DNA of 64,000 nucleotides from Candidatus Leucobacter sulfamidivorax (lineage in GTDB: Bacteria; Actinomycetota; Actinomycetes; Actinomycetales; Microbacteriaceae). The position numbers and the translations under genes are program-made. Below are positions 1 through 64,000 of this stretch, piece after piece (position 1 is the stretch's first letter; each line of letters starts with the position of its first letter). Where the stretch lies: positions 434,001-498,000 of the forward strand of contig QZLF01000003.1 of assembly GCA_016771945.1 (NCBI GenBank), read 5' to 3'. The notes beneath the pieces are model-generated. The model was not told where the DNA came from. It ran no database searches and worked only from the letters and a program-made list of their open reading frames with translations.

Positions 1-1519
1 CCGCGGTGAGCACGGTCGAGGTGATCGCGTGCTCGGACACCTCCGGCCCTTCGAGGGTCCGCACCACGTGCCCGCGCGAGAAGACCAGGACCCGATCCGC
101 GATACCCGCGAGTTCGGCGGCATCGGAGGAGAGCACGATCACGACGGCACCGTCGTTGGCGGCACGGCGCATCACCTGGTAGATCTCGCTCCGGGCGCCG
201 ATATCGACGCCCTGGGTGGGCTCGTCCACGAGGAAGAGCCTCGGTCCGCCCTGCAGCGCGCTGCCGATGAGCGCCTTCTGCTGATTCCCACCCGAGAGGG
301 AGTCGATCGACGTCTCGGGAGTCGGCGTCTTGACGTTGTAGCCGGCGATCACGTCGCCGACCAGCGCGCGCTCCCGCCTGGCGCTCACCCAGCCGGCCGA
401 GCTCAGCTTCTTCAGATTGCGGAAGCCGATGTTCTCGCGCACGCTGAGGCCGGAGAGGATCCCCTCGTTGTGCCGATCTCCGGGCAGGTACACCACGCCG
501 CTCCCGGTCGCGGCCCGTCGTCCGTATCTCGGGAAGCGGCGCTCCCCCACGACGACCTCGCCCGTGGATCGCTCCACTCCGGCGAGCGCCCGCAGCAGGT
601 CCCGCTGACCGTTCCCCTCGATGCCCGCGAGCCCGATGATCTGCCCCGCAGGGAACTCCATCGAGAGCGGCGCGAGGCCGCGCGCGGAGAAGTCGCTGAC
701 CGCGACGCCGCCGCCTCGGGGAGAGACGGCCTCGGACTTCTCCGGGAAGTACACATCGAGATCCCGCCCGATGATCAGGCTCACGATCTTCTCCTCGGAG
801 GTGTCCGAGGCGTCGAAGGTGCCCACCGTGCGCCCGTTCCGCAGCACCGTCAGGCGGTCCGTGATCTCCTTGACCTCGCCGATGCGGTGGGAGATGTAGA
901 CGACCGCCTTCCCGCGGGCCACCTGCTCGCGGATGTGGCCGAACAGGATCGAGACCTCGTCCCTGAGCAGGTGCTCGGTCGGCTCGTCGAGTACGAGGAT
1001 CTTCGGATCCTGGCTCAGCGCGCGGCAGATCTCCACGATGAAGCGCTGCTGCGGCTGCAGCTGCTCGACCCGGTCGGTCGCCCTCACCGGGACGTCGGGG
1101 CTCCAGAGCTGCAACTGCTCCGTGGCCCACTGTTCGATTCGGGATGAGCCCGGACGCTTGTCCGGGCTCACCCCGAGATAGAGATTCTCGGCGACTGTCA
1201 GGTCCGGCAGCAGGGCGGGCTCCTGTCGCACGATCGCCAGTCCGAGCTCGCGCGCGAGCTCCGGACTCGCGTCCGTGAGCTCCTCGCCCGCGAGCCTGAC
1301 CGTTCCCTCGTTCGCCTTCAGCGCACCCGAGGCGATCGCCATCAGCGTCGACTTCCCGGCACCGTTCTCGCCGAGCACACCGTGGACTTCACCGTATCTG
1401 ACGGTGAGGTTCACGTTGTCGAGGGCCCGAACCCCCGGGAACACACGGGTCACGCCGCTCATCTCGAGCGCGATCGCCTGGCTCCCCTCGGCTTCGTCGA
1501 GAATCTCCTTCTTGGACAT
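1..1519 (-). CDS. Sugar ABC transporter ATP-binding protein (RbsA/MglA type), 3' end outside window
   Basis: This is the energising subunit of a monosaccharide-type importer, with two nucleotide-binding domains in one chain, on the cytoplasmic face of the membrane. In the first domain the Walker A is GENGAGKST near residue 50 and the Walker B region is LDEPTEHL, while the signature is degenerate (LQPQQR). The second domain has a canonical LSGGNQQK signature and LVDEPTQGVDIG. One degenerate and one intact half is normal for this family. The ATG at 1519 lies 4 bp after the stop of the binding-protein gene, so both are one transcript. Permease genes should lie beyond position 1. The substrate is unknown; the neighbours suggest a catabolic substrate rather than an ordinary sugar. 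Confidence 0.9.
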   Translation of the reverse strand, partial: MSKKEILDEAEGSQAIALEMSGVTRVFPGVRALDNVNLTVRYGEVHGVLGENGAGKSTLMAIASGALKANEGTVRLAGEELTDASPELARELGLAIVRQEPALLPDLTVAENLYLGVSPDKRPGSSRIEQWATEQLQLWSPDVPVRATDRVEQLQPQQRFIVEICRALSQDPKILVLDEPTEHLLRDEVSILFGHIREQVARGKAVVYISHRIGEVKEITDRLTVLRNGRTVGTFDASDTSEEKIVSLIIGRDLDVYFPEKSEAVSPRGGGVAVSDFSARGLAPLSMEFPAGQIIGLAGIEGNGQRDLLRALAGVERSTGEVVVGERRFPRYGRRAATGSGVVYLPGDRHNEGILSGLSVRENIGFRNLKKLSSAGWVSARRERALVGDVIAGYNVKTPTPETSIDSLSGGNQQKALIGSALQGGPRLFLVDEPTQGVDIGARSEIYQVMRRAANDGAVVIVLSSDAAELAGIADRVLVFSRGHVVRTLEGPEVSEHAITSTVLTA

Positions 1520-1523
1520 CGTT

Positions 1524-2666
1524 TCAGCCGTGAACCTTCTGCAGATCCTCATCGCTCAGCGGCGTGGACCAGTCGATGTCGGGGGACATGCCGGCCTCGC
1601 AGCGGGGCGCCTTGTCGGCGAACGTGTCGATCGACACGAAGGGACGCACCATCCACGGCTCGGTAGTGGTCTCCCCCGTCACCGCTGCCACCAGGTGTCG
1701 GAAGGCGACGACGCCGTGCGTCTGGGAGCCGTCCCAGGAGAACAGCGGGAACTCCTTGTCCTGCCAGGCGCAGCCCACGCCGTTCGTGGTGTTCGCGTTG
1801 GCGAGGTAGGGCAGCTCCATGCCTGCCTCCTCGTAGGCCTCGAGAACCGCGAGATCGTACGCGCCGGCATCGGTGATCACCGCGTCGATGCGGCCGTGCT
1901 TGGCCAGCAGGCCGGTCATCACCCGCTTCTTCTCGACGGCGGAGTTGTTGGTCACCTGGTACTCGTCCTCGACGAGCTCGATGTCGGGGTAGGCCGCGAT
2001 GGCCTCCTTGAAGGCGTTGAAGGCCGCGACGCTCGAGGGCTGGCCCGGGGCGTTGCCGAGGAACACGACCGTGCCCGACTTCATGTGCTCGCCGAGCCAA
2101 TCCGCCCAACCCTGCGCGTAGGTGTCGTAGTCCTGCGAGACGTGCCCGACCACGTCCTGGCCGGCGACGCCGCCCGAGTTCGCGACGAAGGTCACCACCG
2201 GCACTCCGGCATCCATGGCCGCGCGGAAGGAGGGCACCTGCGCCTCACCGAAGATCGGAAGCGTGATGATGCCGTCGACGCCCTGCGCCACGAGCGAGTT
2301 CACGTCGGAGACGGCCTTCTGCTGGTCGACCTGGGCATCGATCATCTCGACGACGCCGATGTTGTCGCACTTGTCCGCCTCCTGCTGGATCAGCATGTGG
2401 ACGGCCTTCATCCAGGGGTTGGCGATGCCGACGGGGAAGGCCAGCGTGATGGGCTCGTCACCGCAGAGCTCCCGGATGTCGTAGGAGTCGATGACTTCCT
2501 GACCGCTCGTGAACTGCTGCAGCTCATCCGTCTGCACCTGGGAATCCCCATTGCCGTCCGGCGTGCTCGGGGTGTCGGTCGACGCCGTGGGAGCGCAGCC
2601 GGCCATCGCCACGCCGAGAGCGGCAACGGTCACCCCCATGGCGATTCGCATGCTCTTCTTACGCAT
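1524..2666 (-). CDS. Sugar-type ABC transporter substrate-binding lipoprotein
   Basis: A 380-residue extracellular solute receptor of the periplasmic-binding-protein type 1 class, delivering ligand to the ABC importer encoded next to it. A basic start (MRKKSMR), a hydrophobic stretch and a lipobox ending MAGC show a lipoprotein signal peptide; the mature chain begins with a Ser/Thr/Asp-rich linker. I chose the ATG at 2666 because AAAGGAC lies at ribosome-binding distance; an upstream in-frame start would bury the signal peptide. It is the first gene of the ABC operon, preceded by two copies of the 16-bp palindrome at 2751 and 2803. The ligand cannot be read from sequence. Confidence 0.9.
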   Translation of the reverse strand: MRKKSMRIAMGVTVAALGVAMAGCAPTASTDTPSTPDGNGDSQVQTDELQQFTSGQEVIDSYDIRELCGDEPITLAFPVGIANPWMKAVHMLIQQEADKCDNIGVVEMIDAQVDQQKAVSDVNSLVAQGVDGIITLPIFGEAQVPSFRAAMDAGVPVVTFVANSGGVAGQDVVGHVSQDYDTYAQGWADWLGEHMKSGTVVFLGNAPGQPSSVAAFNAFKEAIAAYPDIELVEDEYQVTNNSAVEKKRVMTGLLAKHGRIDAVITDAGAYDLAVLEAYEEAGMELPYLANANTTNGVGCAWQDKEFPLFSWDGSQTHGVVAFRHLVAAVTGETTTEPWMVRPFVSIDTFADKAPRCEAGMSPDIDWSTPLSDEDLQKVHG

Positions 2667-2750
2667 TACTGGTCCTTTCAACAATGGTGTCGTTACGGCA
2701 AGAGCGACCAGCACCATCGGATGGCCGCTCTGCGCACCTGAAGCCCCATA

Positions 2751-2766
2751 ACCAAACATTTGGTTG
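2751..2766. promoter_or_regulatory. Operator copy 1 of the 16-bp palindrome family
   Basis: Sequence ACCAAACATTTGGTTG, nearly a perfect inverted repeat (ACCAAA / TTTGGT). It is 85 bp upstream of the binding-protein start. On the minus strand a TTGACT hexamer lies just upstream (complement of 2774-2779), so the palindrome falls where it would overlap the core promoter, as expected for a repressor site. Four more copies lie at 2803, 3709, 6803 and 6916. The dyad resembles TetR-family operators in size and form; the regulator is not identified. Confidence 0.6.
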
Positions 2767-2802
2767 AGACTAGAGTCAATAGTGACGATGTGTCACCGGT
2801 TT

Positions 2803-2818
2803 GTCAAACATACGGTTG
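2803..2818. promoter_or_regulatory. Operator copy 2 of the 16-bp palindrome family
   Basis: Sequence GTCAAACATACGGTTG, a weaker copy, 52 bp (about five helical turns) from copy 1 and in the same gap upstream of the ABC binding-protein gene. It keeps the CAA-C half and the GGTTG half. The whole-turn spacing would allow two bound dimers to face the same side of the DNA. Confidence 0.45.
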
Positions 2819-2882
2819 GTAACTTTTCGATCACGCGAATCCGAGCCCGGCAGGGAACGGGTGGCGCGCGAAGCGCAGCGGA

Positions 2883-3644
2883 TCAGGCGTGCGCCGACGC
2901 GCCCCCGTCGACCGGCACGACCGCGCCGTTGACATAGCTCGCCGCATCGGAGAGCAGGAAGGCCACCACTTCGGCGACCTCCTGGGGCGTGGCCATACGA
3001 CCCATCGGCATCAGCGCGTTCAGCTCGTCGCGCTGCGCGGGCGTCATGCCTCCGACCATGCCCGTGTCCACGGTCCCCGGGGCAACCGCGTTCACGCGGA
3101 TCCCGTTGCGCACGAATTCCACCGCGGCACTGCGCGTCAGGCCGACGACGGCATGCTTGCTCGCCACATAGGCGGAGAGGTCGGGGGCAGCCCCGAGGCC
3201 TGCGCCGGATGCGGTGTTCACGATCGCACCCCGTCCGTGTTCCAGCATGTGCCGCAGCTCTGCGCGCATGCAGAGAGCCACCGCCCGGGTGTTGATGTTG
3301 ATGCTGCGATCCCACTGCTCCATAGGGAGCTCATGGAACTTCAGCGCGGGATGCAGCACACCGGCGTTGTTGTGGGCGAGGTCGAGCCCCCCGAACTCGC
3401 TCACCGCGAACTCCACCAGGGAGTCGACCTGATCCTCGTCCGTGACATCCACACGGCGGAAGAGCGCGCTGCCTCCGGCATCGCGGATCTCCGCCGCGAC
3501 GCGTTCGCCGGCATCGGCATTGAAGTCGCCGACGACCACGCTCGCCCCGCGCGACGCGAGGGTGCGGGCCACCGCCGCGCCGATACCGCCCGCCGCGCCG
3601 GTGACCAGCGCTACAAGACCCGCATGATTCGAGATCGAAGCCAT
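2883..3644 (-). CDS. SDR-family NAD(P)-dependent oxidoreductase
   Basis: A 253-residue classical short-chain dehydrogenase/reductase, soluble, probably oxidising or reducing an alcohol or ketone intermediate. The cofactor loop is TGAAGGIG, followed by NNAG, a Ser in the NTASG segment and the catalytic YVASK. The C-terminus ends in the usual VDGG motif. The start at 3644 is preceded by GGAGAGG; a longer in-frame start has no such site. It diverges from the flavin monooxygenase gene at 3853, and operator copy 3 lies inside its predicted promoter. The acidic residue in GDFNAD after strand 2 suggests NAD rather than NADP. Confidence 0.9.
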   Translation of the reverse strand: MASISNHAGLVALVTGAAGGIGAAVARTLASRGASVVVGDFNADAGERVAAEIRDAGGSALFRRVDVTDEDQVDSLVEFAVSEFGGLDLAHNNAGVLHPALKFHELPMEQWDRSININTRAVALCMRAELRHMLEHGRGAIVNTASGAGLGAAPDLSAYVASKHAVVGLTRSAAVEFVRNGIRVNAVAPGTVDTGMVGGMTPAQRDELNALMPMGRMATPQEVAEVVAFLLSDAASYVNGAVVPVDGGASAHA

Positions 3645-3708
3645 GTTTTCCGTTCCTCTCCGGTGAGCAACCGCCGGCACGTGCGAGCCGACGCCTTTCA
3701 AGAATTAT

Positions 3709-3724
3709 CAACCAAACGCTTGAC
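3709..3724. promoter_or_regulatory. Operator copy 3 within the SDR promoter
   Basis: On the minus strand this reads GTCAAGCGTTTGGTTG. It lies between a TTGTAA box (-35-like) and GATAAT (-10-like) that are 18 bp apart, so a bound protein would block RNA polymerase at the SDR promoter. The site is also about 130 bp upstream of the divergent monooxygenase start at 3853 and may control both. Confidence 0.6.
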
Positions 3725-3852
3725 AGATTACAAGCGAATCGGGACGATTGACTCTGACCGCACAGGGTTCACCGGCTGCAGCGGATCAGAATAGACAGAC
3801 AGGTGTGGCAAGCCTTCCCAGCTTGACATTCTTCCGAGGAAGTAAGGATGAA

Positions 3853-5007
3853 ATGAAGTTCTTCGAGTCACAGATGCGCTTCGGCATGTTCACCGGCCCC
3901 TACCACAAGCCCGGGAACAGTCCGACGGTATCGATCCGCCAAGACATCGAGATCATCCAGCAACTCGACCGACTCGGTTTCGACGAGGTCTGGATCGGCG
4001 AGCACCACTCCAGCGGCGTCAGCCCGCTCCCCTCGCCGGAGCTGCTGCTGGCAGCGGCGGCGGAGCGCACCGAGCGCATCAAGCTCGGCACCGGTGTCGT
4101 CTCGCTCCCCTATCACCACCCGCTCATGGTGGCGGATCGCATCGTGCAGCTGTCGCATCAGTCGAAGGGACGGGCGATCCTCGGGGTCGGCCCTGGCGCC
4201 CTGCTCCGCGACGCGAAGATGATCGGGCTCGACCCGCTGCAGAGCCGCCAGATCATGGAGGACTCGCTCGATGCCATCATCCGCCTGCTCAAGGGCGAGA
4301 CGGTGACCATGAAGAACGATCGCTTCGAACTCGACGAAGCCCGCCTGCAGTTCCTGCCGCACTCGGATTTCGATATCGCCACGGTGAGCGTGCTCTCCCC
4401 GGCCGGGCCGAAGCTCGCCGGCAAGTACGGCACCGGCATGATCTCGGTGGCCGCGACCGATCCCGCCGGCATCGAGCGCCTGGCGGGGCACTGGGAGATC
4501 TGGAAGGACGAGGCCGCGGCTTCGGGCCACATCGCATCGCGAGGCGACTGGCGCATGATGGGCCCGATGCACATCGCCGAGACGATGGAGCAGGCGCGCG
4601 AAGAGGTCAAGTACGCGCTCAAGGAGATCGAGACGCCACGATATCTGACGAACCCCGGGCCCTTCCCGGACTTCGACAATCTCGACAAGCTCATCGACGA
4701 CTGGAACGAAGCGGGCTCGGCCGTGATCGGCACGCCCGACATGGCGATCGCGCAGATCAACAGGGTCGCCGAGAAGTCCGGAGGCTTCGGGACCTTCCTC
4801 TTCATGGGCCACAACTGGGCGAACTTCCCCGCCACGTTGCGCAGCTGGGAGCTGCTGGCCGAGGAGGTGCTCCCGGTGTTCCAGGGGCAGTCGCAGCCCC
4901 TGATGCGGTCCTACAACGACGTGCTCACGACCGGCCGCGAGGGCGCCGACGTCAATTTCAAGGCGCAGACGCAGTACACCGAGCAGTACCAGGCCGGAAA
5001 GCGATGA
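3853..5007 (+). CDS. Luciferase-like (LLM class) flavin-dependent monooxygenase
   Basis: A 384-residue bacterial-luciferase-family enzyme that uses reduced FMN supplied by a partner reductase to oxygenate an organic substrate. Family features are the opening MRFGMFTGPYH, WIGEHHS near residue 55, the RIKLGTGVVSLPYHHP segment and LGVGPGALL. This pattern resembles the group that contains limonene and related terpenoid monooxygenases, by memory only. The ATG at 3853 has GGAAG upstream; an earlier in-frame ATG at 3748 would add a low-complexity tail. The small isomerase-like gene starts 70 bp downstream, probably in the same transcript. Confidence 0.88.
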   Translation: MKFFESQMRFGMFTGPYHKPGNSPTVSIRQDIEIIQQLDRLGFDEVWIGEHHSSGVSPLPSPELLLAAAAERTERIKLGTGVVSLPYHHPLMVADRIVQLSHQSKGRAILGVGPGALLRDAKMIGLDPLQSRQIMEDSLDAIIRLLKGETVTMKNDRFELDEARLQFLPHSDFDIATVSVLSPAGPKLAGKYGTGMISVAATDPAGIERLAGHWEIWKDEAAASGHIASRGDWRMMGPMHIAETMEQAREEVKYALKEIETPRYLTNPGPFPDFDNLDKLIDDWNEAGSAVIGTPDMAIAQINRVAEKSGGFGTFLFMGHNWANFPATLRSWELLAEEVLPVFQGQSQPLMRSYNDVLTTGREGADVNFKAQTQYTEQYQAGKR

Positions 5008-5077
5008 CCGGGTGCGGTCGGCGCCGCCGTCGAGGCTGCGCCGACCGCACGGCCGCGCCGACTGCGGAGGGATGACC

Positions 5078-5341
5078 ATGCAGTTCTTCGGAGATGCGCG
5101 GATCGCGCCGGGAGCCGATCCCGATCCCTACCTGCAGGACGAGATCCTGGCTGTGGACGAGCTCATGCGAAGCGGTTTCATCACGCAGCTCTTCCGTCGC
5201 CTGGACGGTACCGGCGCGGTACTGCTCATCGAGGCCGAATCCCTCGAGTCCGCAGAGGGCACGCTCGCCGGACTCCCGTTCGTCAGACACGGCGTGATGA
5301 ACATCCCCGTGACCCCCGTCGAAGAACGCCCTCACCCCTGA
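5078..5341 (+). CDS. Small muconolactone-isomerase / YCII-like protein
   Basis: An 87-residue protein with the size and layout of the ferredoxin-like dimeric barrel group: an N-terminal strand with acidic loop, a helix (EILAVDELMRSG), a central strand (GTGAVLLIEA), a second helix and a final strand. It probably catalyses an isomerisation or hydrolytic step on the monooxygenase product. GGAGG ends 7 bp before the ATG at 5078; an ATG two codons earlier is also possible. Family assignment is by layout and is tentative. Confidence 0.65.
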   Translation: MQFFGDARIAPGADPDPYLQDEILAVDELMRSGFITQLFRRLDGTGAVLLIEAESLESAEGTLAGLPFVRHGVMNIPVTPVEERPHP

Positions 5342-5398
5342 TCTCGGGCCGTGCGGCGCCGAATGCAGGCGCGTGCCGGAAGGGATCGTCTCCCCGCA

Positions 5399-6763
5399 TC
5401 ACGAGTCGCGGTCGCCGTCGCTCCCCGGTTCGGAGGCATAGCCGAGCACGAGCAGCGCCCGTTCGAAGGCATGCAGGAAGCCGTCCACCTCCTGCTCTCC
5501 GATGGCCGTGCTCAGCAGGAAGAGCCCCGTGAACGTCTGGTAGTAGCCTTCGTTGTCGAGCACGAGGTTGATGTTCTGGATCTTCTCGCGATCGTCGCGG
5601 CGAAGCGTCGGCTCGTCCACGACACGCTCATCCGCCCAGTGCACACCGATCAGATTCCCGATTCCCGTCGCGTGGAGGGGGATGCCGTATCTCCGCCCGA
5701 GCCCATCGATGTGCGTGCGGATCCGGTTCGCCAGGCGATTCATCGTCTGATGGGCCTCGGGCGTGAGCTTCTCGAGGCAGGCGATGCCCGCGGCCAGAGA
5801 CGCGGAGTTGCCCCCGAACGTCGACATGATCGACACCGGGGCCGAACCGCCGTGGGCGTCGGGCTCGAGAAGATCCATGATCTCCCTGCGCCCGCCCACC
5901 GCGGACACCGGAAGCCCGCCTCCGATCGTCTTTCCCAGCGTCGTCAGATCCGGCACCACCCCGTAGTGCACCTGGGCACCGCCGTAGGCGACGGGGAAGG
6001 TCACAACCTCGTCGAACAGAAGGATCACACCCAGCTCTTCGGTGACGGCCCGAAGCCGCTGCAGGTACTCCCGAGTGGACTCGAGCATGCCCGCAGCGGT
6101 CATGACCGGTTCGATGATGACGGCGGCCAGCTCGGAGGCGTGCTCGCGGATCACGGCTTCGGCCCCGTCCGGGTCGTTGTAGGGGATCTGCACGATCTCC
6201 TCCTCCGCCCGCACGAGCGCACCGAGCGGCACGGTCTCCTCCCGCGCACGGAGCACCGAGACTCCGACGCTGAGCTCGTCGGCCGTCCCGTGGTATCCGC
6301 CGATCGACCTCGCGATCTTGGTGCGGCCGGTATAGGCGCGCGCCAATTTCAGCGCGCAGATGTTCGCGTCGGTGCCCGAGACGAAGAACCGGACCTTCTC
6401 GATCGACGGGACCCGCTCCACGAGCAGTTGCGCCATGCGATAGCCGAGATCCCATTCGGGGGCACCGACCTGCACCGCCTTGCCCATCTGCTCGTAGACG
6501 GCCCGGCGGATCTCCTCATCGGAGTGCCCATGGATCAACACCCAATCCCCCAGGCGGAGATCGAGATAGCGGTTGCCGTCGACATCCCAGAGCCAGCAGC
6601 CCTTGGCGCGCTCGACGACGATCGGATACGGGTGGAAAGCCCCCATGCCGCCCGCATGGCCAGTCGGAATCAGCTCCTTGGTCTTGCGCCAGAGCTCCTC
6701 AGATCGCGGAGTCCTGCCTCGATAGATTGCAACCTGTTCCTCATCGAAGCGGATCCGACTCAC
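5399..6763 (-). CDS. Class III aminotransferase (glutamate-1-semialdehyde aminomutase-like)
   Basis: A 454-residue PLP enzyme of fold type I. The PLP-interacting Asp lies in LLFDEVVTF, and the Schiff-base lysine is in LGKTIGGG. The FVSGTDAN segment corresponds to the phosphate-binding region, where aminomutases usually read NSGTEA. It differs enough from heme-pathway HemL, and its setting is catabolic enough, that a transaminase or racemase acting on a pathway intermediate is more likely. The start codon is GTG at 6763. Its promoter region, shared with the divergent SDR at 6965, holds operator copies 4 and 5. Confidence 0.85.
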   Translation of the reverse strand: MSRIRFDEEQVAIYRGRTPRSEELWRKTKELIPTGHAGGMGAFHPYPIVVERAKGCWLWDVDGNRYLDLRLGDWVLIHGHSDEEIRRAVYEQMGKAVQVGAPEWDLGYRMAQLLVERVPSIEKVRFFVSGTDANICALKLARAYTGRTKIARSIGGYHGTADELSVGVSVLRAREETVPLGALVRAEEEIVQIPYNDPDGAEAVIREHASELAAVIIEPVMTAAGMLESTREYLQRLRAVTEELGVILLFDEVVTFPVAYGGAQVHYGVVPDLTTLGKTIGGGLPVSAVGGRREIMDLLEPDAHGGSAPVSIMSTFGGNSASLAAGIACLEKLTPEAHQTMNRLANRIRTHIDGLGRRYGIPLHATGIGNLIGVHWADERVVDEPTLRRDDREKIQNINLVLDNEGYYQTFTGLFLLSTAIGEQEVDGFLHAFERALLVLGYASEPGSDGDRDS

Positions 6764-6802
6764 GATATCCCGACACCTGGCTTTCCAAGATTATTTTTAT
6801 CT

Positions 6803-6818
6803 ACCAATCATTTGGTTT
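6803..6818. promoter_or_regulatory. Operator copy 4, upstream of the aminotransferase gene
   Basis: Sequence ACCAATCATTTGGTTT, in an AT-rich patch 40 bp upstream of the aminotransferase start. It keeps both CCAA and TTGG half-sites. It is one of a pair in the divergent gap, with copy 5 about 113 bp away. Confidence 0.6.
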
Positions 6819-6915
6819 AAACAATCCTAAGCCACCGCCCTCCTCCCCGCAAGATCGGTCACCCGGCGGCCCTTGACCGTCGCCCTCGTCGGCGGGTAGC
6901 CTACAGTGAAAATCA

Positions 6916-6931
6916 TCCAATCGATTGGTTG
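6916..6931. promoter_or_regulatory. Operator copy 5, upstream of the second SDR gene
   Basis: Sequence TCCAATCGATTGGTTG with a perfect core CCAATCGATTGG. It directly precedes TGATATAGGAT, a plausible -10 region, and lies 34 bp before the SDR start at 6965, so binding would occlude that promoter. Confidence 0.6.
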
Positions 6932-6964
6932 ATATAGGATTCGAATCGAAGGAGATCATCGATC

Positions 6965-7801
6965 ATGTCATCCTCTTACACGCCGCCGGCAAGCATCGGC
7001 CTCGAAGGTCGTGTCGCCCTCGTGACGGGAGGCGCGAATGGAATGGGAGAACAGGCCTCGCGTACGCTCGCCTCGCGCGGCGCATCCGTCGTCATCCTCG
7101 ATCCCGACGCCGAGAACGCGCAGCGCGTGGTGGACGCGATCTCCGCGGACCAGGGGCACGCGGAGTTCCTCCCGACCGACGTCACCGACGAGAACGCGAT
7201 CCGCGAAGCGCTCGACGCAGTAGTGCGGAAGCATGGACGGATCGACATCCTCGACAACAATGCGGCCGTTCTGAGCCTGACCCGGGGAGACGGGACCATT
7301 CTCGATACGCCGTATTCCCAGTTCATGGATTCTCTGCGAGCCAATCTCGGAGGGCCGTTCCTCATGAGCAAGCACGTCGTCCCGATCATGCTCTCGAACG
7401 GCGGCGGCAGCATCATCAACATCGCATCGCTTTCGGGCATGCTCGGCGAACTCAATCTGACCGCGTACGGGGTCACCAAGGCGGGAGTCCTGCAGCTCAC
7501 GCGGGCGATCGCCACTCAGTTCGGCGGCCGAGGGATCCGCTGCAACGCGATCGCGCCTTCCTACGTGACGACGCCGAACAACAAGAATTATTCGCCCCAG
7601 GAGGTCGCCGACATCTACCAGAGGCACACGCCGACCTCGACGCTCGTCTCCCCCCAGGACATCGCGGAAGTCGTGGCGTTCCTCGCCTCCGACGCGGCGC
7701 GGCAGATCAACGGCCATATCATTCCCGTTGACGGCGGGCTCACGGCCGCCTCGTCCGTGACCGCGGACTTCCGCGAATTCCTGAATCAGCAGGCCGGCTG
7801 A
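6965..7801 (+). CDS. SDR-family oxidoreductase
   Basis: A 278-residue short-chain dehydrogenase. The cofactor motif is TGGANGMG, NNAA stands where NNAG is usual, a Ser lies in NIASLSG, and the catalytic pair is YGVTK. The acidic residue in ILDPDAEN points to NAD. AAGGAG lies 12 bp before the ATG. It differs from the other SDR at 2883 throughout, so it is not a recent duplicate. Probably oxidises an alcohol intermediate of the island's pathway. A strong hairpin follows the stop. Confidence 0.9.
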   Translation: MSSSYTPPASIGLEGRVALVTGGANGMGEQASRTLASRGASVVILDPDAENAQRVVDAISADQGHAEFLPTDVTDENAIREALDAVVRKHGRIDILDNNAAVLSLTRGDGTILDTPYSQFMDSLRANLGGPFLMSKHVVPIMLSNGGGSIINIASLSGMLGELNLTAYGVTKAGVLQLTRAIATQFGGRGIRCNAIAPSYVTTPNNKNYSPQEVADIYQRHTPTSTLVSPQDIAEVVAFLASDAARQINGHIIPVDGGLTAASSVTADFREFLNQQAG

Positions 7802-7810
7802 AGCTCAGCG

Positions 7811-7845
7811 GAGGGTGGCGGCCCCACGACGGGGCCGCCACCCTC
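7811..7845 (+). terminator. Strong hairpin after the SDR gene
   Basis: A perfect 15-bp stem (GAGGGTGGCGGCCCC with its complement) closes a 5-base ACGAC loop, starting 9 bp after the stop codon. There is no T tract, as is common in high-GC actinobacteria. It separates the SDR transcript from the ligase gene. Confidence 0.7.
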
Positions 7846-7979
7846 TCGCGCTCGGCGCAGATGTCGCCCGGTCTGCGGAGAGGCGATCGATCCGTTACGT
7901 GCAGACGGGTCGTCGAGCGCCGCTGATATCGTTGTGGACCTGATCGCCTCGAGACCGCAGGCCCGAAGGAGCGTCGGCA

Positions 7980-9572
7980 ATGAACGAGAGCACCTCTCCC
8001 CTCGGCTTCGGGCTGGGTGATCAGGTCGCACTCGGGGCTTCGCGTCATCCGCGGCGCACCGCCATCGCCCTGCTCGACGGCCCGGCGCAGACCTACCTCG
8101 AGATGGAGCACGAGACCAACCGCGTCGCCAACGCCCTGCTCGGAAACGGCCTCGTCCCCGGCGATCGCGTCGCGATCTGGATGGGCAACCGCCTCGAGTA
8201 CGTGAACGCCTATGTCGCCTGCCTGAAAGCGGGACTCGTGGTCGTGCAGCTCAACATCCGCCACACCTCCGTCGAGGCCGACTACCAGCTCGCCGACTCT
8301 TGCGCCGCTGCGCTGATCTTCGATGACGGGACCGCGGAGCGCGTCGAGAATCTCGAATCCGTCGCGCAACTGCGAGTCCTCGTCTCGACCGGAGCCGAGC
8401 GGGTGCTGGGCGCGCAGCGCTTCGCGGACTTCGCCGCGCAGGGACGCGACACATTCACAAGCGGACGCGGCGGGCTCGACGCCCTCGCCGTGATCGGCTA
8501 CACCAGCGGCACCACCGGCCACCCGAAGGGTGTCGAGCTCACCCACCGATCGATCCTCAGCATCGGGAGGACCAATGCGCTGAGCTGTCGGTATGCTCTC
8601 GCGAGTCGCCAGGTCTTCGGCATGTCCCTGTCCTTCGCAGCCGCGGCCCCCGCGCACATCCTTCCCCACCTGTACGTCGGCGGCACCACGGTACTGATGC
8701 GGGAATGGGACACGGAACGACTGGTCAGGGCGATCGACGACGAGCACGCGAGCTTCACCATCCTGCCGAGCCCGACGCTGCTCGACTTCATCGATATCGC
8801 CCGCGCATCGGGTACCGCTCTGCCGTCGTTGCAGAGCGCCCTGCACTCGGCATCGAAGGCGCCCGCCGAGCACCTCGGCGCGTTCGTCGACGAGTTCGGC
8901 CCCAGGCTCGTCGAAGGGTGGGGGATGACGGAGAACTCCGGCGGACTGGTGACCGCGACCTCGGTCGCCGATTTCGCCGCCCCGGCCGCGGAGACCTTCT
9001 CCTCCGCAGGACGGGCGGTGCCCGACACCGTGGTCCGCATCGTCGATGAGCATGGCGAACCGCTTCCCGAGGACGGTGCCGCCGTAGGTCAGCTCCTGGT
9101 CCGTTCCGCTTCGCTCGCGCGCGGCTACTGGGGGAACCCCGAGGCGACGGCCGCCGCATTCGAGGGAGGATGGTATCGGTCAGGCGACCTGGGGACGATC
9201 GCACCGGACGGCCTGGTGACCATCATCGATCGGCGCAACGATCTCATCGTGAGCGGCGGAATGAACGTCTATCCGAGCGAACTCGAACGAGTCATCTACG
9301 AGCTGCCGGAGGTCGCAGAGGCCGCGGTCGTGGCCGGGCCTCACGGGCGCTGGGGCCAGACGCCGGTCGCATTCCTCTCCCTTCGCGCGGGCTGCCGCCT
9401 GAGCGAAGACGAGCTGATGCGGCACTGCCGGGCAAATCTCGCCGGCTACAAGCTTCCGACCCAGGTCCGCTTCCTCGAGGCGCTGCCCCACAACGCGGGC
9501 GGCAAGATCCTTCGGAAAGAGCTCCGGTCCGTCCTGGAGGACGACTCCGGTCTCATCAAGGACGGTGGATGA
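7980..9572 (+). CDS. AMP-dependent acyl-CoA synthetase / ligase
   Basis: A 530-residue ANL-superfamily enzyme that activates a carboxylic acid to its CoA thioester through an acyl-adenylate. The phosphate-binding loop is GYTSGTTGHPKG near residue 172, followed by GWGMTENSG (A5), YRSGDLG (A7) and the C-terminal lysine in GGKILRKEL (A10). AGGAG lies 9 bp before the ATG. It probably feeds an acid product of the upstream oxidation genes into CoA-linked degradation. None of the 16-bp palindromes precedes it, so it may be controlled separately. Confidence 0.9.
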   Translation: MNESTSPLGFGLGDQVALGASRHPRRTAIALLDGPAQTYLEMEHETNRVANALLGNGLVPGDRVAIWMGNRLEYVNAYVACLKAGLVVVQLNIRHTSVEADYQLADSCAAALIFDDGTAERVENLESVAQLRVLVSTGAERVLGAQRFADFAAQGRDTFTSGRGGLDALAVIGYTSGTTGHPKGVELTHRSILSIGRTNALSCRYALASRQVFGMSLSFAAAAPAHILPHLYVGGTTVLMREWDTERLVRAIDDEHASFTILPSPTLLDFIDIARASGTALPSLQSALHSASKAPAEHLGAFVDEFGPRLVEGWGMTENSGGLVTATSVADFAAPAAETFSSAGRAVPDTVVRIVDEHGEPLPEDGAAVGQLLVRSASLARGYWGNPEATAAAFEGGWYRSGDLGTIAPDGLVTIIDRRNDLIVSGGMNVYPSELERVIYELPEVAEAAVVAGPHGRWGQTPVAFLSLRAGCRLSEDELMRHCRANLAGYKLPTQVRFLEALPHNAGGKILRKELRSVLEDDSGLIKDGG

Positions 9573-9613
9573 GGCTCTTTTCTCCAGTCGGAACCGATGA
9601 GGTGCGCTTCCGT

Positions 9614-10414
9614 TCAGGCGACGCGAATACTGCGATGAGCACTCGGCTCGATGCACGAGCCCTCCAAGGCTGCCATGATGTGCTCCGGTGCGAGCAACTC
9701 CACGAGACGAAGTGCGAGAGCGATTTCGAGGGGGCGCCGTTCCCAACCCGGGGGGATCAGCGACGCTGCTTTGCGCAGCCGATAGGCGACCGTGCTCCGG
9801 GCGACGAATAGCTCTCTCGCAGTGTCCGAAATGCTCTGGGTGCGCAATTGGGTCGCCAGAGTATTTCGTTCCAGATCGTATCCCGCCTCGCAGGACGCAA
9901 GCTGCCCGAGTTCCTCCACCGCGAATTCCGCAGCACGGACCTCGCTCCCCGCGAATTGGAGCACAGCCGCGACATCGCTGTACTCCGTGATCCGGTGAGG
10001 GGGAAAACGGAAGGAGCTCGAGGCACGACGGACCTCCGTCGCACGAGCGTGCGACAGCTGGAACCCGGCGAGCCCTTCTCCTGCCGTCGCCGTCACAACC
10101 CTTACGCCTTCGGGCACTCGGGGATAGTCCGGAGCGACGCCGAACCCATCCGGAGTGACGGCTGCCCAGAGCCACATCTCGCCCATAGCGGGTCGAGGCG
10201 TGAGAAGAGTGGTGCTTCCGCCGACCTGGTAGGCGAGCTGCGAGAAATAGAGATGGAGTTGGTCGAGGGCTTCCGTGTCATCAGGGTTCACCCATCCGAC
10301 GAAGGATCGGTGCTGGCGATTCGCTATTCGATAGCCGAGTCGATTCTCCGCTTCGGTCAGATTCCCCTCCGCCCCCCGCAGAAGCTCCTCGACCATCGTG
10401 TTGCGCAGCAGCAC
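9614..10414 (-). CDS. PucR/CdaR-family transcriptional regulator, N-terminus lost
   Basis: The C-terminal part of a PucR-type activator. The last 70 residues hold the family helix-turn-helix (ISDTARELFVARSTVAYRLR) and the closing ALALRL helix. The GTG at 10414 is simply the first usable start. In the same frame, upstream of it, family-like sequence continues (CVREYTEAIVSTHT) to a TGA at 10499-10501, and beyond that stop more family-like residues (QEYFYACSLLVDV) run to about 10580, inside the dehydrogenase gene. The expected sensory N-terminal domain is absent. Possibly a non-functional remnant; a truncated DNA-binding protein could still be made. Confidence 0.65.
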   Translation of the reverse strand: MLLRNTMVEELLRGAEGNLTEAENRLGYRIANRQHRSFVGWVNPDDTEALDQLHLYFSQLAYQVGGSTTLLTPRPAMGEMWLWAAVTPDGFGVAPDYPRVPEGVRVVTATAGEGLAGFQLSHARATEVRRASSSFRFPPHRITEYSDVAAVLQFAGSEVRAAEFAVEELGQLASCEAGYDLERNTLATQLRTQSISDTARELFVARSTVAYRLRKAASLIPPGWERRPLEIALALRLVELLAPEHIMAALEGSCIEPSAHRSIRVA

Positions 10415-10488
10415 ATTGTCGAGTGGGCGACTCTTCGAGTGAGCGGTGTGCGTAGAGACGATCGCCTCGGTGTACTCGCGGACGCAGG

Positions 10489-11550
10489 TCAGCAGCGCTC
10501 AGGTGACCGTCTGCGCAGCATCCAGTTGATGATCGACGTCGACCAGCAGACTGCACGCATAGAAGTACTCCTGAGCCAAACGGCCGCGGTGCCGACATCG
10601 GCGCGAGCGCGTGCACGCTCGGCCACGGTCAGTTCGCGCCCCTCGCCGATCGAGTCGTCGAGTGTCTCGGCAGCCCGGTACATGTGGAAGCGAGCGCTGT
10701 CGATGATCTGCCGCGCCTCTGCGATGTTCACCTGCACGGTCGGCGAGTCGATCGCCCGCTTGTAGGAGGTGTGCAGGATCGGCTTCTCCTCGGCGAGCTT
10801 CTCCATCACGGCATCGAACATTCCCTCTGCGATGCCGACGAGAGATGAACTCACGTTCAAGGAGGCTCCGATGCCGAACGCCGGCCCGTCGTACTTCACA
10901 TCGGAGACGCGCTCGTCGGGTACGAAGACCTCGTCGGCGACGACGGAGAAGCTTCCCGTTCCCTCGAGCCCCACCACCTGCCAGGTGTCCTCGATCGTCA
11001 TCTCCGAAAGCGGGATCAGCGCGAAGGCCTTGCCGATTCTGGCACCGCTCTCGTCGGTCTGCCAGAAGTCGACATCCGCGTGAGTCGCACTCATGCACCC
11101 GGTCGCATACGGCCACTTGCCCGACATGACCCAGCCGCCGTCGACCTTGCGCGCATCGGATGACGGACGGAACACCACGCAGGACCGCGCCTTCGGATCC
11201 TGATGGAACTCGTCCTGCGTCTCCTGTGAATAGATCGCGTGGAAGAGCTCGGTGCCGTTCAGCATCGCGACCATGTAGCCGGTCGAGGGGCATCCCCGTC
11301 CCAGCTCGCTCGTGATCTCCACCTGATCACGCACCGTCAATTCGAGGCCACCCTGTGCCTTCGGGCGGCGCATGCGCCAGAGACCCGCATCTTCGAGCCT
11401 GTCGGCGATGACCGGCGGGAGGCGCCGCTCGGATTCGACTTGCGCCGCGTGCTCGCGCAGCAAGGGCAGGAGATCCTGTGCCGCAGCGAGCAACTCCTCC
11501 TTGTTGCTCGGAACGGCGACAGGCTGAGTGGCTTCCGCTGACTGACTCAT
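10489..11550 (-). CDS. Acyl-CoA dehydrogenase-like flavoprotein (HsaA/HpaH type), C-terminally truncated
   Basis: A 353-residue member of the acyl-CoA-dehydrogenase-fold flavin monooxygenase group, which includes oxygenase components acting on phenolic substrates. Typical features are the N-terminal helix with IADRLEDAGLWRMRRPK, the middle barrel region with DTWQVVGLEGTGS, and the final helices up to RADVGTAAVWL. After that point family resemblance stops: about 40-60 expected C-terminal residues are missing and the frame runs out in unrelated sequence that overlaps the regulator. GGAGATG precedes the ATG at 11550. Probably damaged by a deletion; activity is doubtful. Confidence 0.75.
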   Translation of the reverse strand: MSQSAEATQPVAVPSNKEELLAAAQDLLPLLREHAAQVESERRLPPVIADRLEDAGLWRMRRPKAQGGLELTVRDQVEITSELGRGCPSTGYMVAMLNGTELFHAIYSQETQDEFHQDPKARSCVVFRPSSDARKVDGGWVMSGKWPYATGCMSATHADVDFWQTDESGARIGKAFALIPLSEMTIEDTWQVVGLEGTGSFSVVADEVFVPDERVSDVKYDGPAFGIGASLNVSSSLVGIAEGMFDAVMEKLAEEKPILHTSYKRAIDSPTVQVNIAEARQIIDSARFHMYRAAETLDDSIGEGRELTVAERARARADVGTAAVWLRSTSMRAVCWSTSIINWMLRRRSPERC

Positions 11551-11571
11551 CAAACATCTCCATCGATCAAT

Positions 11572-11595
11572 GAGACCTCCGTCTGTGCAGGTCTC
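11572..11595. promoter_or_regulatory. Inverted repeat upstream of the dehydrogenase-like gene
   Basis: GAGACCT and AGGTCTC form a perfect 7-bp dyad with 10 bp between, located 22-45 bp upstream of the start at 11550. It could be an operator or a 5'-leader hairpin. On the minus strand a TAATAG -10-like box lies just upstream. Confidence 0.4.
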
Positions 11596-11851
11596 TTCGA
11601 CGCTATTATTTGGGATCCCCGGCGGATCGCTCTCCTCCCATTTGCAGTAAATTGGAGCGACATTCGACGCATAATGCAGTATCAGCCGGGCCGAGACCGC
11701 TTGCCGCCCGCCTGAGCTCCCACCCCGCTGTCATCCTCGTGACTGCCGTTCAGACAGCGCGGAACGTTCCGCAACGGACGAATTTCGAGGACCGCGGCAT
11801 CGACGACCTCGGACGGAACTTGCCGTGAAGCGGGTATTCCCGCCTGAGCAG
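11596..11851. other. Intergenic region, no gene seen
   Basis: Besides the direct repeats above, it contains a perfect 14-bp palindrome GCGGAACGTTCCGC at 11759-11772 of unknown role, and a short hairpin GCGGG-TATT-CCCGC at 11830-11843 just after the stop of the FAD oxidoreductase gene, a weak terminator candidate. No coding potential is convincing. Confidence 0.5.
11643..11681. promoter_or_regulatory. Direct repeat TGCAGTA, two copies 32 bp apart
   Basis: TGCAGTA occurs at 11643-11649 and 11675-11681, three helical turns apart, within an unusually AT-rich patch 90-130 bp upstream of the dehydrogenase-like gene. This is the layout of an activator site; a PucR-type activator is the local candidate. 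Inference only. Confidence 0.3.
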
Positions 11852-13273
11852 TCAGGAATCGAACCCCAGCCCGAGCGCGTCGAGCGTCTTCAGCAGCGGG
11901 TTCCGCTTGCCGTGGTTGTGATCGGCCTGGTCGAGCGACCACCGGGTCAGGTTGATCCCGATCGACGCCGCGGGCTCGGGCGGGAACGGCAGCGGCACCT
12001 GCTTCACCATCTCGAGCTCGGTGCGCTCGGTGCTGCGACCCTCCAGCCGATCCACCAGAACGTCGGCGGCGAAGTGGGTCGCGCCGACCCCGAGCCCCGT
12101 GAACCCGGCCACGTACTGCACGCGACCCTGATGGGCCTGTCCCCAGAAGGCGCAGAACCTCGTCGAGGTGTCGATGACCCCGGCCCAGCGGTGCGTGAAG
12201 CGCAGGCCCGCCAGCTGCGGGAACGTCGTGAAGAAGTGGCTCGCGAGCTTGCGGTGGCTCTCCATCCGGTCCTCGTAGCGGTGCCGGATGCGGCCGCCTG
12301 CGAAGTACACCGCGTCGTACCCGCCCCAGAGGATGCGGTTGTCGGCGGTGAGCCGGGAGTAGTGGAACTGGTTGGCCATATCCGCCAGCCCCTCGCGCCC
12401 GGACCACCCGATCGATTCCAGCTGCGTGTCGGTCAGCGGCTCGGTCATGAGCACGTAGTCGTACACCGGCACGGTGTGGAAGGCGTAGCGCTTGAGCAGC
12501 GACGGGAACACGTTCGTGCACAGCGCGACCCGCTCGGCGTTCACGAAGCCGCGCTCGGTCTCGAGCTCGATCGGCTCGTCCGGGCGGCCGTTCAGCCGCA
12601 CGACCCGCGTCTGCTCGTAGATCTCGACCCCGATCTCGACCGCATGCCGGGCCAGCTCCGCGGCGAGCTTCGCCGGGTGCACGTTCGCGTTCTCGCGCGG
12701 GGCGAACTCGCCGCCGAGGAAGGTGGGCGAGTTCACCCGGTCCCGCACCTGCTGCGCGTCGAGCACTTCGGTCTCGGGGTCGCCTGCCTCGCCCACCCAC
12801 TCGAGCTGGTACTCCTCGTTCGCGACCGAGAGCTGGCCGGTGCGCTCGAACTCGACGTCGAGCCCGTGCTCGGTCACGAAGCGCTCGATCGCGTCGAGGT
12901 TCTCGTACCCGAGGCGGCGCAGGGTATCGACCTCACCGGGCCAGCGCGCCTCGGCGTTGGGCTCGCCATGGGTGATGCTCGCCTCGCAGAACCCGCCGTT
13001 GCGGCCCGAGGCCGCCCAGCCCACCCGCTTGGCCTCGAGCAGCACCACGCGCCGCTCGGGGTGCTCGGTCTTCAGCTTGATCGCGGTCCACAGGCCGGCG
13101 TAGCCGCCGCCGACCACCACGTCCTCGGCCGTGAGGTCCCCCTCGAGGCGCGCGTAGCGGGCGGCCTGGCCCGCGACGGACTCGATCCAGTAGCAGGCGA
13201 GGCGGGTATCGGCCAGGGAGCGGTCGATGATGCTCGCCGCGGGCCGATACTTCTCGAAGATCGTGGGTTCCAT
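11852..13273 (-). CDS. FAD-dependent oxidoreductase (DAO family)
   Basis: A 473-residue flavoprotein of the D-amino-acid-oxidase/glycine-oxidase superfamily, most like the gamma-glutamylputrescine oxidase type. The FAD-binding loop reads VVVGGGYAGLWTA near residue 52, followed by VVLLEAKRVGWAASGRNGG, the characteristic block after the second strand. A C-terminal AGFTGLGVGATHFAADVL segment completes the nucleotide-binding fold. It probably oxidises an amine or amino acid with production of hydrogen peroxide. It stands alone between a weak hairpin and the small membrane-protein gene at 13327. Confidence 0.85.
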   Translation of the reverse strand: MEPTIFEKYRPAASIIDRSLADTRLACYWIESVAGQAARYARLEGDLTAEDVVVGGGYAGLWTAIKLKTEHPERRVVLLEAKRVGWAASGRNGGFCEASITHGEPNAEARWPGEVDTLRRLGYENLDAIERFVTEHGLDVEFERTGQLSVANEEYQLEWVGEAGDPETEVLDAQQVRDRVNSPTFLGGEFAPRENANVHPAKLAAELARHAVEIGVEIYEQTRVVRLNGRPDEPIELETERGFVNAERVALCTNVFPSLLKRYAFHTVPVYDYVLMTEPLTDTQLESIGWSGREGLADMANQFHYSRLTADNRILWGGYDAVYFAGGRIRHRYEDRMESHRKLASHFFTTFPQLAGLRFTHRWAGVIDTSTRFCAFWGQAHQGRVQYVAGFTGLGVGATHFAADVLVDRLEGRSTERTELEMVKQVPLPFPPEPAASIGINLTRWSLDQADHNHGKRNPLLKTLDALGLGFDS

Positions 13274-13326
13274 GGTCCTGGGTTCGCTCTCGGTTCGGGC
13301 CGCCGCTGAGCGACCGGTGGCGCCGC

Positions 13327-13554
13327 CTATTTCGCAGGCGGCTTCATGATGGCGCCGGTGGCGAGGCCGAGCGCGATGCCGGCCGGCAACCAGTACCAGA
13401 AGGTGGTGAGCGCGCTGATGATCACGCCCATGATGATGCCCATGACGAGGCCGACGATGATCTGCTTGCGTCGCGCCTCGGGGCTCACCTTGTTCTCGGA
13501 CTTGTCGGATCCGCGGGATCCACCGGGTCTGTCGCCGTCGCGCTTTCCGCTCAT
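13327..13554 (-). CDS. Small membrane protein of unknown function
   Basis: A 75-residue protein with a charged, glycine-rich N-terminus of about 30 residues and two predicted membrane helices separated by FWYWLP. A short Lys-rich tail follows. No family is recognised. The coding frame is cleanly bounded and lies in the same orientation as both neighbours, which supports it being a real gene. Confidence 0.6.
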   Translation of the reverse strand: MSGKRDGDRPGGSRGSDKSENKVSPEARRKQIIVGLVMGIIMGVIISALTTFWYWLPAGIALGLATGAIMKPPAK

Positions 13555-13691
13555 GGCTCCAGCCTACGTTCCGCCGCTGGGTGATCGCCAGGCAGAGGGC
13601 CCCTTCCCACTCGTACAGCGCCGCCGGGGGCCGCGGAGCTCATTCGCAGCGTCGACGCGGCCACCGGTGAGGTCGACAAGACTCGCGCGCA

Positions 13692-14570
13692 TCATGCCTC
13701 CGCTGTGCGTCGACCGGCGAGCCAGACGATGCCGGCGCCGGCCGCGACCACGAGCGCGATGCCCGCGAGCGCGGGCAGGGTCAGCGCCTGCCCCAGCACG
13801 AGCGCGCCGATGATCGTGCCCACCACCGGGTCGAAGGCGAAGAGCACTCCGATGACCCGGGCCGAGGTGAGCCTGCCCGCGAAGGTGTCGGCGGTGAAGG
13901 CGAGCGCGGTGCCGATGGCCGCCGCGAGCAGCAGGATGCCCCACTGTCCGAGCGAGGCCCGCGGCGCCGCCGGCACGCTGAAGGGCAGGGTCAGGATCGC
14001 CGCGACCACGACCGACAGCGCCACGCTCGGCAACCCGCCGTCGCTCTTGCCCACGCGGGCCGCGAGCAGCGCGTAGAGCCCGAAGCAGACCGCGCCCGAT
14101 GCCGCGAAGACGATGCCCAGCGGGTCGAGCGGGCCGCCGAGCCCCGCGATGAGGGCCACGCCGAGGAAGGCGACGACCGCGAGCAGCCCCTCGAACAGGC
14201 GTCGTGAGGCGAGGAGCGCGACGAGGCACGGCCCCAGGAACTCGATCGTGGTGGCGATGCCGATGGGAATGCGATCGATCGCGAGGAAGAGCAGCAGGTT
14301 CATCGCCGCCATGGCGACCCCGTAGAGCACGATGCCGATCCACTCGTCGCGGCTGCGGCCCCGGATGCGCGGCCGGAAGATCGCGACCAGCAGAGCGGCG
14401 GCGAGCACGAAGCGCAGTCCGCTCGTGCCCGGTATGCCGAGGTCGGCGAAGAGCCCGATCGAGAGCACCGCTGCGGTCTGCATGCCCACGGCCGCGGCGA
14501 GCCTGAGCAGCACGGCGCGCTGCGTGGCGCTGCGGGCCGCGCGCTGGGCCGGGGTCGGGACTGCGGGCAT
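13692..14570 (-). CDS. EamA-family (DMT) transporter, RhtA-like
   Basis: A 292-residue inner-membrane protein with about ten hydrophobic helices, arranged as two EamA repeats. Its sequence pattern (LRFVLAAALL, IGIATTIEFLGP, FAFDPVVGTIIGALVLGQ) resembles the threonine/homoserine exporter RhtA group. It probably exports amino acids or related metabolites. It diverges from the gene at 14670. Confidence 0.85.
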   Translation of the reverse strand: MPAVPTPAQRAARSATQRAVLLRLAAAVGMQTAAVLSIGLFADLGIPGTSGLRFVLAAALLVAIFRPRIRGRSRDEWIGIVLYGVAMAAMNLLLFLAIDRIPIGIATTIEFLGPCLVALLASRRLFEGLLAVVAFLGVALIAGLGGPLDPLGIVFAASGAVCFGLYALLAARVGKSDGGLPSVALSVVVAAILTLPFSVPAAPRASLGQWGILLLAAAIGTALAFTADTFAGRLTSARVIGVLFAFDPVVGTIIGALVLGQALTLPALAGIALVVAAGAGIVWLAGRRTAEA

Positions 14571-14669
14571 CGCACCACTCTAACGCCGTCGCGCCGCCCC
14601 GCGGCTCCGTTCTGCCGTCCCGCCTCTCCCCTGCCCGCTCCACCCCGGCAGCGCTCGTAGACTGGGGCG

Positions 14670-15248
14670 GTGAGCGAGCAGGATTTGGCGGATCGCGCCG
14701 CGCGCGCGTGCGCCGCGACCGTGCGCGCGCTGCGCGAGGCCGGGGTGGCGCCCGAGGCCCTCGCCGAGTACGTGCCGGAGGGGCGGCGCCTGCTCTTGCT
14801 GCGCAAGGGGGCGAGCATGCGCCCGATCGGCGAGGTCTGGCGGCTGGGCTCGCTGCTGCTCGACACCGAGGGGCGCCTCTACGCTGTGGGACGGGCCACC
14901 CGGGCGGCCGAGCGCGGACGCACCGGCTACCAGTCGGTCTCGCGGGAGGAGCGGCGCGATCTCGCCGCCGCGGCGCTGCGCGGCGGCTACCCCGAGGGCA
15001 CGCCCGTCAACTTCGACGCGGCCCCGCTGTGGCCGGCCTCCCCCTTGGCCGAGAGCGTCGCGACGGGTGCCGACTCACCGGACCGGGCGTTCGAGACGCT
15101 GCCGACGGACGCTCCGATCGGCGTGCACGATGGCGCGGTGCGAGTGCGCTGGCGCGCCGGAGCTGCGCTCGAGGGCGCGCCGACGCTCGAGAGCTACCTC
15201 GCCGAGCGCGCGGAACTGCTGATCCATCCGCCCCTCGGCGCCGACTGA
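14670..15248 (+). CDS. Conserved hypothetical protein
   Basis: A 192-residue soluble protein, Ala/Arg-rich, with no membrane segment. A core region (GEVWRLGSLLLDTEGRLYAVGRATRA) looks structured and conserved-type, but I cannot assign a function. The start is GTG at 14670 with no ribosome binding site; TAGACT sits at 14658-14663, exactly -12 to -7 if transcription starts at the GTG, so the mRNA is probably leaderless. Confidence 0.7.
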   Translation: MSEQDLADRAARACAATVRALREAGVAPEALAEYVPEGRRLLLLRKGASMRPIGEVWRLGSLLLDTEGRLYAVGRATRAAERGRTGYQSVSREERRDLAAAALRGGYPEGTPVNFDAAPLWPASPLAESVATGADSPDRAFETLPTDAPIGVHDGAVRVRWRAGAALEGAPTLESYLAERAELLIHPPLGAD

Positions 15249-15267
15249 GCGTCACGGCCGACGGCCG

Positions 15268-16896
15268 CTACCCCGCACGCGTCCAGGTGCCGAGGCCATT
15301 GCCGTCGAAGGAGTCGAGCCGCAGAGAACCGTCGGCCCCGAAAGTCGCGCTCGCCAGCGAGCCGTACGGCGCGTTCTCGGCGCTCGGGGCGTAGGCGTAG
15401 ACGGGACCGTCCCAGGGATCGAGATCGAGCGCGGTGCCCCCGTCCGGTCCGATCAGAGCCCGCAGCCCGCCCTCACGCACCTCGAGGACCAGGGGCCCGA
15501 AGTAGGGGTTCTCGTACACGCCGACGAGGCCGTCGCTCGCGGGCGGATCCGCCGGTGATGCGGGGCGCGACTCGCCCACGAGATCTCCGCTCGGCGCGGT
15601 CTGCGGAGCGAAGAGCGCCGCCGCGTCAGCCACCCAGTCACGGGTGACCTCGCCGTACTGCACGAGGTCGAGGAACTGCGCAGCCACCGCCTCCGGCAAG
15701 CCGACGGGTGCGCCGTTCGTGAGCACCACGATCCCCAGATCGAGCTCGGGCACGATCTGGAAGGTCGTCGCGGCGCCCAGCGCGAAGGCACCGGAGTGCG
15801 AGATGCTCATGCGCCCGCTCACCTGCGGCGAAGAGTTGAAGCCGAAGCCGTAGTGCGCCGGACGACCGCTCAGACCCGGCCCGGCGCCCGAGACGATCTG
15901 CGGGGTCATGGCCTCCTGCAGCGCGTCCGCGTCGGCGATCAGCCGCCCCTCGAGCTCTCCTCCGGCGAGGAGCATGCGGATCCAGCGCGAGAGATCGAGA
16001 ACGTTCGACGAGACGCCGCCCGCCGGAGACTGCGGATCGGGATCGCGATCGTATGCCGCGACGAACTCGCCGTCCTCGAACGCGTGCAGCCGCGCGCGGT
16101 CGTCATGGGCGAGGAAGTCGTCGTGGCGGGCCGAACTCGAAGTCATGCCGAGGGGGTCGAAGACCAGCTCGTCCATGAGCTGCTCCCAGGACTCGCCGCG
16201 GGAGGCCGCGACCGCCTCGGCGCCGACCGTGAGGCCGAAGTTCGAGTAGTGATAGCTGGAGCGGAAGTCGTCGAGAGGCTGCAGGCGCAGGCGCTCGAGG
16301 ATCGTGGTGCGGTCGTAACCGATATCCTCCAGGTCGTCGCCCGCCCCGGTGCTGAGGCCCGTGCGGTGGCTGAACGCATCGCCGATGGTGGCGCGCTCGG
16401 TCACCACAGGGTCGGCGAAGGCGAAGCCGGGCAGCAGCTCGCGGATCGGCGTCGACCAGCTCAGCCGGCCGTCGCTCTCGCCGATGGCCGCGGCCACGCC
16501 GGTCACCGACAGCGGCTTGGACAGCGAGGCGATCTGGAACACCGTCTCGGGGGTGACCGGATCCTCCGTGCCGGCCTGCCGTACGCCGTAGCCCTCGGCG
16601 AAGATCGTCTCGTCGCCGTGCACCACGGCGATCGCCATGCCGGGCACTCCGCTCTGCTCGAGGGCGGCCTCGGCGAGATCGGGGAGCTGCTCGACGGCGC
16701 GCTCGATCTGCGCCTCCAGCTCGCCGGGAAGCGCGACGACGTCCTGGTTCGGAACGTCGCCGGTCCGAACGTCGATGCCGCCGGTGCCGTCCGGGGCCGC
16801 CGCGCACCCCGCAGCGGTCAGAGCGAACGCTCCCGCCACCACGGTCGCGAGCGCGCGTCGCGTCGCCCTGCCGCCCGAACTCCGTGCATCTCTCAT
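15268..16896 (-). CDS. Serine hydrolase lipoprotein (class C beta-lactamase family)
   Basis: A 542-residue exported protein of the penicillin-binding/AmpC-like family. A signal peptide ends in a lipobox (TAAGC). The SxxK motif is SLSK in QIASLSKPL, the YxN motif is YSN in YHYSNFG, and HSGA replaces the third KTG-type box. The last 100 residues resemble the C-terminal extension found in such esterases. Probably an esterase, D-amino-peptidase or beta-lactamase-related enzyme; resistance is not implied. GGAGGTG precedes the ATG at 16896; an upstream extension would hide the signal peptide. Confidence 0.85.
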   Translation of the reverse strand: MRDARSSGGRATRRALATVVAGAFALTAAGCAAAPDGTGGIDVRTGDVPNQDVVALPGELEAQIERAVEQLPDLAEAALEQSGVPGMAIAVVHGDETIFAEGYGVRQAGTEDPVTPETVFQIASLSKPLSVTGVAAAIGESDGRLSWSTPIRELLPGFAFADPVVTERATIGDAFSHRTGLSTGAGDDLEDIGYDRTTILERLRLQPLDDFRSSYHYSNFGLTVGAEAVAASRGESWEQLMDELVFDPLGMTSSSARHDDFLAHDDRARLHAFEDGEFVAAYDRDPDPQSPAGGVSSNVLDLSRWIRMLLAGGELEGRLIADADALQEAMTPQIVSGAGPGLSGRPAHYGFGFNSSPQVSGRMSISHSGAFALGAATTFQIVPELDLGIVVLTNGAPVGLPEAVAAQFLDLVQYGEVTRDWVADAAALFAPQTAPSGDLVGESRPASPADPPASDGLVGVYENPYFGPLVLEVREGGLRALIGPDGGTALDLDPWDGPVYAYAPSAENAPYGSLASATFGADGSLRLDSFDGNGLGTWTRAG

Positions 16897-17208
16897 AACC
16901 GCACCTCCTCGCCCATTGTTCACCATGCGAGGCCTGCACGACCGCATTGGGAGGGTCTTCTCGAACTCCCGAGTGAACTGCGCCGAGAGGAGAATAATCG
17001 CGCTGAAATCACGAGAACACCGCAGAGATCGTCCTTTCGGCATGGTCCAGAACGGACTTTCAGGAGGTCTTGCCGCACCAGGAGGGGTGAGGAGGAAACG
17101 ATGCTCCGCGCCTCACGCGCGGTGCGCCGAGGTGCAGGTCCAAGATGCCGAAGTCGCCCTGCGGGACGACGGCACCGATCGAAAACGCTGGCGCGTTCTC
17201 GAGTTCGG
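16897..17208. other. Intergenic region between serine hydrolase and tRNA genes
   Basis: About 310 bp upstream of the lipoprotein gene. It should contain that gene's promoter, but I cannot point to convincing boxes. No open frame here has protein-like composition. Confidence 0.4.
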
Positions 17209-17281
17209 TGCCCCGGAGAGGAATCGAACCTCCGACACCTTCTTTAGGAGAGAAGTGCTCTATCCACTGAGCTACCGGGGC
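17209..17281 (-). tRNA. tRNA-Arg (anticodon CCU)
   Basis: The minus strand folds into a complete cloverleaf: acceptor stem GCCCCGG pairing with CCGGGGC, D arm GCTC/GAGC, anticodon stem CTTCT/AGAAG with loop CTCCTAA giving anticodon CCT, and T arm GGAGG with TTCGATT loop. It reads AGG codons, which are rare in such high-GC genomes. The CCA end is not encoded. Confidence 0.95.
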
Positions 17282-17325
17282 GGGCCAGAGTCGAGTCTAG
17301 CGAACTGGGCCCCGGGCAATGAAAA

Positions 17326-17360
17326 CGGGAGGGGCGCCGCCAGCGGCGACGCCCCTCCCG
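17326..17360 (-). terminator. Terminator after the NlpC/P60-like gene
   Basis: An 11-bp perfect stem (CGGGAGGGGCG with its complement) encloses a smaller CCGCC-AG-CGGCG-type hairpin. It begins 15 bp after the stop codon at 17375 on the minus strand and also faces the tRNA. Confidence 0.75.
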
Positions 17361-17374
17361 GAAGTATCCGCGGA

Positions 17375-18037
17375 TCAGCCGATGCGCACCACGGCGGACG
17401 GCATGCCCGAGAAGGTGCCGAAGGCGGTCGCGAGCACCGTGCTGCCGCCGTTGAAGCCGCCGTGCACGGCGAGGCCGTTGCCCGCGTAGATCGCCACGTG
17501 GGAGCCCGGCCAGATGAGGATGTCGCCCGGAGCGTAAGAGCCGTCGGTCACCAGGGTGCCGTAGCGGGTGTACTCGCCGACCGAGGTGCCGAGGTCGCCG
17601 ACCCCGAAGCCGACCGCGCGCAGCGAGTTCTCGACGAGCGCGGTGCAGTCCTGCGCCCAGCCGAGCTGAGCCATGGCCGCGTCGAGCAGGCCCTGGGCAC
17701 CGGCGCCGGCCGGAAGCTCCGCGCGGGTGGTGCTCACCTGCTCGCGGGTCTCGCTCTGCTGGCGCTCAGCGGCGGCCGCAGCCTCCTCGGCAAGCTGCTG
17801 GCGCTCGATCTCGGCCGCATCGATCTCGGCCGTGGGACCCTCGATGGGCAGTGCGGCCTCCTGGACCTCGGCCGTGACGAGGCGCTGGGCGAAGCCGTCG
17901 GGCTGCCCTTCCACACCCTCCGGAGTGGCGTAGGCCGGGAGGGCGAAGACGCCGACCATGCCGAGGCTGAGGGCGCCGGCTGCGGCCATGCGGACCACAC
18001 GCCTCGTCGAGGTCTTGCGCGAGGAGGGAGCCGCCAT
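17375..18037 (-). CDS. Secreted NlpC/P60-like cell-wall peptidase
   Basis: A 220-residue exported protein. The N-terminus carries a long basic region and hydrophobic core ending FALPAYA, a clear Sec signal. A Glu/Ala-rich helical region (about residues 70-110) resembles the coiled linker of actinobacterial peptidoglycan hydrolases. The C-terminal domain has a catalytic Cys in WAQDCTALV and a His in GSHVAIYAGNG, the NlpC/P60 layout. It probably trims peptide stems in the wall. The ATG at 18037 is preceded by GAGG; a GTG at 18088 in frame is the alternative. Confidence 0.8.
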   Translation of the reverse strand: MAAPSSRKTSTRRVVRMAAAGALSLGMVGVFALPAYATPEGVEGQPDGFAQRLVTAEVQEAALPIEGPTAEIDAAEIERQQLAEEAAAAAERQQSETREQVSTTRAELPAGAGAQGLLDAAMAQLGWAQDCTALVENSLRAVGFGVGDLGTSVGEYTRYGTLVTDGSYAPGDILIWPGSHVAIYAGNGLAVHGGFNGGSTVLATAFGTFSGMPSAVVRIG

Positions 18038-18427
18038 GGCCACTACCTCAGTTCCGGAAGTACGTGCTGCGCCGGGGGTCTGAGTCACGAGTCAATCTGC
18101 CTAACGTTTGCCTTGTGGTGGTTGCTACGGCCCGTCCGGGCCAAAACTTCAACAAGACTAACCCAAGATCACGAAATTGTCACACTCGGTCCCGGAGTTC
18201 GTAAAAATGGCCGAAATTCCGCATGAAATCAACGTTCTTCTCAAACGCGATTCCTCGATATCGAACAAATTCTCAAGTAGGACTTGAGGGTTTTCGGGCT
18301 GAAATCGGACTGAGAACGGGACGAATCCCGGCTGAATCCGGACCGATCTCGGGCTGATCCGGGGTCGCATTCGCCGAATCGGAGCGCTCACTCCGAGTCG
18401 CGGAGATGAGTAGCGGGAACAAAAGAA
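18038..18427. other. Long AT-richer leader/intergenic region upstream of the NlpC/P60-like gene
   Basis: About 390 bp with clearly lower GC than the neighbours. It includes a GGCCCGGACGGGCC hairpin on the minus strand about 100 bp before the start, and an inverted repeat CTCAAGT-AGG-ACTTGAG at 18272-18288. Genes of this type in actinobacteria often have long regulated leaders, but I do not see the consensus of the c-di-AMP (ydaO) riboswitch here. Confidence 0.4.
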
Positions 18428-18464
18428 CGAAGCGCCCCGCGGTCCGAGACCGCGGCGCGCTTCG
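18428..18464 (-). terminator. Rho-independent terminator of gdhA
   Basis: A 17-bp stem with one C:C mismatch closes a CGA loop, and on the minus strand it is followed by TTCTTTTG. This is the best-formed intrinsic terminator in the window, 19 bp after the gdhA stop. Confidence 0.9.
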
Positions 18465-18482
18465 CATCTGCGAGAGGGCGGC

Positions 18483-19883
<1,401 letters not shown>

Positions 19884-19907
19884 TCACGGCGAATACGGAA
19901 ATTACGG

Positions 19908-21844
<1,937 letters not shown>

Positions 21845-21875
21845 CACGGCCCTCCACGGGACCGGACCGGTTCGC

Positions 21876-22727
21876 ATGACCGAAGCCCGAGAAGAGGACG
21901 CTTCCGTCCCGGTTGCGGAGAGAATCGAAGGCATGGACGAGAAGCCGCGACGAGGGCGTCGCCCGGCTCAGGGTGAGCCCGTGCTCAATCGGGCCTTTCG
22001 GCTGCTCGACGTCTTCAGCGTCGACGAGCCGGTGCTCACCCTCACCGAGATCAGCGAGCGATGCGGCATTCCGCTGAGCAGCACGCAGCGGCTCTCGCAG
22101 CAGCTGCTCGCGCTCGGCGTGCTCGAACGCCTGCCGGACGGCGGCTTCAGCATGGGACTGCGCATGCTCGGCTACGCCGCCTGCGCACCCCGTGGCCACG
22201 GCCTGCGCGCGCTCGCCGTGCCCTATCTCGAGATCCTCTACCGCCTCACCCAGCAGCACGCGCAGCTCGCCGTCGCCGATGGCGAGAAGCTGACCATCAG
22301 CGAACGTCTCACGGCGCCCAATGCGGTACCCGCACGGTTCCACATCGGAGACAGGCTTCCGCTGCACCACTCGGCCTCGGGCCTCGCGATGCTGGCGTAC
22401 TCCGGCGAGGAGGCGATCGACGCCTACGTCTCCGGACCCCTCGACGGCGAGCCCGGATCCACCGCCCTGACCGACGGCGCCGAGCTGCGAGCGTACCTGG
22501 CCGAGGTGCGCAAGGCGGGCCGCGCGTGGTTCTCGCGCTCGATCCCCGCCCCCGGCGAGTCGATCGCCGCGCCCATCTTCGACCACACCGGAGCCTGCAT
22601 CGCCGCGCTGGGGGTCGTCGGAGGACTGGGCACGATCAACATCCCGGTCGTGGAACCGGCGCTGCTGAGCCTGGCACGGGTACTCACCCGCGATGTGTCC
22701 AGGGCGAGGATCACCTCCGCGACCTGA
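21876..22727 (+). CDS. IclR-family transcriptional regulator
   Basis: A 283-residue regulator with an N-terminal winged helix (LTEISERCGIPLSSTQRLSQQLL) and a C-terminal IclR effector domain (HHSASGLAMLAYSG, GAELRAYLAEVRKAGRAWF, APIFDHTG). It probably controls the amidohydrolase and BASS transporter genes just downstream. A second start, ATG at 21933, would remove a 19-residue acidic leader. An ACCGG-A-CCGGT dyad at 21861-21871 directly before the start could be an autoregulatory site. Confidence 0.9.
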   Translation: MTEAREEDASVPVAERIEGMDEKPRRGRRPAQGEPVLNRAFRLLDVFSVDEPVLTLTEISERCGIPLSSTQRLSQQLLALGVLERLPDGGFSMGLRMLGYAACAPRGHGLRALAVPYLEILYRLTQQHAQLAVADGEKLTISERLTAPNAVPARFHIGDRLPLHHSASGLAMLAYSGEEAIDAYVSGPLDGEPGSTALTDGAELRAYLAEVRKAGRAWFSRSIPAPGESIAAPIFDHTGACIAALGVVGGLGTINIPVVEPALLSLARVLTRDVSRARITSAT

Positions 22728-22734
22728 AGCCCTT

Positions 22735-22745
22735 CCATTGAATGG
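22735..22745. promoter_or_regulatory. Short palindrome CCATTGAATGG between IclR and amidohydrolase genes
   Basis: A perfect 5-bp dyad around one base, lying about 125 bp upstream of the amidohydrolase start and directly after the IclR gene. Its size fits an IclR-type operator. A similar CCATT...AATGG pair with a 4-bp gap lies at 28634-28647. Candidate only. Confidence 0.3.
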
Positions 22746-22867
22746 GACCGCAGTCACGAGCGCGGAGAACGTCTGCATATTCTTCTCGCACATGCGCCGG
22801 AGCCGACGGGTCGATCATCGCCGATGGGAACCCGCGCGACGGCCGGATCACCGATGAGAGGACGAGG

Positions 22868-23956
22868 ATGTCCGTAATCCTGCGCGGCGCGCGCGTATTC
22901 GACGGAGCGGGCTTCGGCGAGCCGAGCGACATCGGCATCGCGAACGGCGCCATCGTGGCGGCAGCGGATCTCGACGCATCGAGCGCCGAGGTCGTCGATG
23001 CCGCGGGCGGCTACCTGCTGCCGGGCTTCATCGACTGCCACGTGCACCTCGCGGGCCCGCACACGCAGCAGCAGCTCGCCGCAGCGGGCGTCACCACCGG
23101 CCTCGACATGAGCTCCCCTCCCCCGCTCGTGCAGGCGATGCGCGGCCGTGCCGGGGTCGCAGACATCCGCAGCGGCATGCTCGCGCTCTCCTCGCCGGAG
23201 AGCGCGCACGCGAAGCGCATGGCCTCGGTGCCGGGCGCGAGCGAGACGCACGTGCCGAGTGCAGCAGACGCCGAAGCGGCGGTGGCCCGCCGGGTCGAGC
23301 AGGGGGCCGACTACATCAAGGTCGTGATCGATCTGCCCGGCTTCGATCAGGAGACCGCCGATGCACTCGTCGCCGCCGCGCATGCGAAGGACATGACGAC
23401 CATCGCGCACGCCTCCCACTCCGACGCGGTCGCGATGGCCGAGCGGGCCGGCTTCGACGTGCTGACGCACGTGCCGCTGAACAGCCCGATCGATGCCGGC
23501 ACCGCCCGACGGCTCGCCGCGAACGGGGCCGTGCTGGTGCCGACCCTCGTCATGATGAAGGGCATCGTGGAGAACTTCGCCGCCGCAGGGCAGCCCGGCC
23601 CGCCCTACCGCGCCGCCCCCGCCTCGGTGGCGGCGGCGAAGGCCGCGGGCGTGCCCGTGCTCGTCGGCACCGATGCCAACGAGACGGCGGCGGCCCCCGC
23701 CTCGCCGCCCTTCGGCGAGAGCTTCCACGAGGAGCTCGAGCTGCTCGCCGAGGCCGGCCTGACGCCCGTCGAGGCGCTCCGCGGGGCCACCGTGCTCGCC
23801 GCCGAGCACTTCGGCCTCGATGACCGGGGCCGCATCGAGCCGGGCCTGCGGGCCGACCTCGTGCTGCTCGGCGGCGATCCCGCCGTCGACGTCTCCGCGA
23901 CGAGAGACATCCGAGGCGTCTGGATCGCGGGCGAGCGCGTCGTTCCCGAGCTCTGA
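22868..23956 (+). CDS. Amidohydrolase (imidazolonepropionase/prolidase-like)
   Basis: A 362-residue metal-dependent hydrolase of the amidohydrolase superfamily. The HxH metal motif is DCHVHLAG near residue 58; a lysine lies in GADYIKVVID, a further His in TIAHASHSD, and the catalytic Asp in VLVGTDANE. The small beta-sandwich wraps around both ends (SVILRGARVFDG, ADLVLLGGDP), a typical arrangement. It probably cleaves a cyclic amide or ester substrate. The start at 22868 follows a GAGAGGACGAGG stretch. Confidence 0.88.
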   Translation: MSVILRGARVFDGAGFGEPSDIGIANGAIVAAADLDASSAEVVDAAGGYLLPGFIDCHVHLAGPHTQQQLAAAGVTTGLDMSSPPPLVQAMRGRAGVADIRSGMLALSSPESAHAKRMASVPGASETHVPSAADAEAAVARRVEQGADYIKVVIDLPGFDQETADALVAAAHAKDMTTIAHASHSDAVAMAERAGFDVLTHVPLNSPIDAGTARRLAANGAVLVPTLVMMKGIVENFAAAGQPGPPYRAAPASVAAAKAAGVPVLVGTDANETAAAPASPPFGESFHEELELLAEAGLTPVEALRGATVLAAEHFGLDDRGRIEPGLRADLVLLGGDPAVDVSATRDIRGVWIAGERVVPEL

Positions 23957-24033
23957 ACCCCGAACCTCGCACGGACACCAGGAGGAATCGCGCATGGCGC
24001 GCGATTCGCGCTCGATCGAAGGAGATCTGCACA

Positions 24034-24927
24034 ATGAATCCAGCCATTATGATGCCGATCGCATTGGCGGTCATCATGTTCGGCCTCGGCATGAGCCTCA
24101 CCATCGCCGACTTCCGCAGGGTCGCCAGGTACCCGAAGGCGGTGATCATCTCGCTGGTCTGCCAGATCCTGGTGCTTCCGGCGATCACCTTCGGACTCGT
24201 GATCCTGTTCCAGCTCCCGCCGCTGCTCGCCGTCGGCATGATGCTGATCGTCGCCGCCCCGGGAGGCGCGATCGCGAACGTGCTCAGCCACCTCTTCGGG
24301 GGCGACGTCGCGCTGAACATCACGCTGACCGCGATCAACTCGCTGACCGCGATCGTCACGATCCCGCTGATCGTGAACCTCTCGCTGGCGTTCTTCGATC
24401 CGGGCGGGAGCCAGATCGGGCTGCAGACGCAGAAGGCGCTCGAAGTCGCCGCGATGGTGGCGCTGCCGGTCATCGCGGGCATGCTCGTGCGGAGGTTCTG
24501 GCCGCGCTTCTCGCAGATCATGGAGAAGCCGGTGCGCATCGCATCGATGATCCTGCTCGCGCTCGTCATCATCGCGACGGCGCTCGCCAATCTCGGGGTC
24601 TTCGCCGCGAGCTTCCTGCCGCTGTTCGCCCTGGCGATCCTGGTCTGCGTACTGAGCCTGCTCGTCGGCTTCTTCGTGCCGCGGATGTTCGGCGTGAACC
24701 AGGCGCAATCGATCTCGAGCGCGCTGGAGATCGGCCTGCACAACGGGGCGGTCGCCCTCGTGATCGCGCAGACCGTGCTCGGCAGCCCCGAGATGGCGGT
24801 CCCCGCGGCGATCTACAGCACGGTCGCGATCCTGCTCGGCTTCGTCGCGGCCTTGATCTTCCGGCTCGTGACCCGGCGATCGGACGGTGCGGAGGCCGCC
24901 CCGGTCCCCGTCGGGGCGGATCGCTGA
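24034..24927 (+). CDS. Bile acid:sodium symporter (BASS) family transporter
   Basis: A 297-residue integral membrane protein with nine to ten helices. The family signature is visible in APGGAIANVLSHLFGGDVALN and in ALEIGLHNGAVALVIA, the two sodium/substrate crossover regions. It probably imports an organic acid in symport with sodium. GAAGGAG lies about 10 bp before the ATG. It is probably co-transcribed with the preceding amidohydrolase gene, 77 bp upstream. Confidence 0.9.
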   Translation: MNPAIMMPIALAVIMFGLGMSLTIADFRRVARYPKAVIISLVCQILVLPAITFGLVILFQLPPLLAVGMMLIVAAPGGAIANVLSHLFGGDVALNITLTAINSLTAIVTIPLIVNLSLAFFDPGGSQIGLQTQKALEVAAMVALPVIAGMLVRRFWPRFSQIMEKPVRIASMILLALVIIATALANLGVFAASFLPLFALAILVCVLSLLVGFFVPRMFGVNQAQSISSALEIGLHNGAVALVIAQTVLGSPEMAVPAAIYSTVAILLGFVAALIFRLVTRRSDGAEAAPVPVGADR

Positions 24928-24961
24928 TCGGCGCGGTCGCCTGTTCGATGCGCGAGGCGAA

Positions 24962-24991
24962 CGGCACCGTGATGTCCGCATCACGGTGCCG
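24962..24991. terminator. Bidirectional terminator hairpin
   Basis: A perfect 13-bp stem (CGGCACCGTGATG with its complement) with a TCCG tetraloop, placed exactly between the convergent BASS transporter and aldehyde dehydrogenase genes. Confidence 0.8.
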
Positions 24992-24999
24992 ACGCCGTC

Positions 25000-26499
25000 T
25001 CAGAACGGGTACTGCCCGGGCCCGCTGCTGACGGTGGTCATGCGCACCTCGGTGAAGTCCTCGACGGCGTAGTGGCCCGAGCGGCCCCAGCCGCTGTCCT
25101 TCACTCCGCCCACAGGCAGCGCGGCCTCGCTCGCCATCGTCGGCGCGTTCACATGCACGATGCCCGAGTCGAAGCGCTGCGCGATGTCGAGGCCGCGCCC
25201 GCGATCGCGCGTCATGATGGCGGCGCTCAGCCCGTAGGGGGTGCTCTGCGCATCGGCGATGGCCGTCTCCGCGTCGTCGAAGGCCTCGATCACGAGCAGC
25301 GGCCCGAAGGTCTCGTCGCAGCCCGTCGCGCAGATCGCCTCATCGGGCACATTCGTGAGGATCGTCGGCTCCTAGATGCGCCCCTCGCGCCGCCGACCTC
25401 CCGTGACGAGGGTCGCGCCGCGATCCAGCGCGTCCCGTACGCGCTCCTCGATCCGGGCCACGGCCTGGTCGTTGATGAGCGGCCCGACGATGACTGCGGG
25501 ATCGACGGGGTCGCCGATTTTCAGGCCGCGCACCCGTTCGGCGAGACCGCTCACGAACTCGTCGTGCAGCTCCCTCGCCACGTAGACCTTGCGGGTGTTC
25601 ATGCACACCTGGCCCTGGTGCAGGAAGGCGCCGAACGCGACCGCCTTGATCGACTCCTCGACGTCGGCGGCGTCGAGCACGATCACCGGGTTGAAGCCGC
25701 CGAGCTCGAGCACCATGCGCTTCAGCGAGCGGGCGGCGCGCTCCCCGAGCAGACGGGCCGTGCGATCCGAGCCGGTGAAGTTGATGCAGCGCACCGCCGG
25801 GCTCTCGAAGAACACCTCAGCGATCTCGGCCGCCTCCCCCGGGGCGTGCGTGACGACGTTGAAGCTGCCCGCGGGAAAGCCCGCCTCCTCGAGGATCTCG
25901 GCGTGGATCAGCCCGGCGGTGAGCGGCGCCTCCTCGGAGGGCTTGATGACGGTCGTGTTGCCGAAGGCCATGGGCAGCAGGAAGGTGCGCCAGGCCAGGT
26001 AGAAGGCGCCGTTCCACGGCGTGAAGCCCGCGACCACCCCGAGCGGCTTGCGGGTGACCATGGCCGTGCGGCCGGGCACGTCGCTGCGCAGCATGTCGCC
26101 GTAGGGCAGATAGCCCCAGCCCGCGGCCTGGCGCAGCATCGCCGCCGAGAGGCGGATCTGGAAGGCGGCGAAGGCTCGACTCGCGCCGCCCTCGATCGCC
26201 ATGATGCGGATGATCTCCTCCTGCCGGCGCTCGACGATATCGGCGGCCCTCAGGAAGAGCTGCTGCCGCGCACCGGGGCCCAGCTGCGCCCAGGCCGGGA
26301 ACGCGGCGGCGGCCGCGGCGACCGCCGCACCGGCCTCCTGGGCGCCACCGGCCCCCACCCGCGCGACGAGCGAGTCGTCGAGCGGGTTGCGCACGACGAA
26401 AGTGCGGCCTTCTCGGCTGCCCGAAACCCCGCCGTTCCAGGCTCCGTCGATGTAGTGCGAGGCGGTGATGGGGCCGGCGTCGGCATCGAGGATGGTCAT
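25000..26499 (-). pseudogene. Aldehyde dehydrogenase, interrupted by an in-frame TAG
   Basis: A full-length NAD(P)-dependent aldehyde dehydrogenase frame of about 499 codons, broken by one amber codon at 25372-25374. The sequence reads RREGRI, stop, EPTILTNV; intact relatives have an aromatic residue there, so a TAC-to-TAG change would explain it. Catalytic parts are intact on the 5' side: FTGSDRT, the general base in VLELGGFNP and the nucleophile in HQGQVCMN. The 3' part carries CDETFGPLLV. GGAG precedes the ATG at 26499. It would oxidise an aldehyde made by the adjacent hydrolases. One substitution could be a sequencing error. Confidence 0.8.
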
Positions 26500-26543
26500 C
26501 GCTCTCCTTCGTGGTTCCTGCCGCCGTTCTGCGGGCGGCGGCG

Positions 26544-27497
26544 TCAGATGCCGAGCAGTGCCTCGGCGTTCAGGTGCGCGATCTTCTCGCGCTCCTCGTC
26601 GCTCACCGGGGTCCCGCGCAGAAACTCCGTCGCCCGTCTGCTGTCGCCGAAAGGATGGTCGACCGAGAACAGCACCCGGTCGATGCCGAAGGTCGAGAGC
26701 GCGCATCGCAGCGGGGCGTCGAAGTTGTAGCCGGCGGTCGTGATGAAGAGGTTGCTGCACAGGCGATCCGCGATGGTCATGCTCTGCCCCGTCACCACCG
26801 GGCCGAGCATGCTCTGGATGCGGTCGAGATGGAACGGGATCCCCTCGCCCATGTGGCCGGTGATAATCTTCAGCGCCGGCAACTCCTCGAACACCCCCGA
26901 GACCACCATGCGCAGCACGTGCATGCCCGCCTCGGCGTGCCATCCCCAGCCGGAGGTCGAGAGGCAGGCCGAGACCTCGGGCGGCAGCCCCGAGTAGTAC
27001 GTCTGCTCGATCACGGGCGGGGGCGGGGCAGGGTGCAGATAGATCGGCACGCCGAGGCGCTCGGCCGCGGCGAGGATCGGCCGCACCCGCGGGTGGTCGA
27101 GGAAGACGCCGTCCGTCTGCCCGTGGATCATGGCGCCGAGGAAGCCGAGCCGCTCGACGCAGCGCTCGAGCTCGCGGGCGGCCTCCTCGGGATCGGTCAT
27201 CGGCAGGGAGGCGAACGCCCGGTAGCGCTCGGGGTGCTCGTCGACCGTGCGGGCGAGCCGTTCGTTGAGCTCTCGGCTCAGCGGCACGGATCGCTCGGGG
27301 CCGAGGTTCTGCACGACCCAGCCGAGCGCGGAGAGCACCTGCACGTCGATGCCCGCCTCGTCCATCAGGCGCAGGCGCGCCTCGCCGACCTCGTCGAGCT
27401 GGGGGATGCGGGCGCTCGCACGCAGGCCCATGTCCAGGCTCTCCGACTCGATCATGCCGCGGGGGAACATGTGCTCCTCGATCGCGATGACTCTCAC
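26544..27497 (-). CDS. Amidohydrolase family 2 protein (gamma-resorcylate decarboxylase-like)
   Basis: A 317-residue metal enzyme of the ACMSD/resorcylate-decarboxylase branch. Metal ligands expected in this branch are present: E-x-H in IAIEEHMF at the N-terminus, His in PIYLHPAPP, His in IITGHMGEG and Asp in LFSVDHPFG. Members decarboxylate aromatic carboxylic acids or hydrolyse related lactones. The start is GTG at 27497, preceded by GGAGGACC; a much longer frame continues upstream but is not coding. It belongs to the hydrolase, amidohydrolase, aldehyde dehydrogenase group. Confidence 0.88.
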   Translation of the reverse strand: MRVIAIEEHMFPRGMIESESLDMGLRASARIPQLDEVGEARLRLMDEAGIDVQVLSALGWVVQNLGPERSVPLSRELNERLARTVDEHPERYRAFASLPMTDPEEAARELERCVERLGFLGAMIHGQTDGVFLDHPRVRPILAAAERLGVPIYLHPAPPPPVIEQTYYSGLPPEVSACLSTSGWGWHAEAGMHVLRMVVSGVFEELPALKIITGHMGEGIPFHLDRIQSMLGPVVTGQSMTIADRLCSNLFITTAGYNFDAPLRCALSTFGIDRVLFSVDHPFGDSRRATEFLRGTPVSDEEREKIAHLNAEALLGI

Positions 27498-27527
27498 GGT
27501 CCTCTGGTCCTCCTTACCGGTCTTCCG

Positions 27528-27573
27528 CGCGCGCCGAAGCGCTCGGCGCACGGGACGAGCGCTTCGACGCGCG
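27528..27573 (-). terminator. Intergenic hairpin between hydrolase and amidohydrolase genes
   Basis: A CGAAGCGCTCG stem with its complement and a 10-base loop, extended by CGCGCG/CGCGCG after one mismatch. It lies inside the presumed operon and so may attenuate rather than end transcription. Confidence 0.55.
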
Positions 27574-27592
27574 GATCGGGGTCGGGGCGGAG

Positions 27593-28462
27593 CTAGGCGC
27601 GCGCGGCGCACTCCTTCGCGAAGTCGAGCTGTCCGTTCTGGAACCGCTCGCTCGCGTTGTGGAAGTCGATGCAGTGACCGGCGCCGGGTTCGAGCTCCAC
27701 GTCGACCGAGGCCGCCGAGGTGAATCCGGCACGATACTCGTCGACCTCGTCCTGGCTGGTGATCCACAGGTTGTCGAACTCGGCCTGACGATGGTGCACC
27801 GGCACCGCGACGCGAGCGCAGGTCTCGGCGCGATTGCCGATCCAGTCGCCGGTGATGTCGAGCAGCTCGGACTTCGGCACGAGCGTGTTCGAGACGTGGC
27901 TCGCGGCCGGCATGTCCTCGGCGAAGGAGCCGTCGGGTCCGAACATGACCTGATCCTTCATCGGCACGGGCAGTTCGATCATCGGGATGGGCGGCAGTGC
28001 CTCCCACGCCCCGCGCGACTCCTGCGGGACGCGCACGAGGCAGCCGGAGGTGGCGAGACCGAGCAGCGGCCACGACTTCCCGGCCGCCGCGATGGCGGTG
28101 GCGACGGCGCCACCGATCGAGTGGCCGATGAGCACGATGCCGGGGGCGTTCGCGCCGTACTGCTGCCAGATCGAGCCGATGGCCTCGTTCAGCGCCTCCG
28201 CGTTCGCGAGGATGATGGAGCCCTCGCTCTCGAGCGGGGTGGAGTCGCCGTAGTTCGGGCGGTCGAGCGCGATGACCGGCACGCCCACCGCGGTGGCGCG
28301 ATCCAGCAGCGAGTAGCCGGGCACGTCGAAGTACTTCGAGGAGTAGGTGCCGCCGTGCAGCGCGATCACGAGCGGGGCGTTCTCGGCGGGCTGCACCTCG
28401 CCGATGTTGGTGAGGCCGCTGTAGCCGCGGTCGCCGCGGGTGTGGGTGAATGAGGTGGACAT
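27593..28462 (-). CDS. Alpha/beta hydrolase
   Basis: A 289-residue alpha/beta-hydrolase-fold enzyme. The oxyanion region is VIALHGGTYSSKYF, the nucleophile elbow is GHSIGG near residue 121, and the catalytic His is probably in GAGHCIDFH near the C-terminus. It probably hydrolyses an ester or a ring-cleavage product. The ATG at 28462 has AAAGGAC upstream. It is the first gene of a three-gene set with the amidohydrolase and aldehyde dehydrogenase, next to a large LuxR-type regulator. Confidence 0.88.
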   Translation of the reverse strand: MSTSFTHTRGDRGYSGLTNIGEVQPAENAPLVIALHGGTYSSKYFDVPGYSLLDRATAVGVPVIALDRPNYGDSTPLESEGSIILANAEALNEAIGSIWQQYGANAPGIVLIGHSIGGAVATAIAAAGKSWPLLGLATSGCLVRVPQESRGAWEALPPIPMIELPVPMKDQVMFGPDGSFAEDMPAASHVSNTLVPKSELLDITGDWIGNRAETCARVAVPVHHRQAEFDNLWITSQDEVDEYRAGFTSAASVDVELEPGAGHCIDFHNASERFQNGQLDFAKECAARA

Positions 28463-28606
28463 CGGCGTCCTTTCGGTCGTGGGTCGGATGGTCGGAATGG
28501 TCGTTCGAGCGGTGGGCGTCTTCGACCGGCTCCTGTCTCCGGCAGGGCGGCCGTTCGGCGATGCGTCCGCCGAGCCTCGACTGTCCTCTGCAGGGTAAGC
28601 GGCGCG

Positions 28607-28647
28607 GGGTCTCTGCGGGAATCGCAGACCCAACCATTGGGAAATGG
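28607..28647. promoter_or_regulatory. Two inverted repeats upstream of the alpha/beta hydrolase gene
   Basis: GGGTCT and AGACCC (28607-28612, 28626-28631) and CCATT/AATGG (28634-28647) lie side by side in the 210-bp gap between the hydrolase start and the LuxR-type gene. They are candidate regulator sites for the hydrolase operon. Confidence 0.3.
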
Positions 28648-28672
28648 GGTTCGGCCTGCCTTCGATACGCGC

Positions 28673-31359
28673 TCAGGCGGCCCGGCGGTCGGCCGAGAAC
28701 CACGTGCGCAGCTCGTCGCGATCCGCGAGGCCGAGTTTCGCGTACACGTGCGCGAGATGCGTCTCCACCGTGCGTATGGAGAGGTGGAAGCGCTCGGCGA
28801 TCGACTTGCTCGAATAGCCGAGCGCGGCCAGCAGCGCGATCTCGCGCTCGCGGGCCGAGAGCGTGATCGACTTCGGCGGCAGCGGGGTCCACATGCCCAG
28901 CTCGGCGAGGAGGCGCACCTCGGGCTCCGAGACGTCGGTCGGCGACGCGCCGTCGGCGACCTTCTCGATGTGGCCCGAGATGACCTCGAAGACGAGCGGA
29001 TCGATGCTCCCGGCCAGCTCCCTCGCCCGCGATCGCACCTCGCGGGCCAGCGCGCGCGACTCGACCGCCGCGATGTGCAGCGCCTCGAGCTCGATGAGCG
29101 GCAAGCCCTGCTCGCGCGCCCAGGCGGCCAGTTCGCGCGCCTCGGCCTCGGGGTCGCCGTACTGCAGCCACTGCATCACCTGCACGATGATGCGGCGTTT
29201 GAACCCCAGAATCGACTGGGAGAGGCCGCGACGCTCCTCCCGTGCGCCGTTCAACGCGGAGAGCGCGCCCTCCCGGTCGCCGAGCGCGGCCAGCGCGAGG
29301 GCGTGCACCGCGTGCAGCAACGGCAGGGTGCCGTAGGGATCGTCGGGCTGCGCGCACTCGATGATCAGCTCGGCGAGATCGGCCGCGTCGCGCCACCTCG
29401 CCTCCTGCAGCGCGAGCAGCGCCCACCCCGCCTCGATGAGGTCCGAGAGCCACGCGCCGGTGTTGCGGCTCGCATTCGCCTCGTTCTCGATCTCCTCGAG
29501 CGCGCGGCGAGCCCCTTCCGCGCTGCCGCTCGCCCAGTAGCCGAGGAACCAGTGGAAGCCCTGCAGCTCGGCGATGTCGTTGAGCGGTCGCCGGCCGACC
29601 GTCGCGATGCTGCGGGCGTGATAGGCGACCCTGATCGACTCCTCCAGACGCCCCTGCTGTTGCAGCAGCAGGGCCGAGGCCGAGCGGGCGGGGGCCCGCA
29701 CCCACTCGATGACGAGCTCCTCGGCCACCGACTTCTCGACGGGCATCACCGCGGCGGCCCTCACGAAGTCGCCGTCGCGCAGCAGCAGACGGAAGCGCAT
29801 GCCGCTCACCGCCTCGCGCGAGATCTCGTCGTGACCGTCGAGCGACGCCTCCAGCTCGTCGAGACCCGTGAGCACCTCGTCCATCGGCGCGCCTCTCGCG
29901 CAGCGCCGTTCGATCTGCGCGAGCCGCAGCCTCGTGCGCAGCGCCGGCGGAAGCGAGACGACGAGCTCGGGGTCCGTGAGCAGCTCGTCGATCCGCCGGG
30001 AGGCGAGCTCGGCGGCGGCCGAGTCGCCGAGCTGCACGGCGAACGATACCGAGCGCAGCGCCGCGGCGGCCGCGTCGGCCGAGGCATAGCCTCGCGCCAG
30101 GGCGAGCGAGATTCGCAGCACGAGCCCCGGATCCGCCTCCGCGAGGAGCCGCGTGATCGCGATGGCGAGCCAGTCGTGCGGCAGTGTCCTTCCGCTCTCG
30201 AGACCGAAGTCGACCGCCCGCACGAGATGCGGCGAGACCCGTGCGAACTCGTCGCCCAGCTCGCCGTCGGTGAGCGCCGCGAACATGGCGTCGGAGAGCT
30301 CGATCCTGCGCAGGGGGGACATGCGCGCGCGCAGCGCCGCGGCGAGGATCGGGCGGTGGATGCGCAGCGCGGGACGCCCGTCGACGGTGCTCTGGGAGGA
30401 GACGAGGTCGCGTTCGAGCAGCGTGTTCGTCGCCCCGGGGTCGAGCAGCCGGAGCAGCTGCGTCTCCACCATCGGATCGGCGAGCGCGAGCATGTCCAGG
30501 ATCAGCCGCTCCTCCGCCGTGCAGGTGTCGTCGAGGAAGCTCACGAGCTCCTCGGGGGTCTCCTCGAGGGCGAGCGGCACCTGCGCCAGCCCCTGGCGAT
30601 GACGCATCGCGCCGCTGCGCTCGTTGGCGACCAGCATGAGGGCCAAGGCCTGGCTGTTGCCGCCCGTCGCGGCGTGCCAGCGCCGCAGCGTCGCGGGGGC
30701 GACACGCGCGCTGCCGAGCATGGAGGACAGCAGGGCGTCGGCCTCGTCGAGATCGAGGGGGGCCATCGTGACGCGCACCGTCCGGGGGTCCCGCGCCATC
30801 TGGTTCGCACCGCCGCGCATGCGCTGGGCGGTGCCGATGATCCGCGCCCCGCGCAGACGTACGAGGTGCTCCAGCACCGTGACGGCGGGGCCGAGTAGCG
30901 GTCGACGCCCGGGAGCACGAGCAGGGGCTCGGCCGATCCCGCAGCCTCCTGCGCCGCCTCGAGGATGCGCTCGGCGACGCGCACCGTCCGGAAGGTCTCG
31001 GAGATCCAGTCCGCCGCCTCGGCCGCGTCCTCCCCCGACGCGTCCTGGGACGGGAGGGCGCCGAAGAGGGCCTCCGGATTCCCCGGGTCGTCCGCGAGCC
31101 CGGGCAGCACGAAGGTGCGCACGGCCCCCGGAGCCGCCGCCTCGACCGCTCTCGCGACGTGCTCGGCCATGTAGGCCTTGCCCGAGCCGGGTTCGCCGAT
31201 GAGCAGCAGCGTCGATCCGGGCTCCGAAAGGGCCCGTACCATGGGCTCCGCCCGCGCTTCCACGACCGACGCGAAACCGGCATGCGGGATCGGATGCTCG
31301 GCCCCCACCGGCTGCCCGATCCCCATTACGGGGTTCGAGAACCTCTCCCCACTCCCCAT
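28673..31359 (-). pseudogene. Large LuxR-family (LAL/MalT-like) ATPase regulator with one frame break
   Basis: About 895 codons encoding an STAND/AAA-type ATPase regulator. The Walker A is GEPGSGKA near residue 55, and a Walker B-like LLVLPGVDRY follows. The middle is a long helical region, and the C-terminus ends with a LuxR helix-turn-helix (SSKSIAERFHLSIRTVETHLAHVYAKLG). The frame breaks near 30897, directly after VDRYS; adding one G to the TCGGCCCC stretch restores VDRYSGPAVTVLEHL. GGAG precedes the ATG at 31359. It probably activates the adjacent hydrolase operon. The break looks like a homopolymer error. Confidence 0.8.
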
Positions 31360-31573
31360 CTCGCTCCATCATCCCCACCGTCAACGACGGTGACCTCATC
31401 CTGGCCCGGAACGCGGCATTCCGCAAGATCTGCACCGCGCGCTCGGCAAGGGGGTCGCAGGGGTGTGCCCCCGAGCCGGCCGGGCGCCAGGCGCTCGGGG
31501 CTCGGGGGCGGGTGGGGTGAGAGGCCTTCCGCAGCGGATCGGCCGATCACCGGGATCGGCGTCTTCTCCAGTC

Positions 31574-32596
31574 CTACGGCGCGCCCGCCCCGCCCCCCGG
31601 GGGAAGGGCGGAAAGGGGGGGACCTCCCCGCGCACCCGGGTCTGTATCAGGGACGGAGGACCGCCCCTCGTTCGTGGTGCCGGGCTCGCCCGGCGCGGTG
31701 GTCGGCCGTCCCGCCCACCACAGGTACGTCGCGATTGCGGCGATGCCCGCGGCGAGGCCGACCGCCCACCAGGGGAAGCCGGGGATCTCCGGTGAGCGCC
31801 CCGCGTTCTCGATGTCGGCGATCGGGGTCGGCGTGATCCGCTCCCCCGTCACCAGGATGCGGTGGGTGTTGATGCCGAGCGGGGTGCAGGTGACGAGCGT
31901 CACCAGGTCCCGTCCGACCTGGGGGAAGAGCGACTCGGTCTGGTCGGGCTCGACGACGCGGGTGTCGATCACCCGGTAGCTCAGCACCTCGCCGAACACC
32001 TCGATCGTGAAGGTGTCGCCGACCCGCACCCGATCGAGGTTGTTGAACAGCTCGGCGCTCGGGAGCCCGCGGTGAGCGGTGAGCACCGAATGCGTGCTCG
32101 GCCCGCCGACGGGAAGCGCTGTCCCTTCGAGGTGACCGACGCCGCGGGTGAGCGTCTCGTCATCGGTGCCGTGATAGATCGGCAGCTCGACGGAGATCGA
32201 CGGGATCTTCAACCGCCCCATGACCCCGCTCTCGGTCGCGAGCAGCAGGCTCCGGTAGTCGAAGGCGCCGCTCGCCTGCGCGTCGGCCTGCGGGAGCCGC
32301 GAGGCGGAGGAGACGGTCGCCCCGCCGACGAGCGTCTCGTTGTACGCTCGCGCGCGGTCGATCTCCTGGGCGAGCGCATCCGCCGGGCCTTCGGCGACGA
32401 CTCCGTCGACCTGCTCGATGAGCATCGACTGCTGGAACTGGGAGTACCAGTACGCCGCGCTCGGGTACAGCACGACCAGCAGGCCTGCGAAGGCGAGCAG
32501 CAGCACCAGGAGCGTCGCCCACGGCATCCGCCAGCGCTGCCGCCCGCGGGAGACCGCCTCCGGCTCGGAGGCGGTCTTCTCGAGAAGCTGTTCCAT
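31574..32596 (-). CDS. Class C sortase (pilin polymerase)
   Basis: A 340-residue membrane-anchored transpeptidase that joins pilin subunits. It has an N-terminal membrane helix, a catalytic His in VLTAHRGLPSAELF, the catalytic Cys in TLVTCTPLGINTHRI with the downstream Arg, and a second C-terminal membrane helix (FPWWAVGLAAGIAAIATYLW), all typical of class C. A Pro/Gly-rich cytoplasmic tail follows. I chose the ATG at 32596 because AGGGGGG lies at the right distance. Last gene of the pilus operon. Confidence 0.95.
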   Translation of the reverse strand: MEQLLEKTASEPEAVSRGRQRWRMPWATLLVLLLAFAGLLVVLYPSAAYWYSQFQQSMLIEQVDGVVAEGPADALAQEIDRARAYNETLVGGATVSSASRLPQADAQASGAFDYRSLLLATESGVMGRLKIPSISVELPIYHGTDDETLTRGVGHLEGTALPVGGPSTHSVLTAHRGLPSAELFNNLDRVRVGDTFTIEVFGEVLSYRVIDTRVVEPDQTESLFPQVGRDLVTLVTCTPLGINTHRILVTGERITPTPIADIENAGRSPEIPGFPWWAVGLAAGIAAIATYLWWAGRPTTAPGEPGTTNEGRSSVPDTDPGARGGPPLSALPPGGGAGAP

Positions 32597-32674
32597 GTCG
32601 ATCATCCCCCCCTGAACTGACATCGGATTGCGGCCGCGGGCGGGGACCTCTACGGGATCCCCGCCCGCGGTGCG

Positions 32675-34219
32675 TCACCGCTCCGCGGTGTGCTTCGCGC
32701 GGACCCTGCGGACCACGAGGATGCTCCCCGCCGCCGCGATGAGTCCGAGGCCCACCAGCCCGAAGGCCATGGTTCCGGTGGAACCGGTGAGCGGCAGGTT
32801 CGGGCCGGGAAGCGGCGCGTTCGGCACCTTGTACAGCACGCTCGCCTCGCTCTCGGCCTTGACCACGACCGGGATCGGCGTCGTGTTCGCCGCGTAGCCG
32901 GCCGGCGGGGTCTTCTCCACCACGCAGTAGGTGCGCGTGGCGGGAGCACCGTCATGGCCGACATAGAGGCCCGCGATGTTCACGATGCCGGTTTCGGAAG
33001 ACGGGAACTCGTCCACCCCGTTCACCGAGACCTTGGACCCGAGCGTCGCACAGGCACCGCTCGTGCTGTTGTAGACCTCGAACACCGCTCCCTCGAGGCC
33101 CTTGTTCTCGTTGCCGGTCTGATGCTTCAGCAGCTTCACCGGCCCCCACTGGGTCGAGGCCTCCCCGATCTTCGTGTCCTCGCCGTCCACGTTCTCGTAC
33201 GCCGGGTTCACGATGTCCCCGACTCCCGTGACCGTGGTGTTGAAGCTGAGCACGAAGTAGGTGCCCGCGGGGAGCGAGTTCACCCAGGCGACGCCCGACT
33301 GAGACTCTTCATCCGCCGGCGTCGTGGTGAAGTCGGCCCGCAGCGTACCTCCGCCGCCCGCAGCAGGAGGAGTCAGCGTGTAGTACTGGCTGTCGACCGG
33401 GGTCAGCGCTCCGGTCGGCGTCTTGTACTGCAGCGTCGCGGTCGGCACGTAGGTGAGACGGCTGTCGAGGTTGTCGATGATCCCGTAGGACACGAGCGGC
33501 GCGCCATCGTTGAACGAACCGAGCGGCCGGGTCTGCACCGTCCACGGCACGGAGGAGCCGAGCCCGTTGGTGGCCGGATCGCCGACGACCTTCGAGCCGT
33601 CGCCCTCCAGCGTGTTCTTCGGGTAGACGTGCACGTCGTAGAGCCACGTGGTGGTGGTCACGGGCGTCTCGCCGCCCGTGGTCGACGCGCTCGGATATGG
33701 GATCGAGACGTAGAACGGAACCGACGACTCCGGGGTGACGCCCGGCGCCGGGGCCTCGGTGACCCAGTAGAGGCCGAGGTCGAGGCCGGTGAGCGGAAGA
33801 GTGCCGCTCGCGTCGGTGGTGCCCGAGTGCGTGACCCCCGTCAAGCAGTACGGCAGGGCCGGCGGCTTCACGGCGATCGCCGCCTGCGCATCGGTCCACC
33901 CCTCTGCGGTCGTGAGGTCGAGCGCGACGCAGGACCCCTCCACCATCTTGCCGACCTCGGCCGCGGTGAACGTGATCCCCCCGAGCGGAGGCCGGTTGAT
34001 CGTCTGCTGGGTGCCGTTGTTGACCTGGTCGGTCGTCGAACCCGCATACTTGTGGATCGTCAGGTTGCCCGTAGCCCCTTCACCGGCTTCGGCGGGCGGC
34101 GGATTGCCGTCCGGCAACGCGGCGTTCGCCGCGGAGCTCGACAGCGCGAGGCCGCCGAATACGAGGGCGAGGCCGCCCAGTCCGGCGATGATCCGCCGGA
34201 GTCTCGGTTGCGTGGACAT
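32675..34219 (-). CDS. SpaA-type major pilin (shaft subunit)
   Basis: A 514-residue secreted pilin. The signal peptide ends near SSAANA. The pilin motif, which supplies the lysine for polymerisation, is VYPKN near residue 195. An E-box occurs as YCVVEKTPPAGY, and the sorting signal is LPLTG followed by a membrane helix and RRVRAK. Prealbumin-like isopeptide domains are typical of such shafts. AAGGGGA lies before the ATG at 34219; a long upstream extension in frame is not coding. It lies between the tip adhesin and sortase genes. Confidence 0.93.
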   Translation of the reverse strand: MSTQPRLRRIIAGLGGLALVFGGLALSSSAANAALPDGNPPPAEAGEGATGNLTIHKYAGSTTDQVNNGTQQTINRPPLGGITFTAAEVGKMVEGSCVALDLTTAEGWTDAQAAIAVKPPALPYCLTGVTHSGTTDASGTLPLTGLDLGLYWVTEAPAPGVTPESSVPFYVSIPYPSASTTGGETPVTTTTWLYDVHVYPKNTLEGDGSKVVGDPATNGLGSSVPWTVQTRPLGSFNDGAPLVSYGIIDNLDSRLTYVPTATLQYKTPTGALTPVDSQYYTLTPPAAGGGGTLRADFTTTPADEESQSGVAWVNSLPAGTYFVLSFNTTVTGVGDIVNPAYENVDGEDTKIGEASTQWGPVKLLKHQTGNENKGLEGAVFEVYNSTSGACATLGSKVSVNGVDEFPSSETGIVNIAGLYVGHDGAPATRTYCVVEKTPPAGYAANTTPIPVVVKAESEASVLYKVPNAPLPGPNLPLTGSTGTMAFGLVGLGLIAAAGSILVVRRVRAKHTAER

Positions 34220-34329
34220 GTGGTTCCCCTTATCTTCCTGGTCTGCCGCCCGCTGCGTCGCGAGCGATCGTTGCGATGTATGTGATTCGATTGCCTGGCT
34301 CGATGAGCACGCGTCGGGTCGGTCGCCTC

Positions 34330-37300
34330 TCACACGCCCTCCCGGAACCGGCGCTTCCGAGCCCGCATGTAGACGAGCAGGCCGGCGGAGAGGGCGAGCA
34401 CCATGGCCCCCGCGATGAGGACCTCGTCGCGCCCGATGCCGCCGGTCAGCGGCACCGCGATGCTCGGTGCGGGCGTGTTGACGAAGCGGTAGATCGCGTG
34501 CTCGCCGAGGTCGACCGAGATGGCCGAGACATCGGTCACCGTCTCGCAATTCGCGAAGCCCGGGTCGCCCGCGGCCGGCTCGCACTTCTCGACGTGATCG
34601 AAGAGGTAGGCGATCGGGCTGTTCGGGTTCGCGAACGCCTCCGAGAGCGCGTAGCTGCCGTCGGCCTCGACCGCGAAGGTGTTCGTCTCGACGACCTTCT
34701 CGTTGCCGTCGACCGTCGTGGCCGTGCCGCCCGTACCGGCATTCGGCGTCGCGGTCAGGTCCCACGTGTCGGCCGGGGCCGTGCCGCCGTTCACGTGCTT
34801 CAGCAGCGTGAGCTTCGTCGTGCACGTCACGGTGTTGGTGATGCCGAAGACGTTAGCACCCGACCCGAGCGTCGCCTTATACGCACCGCTCCCGAGATTC
34901 ACCGGATCCGTGATGCCCGGGCCGCTCGTCAGCAGCTTCGAAGCGATCGTGCAGCCCGCGGGTGCGCCGGTTCCGAGCGATGCGGTCTCGCCGACGCTCA
35001 CCTCGCCGTCCTGCACATAGCTGCTGCCTCCCCCGTACGCCACGCCCCACTGCAGCGGGGAGAGCTTGTCGGCCGGAGTAGTCGGAGCCGGCGCAAGCGT
35101 TGGGGTGGCCACCAGCCAGGAGCGGTCGCCGGGCACCGTTTCGCCCGGCTCGTCCAGGACGATGGTCTGCAGGGTATTCCCAGCCTGATCCTTGATCACC
35201 CAGGTCTTGTTCAGCTGCACCGTCGCAGGTTGCTGCGCCTCCCGGTTGATGACGGTGCAACTCGTGATGAGGCCCGCCTTCAATGGGACCGTGAAGCCGT
35301 TCGTCGTCTTCGTGACCGCGCCGGCAGCGTTCGTGCAGCTCGCACCGATGTAGGTGTAGCCGGCCTGAGGCGTCTCATCCACCGCGACGACGTGCGTGTT
35401 CAGGTCGTTGAAGGTGAGCGGGAAGTTGGTGCCCGCAGCCGTCGTCTCTTTGACGGCAGGACTGCCGTTCACCACCCCACCGGTAGCCGTGAACGTCCAA
35501 CCCGCGGTGCTCGCCGTTTTCACCGTTCCGTCCGGGTTCTGGATCTGCTTGATCACGGTGAGGGTGCTCGCACAGTTCTTCACGGCGATCTCGTGCAGCT
35601 TCGCCTGCAAGGCGTCGAAGTTGGACGCCAGGAAGTAGTCGTCGCCGGAAACCGGGCCGCTGACTGCTTGCAGATTGAGGTAGGAGTTCGTGCTCAGCCC
35701 GACACCGACACCGACGATCTTGGTCTTCGCTCCCGCAGGGCCCGTTTCGCTCTTCAGAGCGTTCGCCGACATCACGGCCTGCTCGACCATGCGGAACTGC
35801 ACGTTGGTGTTGCGGTCTGAACCTCCGCCGTAGGTCGTAGGATCACCGTCGGTGAGGAAGAGCACCATATCGAAGTCGCCTGTCGCATTGACCAGCTGCA
35901 GCGCGTCATCCCAGTTGGTGTAGCCGCTGCTGTTCCCCGCGGACGGGAGGCCGTTGGTGATCGCGTTCTGCGCGCCCAGGTAGCCACTGCCCCCAAGACC
36001 CGAGCCGTTGCCCGCCGCCCCGGCCGTTCCGACTTGATAGGCGGTACCGTTGTTCATCGTGTCGGCCGTGGTATCGAAGCGGAACATCGTCACCGACGAG
36101 GGAGTGCCGCCCAGTCCATTCGGACCGACGAAATCCCGAGCAGCGTCCTTGAATGCGGTCATCTCGCTCCCGCTGATCGACGCCGAGGTGTCGAACACCA
36201 TTGCGATCGAGAGGCCGCATGCACCCGGGAAACCGGGGTTGTCGCGGACGTCCACCCAGGCTCCGCTGACCGAGGTGCTGGGACGATCGGCATCGGCGGT
36301 CACATTCTTGGTCGTCACTCCGGAGTCGGTGCCGAGTTGCACCCTGAACCGATACGGGGTCACGGTCTTGGTCGAGTTGTAATCGCCGGTTCCCAGAGAA
36401 CCGATCGGTGACCAGCCAGTCGGCCAGTCGGTCTCCTCGATCCAGACGCCGTTCGCGGCGCTACCGTTTTCCAGCATGATCTCGCAGGCGCCGCCAACGG
36501 TGACGCATGTTCCGAGCACGGCTCCCGTGGGCTGCGGATTGCTGCCACTCGTCGAGGCGCGGGCCGTGAAGGTCACCCCGTTCAGCGCGGCTCCCGCAGT
36601 GAGGCCTGTGCCGGTGCGGTCGCCGATCTTGGTGATGCGGATCTTCGTCGCCGTGTAGGTCTGCGTGAAGGTGCAGTTCGCGTAGGTACTGGCCGGCGAA
36701 CCGGAGGTGTTCCGCCCGAAGGTCACTGTTCTGTTCGACCCGCTGAATGACGTCCGGTTGTTCGTGTTACCGGAGGAGGGACTCACCGGGTTGCAGGTGA
36801 ACGTCGTGGAGTACCACTTCTGGATCTCGTTGCTCGCGGTCGCAGAGAGGGTGTAGACGGTATTCGAACCACTCGTACTCGTGTTGCGTCCGACCGATCG
36901 CTGCATTCCCGACTCGAAGACATACTCGTCCTGAGTACCGTTGCGGCTGGCCATCAGCGTCCAGTCGTTCGCGGTAGCAGGTCCTCCTCCCACGATGACG
37001 GTGTTGATCGTCAGACCGGCGCAGGCCGTCGTCCCCACGCAATCCATGAGCAGCGCCATGGGAGAGATGATCGCGTCGAGCGCGGCATCCGGGCCCGCAT
37101 CGCGCGCGGCCGAGGCCGGCTCCGGAACGGTCAGCACGACCTGCTGCACGGCGGCGTCCGCGGCGACCGCGGCGAGGCTGCCGAACTCGGCCCACTCGGC
37201 ATCGTCGCCGACGAGGAAGCCCGCAGGAGCCTGGTACGGGCGCACGCGATAGCCCTCATCGGGCGCGACGTCGCGCGTCGCGGCCGGATTCGCATCGCTC

Positions 37301-37993
37301 ACGAGCGTCTTCACCGTGAACCAGCCGGGCCGTGCGTCGAGGTCGAGGCCGGCATAGCCCTCCTGACCGATGTTGTCCTCGACGGTCGAGGTGAGGGATC
37401 CCGCCCAGCGCACGGCCTCCGCGGCGTCCGCCGCAGCGCTCGGGTCGACCGGCCCCTGCAGCGTGAACCGCGCCTCGCCGACGGTGGCGCCGTCGCCATC
37501 GACGGCATGCCAGCGCAGGTACGGCGGCTGCGGCTCGGTCGACTCGTCCAGCGGCGCCGAGAGCATGGTGAACTGCTCGGTCGGCTGGGTGCTCGCCGGC
37601 TCCGGGGTCGTCGGCTGTACCGGATCGGCCGGCTGCGCGGGCGGCGCAGGGTCGGCCGGCGGCGCCGGATCCGCGGGCGGCGCGGGTGCCGGCGGAGTCG
37701 GTGCCGCCGGCTGCGGGTTCGCGGGCGGAACCGTCTCGGTCCCCGCTCCGCCCCCGGCAGGCGTCTCCACCACCGGTGCGGCGGGATCCGCCGCCCTCGT
37801 CCGCGAGCGCGGGCGTGGCGCCCATGCCCACCATCGCCACCACGGCGAGGATCGCCATCCACCGCTGTGGATGACGATCCCGCTTGCAAACCGGGCCGTC
37901 GCGGTGCGCGGCGCCTGCCGTCGCATCCCCACGGCTCCGCGCCGTTCGGTGCCCGAAAGCCCTGATCCCCCTTGGATCCATCGATCGCTTCAT
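34330..37993 (-). CDS. Pilus tip adhesin with VWA domain (frame break near N-terminus)
   Basis: About 1220 codons. A signal peptide (VVAMVGMGATPALA) is followed by a Pro/Ala-rich spacer, then a von Willebrand A domain with the MIDAS motif DTSAS and LFLTDGDPTTYGG, then SpaA-like repeats and a C-terminal sorting signal VPLTGG with membrane helix and basic tail. Such proteins cap sortase pili and bind host or surface ligands. The frame breaks near 37797; removing one G from the GAGGGCGGCGG stretch joins ALADE to AADPAAPVVETP. A single-base insertion error is the simplest explanation. First gene of the pilus operon. Confidence 0.88.
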
Positions 37994-38096
37994 CGCGTAA
38001 CTCGCCCCCTTGAAGACGGGGGATCCCCCTGCACGAAACTCGTGCTGCTCCCCTCCACGAGCCACGCTAGAAAAGCGGGAGACGGGGAACATCGGG

Positions 38097-38114
38097 GCGG
38101 ATTACGCAATCCGC
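38097..38114. promoter_or_regulatory. Inverted repeat in the pilus promoter region
   Basis: GCGGATT-ACGC-AATCCGC, a perfect 7-bp dyad, 104 bp upstream of the tip-adhesin start. Its size and symmetry suit a dimeric repressor. Confidence 0.4.
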
Positions 38115-38218
38115 ATCGGAGAAAAAGGGTGGATCGTGCGCTCGGGATCCGTCCGCGAAACGGCCCGAAACGGGCGGGCGAGCGCCGCGCCGCGGGATCC
38201 GCGTCGCGTACGGCGGTA

Positions 38219-38237
38219 CTACGTAGGGATTACGTAG
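38219..38237. promoter_or_regulatory. Second inverted repeat between pilus and DUF3027 genes
   Basis: CTACGTA-GGGAT-TACGTAG, a perfect 7-bp dyad with 5 bp between. It lies 26 bp after the DUF3027 stop and 226 bp upstream of the tip-adhesin start, so it could be an operator or a terminator hairpin. There is no T run. Confidence 0.35.
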
Positions 38238-38262
38238 CGCCCGTCGGCGTCATCCGCCGGCG

Positions 38263-39276
38263 CTACTCCTCGGAGTCATCGACCGAGCCGTCGACGCCGG
38301 CGTCGTCCGTATCGGCATCGTCCGCGGCCTCGTCGGCATCCGCGTCCTCGTCGTCGGCCTCCGAATCGTCGTCCTCGGAGTCCTCCTCGTTCGAGTCGTC
38401 GGATTCGTCTGCGACGTCTTCCGCGGCATCCTCGTCGTCGTCGCCGTCGTCTTCGGCATCGGCGTCGTCTTCCGCATCGTCATCATCATCGTCGGCCTCG
38501 TCGTCGTCATCGTCGCCGAAGGCCTCGAACTCGTCCAGGTCGACGTCATCGACGTCGACGCCGTCGATCTCGTCGTCGAAGTCGCTGAAGTCGTTCTCGA
38601 GCAGGTCGTCCTCGACGTCGATGTCGTCCTCCTCCGCGAGCTCGGCGGCAGCGGCCTCGGCGGCGCTCGCCTCGTCGGCGGCTTGCCGCGCCTGCGCCTC
38701 GCGGTACTGCGCCAGCCGCTCGGACCAGGGCACCCAGTCCGGGGCGACGACCGAGCCCGGGCCCGGCAGCAGTTCCACCTCGAGCACGTTCACCTCGTCG
38801 CCGCCCTCGAGTCGCGAAAGCGTCGCGGTCCAGTGCCAGCCGGGATAGCCCGGCAGCCGGCACTCGAAGAAGAGGGAGAGCACCCGCTCCTCCGGCACCT
38901 CGTACCCTTCGTCGGCGCCGATGGTCTTCGGATCGGTGATCTCGGCGAGCGCCGCACGCGCGACGTCGCGGGCCGCGAGCAGCACGGGATCCGGCGCCAT
39001 CTCGACAGGCGCCGCCGCGGTCGCGCCCTCAGCCTCGGCGTCGGAATCGGGATCCGCCGCTTCGGCCTCCGAGAACGCGGTCGCCGGATCGCCGGCCGGA
39101 TCCAGCATCTCGATCGCGGCGAGAACCTGGACCTCGGCCACCTCGACGAGCAGTTCCTCCGGCTCGGCCGCGCCGGTCTCCGGATCCTCGAACTCGACCG
39201 CCTCCACGACCTCGGCGGCGAGTTCGATCGCCCCTGTGGTCGGCAGTTCCTCGGAAGACTCAGACATCGAAGTCAT
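38263..39276 (-). CDS. DUF3027 domain protein with long acidic tail
   Basis: A 337-residue protein. Residues about 98-195 match the actinobacterial DUF3027 pattern (ARAALAEIT, VLSLFFECRLPGYPGW, APDWVPWSERLAQYR). The rest is strongly acidic: an Ala/Glu/Pro N-terminus and a C-terminal tail of about 120 residues made almost only of Asp, Glu, Ala and Ser. Function is unknown; linkage to a cold-shock-domain gene, as here, is common in the group as I recall it. It overlaps the cold-shock gene by 17 bp, so translation is coupled. Confidence 0.85.
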   Translation of the reverse strand: MTSMSESSEELPTTGAIELAAEVVEAVEFEDPETGAAEPEELLVEVAEVQVLAAIEMLDPAGDPATAFSEAEAADPDSDAEAEGATAAAPVEMAPDPVLLAARDVARAALAEITDPKTIGADEGYEVPEERVLSLFFECRLPGYPGWHWTATLSRLEGGDEVNVLEVELLPGPGSVVAPDWVPWSERLAQYREAQARQAADEASAAEAAAAELAEEDDIDVEDDLLENDFSDFDDEIDGVDVDDVDLDEFEAFGDDDDDEADDDDDDAEDDADAEDDGDDDEDAAEDVADESDDSNEEDSEDDDSEADDEDADADEAADDADTDDAGVDGSVDDSEE

Positions 39277-39637
39277 CCGCGACTCGTCTCAGCATCGTCG
39301 CGACCTGCCGCGACTGCGCGCGCTCGGGGTAGTGCCCGTGCTTCAGCCGCTCGCCGAGCCCGTCGAGCAGCTTCACCAGATCCTCGATGATGATCGCCAT
39401 CTCGTCGGCCGACTTGCGGTCGCGCTTCGCGAGGCGGGGCGAGTCCAGCACGCGCACCGACAGCGCCTGCGGGCCCCGCTTGCCCTCGGCCACGCCGTAC
39501 TCGAGCCGGGTCCCGGCCTGCACCTCGGCTCCTTCGGGCAGCACCGAGGCGTGCAGGAACACCTGCTGCCCGTCATCCCCCTGGATGAAACCGAAGCCCT
39601 TGTCCTCGTCGTAGAATCTGACCTTGCCGCTCGGCAT
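39260..39637 (-). CDS. Cold-shock domain protein with C-terminal extension
   Basis: A 125-residue protein. The first 65 residues are a cold-shock domain with RNP1-like KGFGFIQGD and RNP2-like VFLHASVL. The remaining 60 residues form a helical extension (ADEMAIIIEDLVKLLDGLGERL) absent from canonical CspA. It probably binds single-stranded RNA or DNA. It opens a two-gene unit with DUF3027. Confidence 0.9.
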   Translation of the reverse strand: MPSGKVRFYDEDKGFGFIQGDDGQQVFLHASVLPEGAEVQAGTRLEYGVAEGKRGPQALSVRVLDSPRLAKRDRKSADEMAIIIEDLVKLLDGLGERLKHGHYPERAQSRQVATMLRRVADDFDV

Positions 39638-39966
39638 GTCCCGTGCCCTTCCGTATCCGACGCTGCGGCGCGATTCCGCGCCGCACTGCATCGCACATTC
39701 GCGGGGCCCACACGCCCCTCGTCGTCGGCTCCAGTCTAGTCGGCGGGATCCGCGCCCCGGCCCACCCGGGGCCTTCGCAAGGCCCGGTGAGGATCCCGGG
39801 CCCACGCGCCCGGGCATACCGCGCGCCGAGAGGATCAGAAATCTCGGTGTTTGCCGGCGAACTCCACGATTCCTGACCTCTCGACGGGACGAGCGACGGC
39901 GCGGGCGGCGGGGGTCGCAACCCGGCGGCCCCTCGCGCCCGCACGACCAGCGGTAGACTGGGCGGG
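39638..39966. other. Divergent promoter region with leader hairpin
   Basis: About 330 bp. On the cold-shock side a perfect 9-bp hairpin TGCGGCGCG-ATTC-CGCGCCGCA lies at 39664-39685, inside the probable 5' leader, and TAGACT on the minus strand near 39735 is a -10 candidate. On the other side TAGACT at 39954-39959 directly precedes the start at 39967. No gene is seen. Confidence 0.5.
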
Positions 39967-40239
39967 ATGTCCACCGAAGCTGAAGACGCCCCGAAGTTCT
40001 CGATCTTCGAGCGGGTGCTCGCATATATCGCCATCGCCCTCATGGCGGTGGCGGTCATCTCCTACCTGACCACCCTCATCGTCGGACTGGTGGCCGGCCG
40101 CGAAGCGCTCGCCGGCTCGCTCTGGCCGATCGTGGTCGGCATCTCCTACGTCGGCCTGCCCATCGGCTTCGTGCTGCTCGTGATCCTGCTCATCATCAGC
40201 TATCGCAAGCGCGGGAGCCGACGGGGTGGGCGCGCCTGA
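39967..40239 (+). CDS. Small two-helix membrane protein
   Basis: A 90-residue protein with an acidic N-terminus, two long hydrophobic helices and a basic tail (SYRKRGSRRGGRA). No function is recognised; similar short proteins are common in Microbacteriaceae. TAGACT ends 7 bp before the ATG and there is no ribosome binding site, so the mRNA is probably leaderless. The helicase-associated gene starts 5 bp downstream. Confidence 0.7.
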   Translation: MSTEAEDAPKFSIFERVLAYIAIALMAVAVISYLTTLIVGLVAGREALAGSLWPIVVGISYVGLPIGFVLLVILLIISYRKRGSRRGGRA

Positions 40240-40244
40240 ACACG

Positions 40245-41924
40245 GTGAGCGGCGCCCTGGCACTGGCCGCGTCCATCGCGGCGATGGATCGCGACGAGCT
40301 GCGCGCGCTCGTCGCCTCTCGGCGCGTGCCCCAGACCTCGACGATCGCGGATCCGCTGGGGCTCGCGCTCGAGCTGCTGCGGCCGGACTCCATGGGCCGA
40401 GCGCTGCAGACGCTCGATCGCGGCGCGATCGCGACGCTCGAGCGGCTCGACGCTGACACCGACACCGACACTCTCGACGGCAGCCCCGGCGCGGATGCCG
40501 GCAGCGTCTCCGCACCCGCCGACACGAGGACGGTGACCCGTCTGCGCGCGCTCGGCCTCGTCGGCATCGACGGGGACGGACACTCCCCCGTCGCGCTGCC
40601 CGAGGTCTCGGACGCGCTGCGCACCGCGCTCCGGGAGGCTCGGGCGGAGGAAGGCCCCGAGGCCTCTCCCGCTCTTCCAGCGAACGGCATCGGCACGGCG
40701 GATCCCGCGGGTACCGCGAGCTGGTACGCGCCCGCGCTCTCCTCGGTGCGCCGCGCGGCCGCGCTGCTCGACGCGCTCGCGGAACGACCCGCGCCGCTCG
40801 GCCGTCGGGGACGTCCGACGGTGGTCGCCGCCAAGGAGCTCTCCGTCGCGACCCGCGCCGAGGCCGAGGCGACGGGACGCCTGCTCGCGGTGGTGCAGGA
40901 TGCGGGCCTGGCGCTCTCCGCGACCGTGCCCAACCGCCGAGGGGCGAGGCGCTGCTGCTCGTCAGCTCGCCCCGGCTGCCCGCCGCGCGGGAGTGGCTCG
41001 CGCTGCCTGCGCCTGCTGGGCGCGGCTCGCGGCCGCGGCGATCGGCGCCGTCGATGCGCCCTCCGCGGCGCGATCGCGCTCTGCGGCGGCGACCTCTCGG
41101 CCGCCGTCCGGACCGTCCTGCCCGTCGAGTACCCGCTGCTCCCGCAGCCGCGCGCTCGACGCGGCGCGCGAACTCGCGGCGACCGCCGAGGAGCTCGGCC
41201 TCACCGTCGCCGGGTGGTTCTCCCCTCCCGCGCTGGCGCTGCTCGTTGGCGATCCCGCCGCTGCCGGGACGCCGCAGCGAACGGGTTCCTCGCTCGCCGA
41301 GGGTCTACCTGCAGCCCGATCTCAGCCTCATCGTGCCCGGCCCGCTGCCGCCCGGCGACGAGCGCTCGCTCGCGGAGATCTCGGAGGCGGAGCAGTGGGG
41401 CGTCGCCGCGACCCTGCGCCTGAGTCCGGCCTCGCTGCGGCGGGCACTGCGGGGCGGGTGGAGCACGCGGGGATCCGCGAACTGCTCGCACGGCTCTCCC
41501 TCACCGGCATCCCCAGCCGCTCGACTACCTGCTCGGCGATCTCGAGCGGACGCACGGCGCCGAGGCGGCCGGCGGTGCGCGTTCCGATGCCGGGCTCCAG
41601 GCCATCACCGCCGAGCGGGACGCCTCCGAGGAGCAGGCCGCCACCGCCGAGCGGGACGCGCTGATCGCGCGCGACGCCCTGGTCGAGCGCCTATACGAAG
41701 CGGCCCGATCCGCCCCCGGCTCGGGCGAGCTCGGACGCCGCCTCGAGCTCGCGATCCGCGACCGCACCGCGGTGCGCGTGACGGCGGCCGCCGCGGGCCA
41801 GGAGCGCAGCTTCACCCTGCTGCCGGTCGCGATCACGGGCGGTCGGCTGCGCGCGACCGACGAGCAGGCGGGGGTGCAGCGCACGCTGCCGCTCTCGGCG
41901 ATCGTCGCCGTCGAGGCGGCCTGA
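40245..41924 (+). pseudogene. Helicase-associated (XPB partner) protein, multiple frame breaks
   Basis: A 1680-bp gene, the usual length for the actinobacterial helicase-associated protein that precedes the XPB helicase gene. The first 230 codons are intact (MSGALALAASIAAMDRDEL onward). From 40943 to 41520 recognisable segments alternate among all three frames, for example LLLVSSPRLPAAREW, WARLAAAAIGAVDAP, LCGGDLSAAVRTVLPVEYP, VYLQPDLSLIVPGPLPPGDE and IRELLARLSLTGIP. The last 135 codons return to the first frame and end at 41924. Each fragment still looks under coding constraint, which points to clustered sequencing indels rather than old decay. GTG start. Confidence 0.75.
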
Positions 41925-42084
41925 TCCGGCCAGTGCCCTCTCCCCGATCCGCCGGAAGACGAGGGTAGGCGCGAGCGGCGACGGTGGGTCCGGGATTCTG
42001 CATCGCCTCTCGCGCTCACCGTATCCGTTCGCGAGAAGCCGGCGCGGTGAGGATCGCCCCGAGCACCCGGTAAAATAGGAAGTT

Positions 42085-43797
42085 ATGACTCTCGGGCCGC
42101 TGATCGTGCAGAGCGACCACACCGTATTGCTGGAGGCCGCGCACCCCGACGCCGACGAGGCGCGGCACGCGATCGCCGTCTTCGCCGAGCTCGAGCGCGC
42201 GCCCGAGCACATCCACACCTACCGTGTGACGCGGTTGGGCCTCTGGAACGCGCGCGCCGCCGGCCACACCGCCGAGGAGATCGTCGAGACACTCGACCGC
42301 TACGCGAAGTTCCCCGTGCCGGCCGGCGTCTCGGGAGAGATCGCCGAGACCATGCGCCGCTACGGCAGGCTCACGATCGACACGGACCAAGGCGCTCAAA
42401 GCAATGCATCGCATTGCGCGCCGTATGTCCCGAGCCCGCCCGCGGGCTCGGGAGGGGGCAACGACGGACCGAGGCGACTCGTCCTCCGATCCGACGACGC
42501 CTCGATCCTGCGCGAGGTGGCGAGCGCGAAGCGGATCGCCCCCCTGCTGGGCGCCCGCATCGACGAGCACAGCTACGCCGTCGAGCCCTGGGCGCGCGGC
42601 CAGCTCAAGCAGGAGCTCGTCGCACGAGGCTGGCCGGCCGAGGACCTCGCGGGCTACACCCCCGGCGAACCCCTCGACATCGAGCTCGCCGAGGGCGAGT
42701 GGCACCTGCGCGACTACCAGCGCCAGGCCGTCGACCGCTTCGCCGAGGGCGGGTCCGGCGTCGTGGTGCTTCCCTGCGGCGCGGGCAAGACGATCGTCGG
42801 GGCGGGCGCCATGGCGGCGGTCGGCGCGAAGACCCTGATCCTCGTCACCAACACGGTCTCGGCGCGCCAATGGCGCGACGAGCTGATCCGCCGCACCAGC
42901 CTCACCGAGGACGAGATCGGCGAGTACTCGGGGCAGGTGAAGGAGGTGAAGCCCGTCACCATCGCCACCTACCAGATCCTGACGAGCCGCCGGAAGGGCG
43001 AGTACGCGCACCTCTCGCTGCTGAACGCCCAGGACTGGGGCCTCATCGTCTACGACGAGGTGCACCTGCTGCCGGCACCGGTGTTCAAGCTCACCGCCGA
43101 GCTGCAGGCGCGCCGCCGCATCGGGCTCACCGCGACGCTCGTGCGCGAGGACGGACGCGAGGGCGACGTGTTCAGCCTCATCGGCCCGAAGCGCTACGAC
43201 GCGCCCTGGAAGGAGATCGAGGCGCAGGGCTTCATCGCGCCCGCGGTCTGCTTCGAGGTGCGCATCGAGCTCGCCGAGAGCGAGCGCTTCGACTACTCGG
43301 TGGCCGAGGATCAGGAGCGGTACCGGATCGCGGCGAGCGCCGGAGCGAAGCAGTCGGTGGCGCGGCGGATCATCGCGAAGCACCCCGGCGAGAGCGTGCT
43401 CGTGATCGGCCAGTACATCGACCAGCTCGAGGCGATGGCCGAGGCGCTGAACGCTCCGCTCATCACCGGGCAGACGCCGGTCGACGAGCGGGAGCGGCTC
43501 TTCGCGGCGTTCCGCGCCGGCGAGGAGAAGCTGCTCGTCGTGTCGAAGGTCGCGAACTTCTCGGTGGATCTGCCCGACGCCTCGGTGGCGATCCAGATCT
43601 CGGGATCCTTCGGCTCGCGCCAGGAGGAGGCGCAGCGCCTCGGGCGCCTGCTGCGGCCCAAGGCGAACGGCGGATCCGCCTCCTTCTACACTCTGGTGAC
43701 CCGGGACACGGTGGATCAGGACTTCGCGCAGAACCGCCAGCGCTTCCTCGCCGAGCAGGGGTACTCGTACACCATCATGGACGCCGATCAGGTCTGA
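42085..43797 (+). CDS. XPB-type DNA repair helicase
   Basis: A 570-residue superfamily 2 DNA helicase related to archaeal and eukaryotic XPB. It shows the N-terminal damage-recognition region, Q-like motif LRDYQRQAV, Walker A LPCGAGKT, DEVH box in IVYDEVHLLPA, TAT motif GLTATLVRED, and motif VI QRLGRLLRPK. It probably acts in nucleotide excision repair. Residues about 103-132 (DQGAQSNASHCAPYVP onward) are an in-frame insertion encoded by palindrome-rich DNA, placed before LVLRSDD. TAAAAT at 42071 and AGGAAG precede the ATG. Confidence 0.93.
   Translation: MTLGPLIVQSDHTVLLEAAHPDADEARHAIAVFAELERAPEHIHTYRVTRLGLWNARAAGHTAEEIVETLDRYAKFPVPAGVSGEIAETMRRYGRLTIDTDQGAQSNASHCAPYVPSPPAGSGGGNDGPRRLVLRSDDASILREVASAKRIAPLLGARIDEHSYAVEPWARGQLKQELVARGWPAEDLAGYTPGEPLDIELAEGEWHLRDYQRQAVDRFAEGGSGVVVLPCGAGKTIVGAGAMAAVGAKTLILVTNTVSARQWRDELIRRTSLTEDEIGEYSGQVKEVKPVTIATYQILTSRRKGEYAHLSLLNAQDWGLIVYDEVHLLPAPVFKLTAELQARRRIGLTATLVREDGREGDVFSLIGPKRYDAPWKEIEAQGFIAPAVCFEVRIELAESERFDYSVAEDQERYRIAASAGAKQSVARRIIAKHPGESVLVIGQYIDQLEAMAEALNAPLITGQTPVDERERLFAAFRAGEEKLLVVSKVANFSVDLPDASVAIQISGSFGSRQEEAQRLGRLLRPKANGGSASFYTLVTRDTVDQDFAQNRQRFLAEQGYSYTIMDADQV
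42401..42452. repeat. Palindrome-rich in-frame insertion inside the XPB gene
   Basis: Two perfect hairpins sit side by side: GCAATGC-ATC-GCATTGC (42401-42417) and CCCGAGCCCGC-CC-GCGGGCTCGGG (42429-42452). They encode a Ser/Pro/Gly-rich loop unlike the rest of the helicase, between LTIDTD and LVLRSDD, where I would expect the two to be nearly adjacent. It looks like a short repeat element that inserted without breaking the frame. Confidence 0.6.
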
Positions 43798-44164
43798 GGA
43801 CCCGCGCGGGGGAGCGAATGGGGTTCCCCTCGCAGCGTCCCAACGCTCTGTGCGTTCATGCGGGGTATTCCCCTGCTCGCTTCGTGTCGCGACGCTGTGC
43901 CCTCCCAAACAGCGTCCCGCAACTCAGCGCGTTCATGCGCCCCAGCCTGTGCACTCGATGTAGACGCCGGATGCCGGATCGCTTCGGGGGTGGCATGGCC
44001 TCTGCGGAACTTGGCCGGGTCTGGCGGGAGCGGTCGGTTCCAGCGCCAAGCGCTGGAACCGACCGCGGATGGAGAGTTCCGCAGAGGCCATGCCGTCCCC
44101 GAAGCAGCCGACCAACTTCCAGCAGACTCATAGCGAACTGTCAGAGACTGGGGCGCATGAACGC
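43798..44164. repeat. Nested inverted-repeat element upstream of the response regulator gene
   Basis: Three nested pairs of arms: outer 17 bp at 43929-43945 with 44148-44164 (perfect), middle 31 bp at 43981-44011 with 44075-44105 (29 of 31), and inner 17 bp at 44030-44046 with 44050-44066 (perfect, CAA loop). A second, imperfect copy of the outer arm region lies at 43833-43862. The right outer arm contains the ATG of the response regulator gene. No protein-like frame is present. It has the look of a MITE or BIME-type element. Confidence 0.8.
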
Positions 44165-44858
44165 ACAGAACAAGGGCCCCCGGATCCTCATCGTCGACGA
44201 CGAGCCCAGCATCCGCGAGCTGCTGAGCACCAGCCTGCGCTTCGCGGGCTTCGGCGTGCGCGCAGTCGCCAACGGCGCGCAGACCATCTCCGCCGTGCTC
44301 GAGGAGGAGCCGGATCTCATCATCCTCGACGTCATGCTGCCCGACATGAACGGCTTCAGCGTGACCAAGCGCCTGCGCAGCGCGGGCTACACCGCTCCGA
44401 TCCTCTTCCTCACGGCGAAGGACGACACCGAGGACAAGGTCATGGGCCTCACCGTCGGCGGGGACGACTACGTGACGAAGCCCTTCAGCCTCGACGAGAT
44501 CATCGCGCGCATCAAGGCGATCCTGCGTCGCACGATCCAGGAGGATGAGGAGGCCGTGCTCGAGACCGGCCCCATCGTGCTCGACCAGGATACACACGAG
44601 GTGCACGTGAACGGCACCCCGGTCGAGCTGAGCCCGACCGAGTTCAAGCTGCTGCGGTACCTGATGCAGAACGCGAACCGCGTGCTGTCGAAGGCGCAGA
44701 TCCTCGACCACGTGTGGGAGTACGACTTCAACGGCGATGCGGGCATCGTCGAGTCGTACATCTCGTACCTGCGGCGCAAGCTCGATCCGCTCACCGAGGA
44801 GTCGCTGATCCAGACGAAGCGCGGCTTCGGCTACATGCTGAAGACCGACGTGAAGTAG
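44157..44858 (+). CDS. OmpR-family two-component response regulator
   Basis: A 233-residue regulator. The receiver domain has the acidic pair in VDDEPS, the phosphorylated Asp in LIILDVMLPDMNG, Thr in FLTAKD and Lys in VTKPFSLDE. The C-terminal winged helix runs from VELSPTEFKLLRYL to TKRGFGYML. It resembles the TcrA/TrcR/MprA group of actinobacteria. It is followed 6 bp later by its histidine kinase. Its start codon lies in the outer arm of the large inverted repeat, so mRNA folding could limit translation. Confidence 0.93.
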   Translation: MNAQNKGPRILIVDDEPSIRELLSTSLRFAGFGVRAVANGAQTISAVLEEEPDLIILDVMLPDMNGFSVTKRLRSAGYTAPILFLTAKDDTEDKVMGLTVGGDDYVTKPFSLDEIIARIKAILRRTIQEDEEAVLETGPIVLDQDTHEVHVNGTPVELSPTEFKLLRYLMQNANRVLSKAQILDHVWEYDFNGDAGIVESYISYLRRKLDPLTEESLIQTKRGFGYMLKTDVK

Positions 44859-44864
44859 TCGGCC

Positions 44865-46409
44865 GTGGCTCAGAGCCCGGCCCCGGCGGATCCGGATGTG
44901 ATCGACGAGGAGGAGATCGAGGCGCAGGAGCGCCGCAGCCTCTCCCAGCGCTGGGCGGACATCACCCTGCGCACGAAGATCACCGGGGTGACGGTGTTCA
45001 TCCTGTCGCTCGGGCTCATCGTCGCCGGCGTCGGCACGATGTCGTTCCTGCGACCGCAGCTGATCGGGGTGCAGGACACCGAACTGCGCCAGCTGCGCAA
45101 CGACCCCGCGAGCGCGCTCGCCCCGGGCGCCAACACGGGCGCGCTGACGAGCGACGACGTGCGCGGAGCCGACAGCCGGTACTACATCGCCGTGCTCGAC
45201 CTCGACGGCGAGCTGCTCTACGACAACCAGCGCAACGCCAGCACGCGCAGCGCCCCCACCCTGCCGGCGATCACCCCCGACTGGGCGCTCGACAAGGGCG
45301 GCGAGGCCTTCCCGCTGCAGAGCAAGGACGGGATCGAGTGGCGCACCATCGCGATCCCGATCATGGCGGGCGGCGGACAGCCCGGCGGCACGCTCGTGAT
45401 CGCCTCGTCGACCGCGGTCACCAATCAGGTGATGACCCGCTTCATCGTCATCTTCAGCGGCTTCGGCATCGCGGTGCTGCTGCTCGGGGCGGCGCTGACC
45501 CGCATCCTCGTGACCAACACCTTCGCCCCGCTCGCCGAGGTCGAGCGGACCGCACTCGAGATCTCGCGCGGCGACTTCTCGAAGCGCATCATGGTCTCGA
45601 GCCCGAACACCGAGGTGGGACATCTCGGGCAATCGCTCAACGTCATGCTCGACCACATCGACGATTCGTTCTCCGAGCGGGCGCGCACGATCGAGCAGAT
45701 GCGGCGCTTCATCGGCGACGCCGGGCACGAGCTGCGCACGCCGCTCGTCTCGGTGCGCGGCTACGCCGAGCTCTACCGGCTGGGCGCCCTGGACGACGAG
45801 GAGCAGCTCGGACAGGCGATGGAGCGCATCGAGAAGGAGGCGATCCGCATGGGATCGCTGGTCGAGGATCTGCTCGCGCTCGCGCGGCTCGACGAGCGGC
45901 GCCCGCTCGAGCTCGCCCCCCTGCCGTTGAACAATTTCGCCGCGGACGCCGCGCTCGACATGCGGGCGCAGGACCCGGAACGCGAGTTCTCGGTGATCGA
46001 GGATCCGAGCGAGCCGCAGGTGCTCGGCGATGAGCACAAGGTGCGGCAGGTCATGACGAATCTGCTGGGCAACGCCCTGCGCTACAGCCCCGAGGGCAGC
46101 CCGGTCGAGATCGCGGTCTCCGTCGACGCGTCGCGGGGAGTCGGGGTGTTCGAGATCATCGACCACGGCGAGGGCATCCCGGAGCAGCTGCGGTCGAAGA
46201 TCTTCGACCGCTTCTGGCGGGCCGACACCTCGCGCAACCGCGAGACCGGCGGCTCGGGCCTCGGCCTCTCGATCGTGCAGTCGATCGTCGACGCGCACCG
46301 CGGCTCGGTGCGGGCGCTCGAGACGCCCGGCGGCGGGGCGACCTTCCGGGTCGAGCTGCCGCTCGCGCCGGCATCGGACGACACGGTGCCGCTGCCGCGG
46401 CTGCGGTGA
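44865..46409 (+). CDS. Sensor histidine kinase
   Basis: A 514-residue membrane sensor. A cytoplasmic start is followed by a membrane helix (TGVTVFILSLGLIVAGVG), an extracellular domain of about 125 residues, a second helix (FIVIFSGFGIAVLLLGAAL), a HAMP linker, the H box GDAGHELRTPLVSVRGYAE, and an ATPase domain with N box LLGNALRYS, DHGEGIP and GGSGLGLSIV. Start codon GTG. It should phosphorylate the response regulator encoded just upstream; the signal is unknown. Confidence 0.93.
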   Translation: MAQSPAPADPDVIDEEEIEAQERRSLSQRWADITLRTKITGVTVFILSLGLIVAGVGTMSFLRPQLIGVQDTELRQLRNDPASALAPGANTGALTSDDVRGADSRYYIAVLDLDGELLYDNQRNASTRSAPTLPAITPDWALDKGGEAFPLQSKDGIEWRTIAIPIMAGGGQPGGTLVIASSTAVTNQVMTRFIVIFSGFGIAVLLLGAALTRILVTNTFAPLAEVERTALEISRGDFSKRIMVSSPNTEVGHLGQSLNVMLDHIDDSFSERARTIEQMRRFIGDAGHELRTPLVSVRGYAELYRLGALDDEEQLGQAMERIEKEAIRMGSLVEDLLALARLDERRPLELAPLPLNNFAADAALDMRAQDPEREFSVIEDPSEPQVLGDEHKVRQVMTNLLGNALRYSPEGSPVEIAVSVDASRGVGVFEIIDHGEGIPEQLRSKIFDRFWRADTSRNRETGGSGLGLSIVQSIVDAHRGSVRALETPGGGATFRVELPLAPASDDTVPLPRLR

Positions 46410-46450
46410 CTGATTCCGACCGATACTTCCGGATGCGGGATGATGGGTGC

Positions 46451-46903
46451 ATGAGCTCGAGCGATCCCCTGTCCTTGGAGCGGCAGGTGTGTTTTGCACT
46501 CACCGTGGCCTCCCGCAGCATCGTCGCCGCGTACAAGCCCGTGCTCGAGCCCCTCGGCATCACCCATCCGCAGTACCTGGTTCTCCTCGCCTTATGGGAG
46601 GAACGGCCGCTCACCCTCTCCGAACTCGCCAGGAGACTTCGCCAAGAGGCGCCCACCCTCTCTCCCCTGTTGAAACGACTCGAATCACGCGGGCTCCTCG
46701 TGCGGCATCGGAGCGATGCGGACGAACGCCGGCTGGAGATTTCCCTGACGCCGGCGGGAATCGCCCTCCGCTCCGAAGCGGAGCGGGTGCCGCTGGAGAT
46801 GGCGAGACGTCTGGGCATGAGCCCCGAACGGCTGGTGGAGCTCCACGAGGCGATGATCGAGCTCATCGAGGCCAGTCGGCTCTCTCTCGGAAATCAGGGG
46901 TAG
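46451..46903 (+). CDS. MarR-family regulator, OhrR-like
   Basis: A 150-residue winged-helix regulator. It matches the OhrR organic-hydroperoxide sensor layout: the reactive Cys14 in LERQVCFALTVASR, ITHPQYLVLLALWE, and the recognition region APTLSPLLKRLESRGL with DERRLEISLT. It should repress genes until oxidised. No ohr gene is adjacent. The ATG at 46451 has GATGAT at -12 and no ribosome binding site (leaderless); a GTG at 46406 would overlap the kinase gene. Confidence 0.85.
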   Translation: MSSSDPLSLERQVCFALTVASRSIVAAYKPVLEPLGITHPQYLVLLALWEERPLTLSELARRLRQEAPTLSPLLKRLESRGLLVRHRSDADERRLEISLTPAGIALRSEAERVPLEMARRLGMSPERLVELHEAMIELIEASRLSLGNQG

Positions 46904-46946
46904 ACCTGTCGTACGACTCGGAAGAGTTCGACGAGTATTATTTAAT

Positions 46947-46979
46947 GCACTAATTAATAGTGTTACTGTTTATTAGTGC
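46947..46979. promoter_or_regulatory. AT-rich inverted repeat and promoter before the zinc-ribbon gene
   Basis: GCACTAAT and ATTAGTGC form a perfect 8-bp dyad with 17 bp between, in the most AT-rich patch of the region. TACTGT at 46964-46969 sits at -12 relative to the GTG at 46976, a leaderless promoter. The right arm overlaps the start codon. The flanking OhrR-like regulator is the obvious candidate to bind here. Confidence 0.45.
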
Positions 46980-47281
46980 GCAAAAGAAAACGGGAGAAGC
47001 GTCATCTGTGGCATCGGACGCCTTACGACGGCGTCCCCGGCCTCTACGCGGCTCTCCAACGCTTCCTCTACCAGTTCCAAGGCCCGTCTCAGCTCGGAGA
47101 TCGCGGCGAACCGCCCTATGTACCGCCGCCCGACCCGAAATGCCCGATGTGCAAGCAACCCATGCAGGACCACCGCTTCGACCGCGGCGGCCCCGGCAAG
47201 CCCACGTACATGAAATGCCCGAAACCCGGGAACGCGCCGGCGACCTCTGGTCGCAGCGCTGAAAGCACCTATCGAGGGTGA
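46976..47281 (+). CDS. Small putative zinc-ribbon protein
   Basis: A 101-residue basic protein. It begins MRKRKREKRHLWHRTPYDG and has one CPMCKQPM knuckle followed by DHRFDRGG and a third Cys in YMKCPK, a plausible Cys3/His metal site. No function is assigned; short proteins of this kind (PPPDPKCPMC, PTYMKCP) look conserved in the family from memory. GTG start without a ribosome binding site. The opposite-strand frame over the same DNA is less protein-like. The last codons run into the repeat at 47264. Confidence 0.6.
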   Translation: MRKRKREKRHLWHRTPYDGVPGLYAALQRFLYQFQGPSQLGDRGEPPYVPPPDPKCPMCKQPMQDHRFDRGGPGKPTYMKCPKPGNAPATSGRSAESTYRG

Positions 47282-47340
47282 GAGCATGCCCGGGTGAGCA
47301 CTCCCCACGTGTGCGCTCACTCCCCATAGGTGCTCTCGCC
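47264..47340. repeat. Palindromic repeat block, copy 1
   Basis: Nested inverted motifs: AGCACCTAT with ATAGGTGCT (47264-47272, 47326-47334) and GGTGAGAGCA with TGCTCTCGCC (47277-47286, 47331-47340), around GGTGAGCAC/GTGCGCTCAC. It ends with a tail CAGACGGGCG at 47345, which also follows the related block at 53313. Located between the zinc-ribbon and groEL genes. Confidence 0.65.
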
Positions 47341-47409
47341 GCGACAGACGGGCGGGTGCGTGTACGGGGGCGGGACGCCCCAGGGCGGCGGCACCCCCGG
47401 GAACGCGAA

Positions 47410-47441
47410 AGCGGGGCCGCACCCGAAGGTGCGACCCCGCT
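47410..47441 (-). terminator. Terminator of groEL
   Basis: A 13-bp stem with one mismatch (AGCGGGG-c-CGCACC against GGTGCG-a-CCCCGCT) and a CGAA tetraloop, 17 bp after the groEL stop on the minus strand. Confidence 0.8.
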
Positions 47442-47457
47442 CTGCGGTGGGTAGGAC

Positions 47458-49134
<1,677 letters not shown>

Positions 49135-49161
49135 CTAGCACTCAGGTTTACCGACTGCTAG
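49135..49161. promoter_or_regulatory. CIRCE operator 1 (HrcA site)
   Basis: CTAGCACTC-N9-GACTGCTAG, close to the consensus TTAGCACTC-N9-GAGTGCTAA. It lies 61 bp upstream of groEL and should bind the HrcA repressor, giving heat-shock control. Confidence 0.88.
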
Positions 49162-49168
49162 CACAATT

Positions 49169-49195
49169 TTGGCACTCGGCACATGAGAGTGCAAG
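49169..49195. promoter_or_regulatory. CIRCE operator 2 (HrcA site)
   Basis: TTGGCACTC-N9-GAGTGCAAG, a second copy 34 bp from the first. On the minus strand TTGCAC within it is a -35 candidate, so it overlaps the promoter. Confidence 0.82.
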
Positions 49196-49261
49196 CCGGG
49201 CGGTCGCGACGGCGCTCGCCGGCAGCGAACAGCACCCGGTGGATCCCGCCGGGCCGTCCCG

Positions 49262-49891
49262 CTACTGCGCGGGTGCGCCGTCGGCGTCGGGCTCGCTGCC
49301 CAGCGTCGCGGTGATCGCGGCGGCCTCATCCTTGCCGGGGCCGCCGTAGTCGGCTCCGAGCAGCACGACGAGGCGCACTCCGTACTCCCCGTAGCCATCG
49401 CTCTGGTAGGTCGAGACGCCGCCGAGCTGGGCGGCGAGCCCGGCCGCGGCCGCCTCGTCCTCGGGCACGGCGTAGAAGACCGCCGAGATCTGCACGTCGC
49501 GCGACGCGGCGTCGTCGGAGAACGCGATGATCCCCCAGCCGTTGCTCGTGATCACCTGGTCGACCCCGGCGGCGAGGTTCGGCGTCGGGGTGCCGTTGAG
49601 CACCGCGACCGACGCCGTGGGATCGAGCTCCGGCGTCACGCGCTGCTCCTGCGGCTGCGCGGGGCCCTGGGCGACCGGGTCGTTCGAGCCGCCGCCGATG
49701 GAGTTGGCCCAGAGGATCCCGGCCGTCACGAGCACCACGGTCGCGATGGCTCCGACGAGCACGTAGCGCCAGCCCCGACGAGCGCGGCCGGCGATGCGGT
49801 GGGCGCCGACGCGGCCCGCCTGACGGGGCACGTCGAAGCGATCACGGGGCAGGTCCGTATCGGAGCGCCGCTCCCCCTGCTCTCGCGCCAT
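49262..49891 (-). CDS. LytR C-terminal domain membrane protein
   Basis: A 209-residue protein: a basic cytoplasmic N-terminus of about 40 residues, one membrane helix (YVLVGAIATVVLVTAGILW), a Pro/Gln linker and an extracellular LytR_C domain (ASVAVLNGTPTPNLAAGVDQ, YGVRLVVLLGADYGG). Such proteins lie in the cell envelope and may take part in wall polymer attachment. It reads from the gap after hmuT toward groEL and is a single gene. Confidence 0.85.
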   Translation of the reverse strand: MAREQGERRSDTDLPRDRFDVPRQAGRVGAHRIAGRARRGWRYVLVGAIATVVLVTAGILWANSIGGGSNDPVAQGPAQPQEQRVTPELDPTASVAVLNGTPTPNLAAGVDQVITSNGWGIIAFSDDAASRDVQISAVFYAVPEDEAAAAGLAAQLGGVSTYQSDGYGEYGVRLVVLLGADYGGPGKDEAAAITATLGSEPDADGAPAQ

Positions 49892-50021
49892 GCATACCTC
49901 CGACTCGCGGCGCCGCCTCCCCCGGACGGGCTCAACACAGACTACACGCGCCCGGCTGGGCGTTTCAGGAGGCGGATCCGCGATCCGCCCCTCCTATCGA
50001 AGCGAATTTCTCCGCGCCGCG

Positions 50022-50133
50022 CGAGGCTGCGCCTCGCCTAGAGCGAGTCTCCTCCGCGCTGCGCGCGTCGGCCGACCGCGTCACCGCGGTCGGCACCGGA
50101 CCGCACGAGGCTGCGCCTCGCCTAGAGCGAGTC
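50022..50133. repeat. 28-bp direct duplication spanning the hmuT 3' end, with hairpins
   Basis: An identical 28-bp sequence starting CGAGGCTGCGCCTCGCC occurs at 50022-50049 and 50106-50133. The second copy includes the hmuT stop codon and last codons; each copy has a GCGAGGC-TGC-GCCTCGC-type hairpin. Between them lies GCCGACCGCG-TCAC-CGCGGTCGGC (50071-50094), a perfect 10-bp stem and likely terminator of hmuT. Confidence 0.75.
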
Positions 50134-51233
50134 CGGTGCATACACCGCGCGGGCGAGCCCGTCGATGACGTCGGGGATGCGAGTGCCGCCCGCGAACAGC
50201 ACCGAGTCGTCGACGTCGATGATGCGCCGGTGCATGCCGGCCTCGGTGAGCGCGATGCTGGGCTGGGCGGCGAGCAGGCCGTCGACGCCGCCGGCGCTCT
50301 CGAGCCCCTTCGTCATGACGAGGATGATGTCGGGGTTCATGCCGACGAGCGCCTCCTCGGTCATGGGCTTCTCCCCCACCCAGCCGATCTCCTCGGCCAC
50401 GTCGATCGCGCCGATCGAGCGGATCAGGCTGTCGACGCCGCTGCCCTCCCCGAAGAGGTAGAAGATGCCCGCCGTGCCGCGCACGTAGAGGAAGGCGATG
50501 CGGGGGCGCTTCGACTCCTCGGGCAGCAGGGCCTGGACCTCGGCCTCCTTGTCGGCGATGGCCTGCTTCAGGCGGTCGATGAGTTCCGGCGCGGCGGCGC
50601 CCGCGCCGAGCGCGTCGGCGACCTGCTGCATCACGACGTAGCTCGACTCGGGGTCGATCGCGCGATCCACGGTGACGACGGCCACCCCGGCGTCGGCGAG
50701 CTGCAGCACCACGTCGGTGGGACCGATGGAGCCGTCCGTGATGACGAGGGAGGGGTTCAGCGCGAGCACGCCCTCCGCATCGATCGAGTGGCCGTTGCGG
50801 GTCACGATCGGCAGCTCCTCCGCCCCCGGGAAGTTCGTGGAGATGTCGCGCCCGACGAGCACCTCCGAGAGCCCGAGCGAATAGACCACCTCGGCGACCG
50901 AGCCGCTCAGCGAGAGCGCGATCACGCGGGAGGCGTCGTCGACGGTGACCTCGCGGTCGCCGCTCTGCTCCTTGGAGACGACGGTGACGGGAAGCTGCTG
51001 CTCCGGCGCGGGGTCGAGGGGCTCGATGTTCGGGCCGCCGATGACGGCGGTGGTCTCCCCCTCGTACACGCGGGGGTCTTCGAGCGGGGTGAGCTCGGAG
51101 AGCGGCGGCAGGTCGACCGCCTCGGCACGGGCGGGAACCTCGTCGGCACCGGCGGGGCGCATCCGCTGGCCCCCAGGCCGATCGCGACGGCGATCACCAG
51201 CAACAGGGCGCTGCGCTTCCGCACCTTGGTCAT
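50122..51233 (-). CDS. hmuT: Hemin ABC transporter substrate-binding lipoprotein (frame break after lipobox)
   Basis: About 370 codons encoding an HmuT-like heme receptor. The signal peptide is MTKVRKRSALLLVIAVAIG with lipobox GASGC; the body is a class III periplasmic-binding fold (VIALSLSGSVAEVVYSLGL, ADAGVAVVTVDR, MTEEALVGMNPDIILVMTKG). The frame breaks near 51160, directly after the lipobox; adding one C to the run in TGCGCCCCGCC joins GC-AP to AGADEVPARAEAV. This looks like a homopolymer error. It diverges from hmuU and belongs with hmuV as a heme importer. Confidence 0.87.
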
Positions 51234-51271
51234 CGCTCCGACACTCCTTCATCTGATGAACGGCCTCAGCC

Positions 51272-51295
51272 AGCATAGCCCAACAAAGGTATGAT
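51272..51295. promoter_or_regulatory. Overlapping divergent hmuT / hmuU promoters
   Basis: TATGCT on the minus strand (51272-51277) and TATGAT on the plus strand (51290-51295) are -10 candidates facing away from each other, only 12 bp apart. The stretch between has weak dyad symmetry (CATAGCC / AGGTATG). It is not a clear DtxR/IdeR box. Confidence 0.4.
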
Positions 51296-51386
51296 GAATC
51301 CTTGGATTCCTGAGAATCCCGGCCTCCTCCGGCCCACCCGGCAAGACCCTCCCGCCCTCAGGCGCAGAAAGCGGCCCCCAGCGCGC

Positions 51387-52463
51387 ATGAACTCCACCCC
51401 CACGACGGCAGAGACCGCCGCCTCTCGCCATGCGACCACGAAGGTGGTCCTCTTCATCCTGCTCGGCGTCGCCCTGCTCGTGGCGATCGTGATCTCAGCG
51501 GGCACGGGACAGCTCGGCGTCCCGCCGCAGGAGGTGCTCGGCTCCCTGCTGCACCGCATCGGGATCGACTGGCTGCCGATGCCGACGCACCCCCGGGGCG
51601 ACGGGACGCTGTGGACGATCCGCTTCCCCCGCATCGCGATGGCGATGCTCGTGGGCGTCGGCCTCGCCGTGGCCGGTCTCATCATGCAGGCGATCTTCGG
51701 CAACCCCCTCGCCGAGCCGGGCGTCATCGGCATCTCCTCGGGCGCGGCGGTCGGCGCGAGCCTCGCCATCGTCTTCGGCCTCACCGTCTTCGGCGAGTGG
51801 ACCATCGCGGTCTTCGCCTTCCTCGCCGGTCTCGGCGCCACCCTGCTCGTCTACGCCATGAGCCGCGCCGACGGCAAGACCGAGGTCGTCACCCTCGTGC
51901 TGACCGGCATCGCGGTGAACGCCATCGCGGGCGCCGGGATCGCGCTGCTCACCTTCCTCGGCGACACGCAGGCGCGCGAGCAGATCGTGTTCTGGCAGCT
52001 CGGCAGCCTCGCCGGCAGCCGCTGGACCCAGGTCGCGATCATCACGCCCGTCATCGCGATCGGTCTCATCGCCGCCTACATCGCGGCACGCAAGCTCGAC
52101 CTGCTCGCGCTCGGCGAGCGCAACGCCCGCCATCTCGGCGTCAACGTCGAGCTGCTCAGGATCGCGATGATCTTCATCGTGGCGCTGCTCACGGGCGCGG
52201 CCGTCGCGTTCGCGGGCATCATCTCCTTCGTCGGCCTCGTGATCCCTCACCTCATGCGCATGATCCTGGGCCCCGCGCATCTGCCGCTGGTGACGGCCTC
52301 GGCGCTCGGCGGCGCGGTGCTCATGACCGTCGCCGACCTCGCCGCGCGCGCCTCGGTGCCGAACGCCGACATGCCCATCGGCATGCTCACCGCGCTCGTG
52401 GGCGGCCCGTTCTTCTTCTGGCTGCTGCGCCGCACCCGCAAGCGCAGCGGGGGGTGGGGCTGA
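51387..52463 (+). CDS. hmuU: Heme ABC transporter permease (FecCD family)
   Basis: A 358-residue permease with about ten membrane helices. Family signatures are FPRIAMAMLVGVGLAVAGLI, QAIFGNPLAEPGVIGISSGA, LALGERNARHLGVN and GIISFVGLVIPHLMRMILG. I chose the ATG at 51387; the earlier in-frame ATG at 51291 overlaps the TATGAT box and would add 32 basic, non-helical residues. The stop overlaps the hmuV start (TGATG), so the two are translationally coupled. Confidence 0.92.
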   Translation: MNSTPTTAETAASRHATTKVVLFILLGVALLVAIVISAGTGQLGVPPQEVLGSLLHRIGIDWLPMPTHPRGDGTLWTIRFPRIAMAMLVGVGLAVAGLIMQAIFGNPLAEPGVIGISSGAAVGASLAIVFGLTVFGEWTIAVFAFLAGLGATLLVYAMSRADGKTEVVTLVLTGIAVNAIAGAGIALLTFLGDTQAREQIVFWQLGSLAGSRWTQVAIITPVIAIGLIAAYIAARKLDLLALGERNARHLGVNVELLRIAMIFIVALLTGAAVAFAGIISFVGLVIPHLMRMILGPAHLPLVTASALGGAVLMTVADLAARASVPNADMPIGMLTALVGGPFFFWLLRRTRKRSGGWG

Positions 52464-53280
52464 TGGCCGCCCGCTCGTTCGACCCCCCGCAGCGCGCCGC
52501 GAGCGGCGAGGTCGTCGTATCGGCCCACGGCGTGGGCGTCGTGCGCAGCGCGAAGTCGCTGCTCGCGGACGTCTCGCTCGAACTGCGCGCCGGCGAGGTG
52601 CTCGCCCTGCTCGGCCCGAACGGCGCGGGCAAGTCGACGCTCTTGAGCCTGCTCTCGGGCGACATGCGACCCGACTCCGGAGAGGTGCGCTTCGGCGGCC
52701 GCGACATCTCCGCCTGGTCGCTCTCCGAGCTGGCCCGCCGCCGCAGCGTGCTGCTGCAGGACAACCAGCTGCTCTTCCCCTTCACCGTGCACCAGGTCGT
52801 CGAGATGGGGCGGGCGCCCTGGCGGCGCACCCCGCTCGAGGACGAGGACAACTCCGCGATCGCCGAGGCCATCGCGGCCGCCGACATCGCGCACCTCGGC
52901 AGTCGCCGCGTGCCGTCGCTGTCGGGCGGCGAGCGCGCCCGCGTCGCCTTCGCGCGGGTGATGGCGGGCGCACCGGGTGCTCATGCTCGACGAGCCGACC
53001 GCGGCGCTCGACCTCGGCCACCAGGAGGCGGTGCTCGGCCTGCGCGCGAGCGCGCCCGCGCGGCGACGCGGTGCTGGTCGTGCTGCACGACCTCAACCTC
53101 GCGGGCGCCTACGCCGACCGCATCGCCCTGCTGCGCGAGGGGCGCGTGGTCGTCTGCGATACGCCCGAGCGCGTGCTCACGGCGGACATCGTGAGCGACG
53201 TCTACCGCACGCCCGTGGAGATCATCGCGCACCCGGTCTCGGGCGACGGCATCGTGCTCCCCCTGCGCGCCAAGGCCTGA
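52463..53280 (+). pseudogene. hmuV: Heme ABC transporter ATP-binding protein, two frame breaks
   Basis: An 818-bp gene encoding the ATPase of the heme importer. The first frame has Walker A LGPNGAGKST, Q loop LLQDNQLLFPF and signature LSGGERARVAFARV. It breaks near 52975, where one extra G in CCGGGTG displaces LMLDEPTAALDLGHQ (Walker B) to the next frame. It breaks again near 53060 in a CG-repeat tract, after which VLVVLHDLNLAGAYADRIALL (switch His) and the C-terminus follow. All catalytic elements survive in pieces, so sequencing error is more likely than gene loss. Confidence 0.85.
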
Positions 53281-53312
53281 GCGCGGCCCTCCCCGTCCCA
53301 CCCGATCGGTGC

Positions 53313-53389
53313 GAGAGCATCCCTTGGGGGTGAGAGCACCGGTCGGGGGCGCTCCCCCAGGGATGCTCTCACCCCCAAGGGATGCTCTC
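53313..53389. repeat. Palindromic repeat block, copy 2 (26-bp perfect inverted repeat)
   Basis: A 26-bp arm at 53313-53338 (starting GAGAGCATCCCTTGGGGG) is repeated perfectly in reverse at 53364-53389, with 25 bp between that also contain GGGGGCGCTCCCCC. It lies between the convergent hmuV and efeB genes and can act as a two-way terminator. The tail CAGACGGGCG at 53397 is shared with the block at 47264. Confidence 0.85.
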
Positions 53390-53472
53390 AACGGCGCAGA
53401 CGGGCGCAAGACGAGCGCGAGGCGGGCGGGCGCGAGAGGCAGGCGGGCGCAGGTGAGAGGGGACGAGCGGCA

Positions 53473-54816
53473 CTACTCGAAGAGGGGCTGCGCCAGGAAC
53501 TCCCCGGAGGCGACGCCCCGGGGCACGGCCCACAGGCCCGAGCCGATGTGCCGGATGTACTCGTTCAGCAGATCGGGCTTCAGCGAGTTCTGCACCCGGA
53601 CGAAGATCTCGGGGCTGCGCTGGAAGCTGATGAAGAAGAGCCCCGCCCCGAGCTGCCCGAGCGGATTCGAGCCGTCGACGTAGTTGTAGCCGCGCCGCAG
53701 CATCCGCGCGCCCCGGTTGTTGTCGGGGTGCGCGAGCCGTATGTGCGCGGCGAGGTCGATGGCGGGGGCGGATCCGCCGCCTGGATCGAGCGCCGCGAAG
53801 TCGGGCGCGTCGAACTCGCCTCCGCCCGAGAGCGGCCCGCCCTCCAGCTTGGTGCGGCCGATGATGGTCTCCTGCTCGCGCAGCGAGCCGCGATCCCACG
53901 TCTCGATCGTCATGAGGATCTTGCGGGCGACCAGGTAGCTGCCGCCCTGCAACCACGACGGCCCCTCCGCGCCCACCCAGACGTTGTCCGCGAGGGCGCG
54001 CCCCTCGTCGGACATGATGTTCGCCGTGCCGTCCTTGAAACCGAAGAGGTTGCGCGGCGTGTCCTGCTCGCGCGAGGTCGAGGCGGTGCGTCCGAAGCCC
54101 AGCTGGCTCCACTTCAGGTGCGCCCGCCCCATCCCGATCCGCGCGAGATTGCGGATCGCGTGCACCGCGACCTGCGGGTCGTCGGCGCACGCCTGCACGC
54201 AGAGGTCGCCACCGCTCGCGCTCTCCTCGAGCAGGTCGAAGGCGAAGGAGGGCAACGGCTCGAAGTCGGCGGGCAGGCGGTCGCGGATCCCGTACGGGTC
54301 TCCCGCCCCGTCCGATCCGACGAACAGCTCGCGCCCCAGGCCGAACGTGAGGGTGAGCCGACCCGCGCCGAGGCCCTCGGCCTCCCCCGTGTCGTCCGGC
54401 GGCAGCAGCGCGTTCCCGGGTTCGACACCTGTGCCGATCTCGGCTCCCCGGGTGAGCGACTCGGCGGCGGCGGTCCAGTCGCGCAGCAGCGAGACGAGGT
54501 CGTCACGGCTCGATCCGCGCACCATGACGAAGGAGGCGAAGTGCAGGCGATCCTGAGCCGGCGTGACGATGCCGGCCTGATGCTCGCCGTGGAAGGGGAC
54601 GGTGCCCGAGCGCTGGGCGGATCCGCCCCCGGCTCCGACCCCTGCGGCCGAGAGCGCGACGCCGCCGCCGAGACCCACCGCGGCCCCCGCGATGCCGGCC
54701 CCGACCATGCCGAGCAGCCCGCGCCGCGAGGGGCGCAGGGGATCCGGATCGGCGGATCCCCCGGCCTCCTCGCGGCGTTCATCGCGGTTCTCGGCCCGCG
54801 GCGGGCGCTCGGTCAT
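53473..54816 (-). CDS. efeB: Deferrochelatase/peroxidase EfeB (DyP type)
   Basis: A 447-residue heme peroxidase exported folded by the Tat system: the signal has RRGLLGMVG followed by a hydrophobic core. DyP-family features are GFKDGTANI (distal Asp motif), proximal His in AHIRLAHPDN, and LGAGLFFISFQRSPE. It works with EfeO and EfeU in ferrous iron uptake or iron release from heme. It begins 4 bp after the efeO stop. Confidence 0.95.
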   Translation of the reverse strand: MTERPPRAENRDERREEAGGSADPDPLRPSRRGLLGMVGAGIAGAAVGLGGGVALSAAGVGAGGGSAQRSGTVPFHGEHQAGIVTPAQDRLHFASFVMVRGSSRDDLVSLLRDWTAAAESLTRGAEIGTGVEPGNALLPPDDTGEAEGLGAGRLTLTFGLGRELFVGSDGAGDPYGIRDRLPADFEPLPSFAFDLLEESASGGDLCVQACADDPQVAVHAIRNLARIGMGRAHLKWSQLGFGRTASTSREQDTPRNLFGFKDGTANIMSDEGRALADNVWVGAEGPSWLQGGSYLVARKILMTIETWDRGSLREQETIIGRTKLEGGPLSGGGEFDAPDFAALDPGGGSAPAIDLAAHIRLAHPDNNRGARMLRRGYNYVDGSNPLGQLGAGLFFISFQRSPEIFVRVQNSLKPDLLNEYIRHIGSGLWAVPRGVASGEFLAQPLFE

Positions 54817-54820
54817 GCGT

Positions 54821-56020
54821 TCAGTCTGTCACCACCGCGGCGGTGAGCTTCGACATCGACTCGGAGAGCGCGTTCAGCTTCGCGGCGAGCTCGCCGCGGG
54901 CCGCGTCGTCGACGGTGTCGTAGAAGACGAATCCGGCGTCGTAGGAGCCGTAGGTGTCGAGCAGGTCGAACATGCCTGCGAAGCGGTCGTCGAGCTCGAC
55001 GACGAGATCCTCGGAACCGTTCGCGACCGCGAGGCCGCGCACGGTGTCGAAGGCGACGAACGAGCCCTCGACGTTGGCGGTGAAGTCGTAGAGGTCGGTG
55101 TGCGCGAACTCGTTCTCCTCGCCCGGCAGCTTGCCGTCGGGGGCCGCCACCTCGTCGAGCAGGCCCTTGGCGCCCTCGGTGATGTCGGCGAGCGTGAGGG
55201 CGAAGTCGGGCGAGGCGACCTTCTCCTTCAGCTCGGTCACGTCGGCGACGAGCTGGTCGCCGACCTCGGCGCGCTGCTCGGGGGTCAGCGGCACGAGATC
55301 GGGATCGCCCGGGTAGTCGCCGTTCGCGACGGCCGCGTCGTTCCAGAGGTCCATCTCGATGCGGTGGAAGCCGGTGAAGGGGATGCCCTCCTCGTCGGCG
55401 CCGGGCTTGCGGTAGTCGATCTTCGGATCGAGGTCGCCGAACTGCTCGGCGGTCGGCTCGATGCGCTCGTAGTTCACGCGCGCGAGCGGGAAGAGCTCCT
55501 TCGCGCGCTCGTCGTCACCCGACTTGTACGCCTCCACGAACTCCTCGACCTTCGGCACGAGCTCCTCGGTCTGCGTCTTCACGTAGGCGACGTACTGCGC
55601 GACGATCGCCTCCTGCTCGGGCGTGACCGAGAGCTCGTCGCCGCTCACGGCGAAGGCCGCCGTGCCGATGCCGGCGCCGATCATGCCGGGCTTGCACTCG
55701 GTGAAGTAGTCGCCCGGTCCCACCTGCACCGTGAGATCGCGGGAGGCGCCGGGGGCGATGTTCTCGACCTCTCCGACGATCGTGAGCCCGTTCTCGCCGA
55801 GCACGTAGAACTCGTTGACCTTCGTGCCGTCGTTCGTCACGGTGAAGGTGATCGTGCCGCTCGTCGCGCTCGCGGTCTCGACCGCGCAGCCGTCGTCGGA
55901 GGCGGTGACCGCGATGGCCTGGGCGCCCGCGCCCGCGTTGGGCACGCAGGCGGTGAGCGTGAGCGCCGTGGCGGCGAGCGCGGCCGAGGCCGCGATGCCG
56001 CGGGAGATTCTGCTGTTCAT
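54821..56020 (-). CDS. efeO: Iron uptake system component EfeO
   Basis: A 399-residue exported protein. The signal peptide leads to TLTACVPN, so a lipoprotein anchor is likely. It has a cupredoxin-like N-domain (GTITFTVTNDGTKVNEFYVLG) and an M75 peptidase-like domain with the HxxE-type metal motif in FTGFHRIEMDLW. It presents iron to EfeU. Its ATG shares one base with the efeU stop. The long upstream frame is not coding. Confidence 0.95.
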   Translation of the reverse strand: MNSRISRGIAASAALAATALTLTACVPNAGAGAQAIAVTASDDGCAVETASATSGTITFTVTNDGTKVNEFYVLGENGLTIVGEVENIAPGASRDLTVQVGPGDYFTECKPGMIGAGIGTAAFAVSGDELSVTPEQEAIVAQYVAYVKTQTEELVPKVEEFVEAYKSGDDERAKELFPLARVNYERIEPTAEQFGDLDPKIDYRKPGADEEGIPFTGFHRIEMDLWNDAAVANGDYPGDPDLVPLTPEQRAEVGDQLVADVTELKEKVASPDFALTLADITEGAKGLLDEVAAPDGKLPGEENEFAHTDLYDFTANVEGSFVAFDTVRGLAVANGSEDLVVELDDRFAGMFDLLDTYGSYDAGFVFYDTVDDAARGELAAKLNALSESMSKLTAAVVTD

Positions 56021-56943
56021 CACTTGACGGTTTCCTTTCGTTGCGTCCGCCGCCCCGCGTACGAGCGCACGAGGAACAGCGGCAGGGTGATGACGAGGTA
56101 GAGCGCCCAGGCGATCACCTCGAGTTTCGTCATCTCGGGCGAGAAGCCGACCGTGCCCTTGAGCAGCACGCCGAGCACGCCGTCGGGCGGGATGATCTCG
56201 GGGATGCGGAAGGCCCACGCGGCATCGCCGTACCAGCCGGCGACGAAGGCGCTCGCGCCGACGGGCGCCGCGGCGAAGGGCCCGGGCAGGAAGCCGGCCT
56301 CCTGCAGGTCGTGGATCGCGTAGGCGAGCACGCCCGCGGCGAAGACGATGAGCAGCACGCCCGACCAGCGGAAGAAGACGGAGAGGTCGATCCGCAGCAG
56401 TCCGCGGAAGAGCGCCCAGCCGATGACCGCGGCGATGAGGATCCCCGAGACCGCGACGGCGAAGCCCACGAGCGGGGAGATGTCGCTCGACCGGGTCGTG
56501 GCCCAGATGAAGAGCGCGGTCTCGATGCCCTCGCGCGCCACCGTGACGAACCCCACCGCGGCGAGGCCCCAGCCCGCACCGCCGCGGGCATCGCCCTCGG
56601 CACCGGCGCCGATGCCGAGCGCGCGGTCCACCTGGCCGCGCAGCTCGGCGCTGATGCCGCGCGACATGCGCAGCATCCAGAACACCATCCAGGTCACCAT
56701 GCCGACCGCGACGAGCGAGAGGATGCCGCCGATGGCCTCCTGAGCGGTGAACGACAGGCCGTAGGCGCCGAAGGTGAGCACGGCGCCGAGCACGAGGGAG
56801 AGCAGGATCGCGGCGGCCACGCCCAGCCAGATCTTGCGGGCCGCGTCGCGGCGCCCGAGCTTCCTGACGTAGGCGAGCAGCACGCCGATCACGAGCGCCG
56901 CTTCGAGGCCTTCGCGCAGGCCGATGAGCAGCGTCGCGAGCAT
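56020..56943 (-). CDS. efeU: Ferrous iron permease EfeU (FTR1 family)
   Basis: A 307-residue membrane protein with seven helices. The two REGLE-type iron motifs are present as [11 protein letters not shown] near residue 8 and [10 protein letters not shown] in the middle. First gene of the efeUOB operon; a palindromic iron box lies 31 bp upstream of the start. Confidence 0.96.
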
Positions 56944-56974
56944 GGGTTCGGCCTCCGAGAATTACATACGATCG

Positions 56975-56994
56975 AAGTAAGGCGAACCTTACTT
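56975..56994. promoter_or_regulatory. Iron box upstream of efeU (probable DtxR/IdeR site)
   Basis: AAGTAAGG-CGAA-CCTTACTT is a perfect 8-bp dyad with the TAAGG/CCTTA arms and spacing expected of DtxR/IdeR operators. TTGTCA directly precedes it on the minus strand, so binding would block the efe promoter when iron is plentiful. The regulator is probably the protein encoded at 19908. Confidence 0.8.
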
Positions 56995-57194
56995 TGACAA
57001 TGTAGCACGTCCCCGGCGCGATGGAAGCCCGAAGCCCGTCAATCAATAAGGACTGCTTAAGGATGGGCGTGAAACGGCAACTGGATCGGCGGCCCGGGCT
57101 GCCGCATAGTGGTACTCGTGGGCGGGCGCACGGCGGCCGCCTCGTACCTGGATCCGGTCGGCCCCGGATCCTGCGACACAGCGAAGGAGCACTC

Positions 57195-57959
57195 ATGCGC
57201 AGCCCCAGGTTCGAGAACAAGACGGCCCTCGTCACCGGCGGAGGCGGAGGCTTCGGCCGGGAGATCAGCCTGCTCTTCGGCGGCGAGGGGGCGCAGGTCG
57301 CAGTGGTCGATGTCAATGCGGGAGCCGCCCAGGAGACGGTCGACCGGGTGACCGCGGCCGGAGGGAGGGCCGACGCCTACATCGTCGATCTCACCGACGC
57401 CGATGCGGTGGCGGCGCTGATCGCCGAGGTCGTCGACGTCTACGGCCAGCTCGACATCGCCGTCAACAACGCCGGCATCGGCGGGGCGATGGCCCCGCTG
57501 GCCGAGTATCCGATCGACACCTGGCACCAGGTGCTCGACATCAACCTCTCGAGCGTCTTCTACTGCATGCGCGCCGAGCTCGCCGCGATGGTCGCCCAGG
57601 GCACGGGCGGCGCGATCATCAACACCGCCTCGATCATGAGCACCATCGCGATGCCGACGATCAGCGCCTATGTGGCCTCGAAGCACGCGGTGCTCGGGCT
57701 CACTCGCGCGGCTGCCGTCGAGTACGGCTCACACGGCATCCGCGTGAACGCCGTCGGCCCGAGCTTCTCCCGGGTGGGCTTCACGGCCGCCTCGCTCGAC
57801 GACGACGCCCAGTGGGAGGGCATGGCCGCCCAGCACCCGCTCGGCCGCACCGCCCGGCCGCTCGACGTCGCGGGCGCCGTCGCCTACCTGGCCTCCGACG
57901 AGGCCGCGTTCGTCACCGGGCATCTGCTGGGCGTCGACGGCGGCTACATCAACCAGTGA
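57195..57959 (+). CDS. SDR-family oxidoreductase
   Basis: A 254-residue short-chain dehydrogenase. Cofactor loop TGGGGGFG, acidic residue in AVVDVNAG (NAD), NNAG, Ser in NTASI and catalytic YVASK; the C-terminus ends VDGGYINQ. AAGGAG precedes the ATG. It is the first of three enzyme genes in a row and is related to, but clearly different from, the next SDR. Confidence 0.92.
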   Translation: MRSPRFENKTALVTGGGGGFGREISLLFGGEGAQVAVVDVNAGAAQETVDRVTAAGGRADAYIVDLTDADAVAALIAEVVDVYGQLDIAVNNAGIGGAMAPLAEYPIDTWHQVLDINLSSVFYCMRAELAAMVAQGTGGAIINTASIMSTIAMPTISAYVASKHAVLGLTRAAAVEYGSHGIRVNAVGPSFSRVGFTAASLDDDAQWEGMAAQHPLGRTARPLDVAGAVAYLASDEAAFVTGHLLGVDGGYINQ

Positions 57960-57961
57960 CC

Positions 57962-58020
57962 TGTCCGGCCGGCCGTCGAGTTCGTCGAGACGCCCGGCCG
58001 AGGCCCGGAGCGGCCGGACA
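57962..58020. other. Inverted repeat between the two SDR genes
   Basis: TGTCCGGCCG and CGGCCGGACA, a perfect 10-bp pair 39 bp apart, just after the first SDR stop. Either an attenuating hairpin or a repeat remnant. Confidence 0.5.
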
Positions 58021-58082
58021 CCTCGACGGGTCCGGAGCCCGGCCCGACGATCCACCCCCGAGAAGAAAGAGAAGGGAACCCC

Positions 58083-58844
58083 ATGGGCAACCCCACCAAC
58101 CCCGTCGCGATCGTGACCGGAGCGGGCGGCGGCATCGGTGCCGCCGTCGTGCGCGCTCTCGTCGACCGCGGCTTCTCCGTCGCCGCGGTCGACCGCGACG
58201 CCGCGCCCGTCGAGGCGCTCGCCGCGGAGCTCGGCGAGCAAGTGCTGGCCGTCGCGGCCGACGTCTCGACCGTCGAGGGCGCCGAGGCGTACGTGCGGGC
58301 GACGCTCGAGCGCTTCGGCCGCATCGACCACCTGCACAACAACGCCGGCATCGAGGGCCGCGCCGTGGCGATCGACGAGAGCGACCCGGCCGACTTCGAC
58401 CGCGTGCTGTCGGTCAACACCCGCGGCGTCTATCTCGGCATGCGCGCCGTGCTGCCCCACCTCTACTCGCAGGGAGCCGGAACCATCGTGAACACCGCCA
58501 GCCAGGCCGGCCTCGAGGGCGTGCCGCGGCTGTCGGCGTACGTCGCGTCGAAGCACGCGGTGATCGGCCTCACCCGCACCGCGGCGATCGAGGCGGGCCC
58601 CCGCGGCGTGCGCGTCAACGCGATCGCCCCCGGGCAGATCGACACCCGCATGATCACGAGCCTCGAGCAGCAATGGAACCCCGACGACGCGCAGTCGGTG
58701 CACGAGAAGCTCGTCTCGGCCGTGCCGCTCGGTCGCTACGGCAGGCCCGAGGAGATGGCCGCGCTGGTCGCGTGGCTGATGTCCGACGAGGCGTCGTTCA
58801 TCAACGGTGCCGTGATCACGGCGGACGGGGGGACCACGGCATGA
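58083..58844 (+). CDS. SDR-family oxidoreductase
   Basis: A 253-residue short-chain dehydrogenase with TGAGGGIG, acidic AAVDRDAA, NNAG, NTASQ and YVASK motifs and a C-terminal TADGG. A purine-rich AAGAGAAGGGAA stretch precedes the ATG. Its TGA overlaps the ATG of the flavin monooxygenase (ATGA), so the two are translated together and probably act in sequence on one substrate. Confidence 0.92.
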   Translation: MGNPTNPVAIVTGAGGGIGAAVVRALVDRGFSVAAVDRDAAPVEALAAELGEQVLAVAADVSTVEGAEAYVRATLERFGRIDHLHNNAGIEGRAVAIDESDPADFDRVLSVNTRGVYLGMRAVLPHLYSQGAGTIVNTASQAGLEGVPRLSAYVASKHAVIGLTRTAAIEAGPRGVRVNAIAPGQIDTRMITSLEQQWNPDDAQSVHEKLVSAVPLGRYGRPEEMAALVAWLMSDEASFINGAVITADGGTTA

Positions 58845-60577
58845 CCGCGCAGCGGATCGACGCCCGCGCGGCGACCGAGGAATGGGTGGGCGCCTGCAAC
58901 GCGGCGCTCGCCGGCGGCGACGCCGCGGCCGTGGGCGCGCTCTTCGCCGAGGGCGGCTGGTGGCGCGACATGCTCGTCTCGCAGTGGGACCTGCAGACCG
59001 TGCACGGCCGTGACGCGATCGTCGAGCACCTGGCGCCGCGCCTCGACCGTCTGGGCGCGCTGCGCCTCGAGATCGACCCGACGTACGAGCCCTTCGCGGT
59101 GCCCGGAGCCTGGGTGCAGGCGATCCTGACGTTCGAGAGCCCCCTCGGCCGCGGCAGCGGGGTAGTGCGATTGAACCCCGCCGAGAGCGGCGGGTTCGAG
59201 GCGTGGACCTTCTTCGTCCGCCTCGAGGAGCTCGCCGGCCACGAGCCGACCGAGGGCGCGAACCGTCCCCACGGCGTGCAGCACGGCGGCCGCCGCGAGC
59301 AGGTCAACTGGCTCGACCGCCGGAGGAAGGAGCTCGCCTTCGAGGACGCCGAGCCCGCGGTCGTGATCGTGGGAGGCGGCCAGAGCGGTCTCGCCCTCGC
59401 CGCCGAGCTGAAGCAGATGGGCGTCTCCTCGCTGATCCTCGAGCGCAACGCGCGCGTCGGCGACAACTGGCGGAAGCGCTACCGCTCGCTCGTGCTGCAC
59501 GATCCCGTGCACTCGGACCACATGCCCTTCCTGCCCTTCCCGTCGACGTGGCCCGTGTTCATGCCGAAGGACAAGTTCGGCGACTGGCTCGAGACCTACG
59601 CCTCGGTGCTCGAGCTCAACGTGTGGACGAGCACCGAGTTCGAGGGCGCCCGGTGGGACGAGGCCGGCAACAGCTGGACCGTCGAGGTGGACCGCGACGG
59701 CGAGAAGCGCACCTTGCGCCCGCACCACGTGGTGCTCGCGACCGGCATCAGCGGCCTGCCGAAGATGCCGACCATCCCCGGCGAGAGCGAGTTCCGGGGG
59801 CGCGTGATGCACTCCAGCGCCTTCTCCGACGCGGCCGACTTCCAGGGGCAGAGGGTCGTCATCGTCGGCGCCTCGAACAGCGCGCACGACATCGCCCACG
59901 ATCTCGCCGAGAACGGCGTGGCGGTGACGATGGTGCAGCGCTCCGCGACGCAGGTCGCGACCAGCAAGCACATGTTCGACGTGCTCTTCGAGGGGCTCTA
60001 CGGCGAGGGCGCGAACGTGCGTCACGGCGATCTGCTGGCGAGCTCGTTCCCGCTGCCGGTGCTCTTCGACCTGCACCGCGACGTCGCCTTCGCGGAGATC
60101 CAGCGTCGCGACGCCGACATGATCGAGGGGCTGAAGGCCGCGGGCTTCCAGTTCAACCCCACGGGCATCCAGGAGCTCTTCTACCAGCGCGGCGGCGGCT
60201 ACTACATCAACGTCGGCGCGGCCGAGGCCATCATCGACGGCCGGGTGAGGATGCGCCCGGGCGTCGAGGTTGAGCGCTTCACGCCGACCGGGGTCGTCTA
60301 CACCGACGGCACGAGCGAGGACGCGGACACCGTGATCTTCGCGACCGGCTACGGCAACGTGCGCGAGGTGGTCGGCGAGCTCTTCGGCGAGGAGGTGCGC
60401 GAGCGCTGCACCGACGTCTGGGGCGTCGATGAGGGCGACGAGATCCGCGGCGTCTGGCGCCCGACGGGTCAGGACGGCCTGTGGATCATGGGCGGCAATC
60501 TGATCCTCGTGCGGCAGCAGGCGCGCATCCTCGCGCTGCAGCTGCGGGCCGCGGAGTCGGGACTCCTCGCGGCCTGA
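58841..60577 (+). CDS. SnoaL-like domain fused to an FAD-dependent monooxygenase
   Basis: A 578-residue two-part protein. Residues 1-150 look like an NTF2/SnoaL fold (ATEEWVGACNAALAGGDAAAV, GGWWRDMLV, VHGRDAIVEHL). Residues 175-578 are a flavin monooxygenase of the FMO/Baeyer-Villiger kind, with FAD loop VIVGGGQSGLALA, NADPH loop VVIVGASNSAHDIAHDL and ATGYGNV near the end. It probably hydroxylates or inserts oxygen into a ketone made by the coupled SDR. A much longer frame upstream overlaps the SDR and is not coding. Confidence 0.9.
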   Translation: MTAQRIDARAATEEWVGACNAALAGGDAAAVGALFAEGGWWRDMLVSQWDLQTVHGRDAIVEHLAPRLDRLGALRLEIDPTYEPFAVPGAWVQAILTFESPLGRGSGVVRLNPAESGGFEAWTFFVRLEELAGHEPTEGANRPHGVQHGGRREQVNWLDRRRKELAFEDAEPAVVIVGGGQSGLALAAELKQMGVSSLILERNARVGDNWRKRYRSLVLHDPVHSDHMPFLPFPSTWPVFMPKDKFGDWLETYASVLELNVWTSTEFEGARWDEAGNSWTVEVDRDGEKRTLRPHHVVLATGISGLPKMPTIPGESEFRGRVMHSSAFSDAADFQGQRVVIVGASNSAHDIAHDLAENGVAVTMVQRSATQVATSKHMFDVLFEGLYGEGANVRHGDLLASSFPLPVLFDLHRDVAFAEIQRRDADMIEGLKAAGFQFNPTGIQELFYQRGGGYYINVGAAEAIIDGRVRMRPGVEVERFTPTGVVYTDGTSEDADTVIFATGYGNVREVVGELFGEEVRERCTDVWGVDEGDEIRGVWRPTGQDGLWIMGGNLILVRQQARILALQLRAAESGLLAA

Positions 60578-60603
60578 TCACCGCGCGCGATAGAGCGCAG
60601 GAT

Positions 60604-60635
60604 CGGTGGGCCGGGAGATCCTCCCCGGCCCACCG
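60604..60635 (+). terminator. Terminator after the monooxygenase gene
   Basis: A perfect 12-bp stem (CGGTGGGCCGGG with its complement) with an 8-base loop, 26 bp after the stop. Confidence 0.8.
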
Positions 60636-60694
60636 GCGTTCTATGATGAGGGGGTTCGAATCAGCCACACCGATGAGCGAGGCCGGCGAAGCCC

Positions 60695-61627
60695 TTGGAC
60701 ATCAACCCCCGTGTACTGCGCTACTTCCTCGCGCTCGCGGAGGAGGAGCACTTCCGGCGCGCCGCGGAGCGCCTGCACGTCACGAGCCCGGCGCTGAGCC
60801 AGCAGATCCGCCAGCTGGAGGCGACGCTCGGGGTGCGTCTCTTCGAGCGCACCTCGCGCTCCGTGCGGCTGACAGAGCTGGGCGCAGGGTTCGTGCCCCT
60901 GGCGCGCTCGGCGGTCGCCGAGGCCGACGCGATCAGCGCCTGGGCCGCGGCCGCATCGCACGGCCGCCGCGTGCTGCGCGTCGGCTTCATGTCGACCGGG
61001 GCCGGGGCGAACACGCAGGACATCGTGCGCGCGGCGGAGGCCGAGCTGCCCGGCGTCGACGTGCAGATGCATTACCTGGACTGGGGCCGCCAGCTCGACG
61101 AGCTGCTGAGCGGCGCCATCGACCTCGCCTTCGTGCGCGAGCCGGATCCGCCCCCGGCGCTGCGCTGCACCACGGTGCTCGAGGAGCGTCGCGTGGTGCT
61201 GCTGCCCGCCTCGCATCCGCTCGCCGGCCGCAGCGGCATCTCGTTCGCCGAGATCGCCGACGAGGTCTTCCTGCCCTCCGCCACCGGTTCGCAGGCGTGG
61301 ATCGACTACTGGCTCGTGGTGCCTCGGCCCGACGGCTCCGAGCCGAGGCTCGGGCCGTCGACGACGACCGTCGAGGAGATGCTCGAGCACTGCGCCTCGC
61401 ACCGCGGCATCTCGCTCACGGCCGAGTCGGTCCCGCAGTTCTACTCGCACCCGGGCGTGCGCTTCGTGCCCGTCGACGACCTGCCGCTCACGCGCGTGCT
61501 GCTGTGCGCCCGAGCCGACAACGCCGACCCGGCGGTCGCGCGCTTCGAGGAGGTCGCGCGGGCGCACGCGAGCCTCGCGGGCGATGGCGGATCCCCCCTC
61601 GCCGCGCCGGGCGCGGTGAGGGGGTGA
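60695..61627 (+). CDS. LysR-family transcriptional regulator
   Basis: A 310-residue regulator. The N-terminal winged helix is typical (LRYFLALAEEEHFRRAAERL, SPALSQQIRQLEATLGVRLFER), followed by an effector-binding domain. The start appears to be TTG at 60695; TATGAT at 60642 is a -10 candidate. It lies downstream of, and in the same direction as, the SDR-monooxygenase set and is the likely regulator of it. Its stop is 3 bp from the stop of the convergent htaA gene. Confidence 0.9.
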   Translation: MDINPRVLRYFLALAEEEHFRRAAERLHVTSPALSQQIRQLEATLGVRLFERTSRSVRLTELGAGFVPLARSAVAEADAISAWAAAASHGRRVLRVGFMSTGAGANTQDIVRAAEAELPGVDVQMHYLDWGRQLDELLSGAIDLAFVREPDPPPALRCTTVLEERRVVLLPASHPLAGRSGISFAEIADEVFLPSATGSQAWIDYWLVVPRPDGSEPRLGPSTTTVEEMLEHCASHRGISLTAESVPQFYSHPGVRFVPVDDLPLTRVLLCARADNADPAVARFEEVARAHASLAGDGGSPLAAPGAVRG

Positions 61628-61630
61628 CGG

Positions 61631-62516
61631 CTACGCGCTCGCGTCGCCGCCCGAGTCGTCGCCCGCGCCGCCGGCGCCGCCGGCACCGCTTGCGGCCCGC
61701 GATGAGGAGACCCGCGGCGACGGCGACCACGACGACCGCCGCACCGCCGATGATGATCGGCAGCCAGGGCACGCCGGGATCCGCCGTCTCCTCCTGAGCG
61801 GTGGTCTCGGGCTCCTCGGGAGCCGCGGTCTCCTTCGGCTCCTCGGTCGGCGCCGTGGCGGTGGCGCAGTCGAGCTCGAAGGAGAAGGTCACCGGGTCGA
61901 GGGCGTCCCCGGCCTGGTAGAAGGCGCCGAAGGCGGGGACGCCCGCCTCCGTGAGCGCGGCGGGCACGTCGGCGTAGCTCACCGGCCCGGTGGCGGCCTC
62001 GAGCGGCGACGGGAGCGCCAGCGATGCCAGTTCGCCCTGCTGCACGTCGACGGCCAGGTTGCCGGAGGTGTCGTTGCTGCGCGTGTCGATCAGGAGCGTC
62101 GCGCTGCCGTCCTCGGCGAAGCGGATGGTCGGGTTCGCCATCACCATGTTGAGGATGCCCCCGTGCCCGGTGAAGGTGATCGTGCCCGTGAACAAGACCT
62201 CGCCCGCTCCGGTGGCGGAGTCGATCTCGCCGGTGGCGCCCGTCCAGTTGAAGCTCGGGGTCTCGTAGCCGGCCCCGTCGCTGACCTCCCAGCCGCCGTT
62301 GGCGATGGTGCTCGTGATGTACGAGCGGAAGCTCTCCTTGACGCCCCAGACCAGGCTGCCGCCGCTCACCTCGCAGCTCGTGTCCGAGGTCAGGGTGACG
62401 TGCGGGGTTGCGGGGGCCGGGGTCTCCGGGGCGACGGCCGTGGCGGCGGGCGCCGCGAGCAGTCCGGTGGCCAGCGCTGCTCCGGCGATGACGCCCAGGC
62501 TCGCGATTCGCTTCAT
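61631..62516 (-). CDS. HtaA-domain heme-binding surface protein (frame break near C-terminus)
   Basis: About 295 codons. Signal peptide ending PAATA, then one HtaA domain (SLVWGVKESFRSYITSTIANGG, FTGHGGILNMVMANP, GVPAFGAFYQAGDALDPVTF), a Glu/Thr/Pro spacer and a C-terminal membrane helix (WLPIIIGGAAVVVVAVAAGLL). HtaA domains bind heme at the surface and pass it to the HmuTUV importer. The frame breaks near 61688 in a GC-rich tract; dropping one base gives a Gly/Ala/Asp tail ending at a TAG at 61631 instead of a long Arg-rich run into the LysR gene. Confidence 0.82.
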
Positions 62517-62614
62517 GGTCGGGTGTTCCCTTCTCGAACTCTCGAAATCGTGAAAGGGGGCGGCGCCCGGGGTCAACGCCCGGGCACCGCCCTCATCTCA
62601 GTGCCGCGACGATC

Positions 62615-64000
62615 CTACGCGAGCTCGCGGCTGCGGCGCAGGCGCAGGGCGCCGAAGCCGAGCAGCAGGGCCAGGCCCGCGATGCTGAGCAGCGCGATGC
62701 TCATGTCGCCGTTCGAGCCGGTCTTGGCCAGCTCGACCGGATCGGTCGTCGCGTCGCAGGGCACCTCGCCGCCGAGCGACACCGAGAACGACACGGGGTC
62801 GAGCGCGGTGCCGGCCGGGTAGAAGCCGGCGAAGGCCTGCGCACCCGCGGCGGTCAGCGTCGCGGAGGCTCCGCTGACCGAGAGCGCGTCGCCGCCGATC
62901 GCCGGGCCCCTGAACGACAGGTTCGCGAAGGCCACCACGCCGTTCACCGCGGCGGCGCCGCTGGTGCTCGTCGAGCTGACATGGGCGAACAGCACGCCGG
63001 TGCCGGGACCGGTGATCTGCACGCTCGGGTTGGACAGCTGGAAGTTCAGCAGGCCGCCGTGACCGGTCGCGGTGATCGCGCCCGAGAAGTTGGCCCGTCC
63101 GATGCCGCCGTCGTTCACGTTGAACGCGCCGCCGCTGGCCGCGAAGCTGCCGCCGGAGAAGGTGCCGTTCGCGATCGGGCCCTGCACGTAGCTGCGGAAC
63201 GACTCCTTCAGCCCCCACTGGAGGCTGCCGCCGGTCACCGCGCGGGCGACGCAGACCGACTGACCGGAGCCGCCGCTTCCGCTCGTTGCCGCGATGACCG
63301 TGAAGCCCGCGGAGGCGGTGCGGCCGAACTCGTCGGTGAAGATCACCTCGTGCTCGCCCAGGGCGAAGTCGGTAGGCACCGTCCACGAGGCGCGGGCGAC
63401 GCCGTCGAAGCCGGCGGTCACCGGAGCGAGCACCACGGGATCGGAGTGGATCTCCACACCGACCGACGCGCCGGCGCGGAACTGGCGCCCGCTGAACTCG
63501 ATCTTCTGCCCCTGCTCCACGGTCGCAAGACCGTCGATCTGAGCGATCGGATCGGCGAGCTGCCACGAGAGCGAGATCGGCTCGGGCGCCTTGTTCGGGT
63601 CGCCCGCCGCACCGCTCGCGTAGTAGAAGCTGCGGATCGCGGAGGGCACCTGCAGCACGAAGGCGTTGGACCACGCATCCTCGAAGGCTGTGCCGTCCTT
63701 CACCGCCCAGCTGCCCGCCGCTGTGGTGCCCTCGTAGGCGAGGGGGGCTTCGATGCCGAACGAATCAACGTCGAGCCCCGGGAAATCGGCGCCGCTGACG
63801 GCGGCGATCACGGTACGGGCCGAGGTGTTCTCGTTCAGTGCTCCGGTGCCGGCGCGCACTCCGGCGCTCCAGGCGCCGTTGCCGGCCGCATCGATCGTCA
63901 GCACGGGATCGACGAGCTCGATCCACTGGCCGTGCGTCGGGAAGAAGCTCTGGTAGGCCTCGACTCGCATGGTGCCGGTGAAGGCGATGCTTGCGCAACC
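62615..64000 (-). CDS. HtaA-domain surface protein with sortase signal, 5' end outside window
   Basis: The visible 461 codons hold the end of one HtaA domain (FTGTMRVEAYQS at the window edge, then LVDPVLTIDAAGNGAW), an Ig-like repeat (VEQGQKIEFSGRQFRAG), a second HtaA domain (SLQWGLKESFRSYVQGPIANG, GHGGLLNFQLSNP) and a cell-wall sorting signal LAKTG with membrane helix and RRSREL. LAKTG is a housekeeping-sortase variant. It should capture heme at the wall and pass it to the membrane-anchored HtaA protein encoded 98 bp downstream. No start is visible because the frame stays open to position 64000. Confidence 0.88.
   Translation of the reverse strand, partial: GCASIAFTGTMRVEAYQSFFPTHGQWIELVDPVLTIDAAGNGAWSAGVRAGTGALNENTSARTVIAAVSGADFPGLDVDSFGIEAPLAYEGTTAAGSWAVKDGTAFEDAWSNAFVLQVPSAIRSFYYASGAAGDPNKAPEPISLSWQLADPIAQIDGLATVEQGQKIEFSGRQFRAGASVGVEIHSDPVVLAPVTAGFDGVARASWTVPTDFALGEHEVIFTDEFGRTASAGFTVIAATSGSGGSGQSVCVARAVTGGSLQWGLKESFRSYVQGPIANGTFSGGSFAASGGAFNVNDGGIGRANFSGAITATGHGGLLNFQLSNPSVQITGPGTGVLFAHVSSTSTSGAAAVNGVVAFANLSFRGPAIGGDALSVSGASATLTAAGAQAFAGFYPAGTALDPVSFSVSLGGEVPCDATTDPVELAKTGSNGDMSIALLSIAGLALLLGFGALRLRRSRELA

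Follow-up and report, generated by a model that had tools for sequence, protein, structure and literature searches.

The gap between an XPB-type DNA repair helicase gene and an OmpR-type response regulator gene of Candidatus Leucobacter sulfamidivorax contains a nested inverted repeat, whose outer and inner arm pairs differ in origin and do not form one single element. The inner two pairs (43981-44105) constitute a single copy of H, as we call a dispersed and seemingly undescribed structured hairpin whose stems covary strongly and which is located mainly at the 3' ends of genes and rarely between divergent genes. The outer pair is a more local feature that involves the start of the regulator gene. 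A striking fold across a start codon can thus be two unrelated features side by side. All positions refer to the window, i.e. the whole stretch of 64,000 nucleotides that was analysed, and the features discussed below are collected in Table 1.

Table 1. Features of the helicase-regulator locus and parts of the nested inverted repeat (window positions).
Feature	Position	Strand	Remarks
XPB-type DNA repair helicase, upstream gene	42085-43797	+	NF045503, 845 bits
Repeat M, copy 1	43833-43862	+	3' half is the regulator start reversed, 16/16 nt
Repeat M, copy 2	43910-43939	+	80% identical to copy 1
Left outer arm, overlapping M copy 2	43924-43951	+	above chance relative to shuffles
H outer stem, 5' arm, 31 nt	43981-44011	+	94% complementary to 44075-44105
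H internal loop, long conserved strand, TGGCCGGGTCTGGCGGGA	44012-44029	+	alignment A1, 45 copies
H inner stem, 5' arm, 17 nt	44030-44046	+	100% complementary to 44050-44066
H inner stem, 3' arm	44050-44066	+	
H internal loop, short conserved strand, GGATGGAG	44067-44074	+	
H outer stem, 3' arm	44075-44105	+	
Conserved block before the regulator ATG	44117-44156	+	recognisable in 25/25 genus genomes examined
Right outer arm, spanning the regulator's native leader and first codons	44142-44169	+	
OmpR-type response regulator, 233 aa	44157-44858	+	Response_reg and Trans_reg_C
Sensor histidine kinase, directly after the regulator	44865-46409	+	HAMP/HisKA/HATPase_c, GTG start
Innermost arm pair	44030-44046/44050-44066		17 nt, 100% complementary
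Middle arm pair	43981-44011/44075-44105		31 nt, 94% complementary
Outermost arm pair	43924-43951/44142-44169		28 nt, 86% complementary

The helicase-to-regulator gap comprises 359 bases, and all three nested arm pairs that had been reported in the initial annotation are present here, although the outer pair measures 28 nt and not 17. The placement of the regulator's start codon inside the right outer arm was borne out as well (ATG at 44157-44159). The predicted RNA fold of 43900-44180 has an energy of -167 kcal/mol, compared to -113.6 +/- 5.2 kcal/mol in 200 dinucleotide shuffles, none of which was as low (z -10.3). The response regulator stays under the curated cut-off in each of the 25 NCBIfam models among the matches listed.

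The left outer arm overlaps the second copy of a short repeat, M. The left arm does repeat the gene start in reverse, as had been proposed (24/28 nt, above chance in shuffles), and so does the further copy noted at 43833, whose positions 43847-43862 match 44154-44169 without a mismatch (16 nt, 100%). For the outer match the score is 17, a value reached in none of 500 shuffles (maximum 16), while the score does not exceed 11 in 202 further pieces of the window, each of 308 nt, searched on both strands; the 11-nt word GCGTTCATGCG taken alone is not rare if one mismatch is allowed (6 matches versus 3.0 expected). Elsewhere in the same genome only weak partial matches to M were found, i.e. M is not dispersed, and one relative (G065) carries one similar copy of M at the same locus. 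The M copy of G065 agrees with the regulator start of the window at 17/17 positions and with G065's own regulator start at 13/17. The simplest reading is that the gene start was duplicated locally in inverted orientation in a common ancestor, giving rise to M, which was later reworked. The suggestion that the element had copied the 5' end of the gene when it formed therefore holds for the outer arms, with M above chance and common to G065, and fails for the inner hairpin, which did not form from the gene start, being a member of a dispersed family with stems that vary between copies.

H has three parts, namely a long stem whose sequence is free, an asymmetric internal loop that is conserved, and an inner hairpin. 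The gap, used as a query in similarity searches, matches short stretches in other genomes of the genus, several of which share two strands, TGGCCGGGTCTGGCGGGAGC and GCGGATGGA, with stems around and inside them that vary from copy to copy. A pattern scan of 84,980 species genomes (GGTCTGGCGGGAGCN{4,34}GCGGATGG) matched at least 120 stretches. Most of the 80 named pattern matches listed belong to Cellulosimicrobium, and the other genera among the matches listed include Luteimicrobium, Isoptericola, Actinomyces, Knoellia, Janibacter, Nostocoides, Pseudactinotalea and Leucobacter; a few matches, e.g. in Amycolatopsis (L133) and Corynebacterium (L131), look like chance. The core pattern itself sets no condition on the outer stem, and a stem of at least 10 bp within the 30-nt flanks was found in 117 of the 123 distinct pattern matches listed.

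For the analysis of covariation, 45 copies including that of the window were picked by hand from 66 sequences, from which rows with N and rows more than 80% alike had been removed, and aligned with MAFFT (alignment A1). In A1 the long loop strand is invariant or nearly so from GGG to AGC, with its first bases variable, and GCGGATGG is present in 45/45 copies, though those letters belonged to the search pattern. The covariation score of A1 is 0.573 versus 0.181 for shuffled alignments; for each of the 21 outer pairs the alignment includes changes on both sides (double-changed cells: 350, shuffled: 144), and if the partner is slid by one column the share of paired cells falls from 77% to 41-42%, a share that leans upward because the copies were hand-picked and some with poorer stems (e.g. 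L038, L057, L092) were left out, as was the false-looking L133. A second alignment, A2, comprises 62 matches in 60 stretches from a search of the order, 61 of which are absent from A1 (2 of the 62 were already among the earlier loci). Its rows were aligned to the model, and, being fitted to it, they give a covariation score of 0.860 versus 0.176 (double-changed cells: 645, shuffled: 223).

Two models, R1 and R2, were built from A1 and A2, respectively. R2, which contains no copy from this genus, finds the window copy (43990-44096; score: 73.8 bits, E-value: 1.7e-13) as its only match in the window up to an E-value of 1; R1 scores the same copy with 80.2 bits, in part by construction, because A1 includes it. 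R1 matches 18 of the 54 genomes of the genus. The search of the genome for further copies, which the initial annotation had called for, gave four R1 matches (the window copy, C1:848072, C3:277830 and C1:1353437). In the order sample R1 (E-value up to 1e-6) detects H in at least 28/396 genomes and at least 13/110 genera, a lower bound because only 10 candidates were scored per genome, and in the phylum sample, with the same 10 candidates per genome and hence insensitive, in at least 1/396. Eleven genomes chosen as H-bearing contain 37, 83, 14, 4, 7, 7, 26, 6, 5, 4 and 4 matches. A shorter sub-type of H, with TGGNTGGGTCTGGC(A/G)GC, an inner hairpin, GC(C/T)GGA and long perfect stems, is represented by C3:277830-277908 (L287) and C1:1353437-1353515 (L288) as well as by L226 and L235-L238. 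Separately, L312, L313, L319 and L038 carry a different Leucobacter inverted repeat (GTCATCCTGCG ... GCAG(A/G)ATGAC), also located in gaps between genes.

An Rfam search of six loci up to an E-value of 1 revealed no relevant family; the only two hits (mir-H7 and mir-1249) were both far below the gathering scores. No description of H was recognised in the titles and abstract openings of the literature considered, and the occurrence of 13 core letters in one Chrysanthemum paper was taken as chance. Viral contigs contain no match to the H core pattern, and 12 viral matches to a short variant, which might have hinted at a phage origin, look like chance and are devoid of a matching outer stem. No similarity match to the window copy was found in plasmids.

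The neighbourhood of the H copies was characterised with gene calls from a simple custom gene caller, after removal of six locus ids from the position table as chance or coding matches (L102, L131, L174, L197, L108 and L194). The 117 remaining rows comprise 33 copies between convergent genes, 35 in codirectional antisense, 17 in codirectional sense and 3 in divergent arrangement, in addition to 20 inside a called ORF and 9 at an edge; the other gaps of at least 60 bases in the same loci (n=209) are 27 convergent, 59 divergent and 123 codirectional. A non-redundant set of 67 copies, without weak-stem copies and near-identical arms, exhibits the distribution 23 convergent, 23 codirectional antisense, 12 codirectional sense, 3 divergent and 6 edge. 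The corresponding numbers for a second non-redundant set of 43 copies, from which 16 redundant rows and one weak stem were dropped and two extra hits (L407 and L379) left uncounted, are 15, 12, 10, 2 and 4, against a background of just 20 gaps. If the right-hand gene faces H, its stop codon lies 24-38 bases from the stem (medians in the two non-redundant sets). The window copy has the less common, codirectional sense arrangement, 183 nt from the XPB stop codon. In locus L152 three copies of H occur within 2.4 kb (2059-4423), of which the first two are separated by a 579-aa ORF, while a repeat about 200 bases long surrounds the last two.

The median stem length is 28 bp (67 copies). A T tract, defined as at least 4 T in the 8 nt after the stem, occurs in 0/67 copies on the H strand and in 3/67 on the opposite strand, therefore H is not a canonical intrinsic terminator. 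In the 12 nt after the stem T makes up 21% on the opposite strand and 8% on the H strand (n=67), and the second set displays the same excess (20% vs 8%). Wobble pairs in the outer stem, read on the H strand, include 56 GU versus 25 AC in the set of 67 (P-value 7.5e-4) and 40 GU versus 19 AC in the second set, which was picked with the structure model and is possibly biased. GU exceeds AC in all five context groups, with P < 0.05 in the codirectional antisense group alone (14 to 4), and the inner stem, counted after removal of 18 of 151 copies with a weak stem, exhibits no such bias (11 GU versus 9 AC). The excess of GU pairs is a hint of single-stranded folding of the H strand; however, the nearest gene 3' end usually reads the strand opposite to H, at odds with the direction of this bias.

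H copies probably also exhibit mobile behaviour, with homogenised copies, copies nested in copies and arms that change together. In one Cellulosimicrobium genome all 17 fetched copies have the same hairpin and split into 12 and 5 by one base beside the loop, and their flanks are just partly alike. At three of these places the H of another genome has different stems, and both flanks are 78-89% identical across genomes over 591-1088 bases, in a locus comparison whose grouping is rough (one group joins different loci of distant genera). The right flanks of the homogenised copies (L270-L286) contain short head-to-tail repeats like ACCACGGCTCTACCTCG. At the 3' end of exoA, H or a variant was found by position in 9 of the 54 genomes of the genus, and in three species (G045, G017 and G041; loci L058, L069 and L220) one H copy lies in reverse orientation within the inner hairpin of a second H; G052 seems to retain the remains of a nest of this kind. 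The stem that encloses the inner copy is homologous between G045 and G017. Four differences between them, including a deletion of one base, occur in both arms alike, and each arm has one additional difference that is unmatched. We infer copying between the arms of H from this comparison, because matching deletions are hard to obtain by independent mutation. Inspection by eye of exoA in 50 of the 54 genomes revealed no plain hairpin with the same stem in relatives devoid of H, which is weak evidence (the stop finder missed two rows and several times hit the neighbouring gene).

H shares features with several known systems. REP/BIME elements and REPINs with their RAYT are dispersed intergenic palindromes that form hairpins and lie mostly 3' to genes, and H is likewise dispersed, intergenic, hairpin-forming and mostly located 3' to genes, with 4 to 83 matches per genome in the 11 chosen H-bearing genomes, but its stems are free and its internal loop is conserved. 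The lack of a Y1_Tnp protein (PF01797) in the 12/12 H-bearing genomes searched, with 5/14 control genomes positive, speaks against membership of H in the REP/RAYT group. Like intrinsic (Rho-independent) terminators, H is a GC-rich hairpin at gene ends, with convergent pairs over-represented, but with the long stem, the lack of a T tract and an internal loop common to several genera. MITEs and similar repeats are small, dispersed and non-coding, and H too is small and non-coding, with near-identical copies within one genome (the hairpin shared by 17/17), but conservation in H resides in the internal loop rather than in the ends. With the structured RNAs of Rfam it shares covarying stems around conserved loop nucleotides, but has no relevant match in the six loci.

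The leader of the regulator was compared in 25 of the 54 genomes of the genus. The block ahead of the regulator start has the form TTCCAGC..TTCATAGC..AAC..TCAGAGACTG..CATGA and is likely, judging from its conservation, the regulator's own promoter and leader. The 420 bases before the regulator (340 in L006) contain the H core in 1 of the 25 genomes, that of the window, and lack it in the other 24; since the block of about 40 bases is recognisably conserved in genomes without H, what look like the native signals of the regulator are located downstream of the hairpin. In G008, where the XPB gene is upstream too, the gap measures 77 bases and lacks H. In G065, which is not among the 25, the corresponding gap contains H and one M copy, and there H is inverted and located on the opposite side of M. 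Within the conserved block the motifs TTCCAGC and TCATAGC resemble each other and are spaced by about one helical turn, as are OmpR-type sites, and the pair could serve autoregulation.

The initial view was that the nested repeat sequesters the start codon of the regulator and controls its translation through mRNA folding. The fold is very stable and the ATG is indeed inside the right outer arm, yet the leader of about 40 nt is recognisably kept in 25/25 genomes, 24 of them without H at this place, H ends 11 nt before the conserved block, and in G065 it is elsewhere and reversed; we therefore consider start-codon control very unlikely. A new class of structured RNA read from the H strand, such as a regulator, a ribozyme or a ligand binder, would fit the conserved internal loop with free stems, the GU excess in all five context groups and the lack of an Rfam family in the loci searched. 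Such an RNA would not be expected to have an inner stem without GU bias, to be usually antisense to the nearest gene end, or to occur in many copies per genome in some taxa, and on the sequence evidence we find this explanation unlikely, though less so than start-codon control.

Our preferred reading, in which we place about even confidence, is that H may be a dispersed, structure-conserved element that acts at the transcript end of the neighbouring gene, either terminator-like or protecting the 3'-UTR. H would act at or after the end of the transcript, its internal loop would be read by a partner factor, and the stem arms would be renewed as a pair, either through copying between the arms or because pairing is under selection. 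The window copy, being located between the XPB gene and the promoter region of the regulator, would most likely end or shield the helicase transcripts, and it would not fold over the regulator start codon in the normal transcript. It is possible, if rather improbable, that H is chiefly a non-autonomous mobile element, a new type of hairpin with no host function that enters or overwrites other hairpins. This would account for the hairpin that is identical at 17/17 places save for one loop-adjacent base in partly similar flanks, for the three places with other stems within 78-89% identical flanks, for the reversed H nested in H at exoA in three species, for the patchy spread (28/396 genomes in the order sample and 1/396 in the phylum sample, both lower bounds) and for the reversed, displaced H of G065 at the regulator locus. 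However, H or a variant adjoins exoA in 9/54 genomes of the genus, the conservation of the loop and the covariation of the stems resemble the outcome of selection, a transposase (of the Y1 type, the one searched for) is absent from 12/12 genomes, viral contigs and plasmids gave no core-pattern match and no similarity hit, respectively, and no empty site with clean borders was seen among the loci compared.

A further speculation, which we put forward tentatively and regard as more doubtful than the action at transcript ends, is that H could be a self-spreading structured hairpin of which the loop alone is fixed, which invades hairpins at gene ends, including its own copies, and whose arms are rewritten pairwise by copying. 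If so, perfect stems would persist while the stem sequence turns over, and H would link transcript ends, a loop-recognising factor and the correction of palindromes. Gene ends in Actinobacteria are less well understood than those in model bacteria, and a dispersed hairpin that covaries in its stems, keeps its internal loop fixed and recurs at gene ends in several genera provides a direct handle on them, as well as on how long perfect palindromes persist and move in genomes.
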